Source: Branchinecta lynchi (lineage: Eukaryota > Arthropoda > Branchiopoda > Anostraca > Branchinectidae). From it: DNA of 64,000 nucleotides. Below, in pieces: positions 1-64,000 of the stretch. The stretch covers positions 21,946,628 to 22,010,627 of the forward strand of contig JAKZAP010000010.1 in assembly GCA_023053575.1 (NCBI GenBank), written 5' to 3'. Position 1 is the stretch's first letter; each line of letters starts with the position of its first letter. Below the pieces are notes generated by a model that had not been told where the DNA came from, ran no database searches, and saw nothing but the letters and a program-made list of their open reading frames with translations. The translations under genes and the position numbers were made by a program.

Positions 1-245
1 TTTTTTATTCAGGCACTGAGCAATCTTCACCAATCTCAGCACTGCCCACTGAAAAGCCGCGTGTGTGTTGAGATTAAAATTTCCCGCGTCATAGTAGAAT
101 TTACGTTGTGGGGACCGCAGATATTCTGAGCTCATAACTAGAGCAGATAGTGGAACATAAAAATCCCTTTGCTGAATCCAAATAATTCAGTGTATTAAGT
201 TAAATGACACACAAATAAGTTGGCTTTTCAGTTAAACTTTAAGCC
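1..245. repeat. Interspersed repeat R1, copy 1 (cut by window edge)
   Basis: This stretch recurs almost colinearly at 9187-9440. Shared segments include the T-rich start followed by ATTCAGGCACT, the core CATAGTAGAATTTACG, and the end TTTTCAGTTAAACTTTAAG. Shorter pieces lie at about 3083-3152 and, inverted, at about 58600-58790. I see no coding potential and no clear terminal repeats, so its class is unknown. Its left end is outside the window. Confidence 0.75.
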
Positions 246-636
246 TGCTTGCAAATAAACAAGCTTAGAGTTGGTTTCAGGAAGTTATTACAAGCTAGGA
301 TAATAAGAGCAGGAGCTAGCTCTGTATTGCGGTAGCTACAACGCCATCTGGAGCGAAAATGATAAAAGAATCGTCACTAATAATAACTGTCGGGAACACA
401 ACCTGAAATGAGGTTGTTGACTCTACCTCGGCCAATTATTCGCGGCTCGTGACGTCATGAAAGAAATAGGGAAATTCGATTAAACTACTATGTAATATTG
501 CAGAATATATATGTGTATCTATATATATAGAGCCGAGTGGCCAGTGAGGCGCTGGATGCGTTTACATTTTTGGGCAGGGCCGATTAGAAATAGGAGAGAA
601 CCGAAATTAGCAGGATTTAACATTAATTTCTTCCAG
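246..636. other. No feature recognised
   Basis: AT-rich sequence with no repeat or gene I can support. If the exon at 637-879 is real, this would be the 3' part of its intron. Confidence 0.4.
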
Positions 637-879
637 TTGCGAAAGGCGATCGAGGACATCAATGCCGGCCTCTTGCGGCCACGGCTTGACACATTCAAAG
701 TAGATGGCGATAGTGATACTTCTTCGCCGGATACTGTTCCCGCGCCTAGTGAAACGACCTGCGGAACGGTGACTATTACAATTGAAGATACAGAGGAAGT
801 GAAAGAAAGAAATATTCGGCCTAGTGTAAGATTATACAAATATAGGCCAAGTGATGATTCTTTTGCCAAGGCAGACTAG
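637..879 (+). CDS. Possible terminal exon of an unrecognised host gene
   Basis: An 81-codon open stretch (stop TAG at 877-879) follows a good splice acceptor, TTAATTTCTTCCAG, ending at 636. Its composition is less AT-rich than the surroundings and the peptide is acidic and serine/threonine-rich in the middle (around DGDSDTSSPDTVPAPSE), ending ...RLYKYRPSDDSFAKAD. This looks like a hydrophilic C-terminal tail. I do not recognise the protein. The frame also stays open upstream to 511, so it could instead be a chance ORF. If real, the gene is on the plus strand and converges on TMEM19. Confidence 0.38.
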   Translation: MRKAIEDINAGLLRPRLDTFKVDGDSDTSSPDTVPAPSETTCGTVTITIEDTEEVKERNIRPSVRLYKYRPSDDSFAKAD

Positions 880-1842
880 GTCTAATGACATTTAGTCTAA
901 ATTCTTGTTTTGCAATTCGCCCGATCGACGTTCACCGCTTCCAAGCGGACAAGTTTCTGCCGCCCTTCCCCTGTGTCACTATCAACACTTGTCGGCAGAC
1001 ACATATATTTGCAATCTGCTTCCCGAGCTATGTAAAAAAATATATCCATAGTTTACTAGCTCTTTGTCTTGAGTGATGATAACGTGACAATGGAGGATTT
1101 CCAGAAACTATTCCGCTTGGGACGCTAAACTGAAACAAGGCAAATTGATAAGTGACCAAGAAAAGCGAATGGGAACTGTTCGGAGATTTTTTTTTCCATA
1201 ATTCCTGTGCGTGTGGATTAGGGAAGGGCCCATGATTTGTTTATCATCGATCTTAATTCCGAGGGCCCGTCACTACGTATACTCCAGTAGTTTAATATAA
1301 CATTTGGCGTTAAGCTTTTCGCATACTGTCCTATCTGCCCCATTCCGAACACTACTCTCCCATGGCGCTAGTAGGCTGAGAGCCAACAAGTTTTTGTTTA
1401 AAAAAATACACTTTATTTTTTATTTTGTCTATTCTTTTTACTACCCTTGTAGACTTGGCACGTGTAGATGGAAGGAGTGTAGATGTGACAGATTTGGTCA
1501 AGGTTTATTTTTGGCAAGCTTGTTTCAGTATCCTAGTGCTACCCTATTCCTTTACTGGTCGTGTGTTTTGTACTGCCTATAACTGTGAGTGTGAACCGGT
1601 GTAAACTGCCAGCTGTGATTTCTAAAACGGAGAGAAGCGGGATCGATAAATCCTACAATTTGTGGACTAGTATTTATTCAATTTTGTTCCTAATTGTTTG
1701 TCTGCCCTTTACCTTGTACGTGCAGTCTTACTATTTTTTTTAACGATACTCAGTATTTATTCTTACCGCCATTCTGTCGTTTTGATTATGTGCCTTGATT
1801 TCTGTGACACTTAGGCCCCCCAAGAGGTAGGTGTACACACAG
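880..1842. other. No feature recognised
   Basis: AT-rich, non-coding. A phrase near 930-1000 (CCAAGCGGACAAGTTTCTGCC) has a weak echo near 3760 (TCAAGCGGACTAGTTTCTTT), so some of this is probably decayed repeat. Confidence 0.4.
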
Positions 1843-2126
1843 AGTTTGTTCCACCCTTCTAACAATAGTTACTATTTCCGTTCCATCCTCACGAAACGTT
1901 ATTACGCTGATCGTTCCAACCTTCACGAAATCGCAACTGATAGTTACTATTTGCTTACCATGCTCGGGAGCATAGTAACTACGGATCTCTGTAACGTGAT
2001 TGGTCGGATTCGCCCGTGGCATGATATTGTGCTGGAAAATAGAAAAATTGTTCCAGCCTTCACGGCAAAAAGACAGAATTCGTGACATCATGCTTAGTAA
2101 TCACGGTAAGTAGGATGGAACACGCT
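1843..2126. mobile_element. MITE family M5, copy 1 (5-bp target duplication)
   Basis: A 284-bp non-coding element with imperfect terminal inverted repeats: AGTTTGTTCCACCC at the left and GGATGGAACACGCT at the right. It is flanked by CACAG and CGCAG, a 4-of-5 match. The interior holds repeated TAGTTACTA palindromes. Three further copies lie at 26909-27200, 60563-60865 and 63495-63797. Two of them have perfect 5-bp duplications, which fixes the ends. The superfamily is uncertain; some hAT groups make 5-bp duplications. Confidence 0.85.
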
Positions 2127-2372
2127 CGCAGATTCGCATGTAAAATGTGTATGACAAATTTCCGTTGAAATTCACGTGATGTGTCAAAACCTCAGAGTGA
2201 AGGAGGCTAGTCGCACGCGGCTGCGAAAACGGAATGTGTGTACACGTACTTTAATGTTACGAATAGACGATCAAGTTACTGGTCGGATTTTCTGCATATT
2301 CACCCAAGTGGAAAGGCCTCTCGACTGCGTACGGAATTGGTGAAAGTGCCGAAAATCCTGGTACCTGGTAGG

Positions 2373-2746
2373 AAGGGGCGTCACGACTGGGGGGGGGGAC
2401 GCTCCTCCCCCCAATGCTGTCGGCCAGTCGGTAAAAAAATAACCGAGCCGCGCGATTTTTCGTCAAAACAGTTGATTTTTTTCATGAAAACAGTCGTTTT
2501 TTCTGAAAATTGGTCGATTTTTCGTCAAAATAGTCGTTTTTTCTGAAAATCAGTGGATTTTTCTGAAAATCAGTCGATTTTTCTGAAAATCATTCGACTT
2601 TCCTGAAAATCAGTCGATTTTTTTCAAAAATATCATTTTTGTTGTTGAAAACAGTCATTTTTTTGCACAAAAAGTCGGTAAAAATTACCAGCCAGTCGGT
2701 AAATGCCTCGCCCTCCCCCCAACCATTTTGGCTAGTAACGCCTCTG
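2373..2746. mobile_element. hAT-type MITE (family H1), copy 1
   Basis: A 374-bp element ending in AAGGGGCGTCACGACT and, at the other side, GGCTAGTAACGCCTCTG; the family terminus is CAGRGGCGT. Flanks CTGGTAGG (2365-2372) and CTAGTAGG (2747-2754) match at 7 of 8 positions, the 8-bp duplication typical of hAT elements. The interior is a degenerate roughly 20-bp tandem repeat built on AAAACAGTCGATTTTTC. Non-autonomous; no transposase. Confidence 0.88.
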
Positions 2747-3334
2747 CTAGTAGGAATTCCAGTCGATAGTCTGTTCGGATCATAGTAGTGGCGACTGGAA
2801 GGTTTGGAAGCGGTTCTCAGCTTCTCCCGAGCCCAGTACTGCCGTAAGTTTTGATCATTTGACATTAGGTTAAGTTTCAGTCGTATTTATGCTAACGTAA
2901 GAATGGTCGCATTTTTTTTAAATAGATACGTTTCGTAATGTAAAGTTTTCAAGGTGCCAGGGGAGCAATTGGGACCTGCAACCGCGGATGGATTCATCTC
3001 TGCATCATATTCGTATCAACCTATTTCCCGGGCTGAGGGGGCCATTCTTGTCCCCTCTGAAATATCACGATTTTCTTTTTGCAGAATCCAAATAGTGTGT
3101 ATTCAATTAAAAGACACAACAATAAGCTTGCTTTTCAGTTAATCTTTAAAGACCCTAGCCCGCTTGGAAGCGAGGAATTGGAATATTACGTAATATAGCA
3201 TCTTCAGCGCAGTCCCAAGAGAAAATTCCTACCCTCTGATTAGGGATACACACTACTTTCTAGTGTAGTCTGATGCTCTCTGCATCGCAGCTGATAATTG
3301 GTCATGCTTGCTTTTGCTGGTCTTTCTGATTTAT
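2747..3334. other. Mostly unassigned; contains an R1 fragment
   Basis: The part at about 3083-3152 (GCAGAATCCAAATAG ... CTTTTCAGTTAATCTTTAAAG) matches the end of repeat R1. I see nothing else in this stretch. Confidence 0.5.
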
Positions 3335-3487
3335 TCGACTGTGCAAAACGGATACGTCAGCTGAATTTTATTCGAGCTACATTTCGGCCAAAACAAGTTC
3401 ACTTTTCCAACTTGAGCGGCTTTGAACCTGGAGAGGACCCTTGCCAAGAAGGGCCGAAATATATCTCTAATAAAATTCAGCTGAAGT
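3335..3487. mobile_element. Foldback element (family FB), copy 1
   Basis: Inverted arms: TCAGCTGAATTTTATTCGAG with a TTTCGGCC segment on the left, and GGGCCGAAATATATCTC with AATAAAATTCAGCTGA on the right. Between them lies the sequence GAGGACCCTTGCCAAGAAGG, which recurs in the foldbacks at 13821-13954, 54650-54760 and 58989-59626. Confidence 0.7.
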
Positions 3488-4043
3488 AATCTTTCTGATT
3501 CGTGCTGCTAACTGCGTTGCTGAAAATATGCTGAAACAAGAAGAAGGGTTTTCGGCAGACCTTTAAGACAAAATTTCGACAACAACACTTTTTAACCCAG
3601 GTCACGTAAAATCACTGGTAAGAATATTCAAAACGACACACACTGTTAAAGGCAAAAAGCAACAAAACTAATTAAAACATATCCTAGAATAACGAATAAC
3701 CTATTCCTTGCAAAGAAGTTTGAGTAGCCTAGTCCTCAATTCCCCATAGTACAGCCCAGCGCGTTCAAGCGGACTAGTTTCTTTAAATCCCCTCGTGTAT
3801 CACTATCAGCAATACTCTACATGACTAAGTACAAAACATGCCAGCGATCCTCAGGAAGAAGGAGTAAGCGTCTCCGTCACGACTCAAACACAACGACTAA
3901 AATCCTCTGTCAATCAATCACCGCGATCTTTGGCAGCAGCTGTGACAACACTTCTGCCTTTCTTCCGCTAGATACCCGGAGAGGCCGGAGATAATGCATC
4001 GACAAGGAGAGATTAGTCATCAGGAGTATTGTCAACAGTCATA
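3488..4043. other. No feature recognised
   Basis: Non-coding AT-rich sequence; I see no repeat structure. Confidence 0.4.
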
Positions 4044-4419
4044 AGTTGCGTTTTTACAGATAACATGTTATCTATTACCACGGTAAATGGATCTGCAATT
4101 AGTCGGTTTTGCAGTTACCGTGGTATCTGATATACAGTTGTTCTCCAAAAACGACAATTGCAGAAACTGCGCTTTTCGAAGTCATCCCGAAAGAAAAACT
4201 GATATTCAGTAACATCACTAAGTGCCAAACTTCTTTCCCGTAATTCCCATCCATTTGACAAAAACTGATGAAAGTGATATGACTTTTTCAGATACCACAA
4301 TTAGATACCACAGTACCTGGCTAGATACCACCACAACTGCAAAAACGCCTTTTGACCAAACTGCAAAATCGACGTTGGACCGTAGTTTCACATACCACGG
4401 TATCTGCAAAAACGCAACT
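4044..4419. mobile_element. Palindromic MITE (family P), copy 1
   Basis: A 376-bp element with terminal inverted repeats AGTTGCGTTTTTACAG and CTGCAAAAACGCAACT. Interior palindromes are of the type TACCACGGTATC / GGTATCTGATACC. A second complete copy is at 8159-8566, a truncated one at 53758-53880, and a terminal remnant at about 20228-20254. No convincing target duplication. Confidence 0.8.
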
Positions 4420-4445
4420 ATTGTAGACAAGACCTACGAGCTCAT

Positions 4446-6252
4446 ATGGCACTTGATACGAGTAGGTGGTACCTAAAAAGTAGACAAGAAACCAAAACAG
4501 GGCAAAAGACTTTTCTACCTTCAAAGTTTCAACCCTAAAGATCCATTAGTTTGGTCCCTACAAATACCAGCCACACGGTTTCCGGTACCCGCCTCCAACG
4601 TCCCCTACCGAGTCCGAATCTGGTTCGGACTTCGGACTACTAAATAGATAATCTGAAGCATTCTCTCTTACCACCTATTAAGTTTCACTCAAATCTGAGC
4701 GTTTTTTGGGAACTTCCCGTAATTCTCCCACCCCCCTCCCCCAGCGTGATCGGATTCAGTTCGGACCCTAAAATATGTCATCTAGGGCATGTGAGCTCTC
4801 TACATTCTAAGCTTCACTCAAATCGCTCCACTCGTTTGACCCCTATGCGAGCCAAAACGTTTCCGGGAATCCCCTTCCGGCTCTCCCCACTGTGGCTGAA
4901 TACCAATCGGAAACATAAATGTCCCATCTCTGACATAGCCTATCCACAAAGTTTCGGTTCCCACTTCACACCCCTCCCCTACCGTGACCAGATCCGATCC
5001 AGACACCAAATAACAAATCAAGGCCGCATTCTGTCCAACTTGCATCCTATTCTTTACCCCCCCCCTCCCCTCGTCCAACTCTCCTAAAGTGCCCGCATGT
5101 GGTTTCGGACGCATGTTTTGCTTGTCTAGGTCATCCGTTCTTATCACCCACTCGAATCGGACCACCCGTTCGCAACTTACGGAAGCCACTGATTTCCGGA
5201 TTCTCCTTCCCTCAACTCCCCAAAGATAGTCGGATCCAGGAACACAAGTTTTCCTAGGGCATTATGTCGGGTCCTTAAGTCATTAACAGACCTGCAAAGT
5301 TTCATTGTTCTTAGAATAGCTGGAACTATCGTAACTGGCGATCACCGGAATTCCTCCAACTCCCCCACAGAGCCCGATACGATCTGGTTCTGTCAATTAC
5401 GTGTCTAAGGCTAATGCTTGTTCTTGTGACCAAGTTCCATCCCAATCCTTCAACTCGATTTTCGGTCCACCCTTCAGTCCCCCCCCCCCCCCCACAACTA
5501 TCCGATTCGACCAAGACTTGACATGGAACATCTGAGACGATAGTTCTTTCTCCTTACAAGTTTCATTCAATTCCGATCACCCGTTCAAAAAGTATGCATG
5601 CCACCAGATTCCGGGCTCCCCATCTCTCCACTCCCCCCACAGTCGTTGGATCCAGGAAACGACTATTATCAAGTCAATCTGTTCGGGTCCCTGACATGTC
5701 TTCCAAGTTTCGTCGTCCTAGCACATCCGGAAGTACCGAACTAGCAGGATCACCGAAACTCCGGACCCCCCCCCCCCCTCGACCCCCCACAGTACCTGAA
5801 TCTGGTCTGGTTATGTCAAAGAAGTGTCTAGGACTTGTGCTGGTTCTTCCCACCAAGTTTCATCCCGATCCCTCCACTCTAAGCGTTTCCCAAGATTTCC
5901 GGTTCCTCCCCTCCAGCTCCCCCCTAAGTAACCGGATCCCGTTCGTATTTAAATTGGGTCGTCTGAGACACAGGGTCCTTCCAAATCAAGTTTCAGTAAG
6001 ATCCGATCACCCGTTCAAAAGTTATAAATACATCTATATTCCGGTCTGCCACCCCCTACTCCCCCCACGATGCTCGGATCGGGGAAGTGACTATTTCCAA
6101 CTTAATCTTTTGGGGTCCCTGATACGCCTGCCAAGTTTCATCGTCCTAGCTTATGTGGAAGTGCCCAAACTAGATAAACCTGGACAGACCGACCGACGGA
6201 CGGACAGAAATTGCGTTCGCTATATGGCACTTGGCCGGAGGGCAAGTGCCAT
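4446..6252. mobile_element. Internally repetitive element F4, copy 1
   Basis: An 1807-bp non-coding unit bounded by ATGGCACTTG (4446-4455) and its complement CAAGTGCCAT (6243-6252). The right end also forms a hairpin, GGCACTTG...CAAGTGCC. The interior is a chain of degenerate units of very roughly 150 bp, each carrying a CAAGTTTCATYC-like phrase followed by a C-rich run. The tail has ACAGACCGACCGACGGACGG. The design recalls the (GTCY)n mini-me elements described in Diptera, but homology is not established. A second copy lies at 49232-50477 in the opposite orientation. Confidence 0.7.
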
Positions 6253-6544
6253 ACAAATCAAGAATTTATTATTTCAGAAAGTAGTCCGCTTGGAGCAGTG
6301 ATCTGGAATACGGTGAACAACTAATACGTGTGATGATCAGAGTTTTGCTAGGCAATGAATTCCCATTACCTGACTGGTGCGCGCTCTGCGAGGCAACCGT
6401 TAAAGACCCGTACAGTTTTCATCATGCGTACGAGATGGTTTATTATCACATTGTTATAATCCTCGAACAACGGCGATCTTCACTCAGATTTCGGATATCC
6501 ATCTATGACTAAGTAAAAACGAATACTTATTGCTTTTTATCAGA

Positions 6545-6699
6545 TCACATAATGAGTTGCGCAATACTTGGGGTTACTGCAGCTGTGACAAGGCACGAAA
6601 GAAGATTCACAGAATGATTGTCTAAAACTGGATTACCACAAATGTGCTTCACTCCTGGGCCAGGGTATTCGACGATCCTACCAGATTCCTCATGGATCC
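6545..6699 (-). CDS. TMEM19: TMEM19, last coding exon
   Basis: This exon encodes the C-terminal 50 residues of a TMEM19-like (DUF92) multi-pass membrane protein, of poorly known function. The diagnostic segment is KHICGNPVLDNHSVNLLSC, aligning with KHI-G-P-LDN--VNL in the animal family. Stop TGA is at 6547-6545. The acceptor TTATTTCAG lies just before 6699. The exon enters with phase 1, as do the four exons before it, so the reading frame joins cleanly to the exon at 8594-8809. Residues are seen directly; the identity rests on my recollection of the family. Confidence 0.9.
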
Positions 6700-6859
6700 C
6701 TGAAATAATTAATATAAGTATATTCAAGTACTCAAGTACTCCTGACCTCCTTAGCTCTTTAGAGGCGTATTCTCGCCGTTCCCAGAGGACTCCTCGGGGA
6801 ATCAAGGGGAACGGCGAGAGTAGAGGGAGTACTCCACGCGGACTCCGCGTACGGAAAAC

Positions 6860-7360
6860 AGCAAAAACACGGGGAATGCTTCCAAAATGAATTTTATTCG
6901 ACAAAAAATATGAAGTTAACGAAACTAATCTGGATCCACTTTATTTTTGGTTTTGTTTATTCTTGTTGTTTTAATTAATTTTACATTGCACCAACACCAG
7001 CAAAAATTGATTTCCCTCCGAATCTGAAAGGGAGAACTTTTTTATGATGGCGGTGATAATCGGAGCATTCCCCGTCCATGGGGACTCGCGAGAATACGGG
7101 GAAAACAGCGAAAACACGGGGATGCTTCCAAAATGATTTTTTTTCGACAAAAAATATAAAGTTAACGAAACTAATCTCGATCCACTTTATTTTTGGTTTT
7201 GTTTATTCTGATGGTTTTAATTAATTTTACGTTGCACCAACACCAGCAAAAGTGATTTCCCTCCAAATCTGAAAGGGAGTCCTTTTTGATGATGGTGATG
7301 ATAATCGGAGCAATCCCAGTGGTGGGGACTCGCGAGAATACGGGGAGTGACCTCCTGGGA
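6860..7360. repeat. Two-copy tandem duplication, about 244-bp period
   Basis: The block starting ACACGGGGAATGCTTCC near 6867 repeats from about 7111 with small differences. Each copy includes AACGAAACTAATCT, CCACTTTATTTTTGGTTTTG, CACCAACACCAGCAAAA and GGGGACTCGCGAGAATACGG. Non-coding, and inside the last TMEM19 intron. Confidence 0.85.
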
Positions 7361-8158
7361 CAAATAAAAAACCCAGGGACTCCTCGGAGAACGGCGAGAA
7401 TGCACCTTGGGTATGTTACGAGCCAAAATTTTGCCGATGTCGCGAGTTCATGGCCAGTGTTGCCATCTGTTGACATTTGGCAGCAAAAAACAATGACATC
7501 CTGACGCCTACCAAACACGGTCCTTTTTTACTAGATATTAGAGAGATATCTTGCCTTTAAAGCTTTATGATCATATAATTTCGCTATTTTACGGCTTACT
7601 GGTCGAAGGGTTTTGGCTCGCCAAATTCTGCCGAATTCTGGCTGTCGAAGAAGTGGGAAACCTGTGACAAATCACAGAATTCGGCGACTAGTTTCAACAC
7701 TGCAAACGGAATGACGGTAATTCGAAGGATTTGTACATCTCGTCATTGTAAACGATCTGCGCAGCTCGTCGAAGCGGAATACTATAGTAATGGGATGGGA
7801 AGGGAGCTACCTCCTTAAGTGGGCTATCTACCAACATACTCCAGATTTTCGATGAGACAAGAACCCGTTCCTATTAATTTTTACCACAGCAGGCCTGGTG
7901 GGATGAAAGTTTTACAACAGATATTCGCGAGTAGCACGTATAGTTAAGAAATTCTGCGCCTTAAACGTAAGCTTGAGCGGTCTTTTAGCTACCGAGATGG
8001 TTTAAATTCAGGTATGGGAAAGTATGAGATTAAAGATGAAACCCAACTCTGCCTCTGGATTCGCCTGTGTCAGTGGTCAGAAAAAGGGAAAGGTATCGCC
8101 GGCTAAAGTTCCATATTTATAATCCACCCACTTAATCCAGGCCTGCACACAAGATAAT
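7361..8158. other. No feature recognised (TMEM19 intron)
   Basis: Lies between the last two recognised TMEM19 exons. I see no repeat or coding signal. Confidence 0.4.
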
Positions 8159-8566
8159 AGTTGCGTTTTCGCAGATACCATGGTATCTGATACCACGGTC
8201 TAAAGTCGTTTTTGCAGTTATCATGGTATCTGATACCACGGTCAAAAGGCGTTTTTGCAGTTATCGTGGTATCTGGCCAGTCGTCGGGGTATCAGATATT
8301 CAGATACTACGGTCTGACCGTGGTAACTGGTCGTGGTATGTGAAAAGTCATCTCACTTTCATCAAATTTTGTCAGATTGGTGAGAAAGAAGTTTAGCACT
8401 TAGTGATGTAACTGGATATCAGTTTTTCTTTTGGGATAGTGCAATTTCGGCAATAGTCGGTTTTGCAGAGCACCGTGTGTCAGATACCACGATAACTGCA
8501 AAAACGACTAATTACAGATCCAGTTACAATGGTAACAGATACCATGGTATCTGCAAAAACGCAACT
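8159..8566. mobile_element. Palindromic MITE (family P), copy 2
   Basis: A 408-bp element with ends AGTTGCGTTTTCGCAG and CTGCAAAAACGCAACT, and internal repeats of GGTATCTGATACCACGGT joined by TTTTTGCAGTTATC. It sits only 27 bp downstream, in TMEM19 orientation, of the donor site at 8593. Confidence 0.85.
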
Positions 8567-8593
8567 AATATCAAGAGAAATCAAAAGACCTAC

Positions 8594-8809
8594 CAGAAAA
8601 CTGAAACTTGGCCCCCAAGTACGAATCAATCAGGCTCCCCAGAAGACCGCTCAAAGCCCCAACAATAATAATGGGCCATTGGGTTGGGGCTGACGCTAAA
8701 ACGTTGGGATGAAGGCATACCAGTTCCGACAAGTAGAAACCCAAGGCCACAAATGCACCACCGGCTGCGCTAACGACGAGGCCAGCGAAAGTTACACCTC
8801 CATTTGTAC
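8594..8809 (-). CDS. TMEM19: TMEM19, penultimate exon
   Basis: A 216-nt exon flanked by acceptor CTTTCTTTTAG and donor GTAGGT, phase 1 at both ends. It encodes two hydrophobic segments: TNGGVTFAGLVVSAAGGAF and, further on, QWPIIIVGALSGLLGSLIDS ending in YLGAKFQFSG. The TNGGVT...GG-F and GLLGS-IDSYLGA blocks are highly conserved in TMEM19. The longer open frame read through to 8921 is intron. Confidence 0.93.
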
Positions 8810-8989
8810 CTAAAAGAAAGACTCGAGGGTCGCGGAACGTTTTTGGAGTCTGAAAGGGCATATGCCGATGAACAATTTGTAGCCTGTGTAGTTGTATGAT
8901 AGTTGTACGAAAAAGCTGCATCTAGCGATATGTAATAGTAAAGAGTACTATCATTTAATGTGCCTCAGACTGGGCAAATCTTAAAGTTT

Positions 8990-9112
8990 AACTGAAAAGG
9001 GCAGAGAAGGGACAGTCTTATTACCCCTCACTTATTCACTTAGATAGGCTTGAAGACCCGATGAAAATGCGTTACTTTGTTGCTCCACTATTCACGATTA
9101 ACCAACTTTCAA
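8990..9112. repeat. Interspersed repeat R2, copy 1
   Basis: Matches 59660-59800 in inverted orientation, for example CACTTATTCACTTAGA and GATGAAAATGCG. Class unknown. Confidence 0.6.
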
Positions 9113-9186
9113 ATAGTGGAATTTCCCTGTCAGATTTCTGGTACTACCTGTGTCGCATGCTTGACTAAAAAAAAATTTATGAAATT

Positions 9187-9440
9187 TTTTTTATTCAGGC
9201 ACTAAGCAGTCTTCGCCAAGCTTATCACCGACCATTGAAAATCCACGTCTGTGTGCTGATTCAAATAATCCGTGTCATAGTAGAATTTACGCTGTGGGGA
9301 CAGCCGTAGATACTCTGAACCTCACTACGAGAGCAGATAGTGGAAAATCAAAAAATCTCTTAGCTGAATCCAAATAACTCGGTGTATTCAACTAAATGAT
9401 ACAAAAATAAGTTTGCTTTTCAGTTAAACTTTAAGTATTA
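9187..9440. repeat. Interspersed repeat R1, copy 2
   Basis: Colinear with 1-245, from ATTCAGGCACTAAGCAG to TTTTCAGTTAAACTTTAAG. It follows R2 here, and both occur near each other again at 58600-59800, so R1 and R2 may be parts of one larger element. Confidence 0.8.
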
Positions 9441-9919
9441 GTATCCAGTAGCATCCTGTCTTGCTCTAGGAGCATCCAGTCTTGATAATAGTAGCATGCA
9501 GTAGAATGCAGCAACTTGCTACTTTTTCGTACAACTTCATACTACTATTCTGAGATAAATTTTTCATCGGAATTTGATCTCGTCCACCTCCATTCACAAG
9601 AGATGTACATTAGAAGGATACCCCAGTAGTCTCATTCCCCCCAATGGTAGTTTTCTCAGTTTTCCCTAGATTACGCGTGGTTACGACAAAATTATATGCT
9701 TTACGTAATCCTACTGGTAAACAATCTGCAATTAGCCTAATTAATATCTAAATGAAAATAAATCCCCATATAAAAATGTATTTTCCTCCCCCTATGTCTC
9801 CTTGGATGTGACACAAAACCTCAGGGTATCCGAGACAGCCAATCCTACTGGTCCTGTACCTTCTTGTCTCTTAACCTACTCACCACTGCGCTTTAAACAT
9901 TTTCTCTTATTCCATATAG
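9441..9919. other. No feature recognised
   Basis: Some short local duplications (AGCATCCAGTCTTG, AGTAGCATGCAGTAG) near 9440-9530; otherwise nothing supported. Confidence 0.4.
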
Positions 9920-10326
9920 ATAGATACTTTAATTTTAGCCGTTAGGCCATACACAAAATCATACATTTTTAAACACTTCGAGAGAGCGATTATATAAACT
10001 CACATGTAAAACGCTTTAAACTCCCACCACCAATAACTATTTACATCTCTTTAACGCTTCTTTGACAAAACCTGTAACTGCCATTATCGCTGACCGTGAA
10101 GATGACTTTAGGATACCAGGAAAGAGCAACCATCTTCACAAAAAAATCTTACTCTCAAATCCGAGAGCCCCTTGCATCTTGACAGGAAGTGAGACAGATT
10201 CTCCTCTTCCAAACCACATAACGAGCAAGTATAACATGACTTCGGGATTCGGGAATTGCTTTCAAATAATTTAACCCTACTCTTAAGAGGGAGACTGTTT
10301 CTCTCATTCCATATATGCAACAACAT
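9920..10326 (-). mobile_element. 3' end of a non-LTR retrotransposon (C-terminal zinc knuckle)
   Basis: The minus-strand frame 10326-10108 encodes a peptide with CSLCGLEEENLSHFLSRC. This CX2C...HX4C finger is typical of the C-terminal end of many LINE ORF2 proteins. The 3' end appears to be marked by a short GATA-type simple tail at about 9919-9930. The rest of the element is missing. Confidence 0.6.
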
Positions 10327-10609
10327 AAAATTGCCTTAACCTGCTGCGATCGTGACTCCTTTGATATACCTCAAACGACTCCAAATCGGCCGCCTACAAA
10401 GGCCTCAATATTGGCAGCAGGGTGTGTGGGGGGGGGGGAGAGCTTTAAACTATGGAACAGAAACAATTACGTAGGAAGAGTAACAATAAAGGGCAGCATG
10501 AAAGGCGATAATCCAACTATTAGGCGGCATTTTGTCGAAGCCCACATGGAGAATATATTGCCGGGCATGATTGCAGGAACAGTTTCTATCTATTATAGTC
10601 AATAGAAAA

Positions 10610-11690
10610 TTAAATTGAGCGCCGCCGGCAAAAATTTTCGAAATCCATTTTTTTTCTGTAGGCTAAAATTTAGCTGCTTCTTTTACAAATTCTATCATTT
10701 ACCCTTGATTGAATTCCGAGACTCTAAGAAGTTCCGGAAACCGGATGGAGTGACGTTCCGGCAGCATCAGCAACTGTAGTCTAGTCAATATACTACCTAC
10801 AATCACACAAATTGAGCGCCGCAGGCGAAATTTTTGTTTGCTTTTCCCTGCCAAATTTAATTTCAATCAAAATTCTAGCTTTTAATGTTTCGAAATCTCA
10901 ATCCTTAAACTGGCTGATGACGCGCCCTTCCACAAGTAGAGAATATTACGAAAAGTGCTGCAGGCGGAATTTTCGTAATATTTATGATTAGATATTCTTT
11001 TTGGGATCCAAAATAAAAGTAAGGACTGTCGATAATATCACAGATCATCCCTTTTGTCTGTGACCAGTGCTTCACTCGACCTCTTCTAAGTTTCGAGGTT
11101 CGTGGTAACTTCCAAATCCTGGCAATTCTAACGAATAAGTTACCGAATCCCAGTTATTATACCGACTAAGTTTAGACCAATAGCATGTTCGGGATTCTGT
11201 ATAACTACCGTATCCCGGTTATTATACCGAATTGTTTTGGTATCGAAAGACTACCGAACAATGTTCAGATTCGGTATACTTTCGTCGAAATTGGAACAAA
11301 GTCGGTATTCGTGGTTAACTTCCTACTCCTGGAAATTATACTGAACAAATTACAGAATCCCAATCATGATACCGAATAGTTTTGAACCAATAGCTTATTC
11401 GGGATTCTTTGTAACTTCGGAATCTCCATAAATATACTGAATAGTTCCGGCATCGAAAAATTACCAAATGATTTCAGCAAATTCTCTCACCAAATTCGTG
11501 ATAACTACCGAATACTGGCAATTATCCCGAATCCCGATCATTATACCGAAGAGATTTGTACAGATAGCCTATTTAGGATTCTGTGTAACTACCGAATCTC
11601 CGTAAACATATCTAACAGTTCTTGTATCGAAAACATACCGAACAATTTTAGTAAAATATTGGGCCTCCGGCCCAAAATTTTACCGAATCT
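10610..11690. repeat. Degenerate tandem-repeat element with TACCGAAT motifs
   Basis: From about 11100 to 11650, units of roughly 110 bp repeat with phrases such as TTATACCGAAT, AACTACCGAATCTCC and TTCGGGATTCTGTGTAACT. The leading part repeats AATTGAGCGCCG near 10612 and 10812. Small GC-rich hairpins lie near the ends (GGGCCTCCGGCCC at about 11662). Non-coding. The build resembles the F3 and F4 elements, without sequence identity. Confidence 0.55.
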
Positions 11691-12002
11691 CAAAAAGGTG
11701 TGGGGGGTGGGGGTGCTACACCAACCCCTTGCGACGCCCCTGATTGGCAGGGCTATTATTTTTTCCCACAGAGGAATCAAACTTAATAACCGTTTACACC
11801 TTAAGGAATAAAGTCCTAAATCAACTTTTCATTGTCATGCATTAGTTACTGTTGATTTACAATTGGCTACATTTAAAAATCATTTTAACCATTACAGATT
11901 TTACAGAACCGTGCTTTAAAGAATTTGCGATTATTTTTACCATCTCATCACTTTCAGCTGAAAAACGAATGTTTAAGTCACGACCTTACCATCAACGTAG
12001 CC
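11691..12002. other. No feature recognised
   Basis: G-run near 11700, then AT-rich sequence without coding signal. Confidence 0.4.
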
Positions 12003-12540
12003 GTTCATCCGCCCACTAGTAGAATATGCATGTCCTGTTTGGCATTTCGCTCTTACAAAAGAAGAAAGTGATAAAATTGAACGGGTTCAGAAGAGGTCTC
12101 TACAAATCATCTACGGAGGTTCCCCACTGCCTTACTCTTTTTATCTAAAAGAATACAAACTTGACCCCCTTTTTGTCCGTCGAGAGAAACTGTGCCTAAA
12201 ATTTGGCTCAACCCTCCTCCTCCACCCCAGCTACAAGAACTTACTCCCGCCTCCCTTTGTCCCCCTCAGATGCCGACTCCCCAGAGAGGCGGCTGCGAAA
12301 GTTCCAAAACTGACACCGGTTTACTCCAGGTCACAGCGTTATTCTCGAAGCTTTGTGCCGAGTTTTGTTCGTACTTTTAACAATTCGTAACTTGTGCGTT
12401 TTATCCTATTCTTTTTATTTTTCTCGTTGACAAATCTTTCTTGTATTAACTGTTTGACTTAAAGATACCTTATTTGGGCTATGCCTATGAGAGACTGTAT
12501 CTTGTTTACATTAAATGATTTGATTTGATTTTGATTTGAA
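12003..12540 (+). mobile_element. Non-LTR retrotransposon fragment (ORF2 C-terminus and 3' tail)
   Basis: The translation near 12006-12200 reads RPLVEYACPVWHF and VQKRSLQIIYG, the post-RT region seen in CR1/Jockey-like ORF2 proteins. The copy ends in a TGATT-type simple tail at about 12513-12540. The 5' part is missing. The next fragment starts immediately after this tail. Confidence 0.75.
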
Positions 12541-13245
12541 GTCGAAGATAGTTCGTTTCAACCCCCTAAGGCGGAATATAGATATGCCTGTAGTTCCATT
12601 CCCGATTGTGAACGAAATACAAATTCTAGGAGTAACTTTCACGAGTGAGTGTAGCTTCAGTGCCCACATTAATTCAACCGTCCACAAGGCTAATGCAAGC
12701 CTTCAGACACTTATCAGAATGAGGCGTTTTAGGTGCCCGTTGCTCGAATACGCGTGCCCGGTCTGGCACAGCGTACCTACAACACGACATAGAGTCCGTC
12801 CAGAAAATAGCAACACGGATCATACTCCGGAACCGCGACATACCCTACGAACAGGCCCTTGAGAAACTGAATTTATCACCGCTTAAAGTCCGGCTTGAAA
12901 AACTGATTTTGCAGTTTGGCAAATCTATCCTAGCCAATACGAGCCACCGGTCACTGCAACCGGAAACAGCCCCTCCCAATAATCGAACTCGATTGCAAAA
13001 TAAACTTACCCCTAAAGTCAGCACTAATCGTTACGGGAACTCGTTTGTGCCTTTTTTTTTTTTTTTTTTTTACTTCGGTGTTCAATGCTGAACCGTAGTG
13101 AGTGTTTGTTACTTATAATTTGTAAGAAATTGAATTTAGTTATGCTATGATAGTTTCTAAATATACCTGTCTCTCTCTCTCTCTGTGTGTCTCACTTCAT
13201 GGGATTAGATTAGATTAGATTTTTTTTTTTTTTTAGATTAGATTA
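12541..13245 (+). mobile_element. Second non-LTR retrotransposon fragment, related tail region
   Basis: Directly abuts the previous copy. Frame 12536-12862 contains IQILGVTFTSECSFSAHIN and LLEYACPVWHSVP. After a frameshift, a second frame continues with IATRIILRNRDIPYEQALEK. It ends in an AGATT-type tail at about 13202-13245. This fits a second insertion of a related LINE next to the first. Confidence 0.75.
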
Positions 13246-13820
13246 TGTTTAATATAAAACCAACGCGTAACATTTGTCTGCATCACCTGCAGGGAAAGTC
13301 CCGGGGGACTTGTTAAATAACAGGCGAAAAACAAAATTCACATCTATTTACTAATGAAGAATAAATCCTACTACTACTGAAAAATAAATACTACTACTAA
13401 CAATACATTTCTAATTACTAATTACTAAACCAAATACTAAACAAAAAAAAAGAAGAAGAAAAAAAAAGAAAGAAAGCGACTGACTCTTGCTTACTCTTTT
13501 GTGAGGAAGAACCTTTTCACTGTGGCTTTGAATAAGGGGTAAGTCAAACAGAAACCCTTTATATTCTGATTAATATTTTGCCCGTTTCTGAACTATTTAA
13601 AATGCGTCATTCCTATTTAAAACAAAGTATGACCGTTGTCACCTTCCGTCATATTTCCAATCACATGATTTATCTCATCGCTTACTAAAGCACCAGCGAC
13701 ATAAATGGAAAATCCGAAGTCAAAGAGTACCTTCAGAGAGGTCTCGTTTTCCCCCACCTTATTCTGTTTCGAATTCATGGCAACTTTTATTTCCTAAAAC
13801 TGATTTTACAAAACCATTTT
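13246..13820. other. No gene; simple CTA- and A/G-rich sequence
   Basis: Contains imperfect TACTACTA runs (about 13366-13430) and an AAAGAAAG stretch. It may be the inverted 3' end of another LINE, but I cannot support that. Confidence 0.4.
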
Positions 13821-13954
13821 GATAGTGCAAAACGGATATGTCAGCTGAATTTTATTAGAGCTATACTTCCACCCTTCTTGGCAAGGATCCTCTTCAGGTT
13901 CAAGGCGGCTCAAGTTGGAAAACGAACTAGCTGACGTATCCGTTTTGCACTATC
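13821..13954. mobile_element. Foldback element (family FB), copy 2
   Basis: A 134-bp unit with arms GATAGTGCAAAACGGATA and TATCCGTTTTGCACTATC, followed inward by TCAGCTGAATTTTATT on the left. The centre carries TTCTTGGCAAGGATCC, as in the other FB copies. Confidence 0.8.
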
Positions 13955-14410
13955 AAATATGATTCGCAGTCAGCTTAGGCTGAAGGAGCATTTATTTACA
14001 AAATCCCTTCAAAATCCAAAAAATAAGCTTTCCAAAATCCTCATTAATAAGTTTAAGAATAAATAATTAAAAGTAAAAGATTGGTCGTATTTCATATTTA
14101 TTAATTATCTTTATGTGTTTTCCTCTGGTGATGCTGGTTTTTCCCTTCAAACATCTTATCCTGCACTGTCAGCCCACGAAATTACTAACCAGTTTTTCAA
14201 TCCTGAACTCGTTTAATGTGCTTGTCACTGTGTAACTTTTTTTAAGTCTATAATTTAGTGTGTTTTTAAACTATATGAAAATTATGTAGTCATGTTTATG
14301 TACACTGTTTCGTTTAGTGTTTTAGTATGTGTACTTTATTTCGTGTATTTTACTCATGCCCTGCTGTTATACAAAAAAGCGGGTCACAACAAATAAATAC
14401 ATTTTTGTTG
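13955..14410 (+). mobile_element. 3' untranslated end of a non-LTR retrotransposon
   Basis: The end TTTACTCATGCCCTGCTGTT followed by GGGTCACAACAAATAAATAC matches the LINE-like ends near 62900-62960 and 63110-63160, which read ATTCATACTCCGCTGTT and GGGTCACAAATAAATAAA. No ORF remains. Confidence 0.6.
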
Positions 14411-14967
14411 TTGTTGACAGCAAAGACAGTAAAAGAGGGAAAGACCGGAAACTCCCGTAAGCCCCATGAGCCACAACAACCAGCGCCGTTTAGCGGATGT
14501 TCTTTCGTTAAAAAATCGCTCTATTGACATTTTCTTCCATCGCTCTCCGCAGAATCATCATCAAAGCACGTTTTGTTGATTTTGTTTCGTTTCGTTTATG
14601 ATGAGCATCCTCTCTCCATTCAGATTTCCTCTTTAATTGGAATAAAAAACAAGTAGGAAAAGAATAAATAGCTTTTTTATGGGAAAAAAATGTTGAATTC
14701 AGGACTTCGAATCAATTAATGTTGACGGACATTGCCTACTCACGCCCTCTGGCTTCGATGATACTATTCATCTACCGCTCGAAATTGGACGGAGTCCAAA
14801 CGGTAGGTAGCGTTCCGATCGATTTTCAGAGACCCGATTTTAGCGAAGTCACCGGTCTTTCCCACTATTATTGTCTTTGGTTGACAGTGCCAACGGTTCG
14901 CTTGACTTCCGAACGAACTGGCATTTGGAAAAGGATATGTACACGACAAAAACGAACTCACAATTAC
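14411..14967. other. No feature recognised (TMEM19 intron)
   Basis: Frames here are not supported as coding; only the exon beginning at 14968 is. Confidence 0.4.
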
Positions 14968-15072
14968 CTTTTGGGACAACTTCGCCGGTCGTAACCAGGA
15001 CTGGCAGCTTCGTCGCTAACACCGAGCCTAATTCCGATGCCCAGGTATCAGCGTTAGCGCAGGCGAAAGCAC
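14968..15072 (-). CDS. TMEM19: TMEM19 internal exon (ADTWASE block)
   Basis: A 105-nt exon, phase 1 on both sides, with acceptor TTTATTATTTCAG and donor GTAATT. It encodes AFACANADTWASELGSVLAT followed by a KLPVLVTTGEVVPKG stretch. The DTWASE-G-VL...P-L-TT---VP-G pattern is a hallmark of TMEM19 proteins and precedes the TNGGVT exon. The longer open frame around it (15271-14849) runs through both splice sites and is not the true gene extent. Confidence 0.92.
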
Positions 15073-15309
15073 CTGAAATAATAAAGAGTCTCACTTGCCC
15101 GCCGACGACAGCAAAAGTTACCACGACCAGAAGATGGCGGTACTTGAGCCACGTTCTCCGCGAAGCCAGACTGCAAAACACCGTCCTAAATTGGTAGCCC
15201 CAAGGAAGACGGCAACGGGGGAAAACCAAGAAACACCGAGCTTGCAGAGGGACCTTGCAACAAACATGCAAGCGAACAGCCGGAGTTGGAGGATGACCTC
15301 ATTAAACTT

Positions 15310-15640
15310 GACGTTCTTAAATTAACTGAACGCAGAAATCTTTCAAACACATTTGGAGCTAAGATAATATGTTGTCCCCAGATGGCCGGTCTATGCCCCT
15401 CCCCTCCCGTCTTCCGTGAGTTGGAACGAGAGGAATACTGACAATCAGTTTTCTCCATACCCTGCTAATTCTTCTGCCCAATTTTTACGTAGTTTCATCC
15501 CATCATTTATTTCCGGTCATATCTTGTAAGTGTATTATTGTTTCGTGTCTGTGTATTTCGTAAATTTGTATTCCTATTCTAGCTTTTAGCTACTTGGATT
15601 AAACTTGATTGATTGATTGGTTGATAACATCCCACCAGAG
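15310..15640 (+). mobile_element. LINE 3' end, family Z copy 1
   Basis: Near-colinear with 56560-56850: both carry TGTTGTCCCCAGATGGCC, TTTTACGTAGTTTCA, CATTTATTTC and the end TTAAACTTGATTGATTGATT (variant at 56830). The TTGAT-type tail marks the 3' end. Only the last few dozen codons remain. Confidence 0.8.
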
Positions 15641-15980
15641 ATAAGACTAGAGCCTATTCGTGGATACACTGAGTGCCTCTAAGGAGGATCTAAGGTCAGG
15701 TGAGGTCATCAGTTATTTGCCAGCGCGATCGAAGTACTTGACATGATAAAGTGGTGAGTCCATGTGGATACCCAGTAGAGCCCCATGGGCGACAGAATTC
15801 CCCAAAAGCGAACCAGTTCGAGCCAGAACCAATCGGTACAGGGACAGTTTATCCCAAGGAGTGTTGTTATTCAGAATTCGTTATAATGAATTACTATAAC
15901 TATTGCAAGGGAGAGGGGGGCAGGTCCGTCATAGGGGCAGGTCCGGACATCGGTTCTAAAAACCTCGCTAATGAAATTTA
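15641..15980. other. No feature recognised
   Basis: No repeat or gene supported. Confidence 0.35.
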
Positions 15981-16343
15981 AATTAAGCGAAATTGTTTTT
16001 CAGAGCTGTTACACTTTCCGGTTTTGACCCGATTCTGGACGAACTACTTGTCCGGCGAGAAAACGGTTTTTCATCATCGTATTCAGCATCTCTTCTGACC
16101 CCTTAATCGACAATCTCATTAGCTGTTTAAAATATGTTGTTTACCCCTTAACTTGAACCCCCACCCCTATGTGTAGTGCAGCCCATCTACGTATACGCCC
16201 TTTCCCTTGACCCAAAGAACAGTCACACCAAGTTTCGTCAAAGTATCCCATTCCCTTTAAGAGTTATCGTGCTGACAGACGTTACGGACGGACAACTTTT
16301 GCAATGTCATAGGTATCCCTCCACTTAAGTTTTGGGATCTCAA
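15981..16343 (-). mobile_element. F3 element, truncated copy
   Basis: Inverted orientation relative to 29903-31094. It holds part of one internal unit (TTTCCGGTTTTGACCC ... ACGAACTACTTGTCCGGCGA) and the head region ending CCACTTAAGTTTTGGGATCT. Most internal units are missing. Confidence 0.75.
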
Positions 16344-16429
16344 TAAAAAAAAAAAAACTATTCTTTCCTATTCAGTACTGATCTTGTCCCTCTTCTTGGT
16401 TGCTCAACTGTGATAGCCCAAAGGTTATT

Positions 16430-16653
16430 CAAATTCATGACACTTTGGTTCTTATAATGTTTAAAATGTGTAGGGCTACAGGGCCCATCTACGAACTTGA
16501 CCTTTCCCTTGACAAGAATACTCACACCAAGTTTCATCCAAGTATCTCATTACCATCAAGAGTTATCGTGCTGACAGACGGAAGAACGGACAGACGGACA
16601 ACTTCTGCTACGTCATAGGTATCCCTCCACTTACGTTTTGGGATCCCGAAAAG
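16430..16653 (-). mobile_element. F3 element, head-only copy
   Basis: Contains the F3 head: GGGCCCATCTACGAACTTGA, CACACCAAGTTTCATC, a GACAGACGG run and the end ACGTTTTGGGATCCC. The internal repeats are lost. Confidence 0.75.
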
Positions 16654-16819
16654 GAGGAAAACTTGTTCCTTTATTGGGAAGTATATGGTACCTATACTAA
16701 CAGGAGTTTCACAACACATAACACAAGGATGCGTTTCAACATAACGACTCTTGGGATGTAGTCTGATGTGATTGTGAAAACTTTATGTAATAAATGTTAT
16801 GCATAACAAGTATTGCCAG

Positions 16820-17676
16820 CACGGGCGTCACGTCTGGAGGGGGGGGGGGGGGCACCCCCTAATGTTGTCGGCCAGTCGGTAAAAGTTCATAAAAACAGTC
16901 GATTTTTTGGATCCCAAAACGTAAGTGGACGGATACCAATGGCATCGCAAAAGTTGTCCGTCCGTCTGTCAGCACGATAACTCTTGATGGATGAGGTACT
17001 TTGAGGGTAAGGTCAAGTTCGTAGATGGGCTCTGTAGCCCTCTATTTAGGGGTGGGGGTTCAAATTAAGGGAAAAAAAAAAGATTTTTTTAACGGCTAAT
17101 GTGATAATCGATTATGGGGTAAGAAGACATGCTGACACGATGGTGAAAACCATTTTCTTGCCGGAAAAGTAGTTCGTCCGGAATCCGGCAATAACAGGAA
17201 AGATGATTAGAATTAAAAGTTTTATTTGAAGTTATTAGATGTTCTAAGGGATAAGGAGATACGCTGAATTCGTTTCTGAGTTGTTCTTCGGCCGAAACCG
17301 GAAATTTGGCAGAAGTAAAGCAGGAAGTCTAGGTCAGTATTGTCAAAACAGATTTGGCTTATAGAGGTGTATCTGAACTTGGTTTTCTCAGATGATTAGC
17401 GTGGAGAAGACTAGATTTGGCGAAAAAAAGACCAAATTGTCTGGATCAAATATTAGATTTTTGGGATCCCATCGAAACCTTAGGTCTTGTTTTCTTGAAG
17501 ACAGTCAATTTTCTTCAAAACAGTCTGTTTTTCCGAAAATCCGTCAAAACGGTCTTTTTTTTCGTCAAAACAGTCGTTTTTCTGCAAAAAACAGTCGGTA
17601 AAATGTCAGTCTAGTCAGTCGGAAAAATACCTTGCCCCCCCCCCCTCCCCTAAACCTTTGGCTAGTAACGCCTCTG
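16820..17676. mobile_element. hAT-type MITE (H1), copy 2, split by an F3 insertion
   Basis: Starts CACGGGCGTCACGTCTGG and ends TAGTAACGCCTCTG. It is flanked by a perfect 8-bp duplication ATTGCCAG at 16812-16819 and 17677-17684. The interior is the H1-type AAAACAGTCG minisatellite. An F3 element (16913-17492) sits inside. Since the flanking duplication of the MITE is intact, the F3 landed later. Confidence 0.93.
16913..17492 (+). mobile_element. F3 element nested in a hAT MITE
   Basis: Begins TTTTTTGGATCCCAAAACG and ends TTTTTGGGATCCCATCG plus AACCTTAGGTCTTG. It includes the GTCCGTCCGTCTGTC run, the AAGTTCGTAGATGGGC head and about two internal units. It is shorter than the 1.2-kb copy at 29903-31094. 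Confidence 0.8.
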
Positions 17677-17684
17677 ATTGCCAG

Positions 17685-18045
17685 GAAAAGCTGAAACACA
17701 ACCAAAAAGCATCTGCTGACATTTCCGATTTGATGACGACAGACAAACAAGTCAGAATATTTGTTTTCGGCATTTTCAAGTTCAAGTTTTTTAATTTTGC
17801 ACGAAATTTTGCGACAAAAGCACTGTTGAGAACAAAAGTTCGAACATGCAGTGGTTGTTGGCATTTCTTCGGATCCAAGTGTTGTCTATTGAAACTGCGC
17901 ATCCTTGTGTTATCTGTTACAAACTTCTGACAGTCTAGTGCTGCATCTGATCCAGTGTATCATTAACACGGCAAACACTGACTGACTTGTATTCCATTTT
18001 ACCCATTTTGGTGAACGGGAGGTAGTTTGAAACTGCAGACTTGTA
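17685..18045. other. No feature recognised (TMEM19 intron)
   Basis: Between two hAT MITEs; no gene or repeat signal. Confidence 0.35.
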
Positions 18046-18053
18046 GTAAGTAG

Positions 18054-18717
18054 CAGAGGCGTAACTAATCAAAATGTTTGGGGGGGGGGGGGGTATTAAC
18101 CGACTGACTGGTAATTTTTCCCGACTGTTTTTTGAAGATAAAAACTACTATTTTTAAGAAAAAAAACGACTATATTTAAAGGACACCTGAATGAAGAGTA
18201 CCAAGTATCATCCCTATCTGGATGACCTCTGTTAACATTGCCTGCAGAAAACCCAATCCAAATACGAAATACCGTTTTCAAGCTATGATTTTTGTTTCAG
18301 TACCGAGCAATTTTATAAATGAACAAATGTCTTCCATCAACCATTCTTCCGGAATATTTTTTAACCAGATAAGCCCAAACGTATATCTAGAAGAAATTCC
18401 AATACGATCCGGCCAGCGCTGTACAAGATTTGAATGAATTGCGCTTTTTGTCTTGGAGTCTGCATGTGCAAACCTCCGGAAACAATCATCCCTATTTTGA
18501 AAACGACACGCTCAGGAGAAGAATGCTCTCCGTGTCCATGTCTGTAAATGCATTCTCCATGGTGTGTTCAAGTATGGTTTCATTGTTCAGGTGTCCTTTA
18601 AGAGAAACCGACTGTTTGAAAAAAAATTGACTGTTTCCAAGAAAAAAAATCGACTCATTTTTTACCGACTGGCCGACAACATTCGACCCCCCCATCCCCC
18701 TAGTCGTGACGCCCCTG
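18054..18717. mobile_element. hAT-type MITE (H1), copy 3, containing a TTAA element
   Basis: Starts CAGAGGCGTAACTAATC, ends TCGTGACGCCCCTG. Flanked by a perfect 8-bp duplication GTAAGTAG (18046-18053 and 18718-18725). Removing the nested element at 18180-18597 leaves about 245 bp of H1 sequence. Confidence 0.95.
18180..18597. mobile_element. TTAA-type MITE nested in the hAT MITE
   Basis: A 418-bp insert with inverted ends AGGACACCTGAA and TTCAGGTGTCCT, flanked by TTAA on both sides (18176-18179 and 18598-18601). TTAA duplication is the rule for piggyBac and Kolobok elements. No transposase. Confidence 0.85.
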
Positions 18718-18781
18718 GTAAGTAGTAGCCTACGTCTCTTCAGTAGAAAAAAGACAGAAGTTACTACTTTTTGATGCTTAC

Positions 18782-18931
18782 CAACAACCGAAGCCGACAG
18801 CCAAGAGCCAACATATGATCTTCCAAAGTCAATTGCTTGCTCATGAGGTCCTGAATCCATGACATAGAATATGGCACATTGCGCAGCTATTACACTGTTG
18901 CTCAGAACCTGGATCCAATTCCTTTGCCCTC
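18782..18931 (-). CDS. TMEM19: TMEM19 internal exon (QRNW block)
   Basis: A 150-nt exon, phase 1 on both sides, with acceptor TTTTTCTTAG and donor GTAAGC. It encodes GGQRNWIQVLSNSVIAAQ, then a CAIFYVMDSGPHEQAIDFGR segment and SYVGSWLSASVV. Animal TMEM19 has GGQRNW-QV--N in this position, followed by a membrane helix and an acidic-basic loop, directly before the DTWASE exon. Much of this exon lies in a frame without an early ATG, so ATG-based ORF calls see only its second half. Confidence 0.93.
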
Positions 18932-19038
18932 CTAAGAAAAATAAAGATTATTCTCTTCCAAAAGAAGGTGATCAAATACTGTTACAAAAGCTCCTTTGGT
19001 CACATAACTCTGAGATAACAGACTGAAGACGAAACATA

Positions 19039-19517
19039 GAACGTGTCCGAAAGCATTAATGCTGCATTTTCTTTTTTTTTGTCCGAAAACTGTTACCTTT
19101 TTATCTTCTCCTACATTTCTAGAATAGGAAAAGCCAGGAAGAAGAAGAAAAATGAATTAGCTGTATAAAGCTGACAAAATGGATCAGCTACTGATGTCCA
19201 ACCTTATTATCTTTCCATTCTTCGTTGGCCGTGATCGCCAGTTGTCTTAGAATTTGGAATGTTTGCCAAATTGTCAGTTGTCTTTCTGAATTTGTTATGT
19301 TTGCCGCCGAAAACACTCAGAAATAATCGCCATACTCCCCAGTTTCTTCTTGAAAACTCAGTATAAAATTTAGCATTCTTGCTGAATTTTTCGATGAATT
19401 TTATGCTGAATTAATGCTGCATTAATTGAGCGAAAATTAAGTCCGAAAGCGAAATGCTGCATAAAATGCTGAAATAATTCAGCCTTTTCGTTCGTTTCGG
19501 AGCTTTCGGACACGTTC
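19039..19517. mobile_element. MITE with TIR GAACGTGTCCGAAAGC
   Basis: A 479-bp element with terminal inverted repeats GAACGTGTCCGAAAGC and GCTTTCGGACACGTTC, flanked by ATA on both sides. Interior copies of GCATTAATGCTGCATT-like palindromes. A 3-bp duplication is compatible with several superfamilies, so no assignment. Confidence 0.8.
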
Positions 19518-19687
19518 ATATTATTATTATTATTAATTTTATTACGGATCATAATGTATAAACACACGCAAAATTAAGTAGGAAAAATAAGGAAAAGCTA
19601 AACAATACACAACACACGTAATCAACAACAGATTATCAACTATTCCAGGAGTCTATATACATAAAAAGTAACATAACAACAACATAC

Positions 19688-19825
19688 CTTCTTTGAAGTC
19701 CTGCTCCAATTTTTCTTTTTCTTTAGCTCTGAACTTGGTAGCTTTCGATGATGACAGGAAAAATGTGAACAAACAGGTGAAAAAAGAATAACTGGCAAAC
19801 GTAAGAAGAAATCCAACGACGATAC
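19688..19825 (-). CDS. TMEM19: TMEM19 internal exon (SSSKATK block)
   Basis: A 138-nt exon, phase 1 on both sides, with acceptor TTATTTTCCAG and donor GTATGT. It encodes a hydrophobic stretch GIVVGFLLTFASYSFF and TCLFTFF, then LSSSKATKFRAKEKEKLEQ and DFKEG. The FFL-SSKATK motif followed by a charged helix and -KEGGQRNW (joining to the next exon) is characteristic of TMEM19. Confidence 0.93.
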
Positions 19826-19839
19826 CTGGAAAATAAGCT

Positions 19840-20170
19840 TGTTGAAACGTTCTGGAATACGCAAGCCCACTATGGGGACCTGCAGCACTGCGTACTGTAT
19901 ACCTCATCCAAGAACTTGAGTCGGTGCAAAGCGGGCCTTATTATTGGCGATCGACAGCTATCTTATGGCGAAGCGCTTGCTAAACTCGATCTCCCCACGT
20001 TGGCCCAAAGATACGAGCAGATTATCCTGAGGTTTGGGAAGTTTCTTCTCTATAAGCCCCAGCATCAGACATCTTACAACCCACTGCACCGCCCAACAAC
20101 CGTACGTGTCACCAAAATAAACTGGTTCCAGTAGCTTCGCGAACGAACCGCCGCGCGAATTCGTTTCTAC
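19840..20170 (+). mobile_element. Non-LTR retrotransposon fragment (ORF2 C-terminus)
   Basis: The translation reads LSYGEALAKLDLPTLAQRYE then QIILRFGKFLL, the LINE post-RT region, with at least one frameshift upstream (LIQELESVQ in another frame). It lies just upstream, on the gene strand, of a TMEM19 exon acceptor. Confidence 0.7.
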
Positions 20171-21129
20171 CTTTTTTTTTACGGATTTGCTAAACAAAGC
20201 CGGGTGACTTTAGATTGTTGTATCAGATTCCACAGTATCTGCAAAAACGCAACTAGTTTATGAAGTGCTGCCTTTGTCAGCTATTTGTGTCCAACTCATG
20301 GCCTAAGGAGCGATTTTAGTTTAAAGCACAAGTCGCAGCTTATACAACTTCTATTCCAATATTTTAATATACATTATAGATACGTTTTTGTTCGGCTAGC
20401 GCCTTTCCCTTTTCGGATTTAGCTTCTAACATTTGTCAGGCCTTTTTGAACATTTTCACCTTTTTGCAAGTCGCCGTTTCTACTAAGGACTTCTCTCTTT
20501 TCGTGGATGAAAACACAATTTTGACAAATCGCATTTTACTTGTATTTTATTTGTACTATACACTGTCCATCTTAAATATCCGGGACAGTCTTCAAATATT
20601 GCTAATGATTTTGACTCAAATCGATCTTTTGTTGGATTTTGGGGTAAACTGATAAAAATCGCGAAGCAAAAGCTAAAAGGAGAGCGTAACTTGGTCACCT
20701 ACCAAGCTTGCCTTTTTGCAAAAAGCCGAGGGAAAAGGCGAAAGTCGGCGTTTGCCTTTTTGACAAAAGTGGGAAACTGTAGTGCTTAGGACCATTTTAC
20801 GAAAACACAAAAAAAGTAATAAGCCGTCAAAAAGGCGAGTGAAAAGTCAAACAAAAACGCAACTATTCTTAAAGGTCCGAGACCCGTCCCGGCTATTTTC
20901 AGCCTGACTCGGCCCTCCTAACTCCAACGAGGAACGTTAAAAAACATGCATAAGCTGTATGTTTGACCAAAAAGATGACCGAAGGTCCTAGGATGCAATA
21001 AGCGTGAGAATAAACTGCCTCGATAATTCCAAAACAATAATAAAATAAAAAGTTCGAAATCTTGAAAACGCGAATAGAGGGAACTTCTAAATTAGAGGGA
21101 ACTTTTAAATTATATTCGAAACACTGTTT
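20171..21129. other. Intronic, with MITE remnants
   Basis: At 20228-20254 there is a terminal piece of family P (GTATCTGCAAAAACGCAACT). At about 20379-20866 lies a possible related unit with ACGTTTTTGTTCGGC on the left and CAAACAAAAACGCAACT on the right, and several CTTTTTG-containing internal repeats. No coding signal. Confidence 0.45.
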
Positions 21130-21398
21130 ATGGTATTGGTCACGGTACAAGTCCCTTGTGTAAAGTGCCATCTATATTATTAATTTCAGTGACATGGGGT
21201 TGTGAACTGGTTAGATGAATTTGCCTTCGGGCGGGATCACTGTTCCTATGGCCGGCTTCTACCAGACTATTGCAGTGGTTTGCGAACTCTGTTCACAAGC
21301 CCCTCGGTAGCTAAGTGGTAGAGTGACTGCCTTGTAAGAAGAGGGTCCTGGGTTCAAATCCCGGCTGAGGAGCATTTTTGTCTATCAGTTCACTACTT
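21130..21398 (+). repeat. tRNA-Thr-like interspersed repeat, copy 1
   Basis: Shares more than 230 bp with 59090-59358: AAGTGCCATCTATATTAT, CGGGCGGGATCACTGTT, GGCCGGCTTCTA and TTTGCGAACTCTGTTCACAA, followed by a tRNA-like end at 21301-21372 and a short T run. Because the homology extends far upstream of the tRNA part, this is an interspersed element and not an isolated gene. Confidence 0.75.
21301..21372 (+). tRNA. tRNA-Thr-like sequence (anticodon TGT), probably within a repeat
   Basis: Box A-like TAGCTAAGTGG and box B GGGTTCAAATCCC are present, and the T stem pairs CTGGG/CCCGG. The 7-bp acceptor pairs except for position 1, with one G-T pair. The anticodon loop CTTGTAA would read TGT. The anticodon stem has a mismatch (CTGC/GAAG). 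Followed by TTTTT. More likely a tRNA-derived repeat than a working gene. Confidence 0.4.
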
Positions 21399-21544
21399 AA
21401 AAACAAAAGGGGAAACCATTAGTGACGTCTAGCGAAGCAGTTCTATAGGTAAGATGGACAGTTTCTTTAAAGTTACCCCTTGCATCAGGCTACAGCTGTG
21501 TTGGAATAAGCAGGATGAAGAAAGAGTTTGAATGAAAGAAAGTG

Positions 21545-21690
21545 AATGAAAGAAAATGTTTATTTTATGATCTCGTGCATTTGCTACATTACTGAAAGCT
21601 CAGTGTATTTTTTCCTTTTCTTTGTCTATACTGCACTGTTTACCTCTTCTTAAGTGCGTAAATAAAATTTCATCATCATCATCATCAAAG
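21545..21690 (+). mobile_element. LINE 3' end with CAT-repeat tail, copy 1
   Basis: Matches 28545-28700 (GTTTATTTT..GATC, TTGAAAGCTC.GTGTA, TAGTGCGTAAAT). It ends in (CAT)n after AAATAAAATTT. Confidence 0.7.
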
Positions 21691-22008
21691 TCTAAAAAAG
21701 AACACACCTGCAACCGCTCCAGACTTGCTGACACTTTTCTTCCTCAATCCATTCACAGCAATGAAGATAGGAACACTCAGCGAGAAAAACCATCTTCCTG
21801 GGGTGACATCACTGAAACCTGAGATTTATGAAGACTGTGAGAGCTGTAACTGTACGGAAGCAGGGTTGCCACATGAAGAATATTTAGAGAGTGACTTTTA
21901 GCTCAAAATAGAGAGTGAATTGGGAGTGAAATTTATTTTCATGAAATGTTAACTTTCGGTCGGAATCGTTTCTGTAAAGATGACACATCTTAATCTTACT
22001 TTCATGAA
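21691..22008. other. No feature recognised
   Basis: No gene or repeat supported. Confidence 0.35.
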
Positions 22009-23088
22009 AAACAAGACCAACGGTTTCGATGGGATCCCAAAAATCTAATATTTGATCCAGACAATTGCGAACGAACTACCATACTTGTCCAGACAAAAAA
22101 AGTTCAGAAACGAATTCAGCGTATCTCCTTATCTGTATAAAGAACATTTAATCAACTTCAAGTAAAACTTTAACTTATAAAAAAAAAATCCGGTTGCAAC
22201 CGGATTCCAAACGAACTATATGTCCAGGTAAAAAAAAAGATTGTCATATACAGATTCAGTGTGTCTTCTTACCCTTAAATCTGTCATCTAATCAACTTCA
22301 AATAAAACTTCTGCTTTTAACAAATTTTCCGGTTTGGCCTGATTCCAGCCGAACAAGTTGTCCTGGTAGAAAATACTGTTCACAAAAGGGTTCAGCATGT
22401 CTTCTTACCCCTTAATCGAACATCTAATCAACTTCAAATAAAACTTTTACTTTGAACAAGCTTTCCGGTTTTGGCCGAATTCCGGGCGAACTATTTGCCC
22501 GGCGAGAAAATGGTTTTCACCACCGTGTTCAGCATGTCTTCTTATCCATAAATCGAACACCTAATCAACTTCAAATAAAACTTTTACTTTAGACAGACTT
22601 TCCGGTTTTGCCGGATTCCGGGCTAACTACTTGTCCGGCGATCAGATGTGTTTCACCATCATGTTCAGCGTGTCTTCTTATCCTGAAATCGAACATCTAA
22701 TCAACTTCAAATATAACTTTTACTTTTAACAAACTTTCCGGTTTTGGCCGGATTCCGGGCGAACTACTTGTCCGATGACAAAATGGTTTTCACCATCGTG
22801 CTCAGCATGTTTTCTTACTCCATAATCGACTATCACATTATATGTTTTAAAATATTTCATTTGCCCCTTAAATTAAACCCCCTCCCCCACCCCTAAATGT
22901 AGGGCTACAGAGCCCATCTACGAACTTGACCTTACTCTTGACCCAAACAATCCTCACACCAAGTGTCATCAAAATATCTCATTCCCTTCGAGAGTTATAG
23001 TGCGTACAGACGGACGGACGGACAACTTTTGTGATGTCATACGCTGGTCATACGTATCCCTCCACTTACGTTTTGGGATCCCAAAAAC
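22009..23088 (-). mobile_element. F3 element, near-complete inverted copy
   Basis: Runs from AACAAGACC..CGATGGGATCCCAAAAATC at the left to ACGTTTTGGGATCCCAAAA at the right. In between are about six tandem units of roughly 133 bp. Each holds a CATCTAATCAACTTCAAATA phrase, a TTTCCGGTTTTGGCCGGATT core and CGAACTACTTGTCC. Non-coding. Confidence 0.85.
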
Positions 23089-23111
23089 TTAAACTAGTCA
23101 CTTCTGGTAAC

Positions 23112-23846
23112 CAAATAAAACTTATTACCATACTTTTAACAAATTTTCCGGTTTCGGCCAGATTCCGGGCGAATTAGTAGTCATTTGTAGAAAATGCTTT
23201 TCACTTATTCAAACAATGTTTACAACGGCTACATCAGCTACGATTCAAAGTCAGCTTTGGCTCAAAGAATATTTAATGCTTTTCACATAAGTGTTCGGCA
23301 TGTCTGCTTACCCCTAAATCGAACATTTAATCAACTTCAAATCATACTCTTACTAACTTTCCGGTTTTTGCTGCATTCCGGACAAACTGCTCGTCCAACG
23401 AGAAAATGGTTTTCACCATTGTGTTCAGCATGTCTTTTGACCCCTAAATCGAACATTTAATGAACTTCAAATGAAACTTTTACCTTTAACCAACTTTCGG
23501 GCTTTTGCCAGATTCCGGGCGAACTACTTGTCGCACGAGAAAATATTTAGCATGTCTGTGTACAGCATGTCTTCTTACCCCATAATCGACTATCACATTA
23601 GCTTTTTAAAAGTATTTTGTTTGCCCTTTAATTTGAACCCCCCTCCCCCACCCCTAAATGTGCAGCGACAGAGCCCATCTACGAACTTGACCTTACCCTT
23701 GACCCAAAGAGTCCTCACACCAAGTTTCATCAAAATATCTCATTCCCTTCGAGAGTTATTGTACTAACAGACGGAGGGACTGACAGACAGACAACTTTTA
23801 CGATGTCATAGCTATCCTTTCACTTACGTTTTGGGATCCCAAAAAA
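23112..23846 (-). mobile_element. F3 element, truncated copy adjacent to the previous one
   Basis: About three internal units followed by the head region, ending ACGTTTTGGGATCCC, in the same orientation as 22009-23088. The tail end is missing. It may be a partial duplication of its neighbour or a separate insertion. Confidence 0.8.
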
Positions 23847-23894
23847 GCCAAAATGCGTTTCCCTTTTGAAATTAGTTTGGTTAACCTGGGTTAA

Positions 23895-24200
23895 CCCAGT
23901 CTACCACAAACCCCTGATTTTTGGATACCCTATGCCAAATGCTGGATATATCTAACATTTGGCATAGCCTATGCCTAACGCTGGATACCCTATGCCTAAC
24001 GCTGGATACCTGTTGGTACTCTAACCCTGACCTATTTCACTATAGGTTAGTTCTGATTGGTTGATTTCAGAGCTTCATCAAATCATCAATATCTTATTGG
24101 AAACAGGTATCCAGCATTAGGCATAGGCTATGCCAAATGTTAGAGATATCCAGGGTTTGGCATAGGGTATCCAAAAATCAGGGATTTCTGGTAGACTGGG
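23895..24200. mobile_element. piggyBac-like MITE with TTAA duplication
   Basis: A 306-bp element with long (about 90-bp) terminal inverted repeats. Ends are CCCAGTCTACCA and TGGTAGACTGGG, continuing inward through GATTTTTGGATACCCTATGC. TTAA at 23891-23894 and 24201-24204. The CCC start plus TTAA duplication fits piggyBac. No transposase. Confidence 0.88.
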
Positions 24201-24506
24201 TTAACTTCCCTATTTGCCACTATTGACCGTTTTTTCGTCTTGCCGGTCGGTTCGACTGAGCTCTAAAAAACTGCTTATAAGAAAAAATGGCATCTTCCCA
24301 CCACTGGTGCCTATCTCTAAAATTATAATTTTGACTAAGAACTTAGTTAGGTTAACCGACGGAAGAAAACGATTAGTGTATCTTGTAGGTCGATTAACTG
24401 GATGACGGCAAAAAATGCAGCTAGTGCCTTCTTCGTAACCTTTTTAGGCCCAAGTTCAAGGTTGTAAGAATTCGAGGTTGGATCAGGTTGGATACCCCTC
24501 CTGTAC

Positions 24507-24616
24507 CTTTGATGCCAAAGCCAAGATGAGAAAATGCAGATGATCCAGCCCATAGAAGAATACAGACTGGTGCCAAGATGTTCACAATGAATAGCTCTTT
24601 TATGGCCATTATCCAG
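24507..24616 (-). CDS. TMEM19: TMEM19, probable second coding exon
   Basis: A 110-nt exon between acceptor CTTTTTTTTACTAATAG and donor GTACAG. It encodes WIMAIKELFIVNILAPVC, then ILLWAGSSAFSHLGFGIK. The hydrophobic run fits the second membrane helix of TMEM19 (in vertebrates W-WLVTILIP...ILIW). The exit phase (1) joins exactly to the GIVVG exon at 19825. Sequence similarity is weaker than in the other exons, so phase and splice sites carry much of the weight. The exon with the start codon should lie further right and was not found. Confidence 0.68.
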
Positions 24617-25378
24617 CTATTAGTAAAAAAAAGCCAAGACGCGTTTCCCTTTTAGAAATTGACTGTTAAAACCAGCTCACTGGCTCAGGCTAAATAAGTC
24701 ACATTCCACCTTGACTTTGAATATTGCGCTCAATTGTTCTGAATATGTCTTAAAATCAGTAAAATGTACACTTCAACTTTTCCAAGTAGGTATTAAGCAT
24801 GGCGAAGCCAATTTTAGGTTCAATTCTACTGCTAAACACTGTAACTGGATTTAGTTCTGATCAAGTTCTGATATGTTTTAATTGACTCTAATTTTAGTTT
24901 GAAGAATTTTTCTTTTAATTTGTGGGCGTAACTTCTGCACAGGGGTGAACAATTTGAATTGCCGTAAGAGCATGGAAGTTTTTGTCTGAGATAGAACCAG
25001 ACATAACCCTTTTATTATTTGGCAAGTCCTTGATTGTCTCGCAAATTAATGCCGATTTAGGAGGAATTGCTTGGAGTTAAAGCTGTGTTAGGATTTCATT
25101 TTGGACTGTTTTCTCTTGTTTTTGCTGCTCAGTTTGGTCGTTGCGAGGGTAGAGATTTTTCTGCATTTTGGTTTTGGTATCACCTGTCTCTTCTTTCCAA
25201 ATAAGATGGATGCTTGTTGGCATGTCTCTGGCATGTCTGGGCCAGGTCTGGGCTATGGAAGTTCCATATTCAGCCCAGGCTTTATTATGGTTTGCAGTCA
25301 GCTTTGTCTGAAAGAAATATTTATCCACAAAATAAGGAGGAATTATGCCTTAAATATGTATTTTACCTCTCTGAGTGC
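24617..25378. other. No feature recognised
   Basis: Presumably TMEM19 first intron. No exon or repeat supported. Confidence 0.35.
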
Positions 25379-25782
25379 CAGTCATACACAAATCCTCAAT
25401 TTTTGGGCATGGTGCCCCAACGTCTGGACATGGTACTGCATGGTACCCCTGTGAAATTCGGTTTAACTGAGACAGGTTACATACCTAAATAGGGTCTTCT
25501 TCCTGTCCTAGATCAAAAGATACCTGATTTTACTTTCTATCTAACCTCATTTTCCAGTTTACAAAATGTTAGAGCACTTCCAAGATACATAAAGTTTTTT
25601 GGAGGCCACTGCTCTTCTAGTGGGTTTATCCTATCCTTTTTCAGAAAATTGCTGCTAGGTAGCATGGATGAGGCAAGCTTTTCAACTGTTCACTAGAGCA
25701 AATATCTCCTATAGAATGTTTGCCTTTTATTGTATTTATTTTGAGTGATTTGTTGCAAAAATTGAGGATTTGTGTATGACTG
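25379..25782. mobile_element. hAT-type MITE, second family (H2)
   Basis: A 404-bp element with inverted ends CAGTCATACACAAATCCTC and GAGGATTTGTGTATGACTG. Flanks CTGAGTGC (25371-25378) and GTGAGTGC (25783-25790) match at 7 of 8. No transposase. Confidence 0.88.
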
Positions 25783-25790
25783 GTGAGTGC

Positions 25791-26334
25791 CTACTTTCTC
25801 TACTGCAACCAGACCTTTTTTGCTTTCTTACATACATCGGGACACTACAAAAGGCGAAGCTGCGAGCGATCTGCATGCCAGCACCTTCAGTTAGATGCTC
25901 TACAGCTGAGCCACACCTCTCTGTTTCTCAAAGAAACTTGTCAGATTAAGAAAAAGTAGTTGTATTATGAGTTGTTCACTGAAAATAACCTTTCCATGTC
26001 TACCAAATTGCCAAGTGTTAGGTTGTGTCCCTTAGTTTGCCAAGAGTGGTTACAAAATCATTCCAATTTATTAAAGAGACGCTGAACTCAAAACATTGAG
26101 TCGCGAACAGCATATTTACAGACGACCCGTGGGCCAGCAAGACTAAAACAAACTGGAAGGAATTACACTGACTAGTCAGTGGACAATTGAGTTACGACGG
26201 CGAGCATGAGGGGCTCGTGCCTTCTGCAAATCGCAAGAAAGACAAAAGTTGTGCTAGGCACAACACCAGGTTTTGAAAAATTCCAGCGGAGTTGAATCCC
26301 TGACAAGAAAATAAACTTAAGGAAAAGTTATTCT
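25791..26334. other. No gene; one short shared phrase
   Basis: A segment at about 26196-26270 (GAGGGGCTCGTGCC ... ACAAAAGTTGTGCTAGGCAC) recurs at 55438-55509. Near 25850-25915 the minus strand looks like a tRNA 5' half (TGGCTCAGCTGTAGAGC), without a box B. Confidence 0.45.
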
Positions 26335-26635
26335 GTGTGTTCTTACCCCTGATGTGAATTTCTGATCAACCAGCAACTTAATTTTTACTTTTACCAGATT
26401 TCCAGTTTTGGTCGAACTCTGGGAGAACTACTTGTCCGGCAAGAAAATTAGTTTGGGAGGATGGATTCAGCATGTCTCCTTACCTCTAAATAGACCAACT
26501 CATTAGTTTTGAAAAGTTTTTGTTTGTTTTTAGGGGGGAGGCTACAGACCCCATCTACAAACTTTTAAACAAGAGTTTAAACAAAATATCTCACCTCTTG
26601 GAGAGTTATCGTGCTAACAGACCATATATATAATA
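26335..26635 (-). mobile_element. F3 element, diverged truncated copy
   Basis: Contains AACTACTTGTCCGGCAAGAAA, TTCAGCATGTCTCCTTAC and GAGAGTTATCGTGCTAACAG, matching the last internal unit and the head of F3. More diverged than the other copies. Confidence 0.65.
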
Positions 26636-26810
26636 AGTCAGAAGCCGGGTTCATTCACTGAAATTCTTTTTACAAGCAAGGCTAGTTGCAATTGGCTCAT
26701 TAACGAGTCAGCTCCTTGGGGAGGAGTCAACAGGTGACAAGTGGCATGTGACCAGTAGCCCCGCTTTGGAGGAGCCAGTCAGTCAGAAAGTGGCTGCTGT
26801 GTCACTATGA

Positions 26811-28490
26811 ATTTTGCCCTCTGACCCTTGTGCAAAGTTATCTTCTATTGCCCAGGACCTTCATGTTTCTGTCCTTGGCCATTTCTCCACTTTCCATCTG
26901 TTATAGTGAGCATCTTCCATCCTACTTACCGTGGTTGCTGCGCATGACATCACAAATTCTGGCTTTTTGCCATCAAGGCTGGAACGATTTTTCTATTTGC
27001 CAGCAGAATATCATGCCACGGGGAATCCGACCAATCATGTTACAGAGATCCGTAGTTACTACGCTTACCAGCTCCCGAGCGTGGTAAGCAAATAGTTACT
27101 ATTTTGAGCAAGGTTGGAACGGTCAGCGTAGTAACTTTTGGTGAGGTTGGAATGGACAAAGTAACTAATAGTTACTATTTGTAGAAGGGTGGAATACGCT
27201 CAGTGTCTTGCATCTTTTAGCAAAAATTTTGAATACCTTTTTGTGCCAGAAATTATGTCCAACTCGTCCAAGTGCCAGTTCGGCGACGTCCAGTTTGTTT
27301 TCTCAAAAAAAACTCAGTTGCAGCCATGCCCATAGAGTCCTGTCTACAATTCTCAAGGAGGCGAGTCTTGGAAAATTTGCTGTTCATCTTTGTGCAATCG
27401 ACATTTCTGGAGCTTTCGATAAATTAGTACATTCACAGGTTCTACTTTCTGTATTATGTCAGGGTGTTAATGCTTCCATTGTTTCTGTTTTAAGGTTCTG
27501 GTACCGTAATGCGATTGTTCGGGCAAAATGGTCTGGGGCGGTTTCGGAACCCATTCCTGTGGGCAATGGGGTACTACAGGTTAGAGTCATATCTCCTTTT
27601 GTTTTTGAAAGTGCCATTTACGTATGCCTCTCAGGTTTATTGCCAACATTTTTCCTTGGGGACCTAAGTATATTTGTATTGCCATGACTCTTCGGCTTTT
27701 AGGGTAAATAAATATCATATCATATCATAGACGACATTCTAAGTCGAACTAAAAGTGGGTTAGTATCTAACATAAAAACGCTGTGTCACAGTCTATCTCA
27801 CATTGGCCTTTCTGTTAACATTTCTAAATGTCAGTACCTTCAATTCAAGAGCCCAAAGATTCCTGTATTTCTTTTCAGAACCAGAAACTCCCCAATTCCA
27901 CTACCATAAAATAGCTTGGCATGACCATAGCTCGGTCTCTAAAAAAAAAATCTGCGAACACACTGTTTCCGCTGTTCGCGATTCTATTCGTGTCGGATAC
28001 GGAAAAATAGTTCCTAACAGTAAAAGGTATAACATAAAAACCCTTGGTAACTTATATAATAGCTTTTGTTCTCCCTCTGTGTGTAACCTTTCCAGAATTT
28101 CGGCATTCTGAGAGGAAAAGATTTAAAACGTAGACGATTTATTTTTTCAAGTATTGTAAATTTCTTTTGTACCGTCCTCGTTGTTATAGGAATTCCCGTA
28201 TAACAGCGAATTTTTTGCCCTTTGGACCTAGTGCAAAGTTGTCTTCTATTGCCCAGGACCTTCATGTTTGTGCCCTTTGCGATTTCTCAGCTGTGCCCCC
28301 CCGATAAAGTAGCAAAATTGTTGTCGTTGTTAGAGCGTCTTCTCGCAGACAGGCACCGCAGGAGTTGCGCAGGAAATGCAGGAGTTTTTGGGCTACGTGA
28401 TTTCGTTGCAGCAGGCATTCCCACGTGCCATATTGTTCATTTCTCAATGCCCCAGGTCTATCGCTTCTTGTTTGGACGGTAATATGAAAC
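26811..28490 (+). mobile_element. Mosaic of non-LTR retrotransposon fragments
   Basis: 26819-26900 and 28216-28300 both encode the segment KLSSIAQDLHV, so at least two related copies are present. Frame 27208-27687 holds an RT palm with FAVHLCAIDISGAFDKLV and a degraded GNGVLQVRVISP block. The ADD-box region follows only at about 27729 (DDILSRTKSG), after an inserted piece at about 27630-27728 ending in ATATC repeats. Frameshifts and stops throughout; inactive. Confidence 0.75.
26909..27200. mobile_element. MITE family M5, copy 2 (inside a LINE fragment)
   Basis: A 292-bp element starting AGCATCTTCCATCCTACTT and ending AAGGGTGGAATACGCT. Flanks TAGTG and CAGTG match at 4 of 5. Orientation is opposite to copy 1. 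Confidence 0.88.
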
Positions 28491-28544
28491 TGACCGATGC
28501 TTTATGCATGTTGGAAGAAGGATTTTTTTTTAGACCCGATTAGT

Positions 28545-28700
28545 CCCTTTTCTTTTTTTATGTTTATTTTGATCTTGTGCATTTACTCTGTTATTGAAAG
28601 CTCTGTGTAATTTTTTCCTCCTCTTTCTCTGTACTGTACTACTTCCCGCATCTTGTCTAGTGCGTAAATGACATTTCATCGTCATCACGTCATCAGATAT
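28545..28700 (+). mobile_element. LINE 3' end with CAT-repeat tail, copy 2
   Basis: Counterpart of 21545-21690; the tail here is the diverged CATCGTCATCACGTCATC. Confidence 0.65.
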
Positions 28701-29902
28701 GCCGTCACCTATGTTTTAGAATACCAAAAATGGACACACACACATACAACGATAAGACGCTGCCGTAAAACCAAGAACAAATAAGATTGAGACTCATTTT
28801 GTTCTTGGTAAAACTACCGTCCATCAAATTCACTTAGCCTAGAAGCAATGAGAATGTGGTATCCTGACCAGGTCGTGGCCTTGACTTTCATTGCTTCAGG
28901 GGTGCTCCAGTACTTTCTCCGTGTTTACGCAAGCCCCTTTTTGAACCCCTTTGGTGTTTCGCTCGTGACAGTCGGCTCATGCAGCGTTTACAAGTACAGA
29001 TCTTGGTGACAAGATTATGTTTACATGCAGAGGGAAAAAAACAGATTCTTCAGACCAGAAAGTCTGACAAAAATATATTCACCAGCTTATAAACAAATGT
29101 TTTGATAGCATTTATGACGTCAGTACTGATTGCTGCTGCCCTCAAAAGCTAGCTAGACTTCTTTTTTTATTCTTACCAGTGCCGCCGACGCGATTCCTTT
29201 CAAGTAGACCGGAATTTCTTTCATCATCAAAGGATTCTCGTCCCGCTAGACTTTTTTTCTAGTCGTCTTCACGACCGGAATCTTTTCGAGTCGACTGGAA
29301 TCTTTTCGAGTCGACCGGAATCCCTTTCTACTCGACGGGATTTCTTGCCCGTGTAAACTCTACATCAAACAGCCTGTTCTACGTAGGGACAGCTCGAGTG
29401 GAAAAGAAGTGTTGACGCACATGAGACCAGGACATTCTTAACAGCTTTTGAGAGTCGGCGGTTCAGTCGGGAGGGGAAACATTTGGAATTGATTACTTCA
29501 CAATCCGGTAGCATATCCTCTCTCATTCTTTGGCAAGTCAGCGTTGGCAGTTTAAGGTTCTGCAAACCTTAGGCGTAAGGTAGTGCCCTAAGGCCCTGAA
29601 TCTGTTTGTCTGAACCGCTGTAGCGCCCTCGTCTACTTGTGCGTGCTGTCCTGCAAGACCGCCTTCAGACTTGAGCTTAACCAAGCCACTGTAGAGATTC
29701 ATCGTGACAGCTGGTTTTGCGGTTTTGCGAGCACTTGATCATACCTATTTTAGTATGGGGGTTGAGTTTTAGTTGGTCGTCTGCAATAACTCCCTGGTCC
29801 TGGTCCGTTCTTCTGACGGTATTTTCACCAAGACCTGCTTTCTTATGACACCCGAAATTCTTGTGACATCGTCCAAGAAGCGCCCTCAACAAAAAGAGCT
29901 TC
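28701..29902. other. Unassigned, with a short tandem repeat
   Basis: About 29269-29335 holds a roughly 20-bp tandem motif (GGAATCTTTTCGAGTCGAC) in about three copies. A 53-codon plus-strand ORF starts at about 28846, but nothing supports it as a gene. Confidence 0.4.
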
Positions 29903-31094
29903 TTTTGGGGATCCCAAAACGTAAGTGGAGGGATACCTATGACATCGCAAAAGTTGTCCGTCTGTCCGTCCGTCCGTCCGTCCGTCTGTAAGCACGATAA
30001 CTCTCGAAGGGAGTGAGATATTTTGATGAAACTTGGTGTGAGGATTCGTTGGGTCGTCGGACCAGTCAAGTTCGTAGATGGGCTATGTAGCCCTACATTT
30101 AGGGGTGGGGGAGGGGGTTTAAATTAAGGGGCAAACAAAATATTTTGAAACAGCTAATGTGATAGTCGATTATGGGGTAAGAAGACATGCTGAGCACGAT
30201 GGTGAAAACTATTTTGTCATCGGACGAGTAGTTCGCCCGAAATCCGGCCAAAACCGGAAAGTTTGTTAAAAGTAAAAGTTTTATTTGAAGTTGATTAGAT
30301 GTTCGATTTAGGGGTAGGAAGACATGCTGAAGACGATGGTGAAAACCATTTTCTCGAAGGATAAGTAGTACGCCCGGAATCCGGCCGAAACCGGAAAGTT
30401 TGTTAAAATTAGAAGTTTTATTTCGAGTTGATAGTTTGATAGTCGATTATGGGGTAAGAAGACATGCTGAGCACGATGGGGAAACTCATTTTGTCATCGG
30501 ACGAGTAGTTCGCCCGGAATCCGGCCAAAACCAGAAAGTTTGTTAAAAGTGAAAGTTTTATTTGAAGTTGATTAGATGTTCGATTTATGGGTAGGAAGAC
30601 ATGCTGAAGACGATGGTGAAAATCATTTTCTTGACGGACAAGTAGTTCGCCCGGAATCCGGCCCAAACCGGAAAATTTGTTAAAAGCAAAAGTTCGAGTA
30701 GATGACAGATTAAGGGGTAAGAAGGGAGGCTGAGTCGGTTTATGACGATGTTTTTTTACCCGGACATATAATTTTTCCGGAATCCGGTTGTAACCGGATT
30801 TTTTTTTAAGTCAAACTTTTATTCAAAGTTGATTAGATGTTCTTTATAGGGATAAGGAGATACGCTGGTTTTGTTTCTGTATTTTTTTTGTTTGCTGGGC
30901 TAGTAGTTCGCTCGGAAATCGGCAGGAAGTCCCGGTCAGTATCGTCAAAATAGATATGGTTTATAGAGGTATATCTGAGCTTGGTTTTCTCTGATAATTA
31001 GCCTGTCCAAGACTGGATCTGGCGAAGACAAGACTCGATTGTCTGAATCAAATATTAGATTTTTGGGATCCCATCGACACCTTTGGTCTTGTTT
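29903..31094 (+). mobile_element. F3 element, reference full-length copy
   Basis: About 1.19 kb. It starts with the palindrome TTTTGGGGATCCCAAAA and the phrase CGTAAGTGGAGGGATACC, then a (GTCC)n run, CTCGAAGGGAGTGAGATATT and AAGTTCGTAGATGGGC. Next come about six tandem units of roughly 130 bp, each with CCGGAATCCGGCC or a variant. The end is TTTTTGGGATCCCATCGACA plus CCTTTGGTCTTG. Both ends thus carry TTTTGGGATCCC. No ORF; presumably mobilised in trans. At least eight copies or fragments lie in this window. Confidence 0.85.
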
Positions 31095-31112
31095 AATTCG
31101 ATTTTTTGCGCC

Positions 31113-31205
31113 GACTATTTGGAATCTCCTACCGTGATATCCAGAATTCGAATAACCTTATTTCCTTCAAGCGAGCAGCGAAAGGTCATTACAGGAAAAT
31201 TGTTT
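31113..31205 (+). mobile_element. Short LINE ORF2 C-terminal remnant
   Basis: Two frames together encode a TIWNLLP block and NSNNLISFKRAAKGHYRK, the common end of LINE ORF2 proteins. Too short to classify. Confidence 0.5.
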
Positions 31206-31397
31206 AGTGTTATCCTCATTTGACCCCTCCCCTGTTTTCTTGATTTTATTTGTTCTCTTTCTTTCTGGTTCTTTATTTATTTATTTATTTATTAATAGAA
31301 AAAGACGTTAAGCCGAAGCTTCTCTCTCTACAAGCACACAGATGTTTACTACATTTTTCAACACTGCACTACACACTTGACATATAACAAATATAAA

Positions 31398-32600
31398 CTA
31401 AAAAGGGTTCACATACGCGATATTGCAGAACGTTGTACCAGCAAGATGTTGTTTGAATGAAAGTAAATTTGGTTGGGAAACGGTCTCCTCCGATAAACCA
31501 TTCCATGCCTGGCATGCACGGTAACAAAATGAACGTTGACCAATTTTCCTGTTTATTTTTGGTGGGTATAACCTCAAAGAATGCTGACGGGTTGACTGAT
31601 ATGAACTAAACTCAAAAAACTGTTTTTTGTCCAAATTATCTACCGAGTTGAGAATTCTGTAAGTGTTCAGGATGTCGTTACGATCCCGACGGAACTCCAA
31701 TGAAGGTAGATTAAGATGTCTCATTCTGTAATCGTAGGTAGAGTACCGTAGGTATGGAATTAATTTTGTGGCCCGGCGCTGAACCCTCTCTACTCGGGAC
31801 CGGTCTGTTTTGTTTACGGGATTCCAAACTGAAGAGTTATACTCGACTAATGGTCGCACCATTGTCTTATACAATGTCACAAAATTCCTTGTATTTAACT
31901 TAGAGAAACTCCGCTTTATCATCAGCAGACGGTGATTAGCGTTCCTTGAAGCAATACTAGCATGCTTATCAAACTTCAATCCTGTGTCGAAAACAACACC
32001 AAGGTCTTTAACTGACTCCTTCGACTTCAAAATATTACCAGCAATAAAATAATTATAACTCACTGACTGTTTTTGAAGGTAATGCAAAACTACGCATTTG
32101 TCACTGTTAATTACCATCGAGTTTTTGTTACACCAAACTAGTAACGAATTCAGATCTTCTTGAAGTAGCGCTACATCAACAGGGCAACGAATCGGGCGGT
32201 ACAGTTTAACATCGTCCGCGAACATTTTTATGGAGGCATTCTTGATTACGCTCGGTAAGTCGTTTATGAGGATACAGAACAAAATCGGGCCTAAACAACT
32301 ACCCTGAGGAACCCCACTTGTGACAGCGACATACGACGATAGACAATTACCAACTTGCACTTGCTGGCAACGACCAGTCAAATAGCTTTCGACCCACGTG
32401 ATAACGCGAGAGCCAATACCGTACTTTTTACACTTCTCGATTAGAACACTAATGGAAACTTTGTCGAATGCCTTGGAAAAGTCAATGTATACACAATCAA
32501 ACAACTGTCCTATATCTCCAAAATTCTGAAAATCTTTAATCACTTCCAGTAGCTGACTGTTACACGATCTTCGTTTGCGAAATGCTGTGCGGTGCTCCAC
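31398..32600 (-). pseudogene. LINE ORF2, reverse transcriptase and C-terminal part
   Basis: 400 codons. Catalytic blocks: YIDFSKAFDKV (aspartates at about residues 40 and 46), GVPQGSCLGPILF (about 96-108) and FADDVKLY (about 127-134). The C-terminal region SLEFRRDRNDILNTYRI and the WNGLSEETV block are typical of CR1/Jockey-clade ORF2. The apparent start codon is not a true start: RT sequence is shared with the frame ending at 32540, and the two overlap by 61 bp across a small deletion that removes part of the QH-FRK block. Confidence 0.93.
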
Positions 32601-33709
32601 AATTCATTCACTTCAAAATAATGCTGTACTCGATTCACAAGAATCTTTTCCATTAACCGAGAAAAAATGGACGTGTTTGAAATTGGCCGGTAATTGCTGA
32701 AAACGTTACGAGGGCCGGATTTATACAGAGGTTTCACAACGGCTCGTTTCCAACCTGATGGACAAATACCCGATGAAAGACACAAGTTAAATATAAACTT
32801 CAGTGGCTCGCTCAGACACGTCGCTAACTCCCTAAGCATAACATTAGAGAACCCGTCAATATCGGGTGCTTTACTTGTGTGTAACTTGCTCACAACAGAT
32901 AGAACTTCCTCTATAGTTATATCACCGTCATGAAAATTAGAACTGGACGTAACATTTACTGGATCATCAGTCGGTGGACGGGTTGAATGATTGTGAAACA
33001 CCGACGAAAAAAACTCATTAAACAACTCAGCTTTTTCCTGATCACTGTCAACAACATTACCAGGTTGACCAACAAACGTACAAGACGATACAGATTCCCT
33101 AGGGCTATCTCTATTCACATACTTCCAATACTTTTTCGGACAAGTTTTTGCCGATGCAATTACTGACGACTCAAACGATTCCCTGTTTCTCCGAAGAAAA
33201 CAAGTCGCTCTATTCCTCGCGCGCTTATAAGATGCCCATGACGCGGGATCCCTTGTAGCCATAAACTCACGGTAAGCTTTTGTTTTTGCTTTAATTCCAT
33301 CTACAACAAACTTCGGTAATTTTTGTTTCTGTCTGAACCTATTCTTACTTGGTTTTATTTGAGGAACAAACATTTCTCGACCTTCAATGAGCAACTCTTT
33401 TAAAAACTTGAAAGCTGCATCGGGATCTGTTTCCCGTTTTAAAAGTTCACCAGCAACATCTACAGACGCGATAAATTCCCGAAATTCAACATACTTCCCT
33501 TTACTGTAATCAAAACGTACGCTAGATGGCTCCGGCTTAAACAAATTACAATTAGCCCGGATCAGCAAAACAGCGTGATCACTTTTTCCAAGTGGAGGTA
33601 ATACTTGGATATCTTTTATGTCATTTGGGGATTTAGTAATAACCAAATCTAGAACAGAAGGGGTAGATGCATTTCTGGAACGCGTGGGGACTTCAACATG
33701 TTGATACAA
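32540..33709 (-). pseudogene. LINE ORF2, endonuclease end and RT N-terminus
   Basis: 389 codons. Begins near the end of an APE-type endonuclease: VLDLVITKSP and LGKSDHAVLL, whose S-D-H triad (about residues 43-45) is the final catalytic motif. The RT fingers region follows (PDIDGFSNVMLRELA, NYRPISNTSIFSRLMEKI). The frame leaves the protein at about 32590, where the neighbouring frame takes over. Upstream of the first ATG it stays open for about 20 codons of endonuclease sequence. Confidence 0.92.
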
Positions 33710-33779
33710 AAACGAATCCTCTAAAGCTAGTATGAATTTAGCTTCCAGCGATTGGTCTGATGTGGATGTTGACCGATCC

Positions 33780-34020
33780 TGTTTCCCTTATTTTTCTCTC
33801 TTTGTCATTGAAAGTTGAAACCATTGGTAATTTTCCTCGTCTCCTTCCTTTTTCTTTACATAGAGTATTCATTTAGTTGATTCTGTTTGTTGTTTAACTA
33901 ATATCCGTTATTTCCCTGCCCTAGCAAGCACTTCTTTTGTGCTTTCCTGGCAGGAACGATAATTGTGTATTTTTTTTGTTTTTTAAAAATAAAGTCCAAT
34001 GAAACTGAAACTGAAATTGA
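33780..34020 (+). mobile_element. LINE 3' end with GAAACT-type tail
   Basis: Plus-strand end with AAAAATAAAGTCC followed by AATGAAACTGAAACTGAAA, a simple tail like those of CR1-type LINEs. No ORF. It meets the truncated 5' end of the previous element. Confidence 0.6.
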
Positions 34021-35209
34021 GGTGAGTGGAATAGTTGACGGAGGATTATAGGAAATTTGTCAGGGTTCTCATTCCGACTCCAGTTTCCATTCCGTTCACC
34101 CAGTCCATTAGTGTCGAGGTGCTCTTGAAGTGAGAGTAGTTCGTAGTGGCACTGGCTATTTCGTTATGTATTTTTTGTTATTGACTTAAAGGCCAACTAG
34201 GTCCACACAGAAAAATAACCAGAGATAACGTCAAACAAGACAATGACAAAAAAAGAAAAAAATCATCAACAAATACGCAAGAAAAAAGAATCGTCGGCAT
34301 ATTCGGGTAAGGTGTTCTGTAGATGCAGGTGGGGGATCGTTGATTTTAGTATTGAACGGGGTTGGTCTTAGGACTGTTTCTTGTGGGATTTCACTCAGTA
34401 TTGGAATAGTACTGGAACATTACCTCCTCATCCGCTGTCCCGAAGACACGGTCTCGTTGTTTACTCCCACCAAGGAAGTTGTGCGTCGATACCGCAACTA
34501 GGGAGTCGATAGAGCAGTATTCGATGCGCCACAGGCGTTTGCCATTTCCGTATGGGCAGGGACCCATAAATTTCCTGTAATGACTCACCATACAGGGGGC
34601 AATAAGAGATTTCTGATGCGCTCTTGACCGAGCGTCAGATAGTTCGAGAAATACCCACGGGGAAATACCCAACTATCCAGATAAACAAAATTTTTCGCAG
34701 CTGTTGTGCTGAACTAGGAGTATTTCTCTGTAATGGAAGAGTATCCTGGATCTTTTGTCCTAGCTATCTGAGCAAGAACGCCGATTCCACCCAAGCGGAA
34801 TTTTTGGAGACGAGGTGAGGCTCGGGCAACATAGCAACATAGAAGCATAGGAAATGACAAGCCCCCTGAATGGCGACTCATTACAGGAAAGTTATGGGTC
34901 CCTGGTATGGGCCACATCAACTGGTATAGCATGCTTCAGTAGGTCTCACGTTCTCGTTATCATAGGAATGCTCATGACTTGTAAAGTGTTACGCGAAGTT
35001 CGGGGAAATGAATGGTTCAGCCCCCACAAAATTGTTTTTAACTCCTTAATTATTTCCTTGAACTTGTGGAAAAACGCTCACGTCAGTTTTCTCTGGTTGT
35101 CTACAGATCTACTCCTTCCATTTCTGAATTACGATAAAAGAAATACCTGATATCCACTAGTTCCTTTCGTACGGTACCCGGTACCTGGGTTTACCATTCG
35201 TCATACTTT
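34021..35209. other. Unassigned, containing a large imperfect inverted repeat
   Basis: Arms at about 34556-34604 and 34862-34912 share GGGACCCATAA, TTTCCTGTAATGA and CAGGGGGC in opposite orientation, about 260 bp apart. It may be a foldback or MITE; ends are not clear. The frame at 34672-34391 is not recognisable. Confidence 0.5.
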
Positions 35210-35235
35210 GGTTGCGTTCCCCAAACTTACCAATG
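35210..35235. mobile_element. Left 26 bp of a small element interrupted by the Polinton
   Basis: Starts GGTTGCGTTCCCC. Its partner end, GGGAACGCAACC, is at 49152-49163, on the other side of the Polinton. The last 6 bp are the Polinton target duplication. Confidence 0.7.
35230..35235. repeat. Polinton target-site duplication, left
   Basis: CCAATG, identical to 48914-48919. A 6-bp duplication is diagnostic of Maverick/Polinton integration. Confidence 0.95.
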
Positions 35236-35866
35236 AGTAGTATATAAAGCCGGGTTCTACTCCACCCTCCCCCCAATTTCAAAACCCCATTTTAACATCA
35301 ATTTCTTAAACTTTAACATCCTTTTTACCAAATTACCCCCCTTTTTAAGAACATTTTTATTTTCTTACTTCCAAAATAAAGGATACAAGAAATGAGAATA
35401 TTACCCTTTACTACATATAAAATACTACAATATACTACTACTTCTTTTTTTTACATTTTTCATTTTTTATTCAAATATTACTGAGTAAACAGTTCTAAAT
35501 CCACATATGTTTCTTTGTTCTTGTTTTCGCGTACAATAGGCTGCAAAACCAGATTTTTCTTTAAAAGTAATTCGTTAGCAATGGCATTATATTTCTGTGT
35601 TATAAACAAATCACAGGGTTTGTCATTATGATTAATAACTACAACCAACTTATCACCATATTTTGTCTTAGCAATTCTCATTTTAACGATAGTATATTTC
35701 AATCCTAGAACTAGTTCTTCTTTCCTGATTGTCTCATTGTATTTATTCATTCTGATTGTATTCAAGACTTCCTTTGTGGACTCCATTTATTAGGGGATGA
35801 TTTTATTAAATAAAAATCCAGACTCACAAACTCACATACATATTTTTATTGATAATATCTAATGTA
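35236..35866. repeat. Polinton left terminal inverted repeat
   Basis: 631 bp, complementary to 48283-48913. It includes the whole 102-residue ORF and the last 14 codons of the major capsid gene, after which identity stops abruptly. Confidence 0.95.
35478..35786 (-). CDS. Unrecognised TIR-encoded protein, left copy
   Basis: 102 residues, reading outward toward the left end. Not recognised with confidence. The protein is mixed, with a strand-rich centre (KYTIVKMRIAKTKYGDKLVVV, then DLFITQKYNAIANELLL), which reminds me of small OB-fold single-strand DNA-binding proteins. That is only an impression; such a role would suit a TIR gene of a protein-primed replicon. The start ATG lies in the element-wide box ending CCCCTAATAAATG. 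Stop TAA at 35480-35478. The same protein is encoded at 48363-48671. Confidence 0.85.
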   Translation of the reverse strand: MESTKEVLNTIRMNKYNETIRKEELVLGLKYTIVKMRIAKTKYGDKLVVVINHNDKPCDLFITQKYNAIANELLLKKNLVLQPIVRENKNKETYVDLELFTQ

Positions 35867-37206
35867 GCTTTTCTTTCATAATATATAACACAGTAAATAT
35901 TATATGGTACAGGCTGAGCGTGTTTTAATGTTAAACTTATTTCAATATCAGCAGTTGTTCCATTATAAATATTTGACTCGTGTTTGGAAACATCGAAACA
36001 GAATAGTGGATATACTTCTTTAAATTCTTCTATACTAACAACACTACCAGTATCAAATGCTAATTGCTTATAGCCCAAATGTATGAACCTATTGTAAAGA
36101 TTTGAGTATTTACATTTCTCATCGCTAAAGTCGCATTTGAGTGGTTCTTCAGGATATTTATCCCCATTAATTCTAAGTTCTATGTCTGTTAAATTCATAT
36201 GATCAAACACCATATTATTCATTAATTGATTGTTATGCTTTTCATTTTTCTGTAACATCACAACGATTTTTGTAGGACTATTTCTCTCAGACACAACTTT
36301 CCAGGTGTGCTCCTTATTCTGACTAACATCACTTTTATAACTATTACATGCTTCCCACATCAGATTATGCTTTTTATCCTTAGCAAGATCCTTTTCTAAT
36401 TCACTCATCATTTCGATACTAGGAGCTACAATAGGGATCTTCCAGGATAAATACTCGATTACTACTTTGAAATTAGTATTTCCATTTCTTATAATCATGT
36501 TGTTATCATCATTTCTTCTTAGAAATAATTTATGCGATGCACCTCTGAAGAATCGTTTGTTTCCTTTCAGAAATCCAAACAATTCTGATAATGGTAAATA
36601 CATATTTACTAATTTACTGCTCTTTGTTCTGTTATATCTTTTTTCAAATCCTTTATTATAATTATTATTATTTCTCAAACTGACTGTTCCACCCCCTGCT
36701 GCAGCCCCTGCAGCCCCTGCAGCCCCTGCTACTACTGGAGTTGCAGTAAACGAAGCAATAACAGGATTAATTTCTTTTCCTTGATTATAATCCTTATACC
36801 AGAAATGATTTTTTGCTGCACTTCTAGAATAATCATCAGAGTATTCAATCAACTTTGTAACGGTAGTTGTAATACCAACATGATTAATTTTTTCAACCGA
36901 TTCATCGTTTATTACATATTCAGCGGTACTGAATAAATTAAATCCATTGTTCGTCAAAGTAGCAATATCGGTTGCAGCTATATTATCTCCATTTTCTTTC
37001 ACTATTCTTACACTAACATCAAGATAACTTTCACTTGGATAAAACCAGGAATCTAATTTCTTCGTTACGAATTCAAACTCTGATTTATTAGATACATTCA
37101 CATCTGTTTCTCGAATTTCTTTAAATTCGTATTTTACCACTGTATCATCCACAAGCGGTTCGTCAAATATATTCCATTGCGGACTGATAACTTTATTTAC
37201 TGCCAT
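35824..37206 (-). CDS. Major capsid protein (double jelly roll)
   Basis: 460 residues. The N-terminal region has the recurrent Polinton MCP pattern: a W-x-P-SE-YLDVSVRI strand, then LTNNGFNLFSTAEYVINDES, VEKINHVGITT and YSDDYSRSAAKNHFWY. Known family proteins form the icosahedral shell from trimers of double jelly rolls. Residues about 165-175 are a low-complexity alanine/glycine loop encoded by GCAGCCCCT-type repeats. Start in TTATATAAATG; 30 bp separate it from the next ORF. The last 14 codons lie in the TIR and are therefore duplicated at the right end without the rest of the gene. Confidence 0.9.
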   Translation of the reverse strand: MAVNKVISPQWNIFDEPLVDDTVVKYEFKEIRETDVNVSNKSEFEFVTKKLDSWFYPSESYLDVSVRIVKENGDNIAATDIATLTNNGFNLFSTAEYVINDESVEKINHVGITTTVTKLIEYSDDYSRSAAKNHFWYKDYNQGKEINPVIASFTATPVVAGAAGAAGAAAGGGTVSLRNNNNYNKGFEKRYNRTKSSKLVNMYLPLSELFGFLKGNKRFFRGASHKLFLRRNDDNNMIIRNGNTNFKVVIEYLSWKIPIVAPSIEMMSELEKDLAKDKKHNLMWEACNSYKSDVSQNKEHTWKVVSERNSPTKIVVMLQKNEKHNNQLMNNMVFDHMNLTDIELRINGDKYPEEPLKCDFSDEKCKYSNLYNRFIHLGYKQLAFDTGSVVSIEEFKEVYPLFCFDVSKHESNIYNGTTADIEISLTLKHAQPVPYNIYCVIYYERKATLDIINKNMYVSL

Positions 37207-37236
37207 TTATATAAGAAAGAAATTATTAAATAAAAC

Positions 37237-37593
37237 TTATTTCAGAATCTTTAATCCATTACCAGTCATTAACGTTTTGATCAAGTCCTGACTTCTTTGA
37301 TTTAAAATCCTTTTATTTGTACCGATAAGATCCTTCATCGATTTTTTGTTTCCAATTACATCAATGAGTTCCTTCTTGTTTACATTGATCAGATCTTTCC
37401 CATATTCTATTGCTCTGTTTTTCAACAACTCAAATCTCGGTTTAATAATATTATTATACATTGACATAGCCCCATCTTTTATTTGTTTTGCTGACGTTTG
37501 AAATAACTGGGAATTAACAATGTTTTTGAATACACTACCGATTCCACTTCCATACTGCTTTTTATAAAGTAATCGCTTATTATTAATCAACAT
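37237..37593 (-). CDS. Small basic virion-type protein, unrecognised
   Basis: 118 residues, lysine/asparagine-rich. It sits between the two capsid genes, where Polintons often carry minor virion proteins. Two GXG sites stand out: QYGSGIG at residues 13-19 and MTGNG at 109-113. The second fits the (M/I/L)XGX-G cleavage consensus of adenovirus-type proteases, which suggests a precursor trimmed at both ends. Start in CCTATAAATG. No enzymatic motif. A pVI- or pX-like role is inference only. Confidence 0.8.
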   Translation of the reverse strand: MLINNKRLLYKKQYGSGIGSVFKNIVNSQLFQTSAKQIKDGAMSMYNNIIKPRFELLKNRAIEYGKDLINVNKKELIDVIGNKKSMKDLIGTNKRILNQRSQDLIKTLMTGNGLKILK

Positions 37594-37625
37594 TTATAGG
37601 TAAATAATTTTATTTCACTAATCCT

Positions 37626-38348
37626 TTAAGCTTTTCTTAAATGCAGCACGTATCCAACGTTATCACCATTCAAATCGATAGGTCTTCCCAACTGATCAGT
37701 AATTGTCACTCTCAAGGAGTAAATAAAGTCTTTTGTATTAATAGGAAGGTAGATTAATTGTCTAGGATTCTCAACAATTTGACAACCCGGTTCTGTATTA
37801 GGAACAAATGTCCAAATGACATCTGATTTACTTTTGTTTACGATAGAACTGTTTACAAGAGAGCAGTGAATTTGTATTTTATCAACGCTTCTTGTTATAT
37901 TCGGAAGCTTTGTACCTTCATTGATTTTCTTAGATATCTCACTATCCTTCTCAAATCCTAAAATCTGACACAAGTCACTATTAAATCTAAACACATATTT
38001 TTCTTGTAATAGTATGACAAATCTCATAGATGCTGGATTGGATGAAATTACAATAGGACATTTATCTTTTGGGGTATCAAAATACTGACACAAAAAATAA
38101 TTCAAACAATCATCGTTATACATCCCATTAGGAATAGTAACATTCATCCATTCTGTTGCATTATTATCTTCACCTTTCCTGTATTGAAATGTATTATTTC
38201 CAAATTTATCACTTATATTATGCCATGAATACCACAAAGTACACTGATTCAAACCTATTTCATAATCCCAATTACGATTCAATTCGATTGGTTGACTAAA
38301 TGTTATATCAATGATACTTTCATTACCTTCAATGTTTAACAACACCAT
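37626..38348 (-). CDS. Minor capsid protein (penton-like, single jelly roll)
   Basis: 240 residues. The N-terminal block ELNRNWDYEIGLNQCTLWYS followed by WHNISDKFGNNTF and a W-NVTIPNGMYNDDCLN stretch is the recognisable pattern of the Polinton minor capsid protein, thought to occupy the fivefold vertices. Start in TTTCTAATAAATG, of which part overlaps the stop of the upstream 274-residue ORF; only 3 bp separate the two. Confidence 0.88.
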   Translation of the reverse strand: MVLLNIEGNESIIDITFSQPIELNRNWDYEIGLNQCTLWYSWHNISDKFGNNTFQYRKGEDNNATEWMNVTIPNGMYNDDCLNYFLCQYFDTPKDKCPIVISSNPASMRFVILLQEKYVFRFNSDLCQILGFEKDSEISKKINEGTKLPNITRSVDKIQIHCSLVNSSIVNKSKSDVIWTFVPNTEPGCQIVENPRQLIYLPINTKDFIYSLRVTITDQLGRPIDLNGDNVGYVLHLRKA

Positions 38349-38351
38349 TTA

Positions 38352-39176
38352 TTAGAAATAATTTTTATATATTGAATTGTAATTTCTCTTCGTAAGAAAT
38401 TTATTTCGCATTAACGAATCCAAAATATCAATAGCTTCATTTCTCACCTCATCAGATGTATTTCCGTTTACTCTGCTACCTATCAAAGTGTATAATTTTG
38501 AAATCATTTCATCACAGTTCATAAATATTCCAGTTCCTTTTTGTCTGATAAAGGGTATACTAGATTGAATTTTTCTTAATCTATCCTTATAGTCTTGTAT
38601 AAATAAAATAATTTTATCATACTTACTAGAACTATAACTTTTACTTTTCAGACCACCATAACTTTGACTTATCGGTGTTAATTCAGCCAAAGCATCTTCT
38701 ATATTCTCTGGGTTATCATAATAAAAATGAGGCATCTCAAAATATTCCCCTTCATATCTTCTATGATTATCTCTATATTTCACATTAAGTGCTTTTAACA
38801 ACTCTTTATCAACACCTTCATTCAGATCAACAACTTTTATACTTGTTGGAGATGCTTCTAAAGCGGTTGACTGCATTTCTACCCCTGAAACTGGAAGCTG
38901 ATATGGTTGATTAGTTTCACCTATCTGGAGAAGCCTTGTTCTTGAACTATCATCACCTTCCTGTAGTTTATTTATGATCATTTCAGTGTTCTCTTGTAAT
39001 TTTTTGATGGTATCTTTAGTGTTTTCTTTTTGTGCTATAATAACTGGAGCGTTTAATTCTGAAGCATATTCCCGAAATCCTGCCTTCTCCATCTCATTTT
39101 GTTGAACCTTGCTTCTCTGAATTTCTCTGTTCTTCACTATATCCGATAACATATCACTCAAGCGTCTTGAATCCAT
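38352..39176 (-). CDS. Unrecognised structural-type protein with coiled coil
   Basis: 274 residues. Residues about 1-75 are charged and helical (IVKNREIQRSKVQQNEM; KENTKDTIKKLQENTEMI), likely coiled coil. The C-terminal third contains QKGTGIF (around residue 213), near the adenain cleavage pattern, then a helical end. No enzyme motif. It lies between the integrase and minor capsid genes, so a virion scaffold or internal protein is plausible but unproven. Start in TGTATATAAATG. Confidence 0.78.
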   Translation of the reverse strand: MDSRRLSDMLSDIVKNREIQRSKVQQNEMEKAGFREYASELNAPVIIAQKENTKDTIKKLQENTEMIINKLQEGDDSSRTRLLQIGETNQPYQLPVSGVEMQSTALEASPTSIKVVDLNEGVDKELLKALNVKYRDNHRRYEGEYFEMPHFYYDNPENIEDALAELTPISQSYGGLKSKSYSSSKYDKIILFIQDYKDRLRKIQSSIPFIRQKGTGIFMNCDEMISKLYTLIGSRVNGNTSDEVRNEAIDILDSLMRNKFLTKRNYNSIYKNYF

Positions 39177-39192
39177 TTATATACAAGTAATT

Positions 39193-40179
39193 TTATTTCA
39201 TAATAAATTTTGAAAGTTCTTTTTCATAAAACCCTCCTTGAATTAATTCCCCACTTTTGTCAGATATTTCATAAGTAATGGGAATGGTAGGTCTGATGGT
39301 TGCTATCTGAAATACTTCATCCGTATAATTAGGTAAATATCCTTTATCGAAAATACTTTTTTCTTTTTTAATTCTGACTAAATCCCCTACTTTGACTTTG
39401 TGACTCTGTGAGTTTCCTGTGATTTTGTAGTCATCTACTGGAGGAAACAGAGCACTAAAAACCTTTTTCTGATTAACCTTTTTACTAGCATCAACTGGTT
39501 TCATTTGTATTGAGCGGTGATACGAGTTATTATAATTATTTACGAATACAGGTAAAATATCAATCCAATTAGTAGTGTTATTGTGAGTGAAATATTTCCA
39601 TAACTTTTCTTTTAGCGTTCTGTTGAATCGTTCTACAATTTGCGCTTTCAATTCGCTTTCAGATGCAAACCAGTGTATGCCGTTATTTTTCAAAAAAGTT
39701 TGAACATTTCTCATAACAAATTCCTTACCTTTATCAGTTTGTAGTTTCTTAGGAATTCTTTCTTTAAATATAACACTGAATGCTTTTATTATTTCAGCAC
39801 CCGTTTTGTCTTTCAGAGGGATACACCAAGCATATTTACTAAAGCAATCAATAACAGTTAAAATGTAATTTGTTTTATTATTTTCTTTTTTATATTTCTG
39901 CATGTCAACTAAATCAGCTTGCCATTGCTCATCAACATAGTGAACATACACTCGCCTCCTTTCAAAGTTATGATAGGAAGGTTTGTGTAACGTATACACA
40001 TTCTCATTTTGCAACACATTTTTTATTTTATCCTTGGAAACCTTAACACCATTTTCTTTTAATTTTCTGTAAATATCATCCACACCTGAATAATTAGAAT
40101 AATACGTCTTTAAAATATCTGTTTCTGCGTTGAGGTTTTTTTTAAAAAGCGATTTTTCCTCGATCCGCAAATAACACAA
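39193..40179 (-). CDS. Retroviral-type integrase, probably made by -1 frameshift
   Basis: DDE-family (rve) integrase that would insert the element with 6-bp duplications. Numbered from the codon at 40179, catalytic residues are D89 (QADLVDM), D149 (LQTDKGKEF) and E183 (KAQIVERFNRTLK). An N-terminal helical zone has YYSNYSGVDDIYRKL, and a C-terminal SH3/chromo-like part has VKVGDLVRIKKEK. There is no ATG at the 5' end: the first codon listed is TTG, and the frame opens only eight codons earlier, after a TAA. The 5' part overlaps the zinc-ribbon ORF, to which this frame is -1. The overlap holds T TTA AAA AAA (40146-40137), and integrase similarity starts just after it. Confidence 0.93.
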   Translation of the reverse strand: MCYLRIEEKSLFKKNLNAETDILKTYYSNYSGVDDIYRKLKENGVKVSKDKIKNVLQNENVYTLHKPSYHNFERRRVYVHYVDEQWQADLVDMQKYKKENNKTNYILTVIDCFSKYAWCIPLKDKTGAEIIKAFSVIFKERIPKKLQTDKGKEFVMRNVQTFLKNNGIHWFASESELKAQIVERFNRTLKEKLWKYFTHNNTTNWIDILPVFVNNYNNSYHRSIQMKPVDASKKVNQKKVFSALFPPVDDYKITGNSQSHKVKVGDLVRIKKEKSIFDKGYLPNYTDEVFQIATIRPTIPITYEISDKSGELIQGGFYEKELSKFIMK

Positions 40180-40277
40180 TTCCCTTTCAGCATTGGAACA
40201 TTATTTTTTTGTGACACTGCCTTAAACATTGATTCAGTGTCAGTGCTCTTTTTACATTTCATACAATAAATCTCCAT
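40110..40277 (-). CDS. Zinc-ribbon protein, 55 residues (DUF5679-like)
   Basis: A short ORF, missed by length-based calls, with two CX2C knuckles: YCMKCKKSTDTES (C5, C8) and CVICGSRKNRF (C34, C37). This matches the small zinc ribbon found in Polintons and large DNA viruses (DUF5679-type). Start ATG at 40277 in the consensus box TTTCTAATAAATG, with a 17-bp gap from the protease stop. The end KKTSTQKQIF is reached only if the ribosome does not slip; slipping -1 at 40146-40137 would fuse the ribbon to the integrase. Fusion would give an N-terminal zinc domain, as retroviral integrases have. Confidence 0.88.
   Translation of the reverse strand: MEIYCMKCKKSTDTESMFKAVSQKNNVPMLKGNCVICGSRKNRFLKKTSTQKQIF
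40137..40146 (-). promoter_or_regulatory. Putative -1 frameshift site, zinc ribbon to integrase
   Basis: On the minus strand, TTTAAAAAAA in zinc-ribbon frame reads T TTA AAA AAA, giving two overlapping slippery heptamers (T TTA AAA and A AAA AAA). A -1 slip enters the integrase frame exactly. I see no strong downstream stem-loop by eye. Confidence 0.6.
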
Positions 40278-40294
40278 TTATTAGAAAACAATTT

Positions 40295-40639
40295 TTATAA
40301 ACGAAAAGCTACCAACTTCAGTTTGCGCTTAATGTAGGAAATACAGTGAAGTCCACAGTTTAATTCATCTATATTTTGAACAGCAAGATTTTCATAAGCA
40401 ATTTTTTTCTTTGAAGTTTTTAGATATTTAACTATTTCTTTTCCCGGGGGAATACCGAAAGAATCAAAAAATTCTACATGGGGGTATTCAGGTAGATTAC
40501 AATAGGCAACCCAGTGAGTTCCAGGCATTCCGAGTTTATCATAATTAATGACACCGCATTCCGAATCGTTTATATGTTTGGGTAGCGTATCTAAAGAGAA
40601 CACACCTCTAAACTGTGGTATACTCCCTAATGCATCCAT
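40295..40639 (-). CDS. Adenain-type cysteine protease (C5), probably made by -1 frameshift
   Basis: The listed 114 residues contain the catalytic set of adenovirus-type maturation proteases: H42 (GTHWVAY), D59 (FFDSFG), Q88 and C95 (ELNCGLHC). It should process virion precursors. The first ATG (40639) has no consensus start box. The frame is open for at least 19 codons before it, and these encode a PLTNFDI stretch that fits the conserved N-terminal part of the family. That extension overlaps the AT-hook ORF, in its -1 frame, and begins right at A AAA AAC (40702-40696). A fusion product is therefore likely; translation from the ATG would yield a clipped enzyme. Confidence 0.92.
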   Translation of the reverse strand: MDALGSIPQFRGVFSLDTLPKHINDSECGVINYDKLGMPGTHWVAYCNLPEYPHVEFFDSFGIPPGKEIVKYLKTSKKKIAYENLAVQNIDELNCGLHCISYIKRKLKLVAFRL

Positions 40640-40662
40640 AATATCAAAATTGGTTAGAGGTC

Positions 40663-41232
40663 CTACTTTACTTTTGCTTCTTTTTTGATGTCCCCGTTTT
40701 TTGACTTCTTAGGTCTACCACGAACCCCATGACCGACAACTTTTTGCGTTCCAGGAAGTGTAAGCGCGCCACCTGTGTTGACATCATCGTTTTTTTCCTT
40801 CCTAGGCCTTCCACGTACCCCATTACCGGTAACTTTTTGTGTTCCAGGAAGTTTTAGCGCACCACCTGTGTTGGTCATTTTATCCATAATTTTCTTACCA
40901 GCGAATGAACCCAAAGCAGCAGCACCACTTGTTAAAGCTGCCTTACCAAGGGTAATTGCTAGCGGTATTAAAAATGGAAGTAATCCACCTTTTTGAATCG
41001 CTTCTCTCATCTGCTTGTATGATACATCAATATCACAACCCTTATTATTCATTTTACATGTTTCAATTTTATCAATTTGTCGTTTACTTAAAAGTAACTT
41101 GACTGGTTCTCGTTCATTTTGTCTACTATGACTAACACGTATCTGACATTTTTGTTTAGCATCAAAACATTTCTTCAGTTTTCCTTTCTGAAGCTTTGAC
41201 AAATAAACTGTATACTCCATTGTTTCAACCAT
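40663..41232 (-). CDS. AT-hook core-type protein with internal duplication
   Basis: 189 residues, basic. Features in order: KLLLSKRQIDKIE and DIDVSYKQMREAI, a pattern I associate with a common Polinton virion protein; QKGGLLPFLIP at about 80-90, opening a hydrophobic glycine/alanine segment to about 112; then a 31-residue tandem duplication (121-151 and 152-182), each half with NTGGAL, LPGTQKV and the AT-hook core RGRPRK or RGRPKK. AT-hooks bind the minor groove of AT-rich DNA. QKGG-L and NTGG-A resemble adenain cut sites. A DNA-packaging core protein is the best guess. Start in TTCCCTAATAAATG. Confidence 0.82.
   Translation of the reverse strand: MVETMEYTVYLSKLQKGKLKKCFDAKQKCQIRVSHSRQNEREPVKLLLSKRQIDKIETCKMNNKGCDIDVSYKQMREAIQKGGLLPFLIPLAITLGKAALTSGAAALGSFAGKKIMDKMTNTGGALKLPGTQKVTGNGVRGRPRKEKNDDVNTGGALTLPGTQKVVGHGVRGRPKKSKNGDIKKEAKVK
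40696..40702 (-). promoter_or_regulatory. Putative -1 frameshift site, AT-hook protein to protease
   Basis: The heptamer A AAA AAC, in frame as TCA AAA AAC at codons 177-179 of the AT-hook ORF. It is a canonical X XXY YYZ slippery sequence. Re-reading the final C puts the ribosome in the protease frame. Ten codons remain in the zero frame before TAG at 40665-40663. No obvious stimulatory hairpin. Confidence 0.62.
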
Positions 41233-41262
41233 TTATTAGGGAATTAATTTATCTTATAAAAT

Positions 41263-41886
41263 TTATTTACCAGCCATCATTTTTTCTATTCTGGTAACGA
41301 ATGGTTTGTCAACAGGTTTTAGCTCTAGCTCTAGAAGCCTTTTTAAAATATTTACTACTGCTCTTTCAATATTATCGATACGAGTTTTTTGACCAGCAAT
41401 CTTTCCTTCAATTATACCGTTATGGGTGTGTTGCCCCAGAAGCTTTTTGTCATAATCTAAAAGATTCATAGTTAACGTTGCTAAATTAACAGCATCATTT
41501 TTGTTTCTAGGGTTTTGAACATTTGTTATCAACTTGTTTTCAGCGTTAATCTCTTTATCATTAACTCGAACTATTTCTTTTACAAATAACCCTTTATCTT
41601 TGTTCCTTACCAACGAATTATCAGGAGAATTATCTATCGCAGTTAATCTGTTGATATCTTCGCTAAAATACTGATTTATCCCCACTTGTTGTGCGGTAAT
41701 TTCTTCTTTAAATTGATTCAGAATAATAGTCATGGATCTGAAACTAATAGCGTCCTGGTCAGCTTTCGCATCCCCTAACATAATAATTCTCTTATCTTGT
41801 AGGTTAATATTACCGTTGTCATCAGTAACTCTCTTTTCATTCGATTCGTTACTAACCTTTTTTCCAACACTACCAAATTTATTCAT
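41263..41886 (-). CDS. Fibre-like protein with two tail-fibre-type repeats
   Basis: 207 residues. Two similar segments, NINLQDKRIIMLGDAKADQD (27-46, followed by AIS) and NKLITNVQNPRNKNDAVN (117-134), fit the pattern N-L-x-x-x-x-I-x-x-(L/V)-x-x-(A/P)-x-x-x-x-DA found in trimeric phage tail fibres and fibre-like proteins. The region between and the C-terminus (GQKTRIDNIERAVVNILKRL, LELEL) look like trimeric coiled coil. I infer a virion surface or vertex fibre; function is not shown. Start in TATAATAAATG, 16 bp after the ATPase stop. Confidence 0.75.
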   Translation of the reverse strand: MNKFGSVGKKVSNESNEKRVTDDNGNINLQDKRIIMLGDAKADQDAISFRSMTIILNQFKEEITAQQVGINQYFSEDINRLTAIDNSPDNSLVRNKDKGLFVKEIVRVNDKEINAENKLITNVQNPRNKNDAVNLATLTMNLLDYDKKLLGQHTHNGIIEGKIAGQKTRIDNIERAVVNILKRLLELELKPVDKPFVTRIEKMMAGK

Positions 41887-41902
41887 TTATTATAGAAATA
41901 AA

Positions 41903-42580
41903 TTATCCGGTAAATTTTTCAAAGTTTTTCCTGTACTTAAGGGTTTTATCTTTTATTTTTAAATCTATGAAGAAAAAACCGTAGCCCTTGGTTGCAGTCT
42001 CGAATTGTTTGAGAAATTTTTCATCGTCTATACTGGATACATGGCTTTGTCTTATTAATTTTACTTCTTTTGGATTAGAACACTGAAAGAATGCAAAATA
42101 ATTGCACTGGAGCCTTACCACCTTTGGCGTTTTATGATAGCTCTGTGACAAGTAAATAATTGAAGCATTTTTCTTTCTTCCTCTTATGAATAAATCTTCT
42201 ATTTTCTTCTGGTCTTTTTCAGTGACAAAATCGTCAAAGATAATCAAGTTTTGGTACTCAGGGTCTAATTCGTCAACATCGACAATATCATCAAGATTGT
42301 TACTTACTGTTAAGACTTTCGATTTGCATTGTGACTCCAAAGTGGTTAAATTGGTTATAAGGTCTTGATATTTATCTTCTTCAAGATCTTTAGCATACAA
42401 GTATATTCGGTTGAAACAAAGATATTCATAAATTAAATTCAAAAGAAGGTTAGTTTTCCCTGTTCCAGAACTACCACAAATTAAGAGTCTGAATGGCCAC
42501 TGAGGTGCAAGGTCGTGCTTATTCTGATAAGTGTTCTTTTCGCTAAAATCATACACTTTGATTGGTGCCTTTTCATTCAT
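41903..42580 (-). CDS. Genome-packaging ATPase (FtsK/HerA, A32-like)
   Basis: 225 residues. Walker A GSSGTGKT at 36-43, Walker B NLIIFDD at 111-117, a polar sensor in IYLSQSYHKTPK, and basic RGRKKN that could hold the arginine finger. The N-terminal approach APQWPFRLLICG is usual for Polinton ATPases. Predicted to pump the linear genome into capsids. Start in TTCCTAAATAAATG. Confidence 0.95.
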   Translation of the reverse strand: MNEKAPIKVYDFSEKNTYQNKHDLAPQWPFRLLICGSSGTGKTNLLLNLIYEYLCFNRIYLYAKDLEEDKYQDLITNLTTLESQCKSKVLTVSNNLDDIVDVDELDPEYQNLIIFDDFVTEKDQKKIEDLFIRGRKKNASIIYLSQSYHKTPKVVRLQCNYFAFFQCSNPKEVKLIRQSHVSSIDDEKFLKQFETATKGYGFFFIDLKIKDKTLKYRKNFEKFTG

Positions 42581-42646
42581 TTATTTAGGAAGAATTTTTC
42601 ATTATAAGATTTACTTGAGTATTTTAAGTATATACTTGGATTTATT

Positions 42647-42978
42647 AAGTAGGTACTTGAAGTTTATAAGTAGGTACTTGAAGTTTTGAAGTAGGTACTT
42701 GATTTTTTTAAGTAGGTACTTGAAGTTTTTAAGTAGGTACTTGAATTTTTGAAGTAGGTACTTGAATTTTTTAAGTAGGTACTTGATTTTTTTAAGTAGG
42801 TACTTGAATTTTTTAAGTAGGTACTTGATTTTTTTAAGTAGGGACTTGATTTTTTTAAGTAGGTACTTGAAGTTTTGAAGTAGGTACTTGATTTTTTTAA
42901 AGTAGGTACTTGATTTTTTTAAAGTAGGTACTTGATTTTTTTTAAGTAGGTACTTGAAGTTTTTAAGTAGGTACTTGA
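42647..42978. repeat. Tandem array of a palindromic 14-mer
   Basis: Sixteen copies of AAGTAGGTACTTGA (one with GGGACTT), spaced by T-rich 5-9-bp linkers, period about 20-22 bp; a degenerate unit (AAGTATATACTTGG) precedes them. AAGTA..TACTT is an inverted repeat, so every unit can pair with itself. The array fills the whole gap between the ATPase start and the polymerase stop. It could act as a transcription terminator, protein-binding iterons or simply a minisatellite; the sequence does not decide. Confidence 0.93.
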
Positions 42979-42980
42979 AT

Positions 42981-45900
42981 TTAATGTTTATAACCTAAAG
43001 GTAAAGTGTGTATTTTATCGCTTGTTACTATCCTTTTATCATCCTTAGGATCTAACGCTTTTTTATTCTGTTCTTCTAGAAACATATTGTGCTTGTATGA
43101 TCTTAAGTTATACTGGGTTATAGAAAGGTTTTCCGTTTTACCAAACAGTACATCCTTATAGTTTTGAATCGTAATTTTATCTTTAACTATATTGGTTTTT
43201 ATTCCTTTCAGTTTTTTGCTAGCTTTTGAAGGGTCTTGGTTGTCCTTTAAATAAGCATATACTTTTGATCGTAATCCAACAAACTCTGTCATAACCTGTC
43301 CACCTAATTCATCTTTCATCATTCCTATCACTTTCTTATTTACACTAGGAAACCCATATGGATTATCTTTCGCATAATCAGATGTATCGAACCTCTCATT
43401 CAAATCCTGTTTGATATCTTGATAAAAATCTTCAGTTCTAATATCATATATGAAAGAATCAGTGTCCATATAACACAAATCAATTTTATCTCCATATTTA
43501 GGCTTCATATAATCATAATGGAATTCATACATCAATAACTTGGATAGTTCCAATACAGCAAAGCCGATATACATTGGTTTGTCTAGTTTTATCTTTTCCT
43601 TCGACATTCTTGCCACTGAAAAGTTTTCACTAAAAATTATTTCAGATTTAAAGTTGGGCTTCTTTATTATTTTTTCTCTTGTTTCATTATCCGTTATTAT
43701 TTCCATATCCGCTCGCTTCCTTACGTTTTCCATAGTTTTTCCAAAGCAAGCATTATTCATAAGCTTAAAGAAATCCTTTTCAAAATCATTTGTACCATTA
43801 GTTCTAAGTGCTGTGTTGTGGTCTATATATCCTTTTAAGTAAGCACTTTCAGTGAATCCTAGTATTCTGTGTACTCTCTTCAATATCAAACCTTTTTGTA
43901 AATAGAATTCTAGATTCCTGTGGTGAACTACATAGTTGGTTTTATCTAATACTGTGGTACATAGCTTACCGTTAAAGTGTTCGGGTGCTAATGGTAAATC
44001 CTTGTGTAATTCGTGTAGTTCTTTTGGATATTCTAAATCTACTTCATATATAGCACCTACATCTTGTCTCACCGACTTAATCGTAATCACCGACTTGATA
44101 TGAGTTTTTAGATGGTTGTAATACTCGATTGATTCGTATTCATTCCTTTCTTTCAAATCATCCGGTATGGAAATGAATTGGAAATCATTCGCTGGTAAAT
44201 TCTGCGACATTGCCCACCCATATAAATTATTAGCGTCTAAATACATTAAATAATTAGATGGTTTATGCTTATTATAATCACTTGTATATTTATTATTTGC
44301 TTTTGCGTATCTTTTTATACATTGGGATACACCACCTCTTATTCCTTTTTCTATAAAGGTATACATGTCTTCCTTTGAGAATAACGGTAAGTCTACTTTC
44401 GAATGCTTTAGGAAAGCATCCCATGTTAGTCCTGGAGCTGAGAAGTAATGAAGTGGATCCAGATCATAATTATGTATACAAACGTTCCTGAAATTCTCCA
44501 CAACATCTGATAGAATTAACACATCACTTTTTAGGTACAACTTGGTATAATCAAGTAAAGTTTCACAGTTAAATTGCTTCCATATAGATACCGCTCTTTT
44601 ATAATCACTTTTGTCAATACCTTTCCCCGTCAACCTAGAATAAAAGCTTTCTATCGGTGGTAACTTTGTACATTTCATTTTATCGAAACTATCTACGAAT
44701 TCATAGGGATACACCCCTTTTTTAATAATTTCTTTGAATTCATCGTCATTTTTGAAACTGTTAGATGTGAATTTGAAATTCTGTCTTAGATGATTACAAG
44801 GTACTTTGCAATCACATTTTGCTAAATTTGCTGATAGTTTGTCTAAAGATGAAGCCATAAATCTAATCGAATCTATAAACCGGATCTCATATTTTATTTC
44901 CGTATCCGTCTTTCTTATACTTATTGATTTCGAGAATGAGATGAAACTTTCTGCACTTTCAAAAATTCCGTTATCAGGTATCAATTCTCTAACAAATAAA
45001 TGAGAGTCATATTTAGATAAATTATGCATTACTACCGGGATATGCCTAGGAATCCTGTATTTCATATTACATTCAGCATGAGCAAATCCCCTATCTTCTC
45101 CTGTCATGTGGTCGTGATCAAAGTGAGGATTTTCAGTAATTTCAGTTGTACAGATGTGACAAGTCTTATTCATTAGATTTTTCCATTTTTCGGTAATTTC
45201 TGCATTGGTATAAGTATGGTTTCTTTGTCTGCTTTCATATTTGTTTGCAATTTCTGTGGATACTTTTGTAACGGTTTTAACAAAATGTTCTGCAGCGTCT
45301 TCACCGAAGTAATCGTAGTATTTGTTCTGGTTTGTATCAAAGGAACAGCATACCTGAAATGCGTAAGCAAATGGTTTCTGTTTGGCCACTTTTATTGTTT
45401 TCTTCCCGTTTACCTGATTGTATTCTTCGTTATAAGACTCAAAGTCTGCTATTATGCAATAATGTACTTTCATTTGTTTTGCAATATTTTTATATTGTAT
45501 ACTTGAACCTTCAGGAGGCATTATTATATCAGGATCTTCGCAATTATTTTTACTTTCATGTTTTTCAAAGTGTTCTTCTTTTGTAAAATGCCTTCCGCAA
45601 AAAGTGCATAGGTATGTCTTTGTTTTATTTTTAGAGATTTGACTACCAACTAATCTGCTCAGATCCTTTACCAGTACATAATGATTATCGAAATATAATA
45701 AATTAATAACATGTTTAGCTGTTTTGCCATTGATTGTACTTTTTAGTATATGACTTCTGATAATTTTCTCTTTTTCAATTTGAAATAAACAAATCTTAAT
45801 GTTGTATCTATTTTCAAATTTGTGTATATCTTTAGTATCCATTGGGAAGTTGGTAACCCCTTCGAAATCAAATTCGTTCTCATATTGTTTATATTTCGAA

Positions 45901-46292
45901 ATTCTTTCCGGATGATCCTTAGCTGGATGTAGATTTGCTAAGATGGACCAAAGAAAGCATTTTTGATCTAAATTTTTTATATTTATGCACGCTTTTTTAT
46001 TTTTTACGAAATCTGGCAGTATTTTAAACGTTCCTCCCATGTAAGATTCTATTCGTGTCATCCTATAATCAATTCCTTCATACCGACTAAATTGTAGCCC
46101 AGATCGAGGGGTATTACTTAAAGAACTAAGTCTCTTGTTATTATCATCCAAATGATTATGAGTGAGAATGCTATTTTTATTTAAAATCCAAGAAGTACTG
46201 TTGTAATATACTACTACTTCTTCATCATTCTCCTGTCGATGGAAAATAACCCGAGTTACAAACTGAACTCTATATTGATTTATTTCGTTCAT
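42981..46292 (-). CDS. Protein-primed family B DNA polymerase
   Basis: 1103 residues from the first ATG. In order: C2H2-like finger CTFCGRHF...H (229-251); Exo I IADFESY (D283, E285); an inserted endonuclease VII/HNH-like zinc module CHICTTE...FDHDHMTGEDRG..HAEC (378-408); Exo II HNLSKYDSHLF; Exo III YLKSDVLILSD; motif A YLDANNLYGW (D686); motif B KLMNNACFGKT (K843); motif C CYMDTDSF (D943, D945). The ATG lacks the TAAATG box. The same frame is open for 61 codons upstream, reaching the end of the SAP ORF, where an A8 run separates the two frames by +1. The real N-terminus is therefore probably longer. Confidence 0.95.
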   Translation of the reverse strand: MNEINQYRVQFVTRVIFHRQENDEEVVVYYNSTSWILNKNSILTHNHLDDNNKRLSSLSNTPRSGLQFSRYEGIDYRMTRIESYMGGTFKILPDFVKNKKACINIKNLDQKCFLWSILANLHPAKDHPERISKYKQYENEFDFEGVTNFPMDTKDIHKFENRYNIKICLFQIEKEKIIRSHILKSTINGKTAKHVINLLYFDNHYVLVKDLSRLVGSQISKNKTKTYLCTFCGRHFTKEEHFEKHESKNNCEDPDIIMPPEGSSIQYKNIAKQMKVHYCIIADFESYNEEYNQVNGKKTIKVAKQKPFAYAFQVCCSFDTNQNKYYDYFGEDAAEHFVKTVTKVSTEIANKYESRQRNHTYTNAEITEKWKNLMNKTCHICTTEITENPHFDHDHMTGEDRGFAHAECNMKYRIPRHIPVVMHNLSKYDSHLFVRELIPDNGIFESAESFISFSKSISIRKTDTEIKYEIRFIDSIRFMASSLDKLSANLAKCDCKVPCNHLRQNFKFTSNSFKNDDEFKEIIKKGVYPYEFVDSFDKMKCTKLPPIESFYSRLTGKGIDKSDYKRAVSIWKQFNCETLLDYTKLYLKSDVLILSDVVENFRNVCIHNYDLDPLHYFSAPGLTWDAFLKHSKVDLPLFSKEDMYTFIEKGIRGGVSQCIKRYAKANNKYTSDYNKHKPSNYLMYLDANNLYGWAMSQNLPANDFQFISIPDDLKERNEYESIEYYNHLKTHIKSVITIKSVRQDVGAIYEVDLEYPKELHELHKDLPLAPEHFNGKLCTTVLDKTNYVVHHRNLEFYLQKGLILKRVHRILGFTESAYLKGYIDHNTALRTNGTNDFEKDFFKLMNNACFGKTMENVRKRADMEIITDNETREKIIKKPNFKSEIIFSENFSVARMSKEKIKLDKPMYIGFAVLELSKLLMYEFHYDYMKPKYGDKIDLCYMDTDSFIYDIRTEDFYQDIKQDLNERFDTSDYAKDNPYGFPSVNKKVIGMMKDELGGQVMTEFVGLRSKVYAYLKDNQDPSKASKKLKGIKTNIVKDKITIQNYKDVLFGKTENLSITQYNLRSYKHNMFLEEQNKKALDPKDDKRIVTSDKIHTLPLGYKH

Positions 46293-46458
46293 TCGCCGCT
46301 GTATATCTGCGAAAGTAAAAGCAATAAGAGTATGCTCGTCAACTCCATTACCTTGAACTGAAACGTTTACAGTGAATATATTCTCACTTTCGCTAAAAAT
46401 AGTAGGCTGCTGTTCTTCTTCCGTTCTAAATACATGATCAGGAATTAATTTTTCTTCT

Positions 46459-47058
46459 TTAATTTTTTTTCTTATTTATGAAGAGAGTTGATAAATCGAC
46501 TACTTTCTGTCTACTGTTATCACGTCTTTCTGTTTGATCTCTTATGATATCTCTATTTTTCTGTACGGAATCTTTATGTTTGGTAATAATATTATTATAG
46601 TATTCTTCAACCTTTTGTATGACTTCTTCTCGGTTTCCGCGAGTTGATAGGTTCTTGTTTTTCAGAAATTTCTTTAATTCGCTTGTCTCTTTTTCTTTGT
46701 TATCATTGTATTCTTGTTTTAGTTTTGTAATGGTGATATTATTTTCTCTTATCTCATCTTCCAGAATGGTTCGTAATCTCGGTTCTGGTTTGTAGTCGGA
46801 TGGTCTGTTCTTATTATGAGTTCTTTCGTTTCTGCGTTCAATTTTAATTTTATCTTCAGCTATCAAAATATACTTATTAAGATGGTTTATTATATTATTT
46901 GTTATTTCATGTTTCTTAGCTCCATTTGTTTTGATTTTATTAATTTTCGCATAAGTCCGCAGTTCATTATATGTGTATAGCGATAATCTTTGTATAACCG
47001 ATTTGTTGTTCGATATAACCTTTTTACAAAGCTGAATAACCTCTGCAGTATTCATCAT
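46459..47058 (-). CDS. Two-SAP DNA-binding protein, possibly the polymerase N-terminal part
   Basis: 199 residues, strongly charged. Two SAP-like helix-turn-helix motifs: YNELRTYAKINKIKTNGAKK (29-48, continuing to about 60) and ELKKFLKNKNLSTRGNREEV (127-146). SAP motifs bind AT-rich DNA. A long helical linker joins them, and the C-terminus is RRDNSRQKVVDLSTLF plus a lysine run. Start in CCCCTATTAAATG. It ends at 46459 inside a 17-nt overlap with the open polymerase frame, across A8 (46470-46463). It may be an independent protein or the N-terminal region of a longer polymerase polypeptide. Confidence 0.82.
   Translation of the reverse strand: MMNTAEVIQLCKKVISNNKSVIQRLSLYTYNELRTYAKINKIKTNGAKKHEITNNIINHLNKYILIAEDKIKIERRNERTHNKNRPSDYKPEPRLRTILEDEIRENNITITKLKQEYNDNKEKETSELKKFLKNKNLSTRGNREEVIQKVEEYYNNIITKHKDSVQKNRDIIRDQTERRDNSRQKVVDLSTLFINKKKN
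46463..46470 (-). promoter_or_regulatory. A8 run at the SAP/polymerase frame junction
   Basis: Eight A residues lie in the only stretch where both frames are open (46459-46475). The polymerase frame is +1 relative to the SAP ORF. Either transcriptional/ribosomal slippage or a one-base change in the homopolymer would explain it. Weaker evidence than the two -1 sites. Confidence 0.4.
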
Positions 47059-47453
47059 TTAATAGGGGAACATTTTTATTAATAAATTTCTCAGTCTGCG
47101 TTTTCTCAGCCGTAAAGAAAAGCACTGGTTTCAGTATGCGTTTCACAGAGCAAGCGCTGTCTATATTCTCTCCAATCAGTCAAGAAAGTTTCAGTAGAGT
47201 TCCGTAGATAGCATATGTGTTTTGTGTTTCACGGAGCAAGCGCTATCTAGATTCTCTCCGATCAGTCAAGAAAGTTTCAGTAGAGTTCCGTAGATAGCAG
47301 ATGTGTTTTGTGTTTCAAGGAGCAAGCGCTATCTAGGTTCTCTCCGATCAGTCAAGAAAGATTCCATACAGTTTAGCAGGTGGCGGATGTGTTCCGAATC
47401 GCGAACCTTTCATTCAATCAAATAATTTCTGAAACAATTTTATTACATAATAA
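47059..47453. promoter_or_regulatory. Divergent intergenic region with three 86-bp repeats
   Basis: The only long divergent spacer in the element. From about 47136 to 47393 an 86-bp unit occurs three times, with GAGCAAGCGCT starting at 47148, 47234 and 47320, plus CTCTCC.ATCAGTCAAGAAAG; the third is more diverged. It sits between the leftward SAP/polymerase genes and the rightward membrane-protein gene, so a control region or origin is possible. Confidence 0.75.
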
Positions 47454-47876
47454 ATGGAAGAATTAGAAAAGAAAATGTATGTTTACCGTCGCAGTTACAA
47501 GTACTACAATCGTATAAGTAACAGCTTACTTGTATCCAAATTCCTCTTTTCGGCAGCAGGAATGTCTGCGTTTCTAGTGCTACCTTTAGCTTCTTTAAGT
47601 TTGGGTGCTGTTATCATCGAAATAATTGAAAAGCAGTTAAGCATTGCTGATAGAAAAGCAGAATTTAGGACAAATTACAATTTTTATACTGAGTTGTTCT
47701 CAATGCTAAAATGCGGACAATTAACAATTGAGGAGGTAATTCAGAGAGAAACAGAGATGCGTAAAACCTTTCGATTTTTTCCTCGCGAAAAATACATGAA
47801 ACAGGTTCGCTTGAACGGTTATAAATATTGTAAGAACGAAACTATCAAAATACAAGAAAATTTACCAAAAATATAA
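47454..47876 (+). CDS. Small membrane protein with two predicted helices
   Basis: 140 residues, the only single-copy gene reading rightward. Basic N-terminus with a tyrosine-rich segment (YRRSYKYYNRISNSL), a hydrophobic double helix at about 24-58 (FLFSAAGMSAFLVLPLASLS, LGAVIIEII), then a charged C-terminal part with NFYTELFSML and FFPREKYMK. Similar proteins are, to my recollection, common in invertebrate Polintons. The helix-2TM-helix plan is reminiscent of SLATT-type proteins, but I cannot show homology. Start in CATAATAAATG. Confidence 0.8.
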   Translation: MEELEKKMYVYRRSYKYYNRISNSLLVSKFLFSAAGMSAFLVLPLASLSLGAVIIEIIEKQLSIADRKAEFRTNYNFYTELFSMLKCGQLTIEEVIQRETEMRKTFRFFPREKYMKQVRLNGYKYCKNETIKIQENLPKI

Positions 47877-47907
47877 AATTTTTGCAAAACCTCCCACCCC
47901 AGACTTT

Positions 47908-48117
47908 GAAGATTGAAGATGTTTATTTGTCGTCTTATTATTTTTTATGGTGTGTCTGGGGTGCCCCGTGAGGGGAGGAAACCCTCTGAGTTTTTTGTTC
48001 GCCATCCTCACCATTAACCTCAAGTTGATGGCGGGATTCGATCTCACGACATCATTGATGAAGTGGTTGATCTAAGACGTTGCAACATCTTAGACCACTA
48101 CACCAACGGGGCCTGCA
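47908..48117 (-). mobile_element. tRNA-derived SINE inside the Polinton
   Basis: On the minus strand the head GGCCCCGTTGGTGTAGTGG holds a box A (TGGTGTAGTGG), and GAGATCGAATCCCGCC is a box B. The body has TTTCCTCCCCTCACGGGGCA, and the tail AAACATCTTCAATCTTC points left. No clear target duplication. It occupies the non-coding gap between the membrane-protein gene and the right TIR, so it need not harm the element. Confidence 0.7.
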
Positions 48118-48282
48118 GAATCTCCGCAACGAAATATTTTGTGATGTGAATACTAATGCGCAATGAGATTTTCTGTTTTTTGTTGCCCTAAGAGCTTTAT
48201 CAGTACTAGAGGCAGAATTGTGGGTACCTCGAGGAGATTTTAATTTGATGATGTGATGAATATCGATTTGGATTTTTTTTTT

Positions 48283-48913
48283 TACATTAGATATTATCAA
48301 TAAAAATATGTATGTGAGTTTGTGAGTCTGGATTTTTATTTAATAAAATCATCCCCTAATAAATGGAGTCCACAAAGGAAGTCTTGAATACAATCAGAAT
48401 GAATAAATACAATGAGACAATCAGGAAAGAAGAACTAGTTCTAGGATTGAAATATACTATCGTTAAAATGAGAATTGCTAAGACAAAATATGGTGATAAG
48501 TTGGTTGTAGTTATTAATCATAATGACAAACCCTGTGATTTGTTTATAACACAGAAATATAATGCCATTGCTAACGAATTACTTTTAAAGAAAAATCTGG
48601 TTTTGCAGCCTATTGTACGCGAAAACAAGAACAAAGAAACATATGTGGATTTAGAACTGTTTACTCAGTAATATTTGAATAAAAAATGAAAAATGTAAAA
48701 AAAAGAAGTAGTAGTATATTGTAGTATTTTATATGTAGTAAAGGGTAATATTCTCATTTCTTGTATCCTTTATTTTGGAAGTAAGAAAATCAAAATGTTC
48801 TTAAAGAGGGGGATAATTTGGTAAAAAGGATGTTAAAGTTTAAGAAATTGATGTTAAAATGGGGTTTTGAAATTGGGGGGAGGGTGGAGTAGAACCCGGC
48901 TTTATATACTACT
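48283..48913. repeat. Polinton right terminal inverted repeat
   Basis: 631 bp. Inner edge at 48283, where a T run replaces the capsid-gene sequence present on the left. Outer end ...TATATACTACT. Confidence 0.95.
48363..48671 (+). CDS. Unrecognised TIR-encoded protein, right copy
   Basis: Encodes exactly the same 102 residues as 35478-35786, here on the plus strand, again reading outward. The upstream box ending CATCCCCTAATAAATG is also identical. Perfect identity suggests recent insertion or homogenisation of the TIRs. Confidence 0.85.
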   Translation: MESTKEVLNTIRMNKYNETIRKEELVLGLKYTIVKMRIAKTKYGDKLVVVINHNDKPCDLFITQKYNAIANELLLKKNLVLQPIVRENKNKETYVDLELFTQ

Positions 48914-48919
48914 CCAATG
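48914..48919. repeat. Polinton target-site duplication, right
   Basis: CCAATG, identical to 35230-35235. Confidence 0.95.
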
Positions 48920-49163
48920 GTTAACAATCATTTACTTAGGGGCGGAGTTAACTGCAGCTTTAACGATCGTTAACTTTTCCCAGTTCTACAATTGTTAACT
49001 ATTTTGTAGCGATGCTCACCGACCATCGTTACAAGATAGTTAACAATCGTTAAGCTCTGAACCGAAATTGTAGGTGGGCGGAGCTTAAATTTCGAAATAA
49101 AAAACGTGGAACGCAAAAAGTTAATAACTGTTAACAATTTGTTAACGATTCGGGAACGCAACC
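48914..49163. mobile_element. Right part of the small element interrupted by the Polinton
   Basis: Contains many GTTAAC-type palindromes (TTAACGATCGTTAAC, AGTTAACAATCGTTAA) and ends GATTCGGGAACGCAACC, the complement of the left end GGTTGCGTTCCC at 35210. Restoring the site would give an element of about 270 bp. Confidence 0.7.
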
Positions 49164-49231
49164 TTTTACTTGTTTATTGACCAACTTATTTTATGTTATT
49201 ATTTTATTTAATTTCTTGACTAACTTATTTT

Positions 49232-50477
49232 ATGGCACTTGCAGCTCCGCTCAAGTGGCATATACCGATCGCTTTTCGGTCGGTCGATCCACTGGTTTCA
49301 AGTTAGAGTACTTCCAGACACGCTCAGAGTGGAGGGATCGGGATGAAACTTGGTGGGAAGGACAAACACGAGCCCTAGATACATCGCTTACAGAAACGGA
49401 CCGGATCCGGGTACTATGGGAGAGTTGGAGGCAGATCGGGAATTCCGGTGATCGTGAGTTAAGGTACTTCAAGAGCTAGGACGATGAAACATGGCTAGTG
49501 CATTGGAGACCCGACAAGATTGACTTGGAAATAGTCATTTCCCAGGGAGGGAAGGGAGGGAAAATCTGGAAACTTGAGGCATGCATAACTCTTGAATTGG
49601 TGATTAGATCTTATTTAAACTTGATAATTGGGACGAGCACATGTCTCTGATGTATCTCATTTGTGTCTCTAAGGTTTTGCTTACAAATGAATGTCTAGTT
49701 CCCTTAAAGTGCGTATCTTAACCACAAAGTTAAGACAAGGGCCCATGTTCATCATTGCCTCAAAATTTTTCTTAAAGTACTCATCTTAACCGAAAAAAAA
49801 AAAAAAATGCTTTTGAACAGACGATACATTTTTATGATCCCGAGGGTCCAAAATAAGTTTTGCCTCAAGATTTTTCCTTGGAAACGAATTTCCAGCGCCC
49901 TGAATGTGCGCATCCTGACCGCAAAGCGAACAAAAATAAAACGACCAATAGATACATTTTCATGATCACCATGGCCCATGATCATTTGTGCCTTAAAGGT
50001 TTTGCTTACAAATGAATTCCTGCTCCCTTAAAGTGCGCATTGAGAGTAAAAAAAATACTAGACTATATATTAAACGAGATATTTTTATGATCCCTAAGGG
50101 TCCATGATCATTTGTGCCTCAAGGGCTTATCTCACAAATCAATTTCTAGCGCCCTTAAAGTATCGCATATTAACCGCACAGTGAAAAAAATACTTTTGAC
50201 AAAATGATACATTTTCATGATCTCAAAGGGCACATGACCATTTGTGCATCAAGGGTGTTGCTTACAAAGGAACTAATGGCTCCCTAAAAGTGCGCATCAT
50301 CACCCCAAAGTCCAAACAAAGCTTTCGACTAAACCAGGACTAAACGGTATATTTTCATAATCCCCAATGACTTATGAACATTCGTGCCTCAAGGGTTTTA
50401 CTTACAAGGGATTACAGTAAACCCACGAGTTGACAAATTCCCACAGTCATCCTCTGACCCAACTTTGCAAGTGCCAT
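49232..50477. mobile_element. Internally repetitive element F4, copy 2
   Basis: 1246 bp bounded by ATGGCACTTGC and GCAAGTGCCAT. The left end forms the hairpin GGCACTTG...CAAGTGGC. From about 49660, about six units of roughly 140-160 bp repeat with TTTATGATCC, GCCTCAAGG.TTTTGCTTAC and CCCTTAAAGTGCGCAT. Opposite orientation to 4446-6252. Confidence 0.7.
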
Positions 50478-50489
50478 ATTTTTTTTTTT

Positions 50490-51319
50490 TTATACACTTG
50501 GTGAGACTTCAACTCACTCCAAATCAGCTTTCTTCACTCAAACACCCATAACCTACCCAATTCCCATTCCCCTCCCCCGATCTTCATTAAACAACCAAAT
50601 CAATTACCCAACAAATTTTTTTTTAATCTATTCTTAAACAACAAATGATTGTCAGACTCCCTAATTCCCTACCGGTAGATTATTCCAAACAATGACACCA
50701 CTATTTCTAATTATAAATGACGCTCTACTACTCTTACCCGACTCACTAACAAGCCTATCATTATTCCTCGTATCATAATCATGGTAATCTGAATTCAGAC
50801 TAAAAAAATTACTAAAATACGACGGGGAAATTTTATTTAATACACTGTACACAAAATTACCAATTTGCTGTTCTCTTACATGTTTAACTTTCAACCCATT
50901 AAAATCTCGATAACAATCTTCTGTATGGCGACAGTTTTTTAACTCACCAAAAACACGGAGAGCTTTATTTTGCAGAAAGAATTAGAATTAAAGTTACTGG
51001 CATACACAGAACGTCCATATATCAAATATGGATGAAAAATTGAAAAATAAATGTATCTTAGTGCCGTTACCGGTAGAATATTTTTGAATCGGCGCATTAC
51101 ACCCCCGCCTCTCGCCATTTTAGTTGCAATAATGTCACTGTGTTTTTTCCAATTAAAATTTACATTAAGATTGAAACCAAGATATTTACGGGCATAAACT
51201 TGGTTAACCGGGGAATTTCCAAGTAAAACGTCTTGTTGATCATTTATAGTTCGTTCAAGTCTACTAAATATCGTATAATTGGTTTTCGACGGATTTACTG
51301 CAATAAAACTCGACTTCAT
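50490..51319 (-). mobile_element. Non-LTR retrotransposon fragment (post-RT region)
   Basis: Frame 51319-50939 has SSFIAVNPSKTNYTIFSRL, KYLGFNLNVNFNWKKHSD and LRYIYFSIFHPYLIYG, the region after the RT palm in Jockey/CR1-like ORF2. Frame 50894-50661 continues with IRNSGVIVWNNLP. The plus-strand T run near 50480-50492 is likely its poly-A tail. Confidence 0.75.
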
Positions 51320-51761
51320 AAAAATTGTGAGGTTAAATTGTTAGGTTTATGATCTTCTAGCTCTGGTGACTAACTTTTTTTACTAAATTTTCTTGACTTA
51401 CTTATTCGACCTACTTTATTAATCATTGATGCAAATCTTAGCCTATATTTAGCTTACTGCAGAGTTTTAGATAAAGGATCTGTTCGTTTTGTTTGACAGA
51501 CAAACCTCTCGAGTGATCGAACTCTACCTTCATTGTCAACATCATAGTGCGTTGTAGTCAGCTTTGGATCTGGGTGGGACTGAACAGATTTTCAGATTAT
51601 CTATAAACACACAAAAAAAAATACAATACTTCCTGGAACAAACTGCATGACCACCTAAATAAAAGGCCATGCGGCCTATGGGAACGAACATGAAATTTTG
51701 TTTTGTAAAATTCCATTATATATTAAATTTTGTCTATCTCTCTCTCTCTCAAATAAGGAGC
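51320..51761. other. Probable plus-strand LINE 3' end with CT tail
   Basis: AAATAAAAGGCCATGCGGCC is followed by (TCTC)n at about 51728-51750. No ORF. Supported only by composition. Confidence 0.4.
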
Positions 51762-52349
51762 TCATTCAATAGTACTCCTTTTTACAACATATTTAAAAAA
51801 GAAACGTGATTGTGTAAATACACTCTTATTACTCTCAACTACTGTCACTTGAAAATGATCTTTTAGTTGTTTTTTAAAGGACTGAAGGGTTGCTGCATCC
51901 CTAATACACAGAGGTATTTCTTTCCATAGCGCTACTTCTGCATGTCTTATTGAAAACTCCCCTCTTGAAATATGCCTTCTTTGTTGGGACAATAAACTAT
52001 TTGATGCTGAAGACGTCAGAAAACAATGATATGATGACGATTCCTTAAAAAGATCCAGCCGTAGAACTCCGGGAGGTGTAAGTGAATTTAGATATTTGTA
52101 CATAAATATTCCCATCCGTGTTTTACGTATTTGCATAATATTAAGAAGGTTAGATTTCGCATACGATTCAGCAGTTGTATATTTTCCATAGACTTGCAGT
52201 GTCCCAACTGCCCTGTTTTGGATAATTTGCATTTTTTGTATATCATATTGAAACGAACTAGTCCAAATATAACAACGAGAAAGAACTTCCTGTCGTTGGT
52301 TTCCAATCACTGCCTCACAAAATGGTTTCCCACAAATTGTCCCCCACAA
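51762..52349 (-). mobile_element. Non-LTR retrotransposon fragment (ORF2 C-terminus)
   Basis: 195 open codons with YDIQKMQIIQNRAVGTLQVY, RKTRMGIFMYKYLNSLTPPG, FSIRHAEVALWKEIP and a LQSFKKQLKDHF end, typical of LINE C-termini. A different lineage from the copy at 50490-51319. The open frame suggests it is fairly young. Confidence 0.75.
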
Positions 52350-52809
52350 ATTTGGCAGTGAAAAACAGTTGAAAGTTATTGCCTCTTGGCTAATTTCCGT
52401 CCACCCCCGCGGTTTACATCCCAGTTCAAGTCCACCGACCTTTTACAAAGCGTGGCAAGCTTCTCCGGGAAGTTTCCTTAGAAGTCCGTGCTAGCTCTGC
52501 TGGAGATATCGATCTTTCATACGGGAGTTTGCGCTGGATCTCGGAGACATTGACATTTTTGCCAAGCGTATCCTTGACTCAGCCGGGAGCCCGTAGCCGA
52601 TCGGATAGTTCGGTCTTTCTTAGTGCAGATATTGGCAGCTGTGATTTTTTGTTGTTGTAAGTATTAGAGATTAGCTGTAGTACAGTATTCAGAAAGTATG
52701 ATGTTCAGGGGAAGAGGTTTAGTTTGAGCATTCTGTCTGTACATCTTGATTTTGGTTCAGAAGCGGGTGTTCTTGTGAATTGAGGAAAGCCTATATTAGC
52801 ATAAGTTTG
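52350..52809. other. Possible 5' non-coding exon of KIF1
   Basis: Less AT-rich than its surroundings and followed by an excellent donor, GTAAGTATT, at 52657. Since the first coding KIF1 exon has its own acceptor at 54956, an upstream non-coding exon must exist, and this is a candidate. Position is the only other support. Confidence 0.25.
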
Positions 52810-53752
52810 TTTTGGGGATCCCAAAACGTAAGTTAACGTAAGTAACTATGACATCGCAAAAGTTGTCCGTGCGTCCGTCTGTCCGTCCGTCTGTAAGCGC
52901 GATCACTCTCGAAGGGAATGAGATATGTTGATGAAATTTGGTGTGAGGAATCTTTGGGTCAAGGGAAGGTCAAGTTCTTAGATTGGCTGTGTAGCCCTAC
53001 ATTTAAGGTTGGGGAGGGGCTTCAAATTAAGGTGCAAACAAAATATTTTTAAACAGCTAATGTGATATTCGATTATGGGGTAAAAATACATGCTCAACAT
53101 GACGATGAAAACCATTTTCTCGCTGGACAAGTAGTTCGTCCGGAAGGAATCCGGCAAAAACTGGAAAGTTGGCTAAAATTAAAAGTTTTATTTGAAGTTG
53201 ATTAGATGTTCGATTATGGGATAAAAAGACATGCTGAAGACGACGGTGAAAATCATTTCTCGCTGGACAACTAGTTCGCCCGGAATCCGGCCAAACCGGA
53301 ACATTTTTCGAAAGCGAAAGTTTTATTTGAAGTTGATTAGATGACAGATTTAGGGCTAAGAAAAGACGCTGAGTCTGTATATGAAAATAATTTTTTACCC
53401 GGACATATAATTGGTCCGGAATCCGGTTGAAACCAGAAATTTTTTATAAGTTAAAGTTTGTTTTGAAGTTGATGAGATGTTCTTTATAGGGATAAGGAGA
53501 TACGCTAAATTTGTTTCTGAAGTGTTCTTTTTTTGCTGGACAAGTAATTCGTTCGGAATTCGGCCGAAACCGGAAATTTGGCAGAAGTAAAGCAAGAAGT
53601 TTCGGTCAGTGTCGTCAAAATAGATATGGCTTATAGAGGTATATATATCTGAGCTTTTCAGATGATTAGCGTGGCGAAGACTGGATCTTGTCTTCAGTTG
53701 TCTGGATCAAACATTAGATTTTTGGGATCCCATCGACACCTTAGGTCTTGTT
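52810..53752 (+). mobile_element. F3 element, near-complete copy
   Basis: Starts TTTTGGGGATCCCAAAACG, ends TTTTTGGGATCCCATCGACA plus CCTTAGGTCTTG. About five internal units with CCGGAATCCGGCC-type cores. It abuts a family P remnant. Confidence 0.85.
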
Positions 53753-53757
53753 CCAGA

Positions 53758-53880
53758 TGCCGTACCATGGTATCTGATACTACGGTGAAAAATCGGCTTT
53801 GCAGTTACCGTGGTATCTGCGATTTTCATAGCGCGAATTTCGCAAAACGACAAAATGCAGATCCGGTTACCTGGTATGAG
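53758..53880. mobile_element. Palindromic MITE (family P), truncated copy
   Basis: Carries ACCATGGTATCTGATACTAC and TTTGCAGTTACCGTGGTATC but lacks the GTTGCGTT terminus. Confidence 0.65.
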
Positions 53881-54956
53881 ATGAGTACTATCTTTTTTTT
53901 TATTCTTTTATTCTTTATTTTACACAAAGTCACAGTAAAAATCTTGTAACAAAAAATATAAAAACTAAACGATACATCTTCAAATAAACCAGTCACCCGA
54001 GAACCCGGGCGTCCAGGTTGTCCTGGGGGTGACCATTAAATCCACAATACCGATCACATAACTTTGTCAGCAGTGGAATCAACCTTCAACCACAAACAAA
54101 CCAAAACAGCTCAACAAAAATAACTTTCTCTCCTCCAACTGGGCAAATAATCAAAAACATAACTATAGACTTGGCATGCAAGGCCTAGTTTCCAGCCGTT
54201 TAACCGTAGTTACTAAATAAACCTTTCAAACTTGTTGTAGCTCTGTGCAAGTTAGCAAATAATTGCATGTTGTCAGTACACAAACCTGCTGGGCTGCTAT
54301 GTCTGGGACTCGTCTGAACTTCTTTTCCTTTTCCTGCCATTGCCCCACGGCCCTTTTGGAAATAAAGTCATTCGTTGTAGTAGTAGTAGTAGTAGTAGTA
54401 GACAGGTTTAATAGAAAAACTTGGCAGCATCGCTGATTTGCGTTTCTTTACAACAGATTCAAAATCAAACTACACTTGTAAATATAAAACAAACAAGAAA
54501 CATTAACTCTTATTGTACATATCGACGAAAGCCGGGACGAAAGAATTAATTCATAAGGCAAGGTCTTTGATTTCTGTTCACCACGTCTAGATGCAATCCA
54601 GATCTCGCGCTCTAACTCTGGAGCTGGTCTTGTTGGGACCGGTTATTCTTCGGCGATATTTTGGCCCTTCTTGGCAAGGGCCACGAAGGGCCCGATATTT
54701 TGGCTCTTCAGGCTGTAACTGAGGACACTTGCCAAGAAAGGCTGAAAAATCCTGGCTGACTTGTCCGTTTTGAGTTTTATATATGATTCCTAGTCAGCTT
54801 CATCTGGAGGTGTGTTTATAAGGTCTGATGGTTATCCGTTCTTGGAAAATATAAATAATTTAAACTACTGAATTTCTTAAAGTTTTTCTGGCCTTGTTTT
54901 GTTATCTAGTGTTCGCTTGGAAATCGTTTCGTAGTTTAATCCCACTTTTTTTTCAG
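53881..54956. other. LINE 3' ends and a foldback remnant
   Basis: A (GTA)n tail at about 54381-54402 follows GGAAATAAAGTCATTC and marks a plus-strand LINE 3' end. About 54650-54760 carries FB family arms (GCCCTTCTTGGCAAGGGCC and CTTGCCAAGAAAGGC). The polypyrimidine tract and AG at 54944-54956 are the acceptor of the first recognised KIF1 exon. Confidence 0.5.
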
Positions 54957-55035
54957 GTTAAAATGGACCGGTGATACAAAGTAATAGTTTTATTCGACAC
55001 AGACTGTGACGTTGATTTGTAGCTAGTTCCCGAAA

Positions 55036-55135
55036 ATGTCGTCCGTAAAGGTTGCGGTAAGGGTTCGACCCTTCAACAGCCGGGAAAAGTCGAAGGACAG
55101 CACATGTATCATCGAGATGGTGGATAATCAGACCA
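55036..55135 (+). CDS. KIF1: Kinesin-3 (KIF1/unc-104), first coding exon
   Basis: Encodes [20 protein letters not shown] then [13 protein letters not shown], the start of the motor domain. [14 protein letters not shown] is nearly invariant in KIF1A/KIF1B/unc-104, plus-end motors that carry synaptic vesicle precursors and other cargo. ATG at 55036; the exon begins at 54957 after TTTTTTTTCAG, so 79 nt are 5' UTR. Donor GTGAGT follows 55135, phase 1. It joins in frame to 57918. The intron between holds a hAT MITE and several LINE fragments. Confidence 0.95.
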
Positions 55136-55507
55136 GTGAGTATTAGACATCTTATATTGCACTTGCAAGTTGCAAATCAAACCGTCAGGTTCAGTTTTAT
55201 TTTTTGTATTATTTCCGATATTTATAAACATAAATAATTATTTACTTTCGGCAGGAAGCAGAGCATGAATTGCACGGGGTTGATAAATGAAAAATAATCG
55301 TCTTCTCCTGAAGATGAGAAGAATAATAATACTCATCAATTCGAGTTTACAGTAAAACAGTAATTTTGAATTTTCCGCCAGTGTCGGCCATCTTGCGGTC
55401 CATTGAAAGAACATGTTTGCTGGCCATCTAACGACCACATGAGCAGATCGAGCGCGAGGGGCTAGTGCTTTCTGCAGATTGCAAGAGAGACAAAGTTGTG
55501 CTAGGCA
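55136..55507. other. KIF1 intron 5' part, no clear element
   Basis: The end (55438-55507) shares a phrase with 26196-26270. Nothing else supported. Confidence 0.4.
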
Positions 55508-55830
55508 CAGAGACGTTACTAGCCAAAATGTTTGGGGGGGGGGGGGACGAGGCATTTACCGACTGGCTGGTGATTTTTACTGACTTTTTCTTCAGAAAAA
55601 CGACTGTTTTCAACAACAAAAATCACATTTTTGGAAAAAAGTCGACTGATTTTCAGAAAAATCCGCTGATTTTCAGAAAAACCGACTATTATGATGAAAA
55701 GTCGACCAATTTTCAGAAAAAACGACAGTTTTCATGAAAAAAATTAATTGTTTTCATGAAAAATCGAATCGGTTATTTTTTACCGACTAGCCAACAGCTT
55801 TGGGAGGGGGGGGGGGCCATTGGGGTCGTT
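55508..55830. mobile_element. hAT-type MITE (H1), copy 4 with decayed right end
   Basis: Starts CAGAGACGTTACTAGCC and has the H1 interior (ATTTACCGACTGGCTGG, AAAAACGACTGTTTTCAACA). The right terminus after the G run is not recognisable, and no 8-bp duplication is seen. Confidence 0.75.
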
Positions 55831-55899
55831 CAGTCCCAGTCCGTAAGGGTAAGCTATTCGGCAGGGGGCTATTTCATCGGCAACACTGTTCAATAGTGT

Positions 55900-56850
55900 C
55901 CTAGAAGCGCAATCTTTATGTCTTTGTTCATGTGTTCTCCAGGCTATCGACATTGCTCTCGTATGTTATGCCGACGAAATTTTTAATTTAAGCAGGTCAA
56001 TCAAACGGGTAGAATAAAATTTTTAAACTATGCAAAACGAATATGTTCATCAAGGTCTTGAATTTAATTCGGCTGAGAGACGTCGTATTATTTGATTGGA
56101 AAGCTGAAGGCCCCGTGCCGTCCAGTGCTCTTGGTGATATCAATGTAAAACCCGTTGAGAGCATTGTTTACCTTGATCTCCCCATTGTCTCGTCATTGAA
56201 ACACACCCGCCGGCTTCTGTCTGAACATTTTGAAAGAAAAACATGCGCTTCCTATGGAAAAACATGCGCTTCCTATGGAAAAACATGCGCTTCCTATGCT
56301 CTACTTGTAAAGAATGCAACCCGTTTTAACCGAAAAATCCTAGCTTCCCTTTATAACTCCGTTGCAATACCCCAATTTCTTTACCTAGCTCCCTTCTGGC
56401 AAATATTCTCAGCTAGTGAAAAAAATAAACTCTTTTCCACTTTCTTCAGATTCTCCAAATACTTACTTGGACAAGAAATACCAAAATGATGAAAATATAT
56501 AACATAAGAGACCCTGAGCTTGCTATCTCTAACCTGATTAGCAAATCAGAACGTAGAAATACTCTTTCTAACAAATTTGAAACTAAGATAATGTGTTGTC
56601 CCCAGATGGCCCATCTATTCCCCCCTCCCCTCCCATGTTCCGTTCGTCGTTCCGAGAGGAATACTGGCAATCAGTTTTCTACATGTCCTGCTAAATCTTC
56701 TGCCCAATTTTTACGTAGTTTCAACCCGTCATTTATTTCTGGTCATATCTTGTAAGTGTATTAGTTAATTTGTTTCGTGTTGAGTATTTTGTAAATTTGT
56801 ATTCTTCTCCTAGCTTTTAGCTATTCGGATTGAACTTGATTGATTGAAAA
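55900..56850 (+). mobile_element. LINE fragment, family Z copy 2
   Basis: Frame 56043-56489 has YLDLPIVSSLKHTRRLLSEH and FNRKILASLYNSVAIPQFLY, the post-RT region of a LINE. A 21-bp unit encoding KTCASYG occurs three times in a row at about 56240-56300. The 3' part (56560-56850) matches 15310-15640, ending GAACTTGATTGATTG. Confidence 0.8.
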
Positions 56851-57067
56851 ATACAACTAAAAAATCCAGTCCCACCCGTGGAGCAAAATTCTCAGAGTTT
56901 AAGTGTTAAGTTTAAGTTTATGTGTAGTTTTTAGTCATTAAGAGAGTCTCAGTTCGTAATTGTCGATTTTTTGTGTGTTTCCTATGAAAGTGTTACGTTT
57001 TGCCTTTGTTTTGATTTTCTTTTCGTTTTTGTACTCCGTCCTTTTTGTGTTTAAAATGACGGGTGAT

Positions 57068-57094
<27 letters not shown>
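56851..57094 (+). mobile_element. LINE 3' UTR with poly-A tail
   Basis: Ends TGACGGGTGAT followed by an A tract of more than 20 bases at about 57068-57094. No ORF. Confidence 0.6.
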
Positions 57095-57098
<4 letters not shown>

Positions 57099-57480
57099 TA
57101 AACAACACAAATAATAAATATTTAATTAAACATGTGTAAACTTAAACATGTCTTCAAGGTACTATTTTTTCCTCAATGACATGCTTTTCTCTCAAATAGC
57201 TGATCACTGACCATAAAGAATTCTCCAGATGTAGTTGCCTGACCCATAAAGCACAACTCCTACTAGAAATGATCTTTTCAGTATGAAGTGGATCAGAAAG
57301 AAAAACTTTCTCGAAAATACCATTACTTTCCATCTGAATTTAGGGATTTTATTGTTAGCGCTTGACGACTCTGCACAGCCTTCCTGCTCTCCAACGTGGC
57401 GGCTGGGCGCAAAACATTTGAAAACTGAACACACCTTGGCAAACTAAGCAAATAAAATTAGTAAAAAACAGAAGATTTCG
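57095..57480. other. No feature recognised (KIF1 intron)
   Basis: No gene or repeat supported. Confidence 0.35.
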
Positions 57481-57872
57481 TATCCTTGCGTGTGGAAGAG
57501 TTGTCAGCGGACGTTGAAGATTCTGGCAACCTTTGCGTTCTGCAACGGGAAAAACTCGGCACGGCCGAAAGGCACTTAAAATTCGTAGGCACAAAACGAA
57601 TCAATGGAGAAAGAATCGAAGCTCGGATCGCATGCTAGACCGCGAATGTGCCTGCAGTAAAACCAAGACAGATACAGAAAGAAAGATACCTAAATTCATT
57701 CGTTCTGTATTTCACTAAACATTTTAATTGTTCATGATTTATGTTCGTTTCTTATTTAATGTTTGTTAGTCTGTGTTTTATTTATATTGTTAATGAGTGT
57801 TTATTTTTCTAATTCCCGTCCGTGTTAGCCTAGTGCTGTTAGGGTTTAAAATAAAATTGATTTATTGAAAAA
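57481..57872 (+). mobile_element. LINE 3' end with poly-A tail
   Basis: Ends AAAATAAAATTGATTTATTG plus an A run at about 57868-57878, typical of a LINE 3' end just upstream of a KIF1 exon acceptor. Confidence 0.55.
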
Positions 57873-57917
57873 AAAAAGAAAGACCGCAGATTCTGAAAGT
57901 TTGTTATTTATTTTCAG

Positions 57918-58079
57918 TCATTGCCAACCCGAAGTTGGCACCCAGTTGTAAAGAACCCCCTAAGTCCTTCACTTACGACTATTCCTATTGGTCACATGAC
58001 GACCAGGATCCTAATTTCGCCAATCAGAGGCAAGTGTATAAGGATATCGGAGAGGAAATGCTCCAGCACGCTTTTGATG
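57918..58079 (+). CDS. KIF1: Kinesin-3 (KIF1/unc-104), second coding exon
   Basis: A 162-nt exon between acceptor TTTATTTTCAG and donor GTAAGT, phase 1 on both sides. It encodes [20 protein letters not shown] then [20 protein letters not shown] and [13 protein letters not shown]. In kinesin-3 this is the SF-(Y/F)DYSYWSH...QVY-DIGEEML-HAF block just before the P-loop exon (YNVCIFAYGQTGAGKS), which I did not find in the remaining 6 kb. The next intron is therefore longer than 5.9 kb. Confidence 0.96.
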
Positions 58080-58108
58080 GTAAGTCGTTTTCTTTTCCCC
58101 TCATAGTA

Positions 58109-58258
58109 AACAAAAATCTGGCAGTATTTGCTACTGGGATGAATCTTATCTTTATTGTGATAGGATTACCCCTAATTCGGATTAATTTTATCCCAATAGA
58201 GATAAGATTAATCCCAGTAGCAAATACTGCATCCTTATTCGGAGAAACTTTTTACAGC
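58109..58258. mobile_element. Palindromic MITE (GCAGTATTTGC family), copy 1
   Basis: Inverted arms GGCAGTATTTGCTACTGGGA and TCCCAGTAGCAAATACTGC, with weaker outer pairing. A second copy is at 62259-62420. It lies 29 bp after the KIF1 exon 2 donor. Confidence 0.8.
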
Positions 58259-58599
58259 GTATCTCATCTCTTAGTATTATTTTATCTCTTCTCTCTTTGA
58301 CTTTTGTAGCTCAGAAATTTTGGATTTGTAGTCGTGTTTCGCGAAAACTCAAATCTTCGCCCTTAGTACTGCATCTTTGTCAGTTAATCCTATACAAACT
58401 CTCATGCTTTCTCTTTGCGATTTTCTCCACTTTGTTTATTTTCGACCTGAAAGTTAAAGCAGAAAGATCTAAACTTTCTGTGGAGAATATTTGAAATTTA
58501 ATTGGTCGTGCACGTCATTTAAAGTGGGTCCGCAGACCACTTCGGTTGTGCTTTAATTGCATCCTGCAGTTAAAATCAATTGAGGGGTACAACCGTTTC
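58259..58599. other. No feature recognised (KIF1 intron)
   Basis: No gene or repeat supported. Confidence 0.35.
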
Positions 58600-58790
58600 G
58601 TTGAACTTTATTGAGCTTATGCATTTCACTTAGGCTTTAAATTTCGCTGAAAATCCAACTTATGTTTGTATCATTTAACTGAATATGCTGCCTTATTTGG
58701 GTTGTGTTAAGGGATTTTTTTTTTACTTTTCACTACTTGCTCCAGTATGACGTTTAGAATGTCTACGGCCGTTCTCACTACGCAAAGTTC
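58600..58790 (-). repeat. R1 repeat, diverged inverted copy
   Basis: CTGAAAATCCAACTTATG and TATCATTTAACTGAATA are the complement of the R1 end region. Confidence 0.5.
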
Positions 58791-59045
58791 TACTATGTCC
58801 TGGAAAATTTGAATCTCAATACAAACGCGGGTTTTCAGTAGCCAGTAATCAGCTTGGTGCAGGTGAGCTCACTGAAAGAACACCTTTTTTTCGTAAATCC
58901 TTTTCCTCAAGCATACAAGTCGTACAACACATGTACAGTCACATAGAGGTACGACAAATCCGACGGGGAAAGTCCACTATATCTAATTCATATATTCAAA
59001 TTATGTATATAACGGATACGTCAGCTACGCTTCTTCATCAGCGAG

Positions 59046-59364
59046 ATAATATAGATGGCACTTTTACACAAGGGACTTGTACCGTGATGGTTTATTGGTC
59101 ACTGTAGAAGTCCCTTGTATAAAAGTGCCATCTATATTATCAATTTCCGTGACATGGGGATGTGAACTGGTTAGATGAATTTGCTTCGGGCGGGATCACT
59201 GTTACTATGGCCGGCTTCTATCAGACTATTGTAGTGGTTTGCGAACTCTGTTCACAAGCCCCTCGGTAGCTCACTTGGTAGAGCGACTGCCTCGTAAGCA
59301 GAGGGTCATGGTTTCAAATCCCGGCTGAGGAGCATTTTTGTCTATCAGTTCACTACTTATAAAA
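59046..59364 (+). repeat. tRNA-Thr-like interspersed repeat, copy 2
   Basis: Begins with a hairpin whose arms are ATGGCACTTTTACACAAGGG and CCCTTGTATAAAAGTGCCAT (about 59053-59130), then the body shared with 21130-21398 and the tRNA-like end. Inserted in the foldback with an 8-bp duplication ATCAGCGA. Confidence 0.8.
59260..59332 (+). tRNA. tRNA-Thr-like sequence (anticodon CGT), within a repeat
   Basis: Box A-like TAGCTCACTTGG, box B GGTTTCAAATCCC, anticodon loop CTCGTAA (CGT), stem CTGC/GCAG, and a T5 run after the 3' end. The first acceptor pair is C-A and the T arm has an extra base. Better preserved than 21301-21372 but still best read as part of a repeat. Confidence 0.42.
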
Positions 59365-59659
59365 ATCAGCGATATTTCGGCCCTTCTTGGCAAGGGTCCT
59401 AGTCAGGCTGTCAAATCTTCTGGGTCAACGTTGGGGAAGGAAACAAACCTGTAATCCCATAAGATTGACACAAAAGATTGAAGATTGATTTACAGGTTTG
59501 TCTCCTTCCCCGACGTTGACCCCGAAGATTGACAGCCTGACGAGGACCCTTGCCAAGAAGGGCCTAAATATCGCTGATGAAGAATCGTAGCTGACATATC
59601 CGTTATATACATTATTTGAATATATGTTTAAGTAAGCTTGGGCTCAAAGAATATTTTTA

Positions 59660-59800
59660 TCAAAATGGATTATTCGTGAATAGCAGAGCTACGAAGATCC
59701 GCATTTTCATCAGGTCTTCAGACCTCTTTAAGTGAATAAGTGATGGGTAACTAGATTGTCCCATCCCAGCCCTTTTCGGTTAAACCTTAAAGGACCTGTC
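59660..59800 (-). repeat. Interspersed repeat R2, copy 2
   Basis: Inverted match to 8990-9112 (GCATTTTCATCAGGTCTTCA, AAGTGAATAAGTGATG, CCCTTTTCGGTTAAACCTTAA). Confidence 0.6.
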
Positions 59801-60562
59801 TTACGTATAATAATAACGCAACCTACTTCCATGGTCACTCCATATATTTCGCTACCCGGAGACCCCAGTTTCGTACGGTACATTCTAACTCCTCTAGCAG
59901 AACTACGCTGATTTTCTCACTTGCCGTGTTTTGCTACCTTCGATGTGTATCACGCGGTCAACCATCAGAATGTAAATTGTTTCCCTGTTCTCACTATAAG
60001 TCAACGGGTCTCTTAAATGGCTTAAAACACCCAAAACTCTGGGTTATTTTTGGAAAGCGTAGCCTAGTTTTAAAGTAGTAAACAAATTTAAAATACTGTG
60101 AAGTTGAAGAATAAATAGTGAGATGGGTTCTTTAAGGAAACTACATTGTAAGGAGTTGGTAAAATCTACACAAGTGTGCGCAATTGTTGCATTTATAAGA
60201 TTACACACTTTCTCTTGATCTCTCAAAAAAAATATCTTATGGGCTTTTGTTGTAATACACAACACTAAACTTGGTTCGCAACGTTATTTTTAACGAAGAA
60301 GTTACACTGTCACAACTGAAATACTTACTCATGTCATCAGGTTATCTCATATCTGTTGGAATCTGATTTCTGTCTATTCGGAATCGGAGAGTTATCCAGA
60401 AATATGACCTGATATAACGGAGACACTCCAGAAGCCTCATTGACGGTTTGTCTGTTCGAGGAAAAGACCTTTCTCCATATAAACTGGCTCATCCGTTAGT
60501 TATGTTTGATTTTCTATCTTCTTTTCTTTCTTTCTCTTCGTCACTCCACTGTCTTATCATTG
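59801..60562. other. No feature recognised (KIF1 intron)
   Basis: No gene or repeat supported. Confidence 0.35.
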
Positions 60563-60865
60563 AGCATGTTCCACCCTTCTAACAATAGTAACTATTAGTT
60601 ACTATTTCAGTCCAGCCTCGTGAAAAGTTAACTCGCTGACCTTTCCAACCTTCTCGAAATAGTAACCAATAATAACTATTGGCTTACCAAGCCCAGGAGC
60701 GTAGTTAGCGTGGTAACTACGGTCTCTGTGATGCGATTAGTCCAATCAGCCCGCGGCATAGGATATTTCGCGGAAAATATGAAAATTCGTTCCAGCCTTG
60801 TCGCAAAGAAGACAGGAACCGTGACGTCTTGCGTTGTAACTGCCGTATATAGGGTGGAACACGCT
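60563..60865. mobile_element. MITE family M5, copy 3
   Basis: 303 bp, ends AGCATGTTCCACCCTTC and AGGGTGGAACACGCT, with a perfect 5-bp duplication CATTG (60558-60562, 60866-60870). Confidence 0.93.
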
Positions 60866-61307
60866 CATTGTTATGTACAGTGGGTAACAAAGAAATTGTG
60901 AGCATTTCCTTATGTGAATGCTACGGAACTTACGACAGTGTGGGCACTAAAATGGGTTGCAGTTTAACAGCTAAGTTATGGGGACCGGCCCTTTTAGCTT
61001 GAAATGATTTTCCCCATGAAAGGAGGTCACGCCCGTCCCTCCGATTATTCATCTCAACCTGGTTCGGCTGATTCAGCAAGATGCTATTCACTTTCCCTGT
61101 CATTTCTTCCTGCCGTCATAAAAATCGCAAAACGTTAACTACTTTAGTCAATCGATAGAAATGGTCCGGACAGTCAACAAATCGTTCGCAAATTACAGGG
61201 AACTCAGTCGGGAAGTTAAGCTGACGTTAAATGCCACTTCCCTGTTTCCTTCCGAGTCTGGGGAGGGAACTTCAGGTAATGTTCTGGATAAATTGGTCAG
61301 GTGGATA
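60866..61307. other. No feature recognised (KIF1 intron)
   Basis: No gene or repeat supported. Confidence 0.35.
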
Positions 61308-61646
61308 CAGAGGCGTTACTAGCCAAAATGTTTGGGGTGTGGGGGACGAGGCATTTACCGACTGTCTGGTAATTTTTTACCGACTTTTCTGCAGAAAAAA
61401 CGACTGTTTTCAACAACAAAAATGACATCTTTGAAAAAAAAATCGACTGATTTTTAGAAAAATCCGCTGATTTTAAGAAAAACCGACTATTTTGAAGAAA
61501 AATCTACCAATTTTCAGAAAAACCGACTGCTTTCAGGAAAAAAATCAAGTGTTTTGACGAAAAATCGTGGTGCTTCGCGCCGACTCGGTTATTTTTTACC
61601 GACTGGCGGACAGCATTGCCCCCCCCCCCCAGTCGTGACGCCCCTG
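61308..61646. mobile_element. hAT-type MITE (H1), copy 5
   Basis: 339 bp, CAGAGGCGTTACTAGCC to AGTCGTGACGCCCCTG. Flanks GGTGGATA and GGTGGAAA match at 7 of 8. The interior minisatellite of AAAAATCGACTGATTTT type is clear. Confidence 0.93.
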
Positions 61647-62258
61647 GGTGGAAAGAGCCAGGGCACTCCTGTGCAAATTTTGGGAATATTTTGTGACCCT
61701 CCTATCTGCCTCCGGCTCTTTTGAGGAATGGGCTGTCAAGCCACTCCAATGGTTGCACTATCAGTTACTGCCGAGAACCCCACTTGTGCAGTGGAGGAGC
61801 AAAGCATCTTGAAACTTAGAAAAATTATCGCCGTAATTCTTTCGACTACCCTATACCCAGGTCCGCATCCAGGAATGTATTTCGGGTGGGGGGGGGGGGG
61901 GTCAATGGGTTTATTAAAAAATTAGAAAATAAATCACACATAATCAAAACAATCCGTCCATTCCTGGACGCCGAGAACCACAGGGGGGAGGGGGTCGCAA
62001 CCCGGGGGGTTGCTTTTCGGGTCGGACCAGAAAGTACAAAAAAGACATAAATCCTATTAAATCTTATAAAAAACATCATTTTTGTATGTTTCGGGGGGGC
62101 GGGGGTGAACCCCCTAACCACTCCTGGATATGGCCCTGCCTCTAACCCTGGTTGTTTGCTAGAGCGATAAGAATCCTAGGGGCCATTTTTATAATCCTGC
62201 TAATGTGATGAAGAGGACAGCCTTTGGAGAGTTTGGGTCTAGCCGATCGTCCCTACTC
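61647..62258. other. No feature recognised (KIF1 intron)
   Basis: G-rich runs at about 61885-61901 and 61982-62010; no gene supported. Confidence 0.35.
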
Positions 62259-62420
62259 GGTAAAAATAAATCTTGCAGTATTTGCTACTGGGATTAATCT
62301 TGTCTCTGAAAAGATAATCTTATCTCTAAGTCGGATTAATCTTATCTTTGTAGAGATAAGATTAATCCCAGTAGCAAATACTGCAGTTAACTTAAATCCT
62401 TACTCGGAGAAAATTTTTAC
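62259..62420. mobile_element. Palindromic MITE (GCAGTATTTGC family), copy 2
   Basis: Arms GCAGTATTTGCTACTGGGAT and ATCCCAGTAGCAAATACTGC, with outer GTAAAAA / TTTTTAC. The interior repeats GATTAATCTTATCT in both orientations. Confidence 0.83.
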
Positions 62421-62884
62421 GGTGTAGCATGAGCTGATTTTCGGTAGCATTGTGTCCAGAAGTAGTATACGCCCAGTTTAAGGATGCACATCCTTTTGAT
62501 CAATCTCATTTGTACCATTTTATCGTTTCGTAAAAATAATACTTCCACCTTTATGTTTCTTGAAAAACAAGAACGAATGTTTCGGTGGGATGCGAAAGGG
62601 ACATTTTTCAAAATTGGGTCTTGGCCTATTAGATTATGTTAGTTACGCCTAGCCAGCTAGACCCATAAGGTGGTTCTTCTGTGTTTTTAATTTCCGGTTC
62701 AGCCCGATCACGACCAGAATGTCATTGCTATAGTCCTATAGTCCCTTGTAATATTTATCAGAGGATTCTGTTCTTCCAGAAATACCCGGTTTACATCAGA
62801 TTTCAGTCGTACCATTTGTCCGGTAGGAAACGAATCAGATAAGTCTATCTAACCATGAATGTTTCCGGAAAAAGAGAAAATTCA
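62421..62884. other. No feature recognised
   Basis: A faint F3 tail-like phrase occurs near 62560-62600 (GAAAAACAAGAACGAATG..TTTCGGTGGGAT). Confidence 0.4.
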
Positions 62885-63290
62885 AAAATAATATTTTACT
62901 TTGTTTATTTTATTCATACTCCGCTGTTATGCAAAACGAGGGTCACAAATAAATAAACAAACTATCTTCTCCCGATACCCGCACTTCGTAAGAAAATGAA
63001 GGTGAAAGATCGATTCTTCCATACATGTTCTTAGTACCAAGTAGAAACTCCGTACACCCGATACAGACATAACAAGAGTGAGGGGTGAAAATAATATTTT
63101 ACTTTGTGTATTTTATTCATACTCCGCTGTTATGCAAAACGAGGGTCACAAATAAATAAACAAACTATCTTCTCCCGATACCCGCACTTCGTAAGAAAAT
63201 GAAGGTGAAAGATCGATTCTTCCATACATATTCTTAGTACCAAGTAGAAACTCCGTACAGCTGATACAGACATAACATGAGCGAGGGGCT
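62885..63290. repeat. 203-bp tandem duplication with a LINE-like 3' end motif
   Basis: Two nearly identical units (starts at 62885 and 63088). Each has ATTCATACTCCGCTGTTATG, GGGTCACAAATAAATAAAC and TCTTCTCCCGATACCCGC. The first part resembles the LINE 3' end near 14340-14400. Confidence 0.9.
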
Positions 63291-63494
63291 GCCTACTCTC
63301 CGCCACTTGGTGTACACCATGTTTCGCCACCCATGCGCCATCCATCCGCCACGTGCGCCACCCACCCGCATCTTGCTCAAGAATAGCTGTTTTCCGCCAC
63401 GCGCGCCACCCGCCACCCGGTGTACACCGATTTTGAGTGTGGACAACCCCTCGAACATGAGGCTTCTGAATTCCAACCAGACAAGAAAACAAAG

Positions 63495-63797
63495 AGAGTG
63501 TTCCATCCTACTTACCGTAGTTACTACGCATGACGTCACGAATTCTGGCTTTTTGCCGTCAAGGCTGGAACGATTTTCCTATTTTCCAGCAGGATCTCAC
63601 GCCAGGGGCGAATCCGACCAATCACGTTCCAGAGATGCGTAGTTACTACGCTTACCACGCTCCCGAGCATGGTAAGCAAATAGTAACTATTAGTTACTAT
63701 TCCGACAAGGTTGGAACGGTCAGCGTAGTAACTTTTCGTGAGGATGGAACGGAAATAGTAACTAATAGTAACTATTGTTACAAGGGTGGAACACGCT
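63495..63797. mobile_element. MITE family M5, copy 4
   Basis: 303 bp, ends AGAGTGTTCCATCCTACTT and AAGGGTGGAACACGCT, with a perfect 5-bp duplication CAAAG (63490-63494, 63798-63802). Same orientation as copy 2. Confidence 0.94.
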
Positions 63798-64000
63798 CAA
63801 AGCAGTTAGATTCGATTTAGTATGTCTGTTTACAAACTTTCGACACTCTGAACGACTCGATAAAAAGTGTATAGCTACTAGCGAAATACCCCGGTCGGGC
63901 ATCGGCTCGATAGGAAAATAAAGTAGAACATACCAATCGTCCGGTGTATCGTCTTACACCTATTTTGACCATATTCGTCTTGTCTCTGGTCAGCGCTCCA

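Follow-up and report, generated by a model that had tools for sequence, protein, structure and literature searches.

How an integrase comes to be expressed when its reading frame offers no ATG before the conserved N-terminal part of the protein is the question raised by this locus. The window, i.e., the whole stretch of 64,000 nucleotides of Branchinecta lynchi DNA analysed here, carries a complete Polinton/Maverick element with terminal inverted repeats (TIRs) whose 632-bp arms are 100% identical, AGT-repeat ends and a 6-bp target duplication (Table 1). The AGT end motif of Polintons is named in passages of PMC8097293. Of the genes of a Polinton/Maverick, the element has the rve integrase, a double jelly-roll capsid protein (PF21738, E 8.6e-27) and an A32-like ATPase (PF04665, E 1.5e-13), and an adenovirus-type protease is recognised through a 114-aa alignment, at 49% identity, with the protease portion of a relative, P0005. 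One further ORF is presumably PolB-like, a name given from its motifs, and gave no polymerase family match in any library searched. Its residues 364-410 form an endonuclease VII-like stretch (Pfam E 3.6e-06), upstream of which lies a zinc-finger-like stretch with weak matches. The two copies of the ORF located inside the TIRs both read outward, towards the ends of the element.

The element has a recurrent start box. TAA stands immediately 5′ of the ATG at 12 of the 15 ORF starts checked (the TIR ORF being counted twice), and the exceptions are PolB, the protease and the integrase. At six of the 12 boxed starts, the box reads TAATAAATGG, which occurs nowhere in the window outside the element. 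Such TAA-ATG boxes recall poxvirus late promoters. Provided that the box starts the expression of each gene, the protease and the integrase, which lack it, would need their upstream neighbours.

The upstream neighbour of the integrase is a zinc ribbon ORF which, as a first, sequence-only reading had claimed, carries the start box of the element. The integrase frame opens after a TAA at 40203-40201 and extends over 335 codons down to 39193. Its first ATG lies behind D89, which we take to be the first acidic residue of the DDE triad, and the absence of an ATG before the conserved N-terminal part, also claimed by that reading, is confirmed. The TTG that it gave as the first codon of the integrase is indeed listed at 40179, but is simply the first start allowed by the gene finder. 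Where the two overlap, the codons of the ribbon are CGC TTT TTA AAA AAA ACC, so that two X XXY YYZ heptamers, T TTA AAA at 40146 and A AAA AAA at 40143, stand in the 0 frame inside the overlap with the −1 ORF, and moving one base back on the run enters the integrase frame, as had been noticed from the letters.

Table 1. Features of the element and of its two enzyme junctions, in window coordinates
Feature	Position	Strand	Remarks
Complete Polinton/Maverick	35236-48913		Ends AGTAGT...ACTACT; 6-bp direct repeat CCAATG on either side
102-aa ORF, two identical copies inside TIRs	35478-35786 and 48363-48671	- and +	Own start box each
Integrase open frame (rve)	39193-40200	-	-1 relative to ribbon; PF00665 E 6.3e-15; PFV integrase 3oyi_A E 4.6e-11
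First integrase-frame ATG	39901-39903	-	Four codons behind D89 of QADLVDM
Zinc ribbon ORF, 55 aa	40110-40277	-	CX2C...CX2C, 0 frame; PF18930/DUF5679 E 6.4e-11
Slippery run T TTA AAA AAA	40137-40146	-	Two overlapping heptamers; run read from sequence
Start box CTAATAA	40278-40284	-	Directly 5′ of ribbon ATG
Protease (adenain-like) open frame	40295-40708	-	-1 relative to p189; opens after stop 40711-40709
189-aa ORF (p189)	40663-41232	-	0-frame partner of protease; AT-hook-like basic tail just under Pfam cut-off
Slippery heptamer A AAA AAC	40696-40702	-	In frame in p189
Polymerase-like ORF, 1103 aa	42981-46292	-	PolB-like motifs by eye

The claim that a second enzyme shows the same arrangement also stands, the protease lying in the −1 frame relative to p189 with a canonical heptamer in the overlap. 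The first ATG of the protease frame, at 40639, sits inside the conserved domain and is preceded by the conserved LTNFDI, and the alignment with P0005 begins at LTN. The Peptidase_C5 family matches P0005 with a Pfam E of 0.00056, just under the cut-off, and the protease ORF of the window with an E of 0.055 only; the longer protease frame has no Pfam match at E 0.01. p189 itself contains two near-repeats of the form GGALxLPGTQKVxGxGVRGRPxK, the second of which is located immediately before the slippery heptamer.

This anatomy suggests programmed −1 ribosomal frameshifting that yields a ribbon-integrase fusion, a reading which we regard as probable. The integrase would possess no usable AUG of its own, and ribosomes would start at the boxed ribbon ATG. 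Most of them would complete the 55-aa ribbon, while a minority would slip one base back on T TTA AAA AAA into the integrase frame, producing a single ribbon-integrase polypeptide of ~356 residues. p189 and the protease would be linked likewise at A AAA AAC. The joining of ribbon and integrase by a spliced intron can be envisaged in a eukaryotic host whose genome is large (575.7 Mb, 216 contigs), but the ~30 bases that separate the run from the conserved YYSNYSG leave no room for an intron while keeping both domains. This explanation, extremely improbable, was rejected on account of that distance.

The heptamers by themselves are merely suggestive. In-frame X XXY YYZ heptamers occupy 16 of the 3364 codon positions of the element outside both overlaps, which sets the chance of finding one at ~0.13 in the ribbon overlap (~29 codons) and ~0.06 in the p189 overlap (~14 codons), and the chance of finding them in both at ~0.01. 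Downstream RNA structure accompanies most eukaryotic −1 sites. Pseudoknot-free folding 3′ of the two slippery sites revealed no strong structure relative to shuffles (z −1.09 and −0.59), and this weakness counts against frameshifting. The like design of the second enzyme counts for it.

Junctions across the host genome were counted between the fixed flanks AAAAATCGC...CTCRACGCA, at the run length of the window and at one base either way. The length of the window, with its heptamer and frame relation, is found at 606 of 643 junctions; 21 are one base longer, placing ribbon and integrase in one frame, and 16 are one base shorter. The predominance of out-of-frame junctions also counts for frameshifting. 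The pattern that the sequence-only reading had named as its refutation, an integrase starting at its own downstream ATG behind a run that is not conserved, did not turn up in close relatives. Searches with the DUF5679 family and with a one-frame relative agree with these counts, most scored ribbon frames being 55 aa long and a few 356 aa. The A AAA AAC of the protease junction is kept in all 36 of the out-of-frame copies defined below and in 99 of the 100 listed of 621 genome places, the hundredth resembling a chance match, and p189 has a stop just before the heptamer in 2 of 58 copies.

On a tree of 59 rows, the 17 in-frame copies require 13 changes, and starred branches force at least seven of these. 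Their clustering is not significant (61 of 500 shuffles score as low). One group of eight rows contains six in-frame copies (support 92, not starred) and may represent a small in-frame sublineage. Through most of the element family, the out-of-frame state is what has been inherited, and for the most part the one-frame copies resemble scattered mutations of the homopolymer. When the genome was searched with the relatives P0070, P0068, P0120 and P0002, only matches resembling the family of the window appeared among the 103-120 scored in each search out of ~1800-2400 candidates; a diverged family could hide among the unscored candidates.

The frame change could also be made by RNA polymerase rather than by the ribosome, through the addition or loss of an A in the T5A8 run, such that part of the mRNA would carry both domains in one frame. 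With 13 T/A bases the run is long, and 37 of the 643 junctions depart from its length; yet the protease site, with the same frame relation, has just six A, which is short for polymerase slippage. Transcriptional slippage is possible for the integrase and unlikely for the protease, and as an account of the locus it appears decidedly improbable.

Selection was followed in copies drawn from 68 loci, 64 of which were left after removing three repeats and L001, the window's own copy. The counts use the 58 copies within 8% of the window, 36 of them with its run length (the out-of-frame copies); of the six others, five differ from the window by more than 19% and one by 9%. In-frame copies are over-represented among these 64, the loci having been picked by likeness to a one-frame protein, a bias of which the genome-wide junction counts are free. 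Between the ribbon stop and the first integrase ATG lie 200 bases with no in-frame ATG. Shared variants (present in at least three of the 36 out-of-frame copies) comprise, in this stretch, 11 synonymous and 3 nonsynonymous changes when read in the integrase frame; the two wrong frames, at the same sites, give 1 to 13 and 0 to 14. This ratio indicates that the 200-base stretch is translated in the integrase frame. The shared variants probably arose in copies that later multiplied. Among singleton variants of the out-of-frame copies, no constraint is apparent 5′ of the first ATG (ratio 1.42), and 3′ of it the lack of constraint is less clear (0.61). No Met precedes the catalytic Asp in 31 of the 36 copies, the five others owing theirs to indels (three) or to V to M changes (two), and the first ATG itself is kept in 22, being replaced by CTC in 12, TTC in one and a gap in one. 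From the run onwards, 29 of the 36 copies have an intact integrase frame (of the others, six have an indel and one a stop), and in 33 the ribbon frame stays open as far as the run.

Constraint on the ribbon frame is thin in the out-of-frame copies, where shared variants at 40277-40147 amount to 4 synonymous and 3 nonsynonymous, and this too counts against frameshifting. In the integrase frame 5′ of the run, the one shared variant of this set is a stop at 40182, present in 16 of 36 copies; since this stop is common (27 of all 58), the upstream open reach of the integrase frame in the window is meaningless. When all 58 copies are taken together, variants at 40200-40147 are 6 synonymous to 1 nonsynonymous in the ribbon frame and 1 to 6 in the integrase frame, six of these seven coming mainly from one five-copy haplotype in which four copies are in-frame. 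The short stretch from the run to the ribbon stop looks unconstrained in both frames of the out-of-frame set (ribbon 1 to 3, integrase 2 to 2).

These patterns bear on two other explanations. In the first, a disabling frameshift would have spread, leaving copies that are dead for integrase and are moved in trans by in-frame copies. In its favour, 21 in-frame copies exist, the eight-row group of the tree contains six in-frame copies (support 92), and singleton variants show no constraint before the first ATG; on the other hand, in-frame copies are scattered overall (17 rows, 13 changes) and similar in frequency to the opposite indel (21 vs 16), the shared variants of out-of-frame copies show strong integrase-frame constraint, and P0121, P0002 and P0068 have the same layout in other records. 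The scatter and the shared-variant constraint led us to reject this explanation, which is very improbable.

In the second, the run would be incidental, and leaky scanning or reinitiation would let the integrase be translated independently, starting at a non-AUG codon (ACG 40107 or TTG 40179). ACG 40107 follows the ribbon stop immediately, and its presence in 34 of the 36 copies counts against frameshifting; TTG 40179 is kept in 35. Initiation at the ACG would give M-YYSNYSG, near the start of some relatives (P0018 begins M-YYDP), and the integrase-frame constraint after 40109 fits such a start equally well as it fits frameshifting. Yet P0002 has L and P0068 has V at the position of this ACG, four ribbon-frame AUGs lie upstream of it, six relatives hold ribbon and integrase in one frame, and the like layout at the protease is not explained by a non-AUG start of the integrase. 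For TTG 40179, the integrase-frame shared variants at 40176-40159 (1 synonymous to 5 nonsynonymous) also speak against initiation, a weak point drawn from five to six copies, one or two of them out-of-frame. Altogether, independent non-AUG translation seems unlikely.

The relatives were studied among the best 120 of 5334 matches. The search that the sequence-only reading had proposed, for ribbon and integrase in one frame, was positive: six of these 120 (P0037, P0070, P0078, P0095, P0102 and P0107) combine the ribbon (PF18930) and rve in one protein. Two others appear to share the layout of the window. P0002 (67% identical) begins MWLQEKSFFKK and P0068 (51%) begins MWLKKESFFKK, starts that are compatible, given codon degeneracy, with a −1 reading of the ribbon end C-G-S-[KR]-[KR]-N-R-F-L-K, and S-F-F-K-K is kept in both. 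The 11-residue motif, whose last position P0068 misses, is allowed by 33 of 2,000,000 random peptides, and a codon-test scan of 41,693 positions recovered P0002 together with two chance matches inside other integrases (P0041 and P0050). The heptamers of P0002 and P0068 are deduced from protein sequence. Some sources write M for every start codon, and the initial M of both proteins may represent any start codon. P0121, from another record, is a ribbon 94% identical to that of the window with the same end point. The residue that follows the conserved F of the ribbon is V, I or M in the one-frame relatives (L in none of six), whereas in the out-of-frame group it is L in the window and P0121, and only L or S is possible in P0002 and P0068.

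Further searches extended this set little. Scans of viral_contigs with the integrase and with alignment A1 brought up one weak locus (L069) and no useful relative, two contigs matched a degenerate DNA pattern of the ribbon's end, the ribbon protein query found one relative, and residues 1-48 of P0068, used as a query, matched only P0068 itself and brought no further −1 arrangement. In all 17 loci examined out of the 32 from genome_contigs, more distant ones on contigs filed under bacterial bins (L072-L088), no CX2C...CX2C ORF stands just upstream of the integrase. This absence counts against frameshifting, and since no ribbon lies upstream in these loci, the putative ribbon −1 device is specific to one lineage and not general.

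At least 20 of the best 120 relatives have their integrase at the C-terminal end of a longer one-frame protein, where it follows the protease in 6, a phospholipase-like Parvo_coat_N protein in 8, the ribbon in 5 and both of the latter in 1, all lower limits under a strict rule. Parvo_coat_N-integrase fusions in one frame are seen in P0031, P0035, P0055, P0061, P0078, P0091, P0099, P0106 and P0112 and at locus L083; P0078 holds the phospholipase-like protein, the ribbon and the integrase in one chain. A [MIL]-x-G-x-G site, which we take to be the adenain-type cleavage consensus, occurs between protease and integrase in all six scored fusions (P0005, P0049, P0050, P0057, P0059 and P0079), against a background of 3 sites in 34,322 integrase residues. 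These boundary sites look as if the protease frees the integrase in protease-integrase fusions. No such site was found near the junction in the six ribbon-integrase proteins, and for this reason the ribbon probably stays attached to the integrase. The one-frame relatives and the kept run support the earlier idea that the ribbon is a frameshift-attached domain; the frameshifting itself, and the service that the ribbon would render to the integrase, we infer. A wider proposal can be put forward tentatively, namely that Polintons of this kind might, in the manner of retroviruses, produce their enzymes joined to the C-termini of upstream proteins. Some lineages would do so through one-frame fusions (protease-integrase with an adenain-type site between the two, phospholipase-like protein-integrase, ribbon-integrase), and this one through two programmed −1 frameshifts, which would fix how much enzyme is made relative to its partner.

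Programmed −1 frameshifting is a familiar device of RNA viruses and retroelements, and that of retroviral Gag-Pro-Pol uses heptamers such as A AAA AAC. Like Gag-Pro-Pol, the element has its protease and integrase in the −1 frame behind small upstream proteins, at canonical heptamers. Unlike Gag-Pro-Pol, it is a DNA element with two separate junctions, folding showed no strong structure downstream, and in place of Gag a zinc ribbon and a basic 189-aa protein precede the enzymes. Its rve core, layout, ends and target duplication are those of Polinton/Maverick and adintovirus integrases; however, in the relatives seen, the integrase is a separate ORF or part of an in-frame fusion, whereas here it stands behind a slippery run. 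The window integrase (39193-40179, minus strand) shows no C-terminal chromodomain match, as is also the case for P0001 and P0002, while many relatives have one.

Within the same broad element group, PMC11071296 proposes a −1 slippery site for the penton genes of adintoviruses, close to their 3′ end. That site is likewise hypothetical; it is program-predicted and would give an alternate penton C-terminus, and the passages that describe it do not mention integrase or protease. The literature searched, i.e., passages of PMC11071296, PMC8097293, PMC10120064 and PMC12721341, most subscription papers lying outside the search, contains no description of −1 frameshifting of the integrase or protease in this group, for which it offers only the computed guess about penton genes. 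No paper in the library searched names the DUF5679 family. The ribbon had also been likened to the HHCC domain of retroviral integrases. That domain is a three-helix domain with an H-H-C-C zinc site, while the ribbon is a CX2C...CX2C DUF5679 with no PDB sequence relative at E 0.1, and the parallel is only an analogy.

If the proposed mechanism is true, two frameshift-linked enzymes in a DNA transposon or virus would represent a separate arrival at the enzyme dosing of Gag-Pro-Pol. A possible truncation of such integrases by gene finders would also be accounted for, and a role as an integrase-attached zinc domain would suggest itself for DUF5679.
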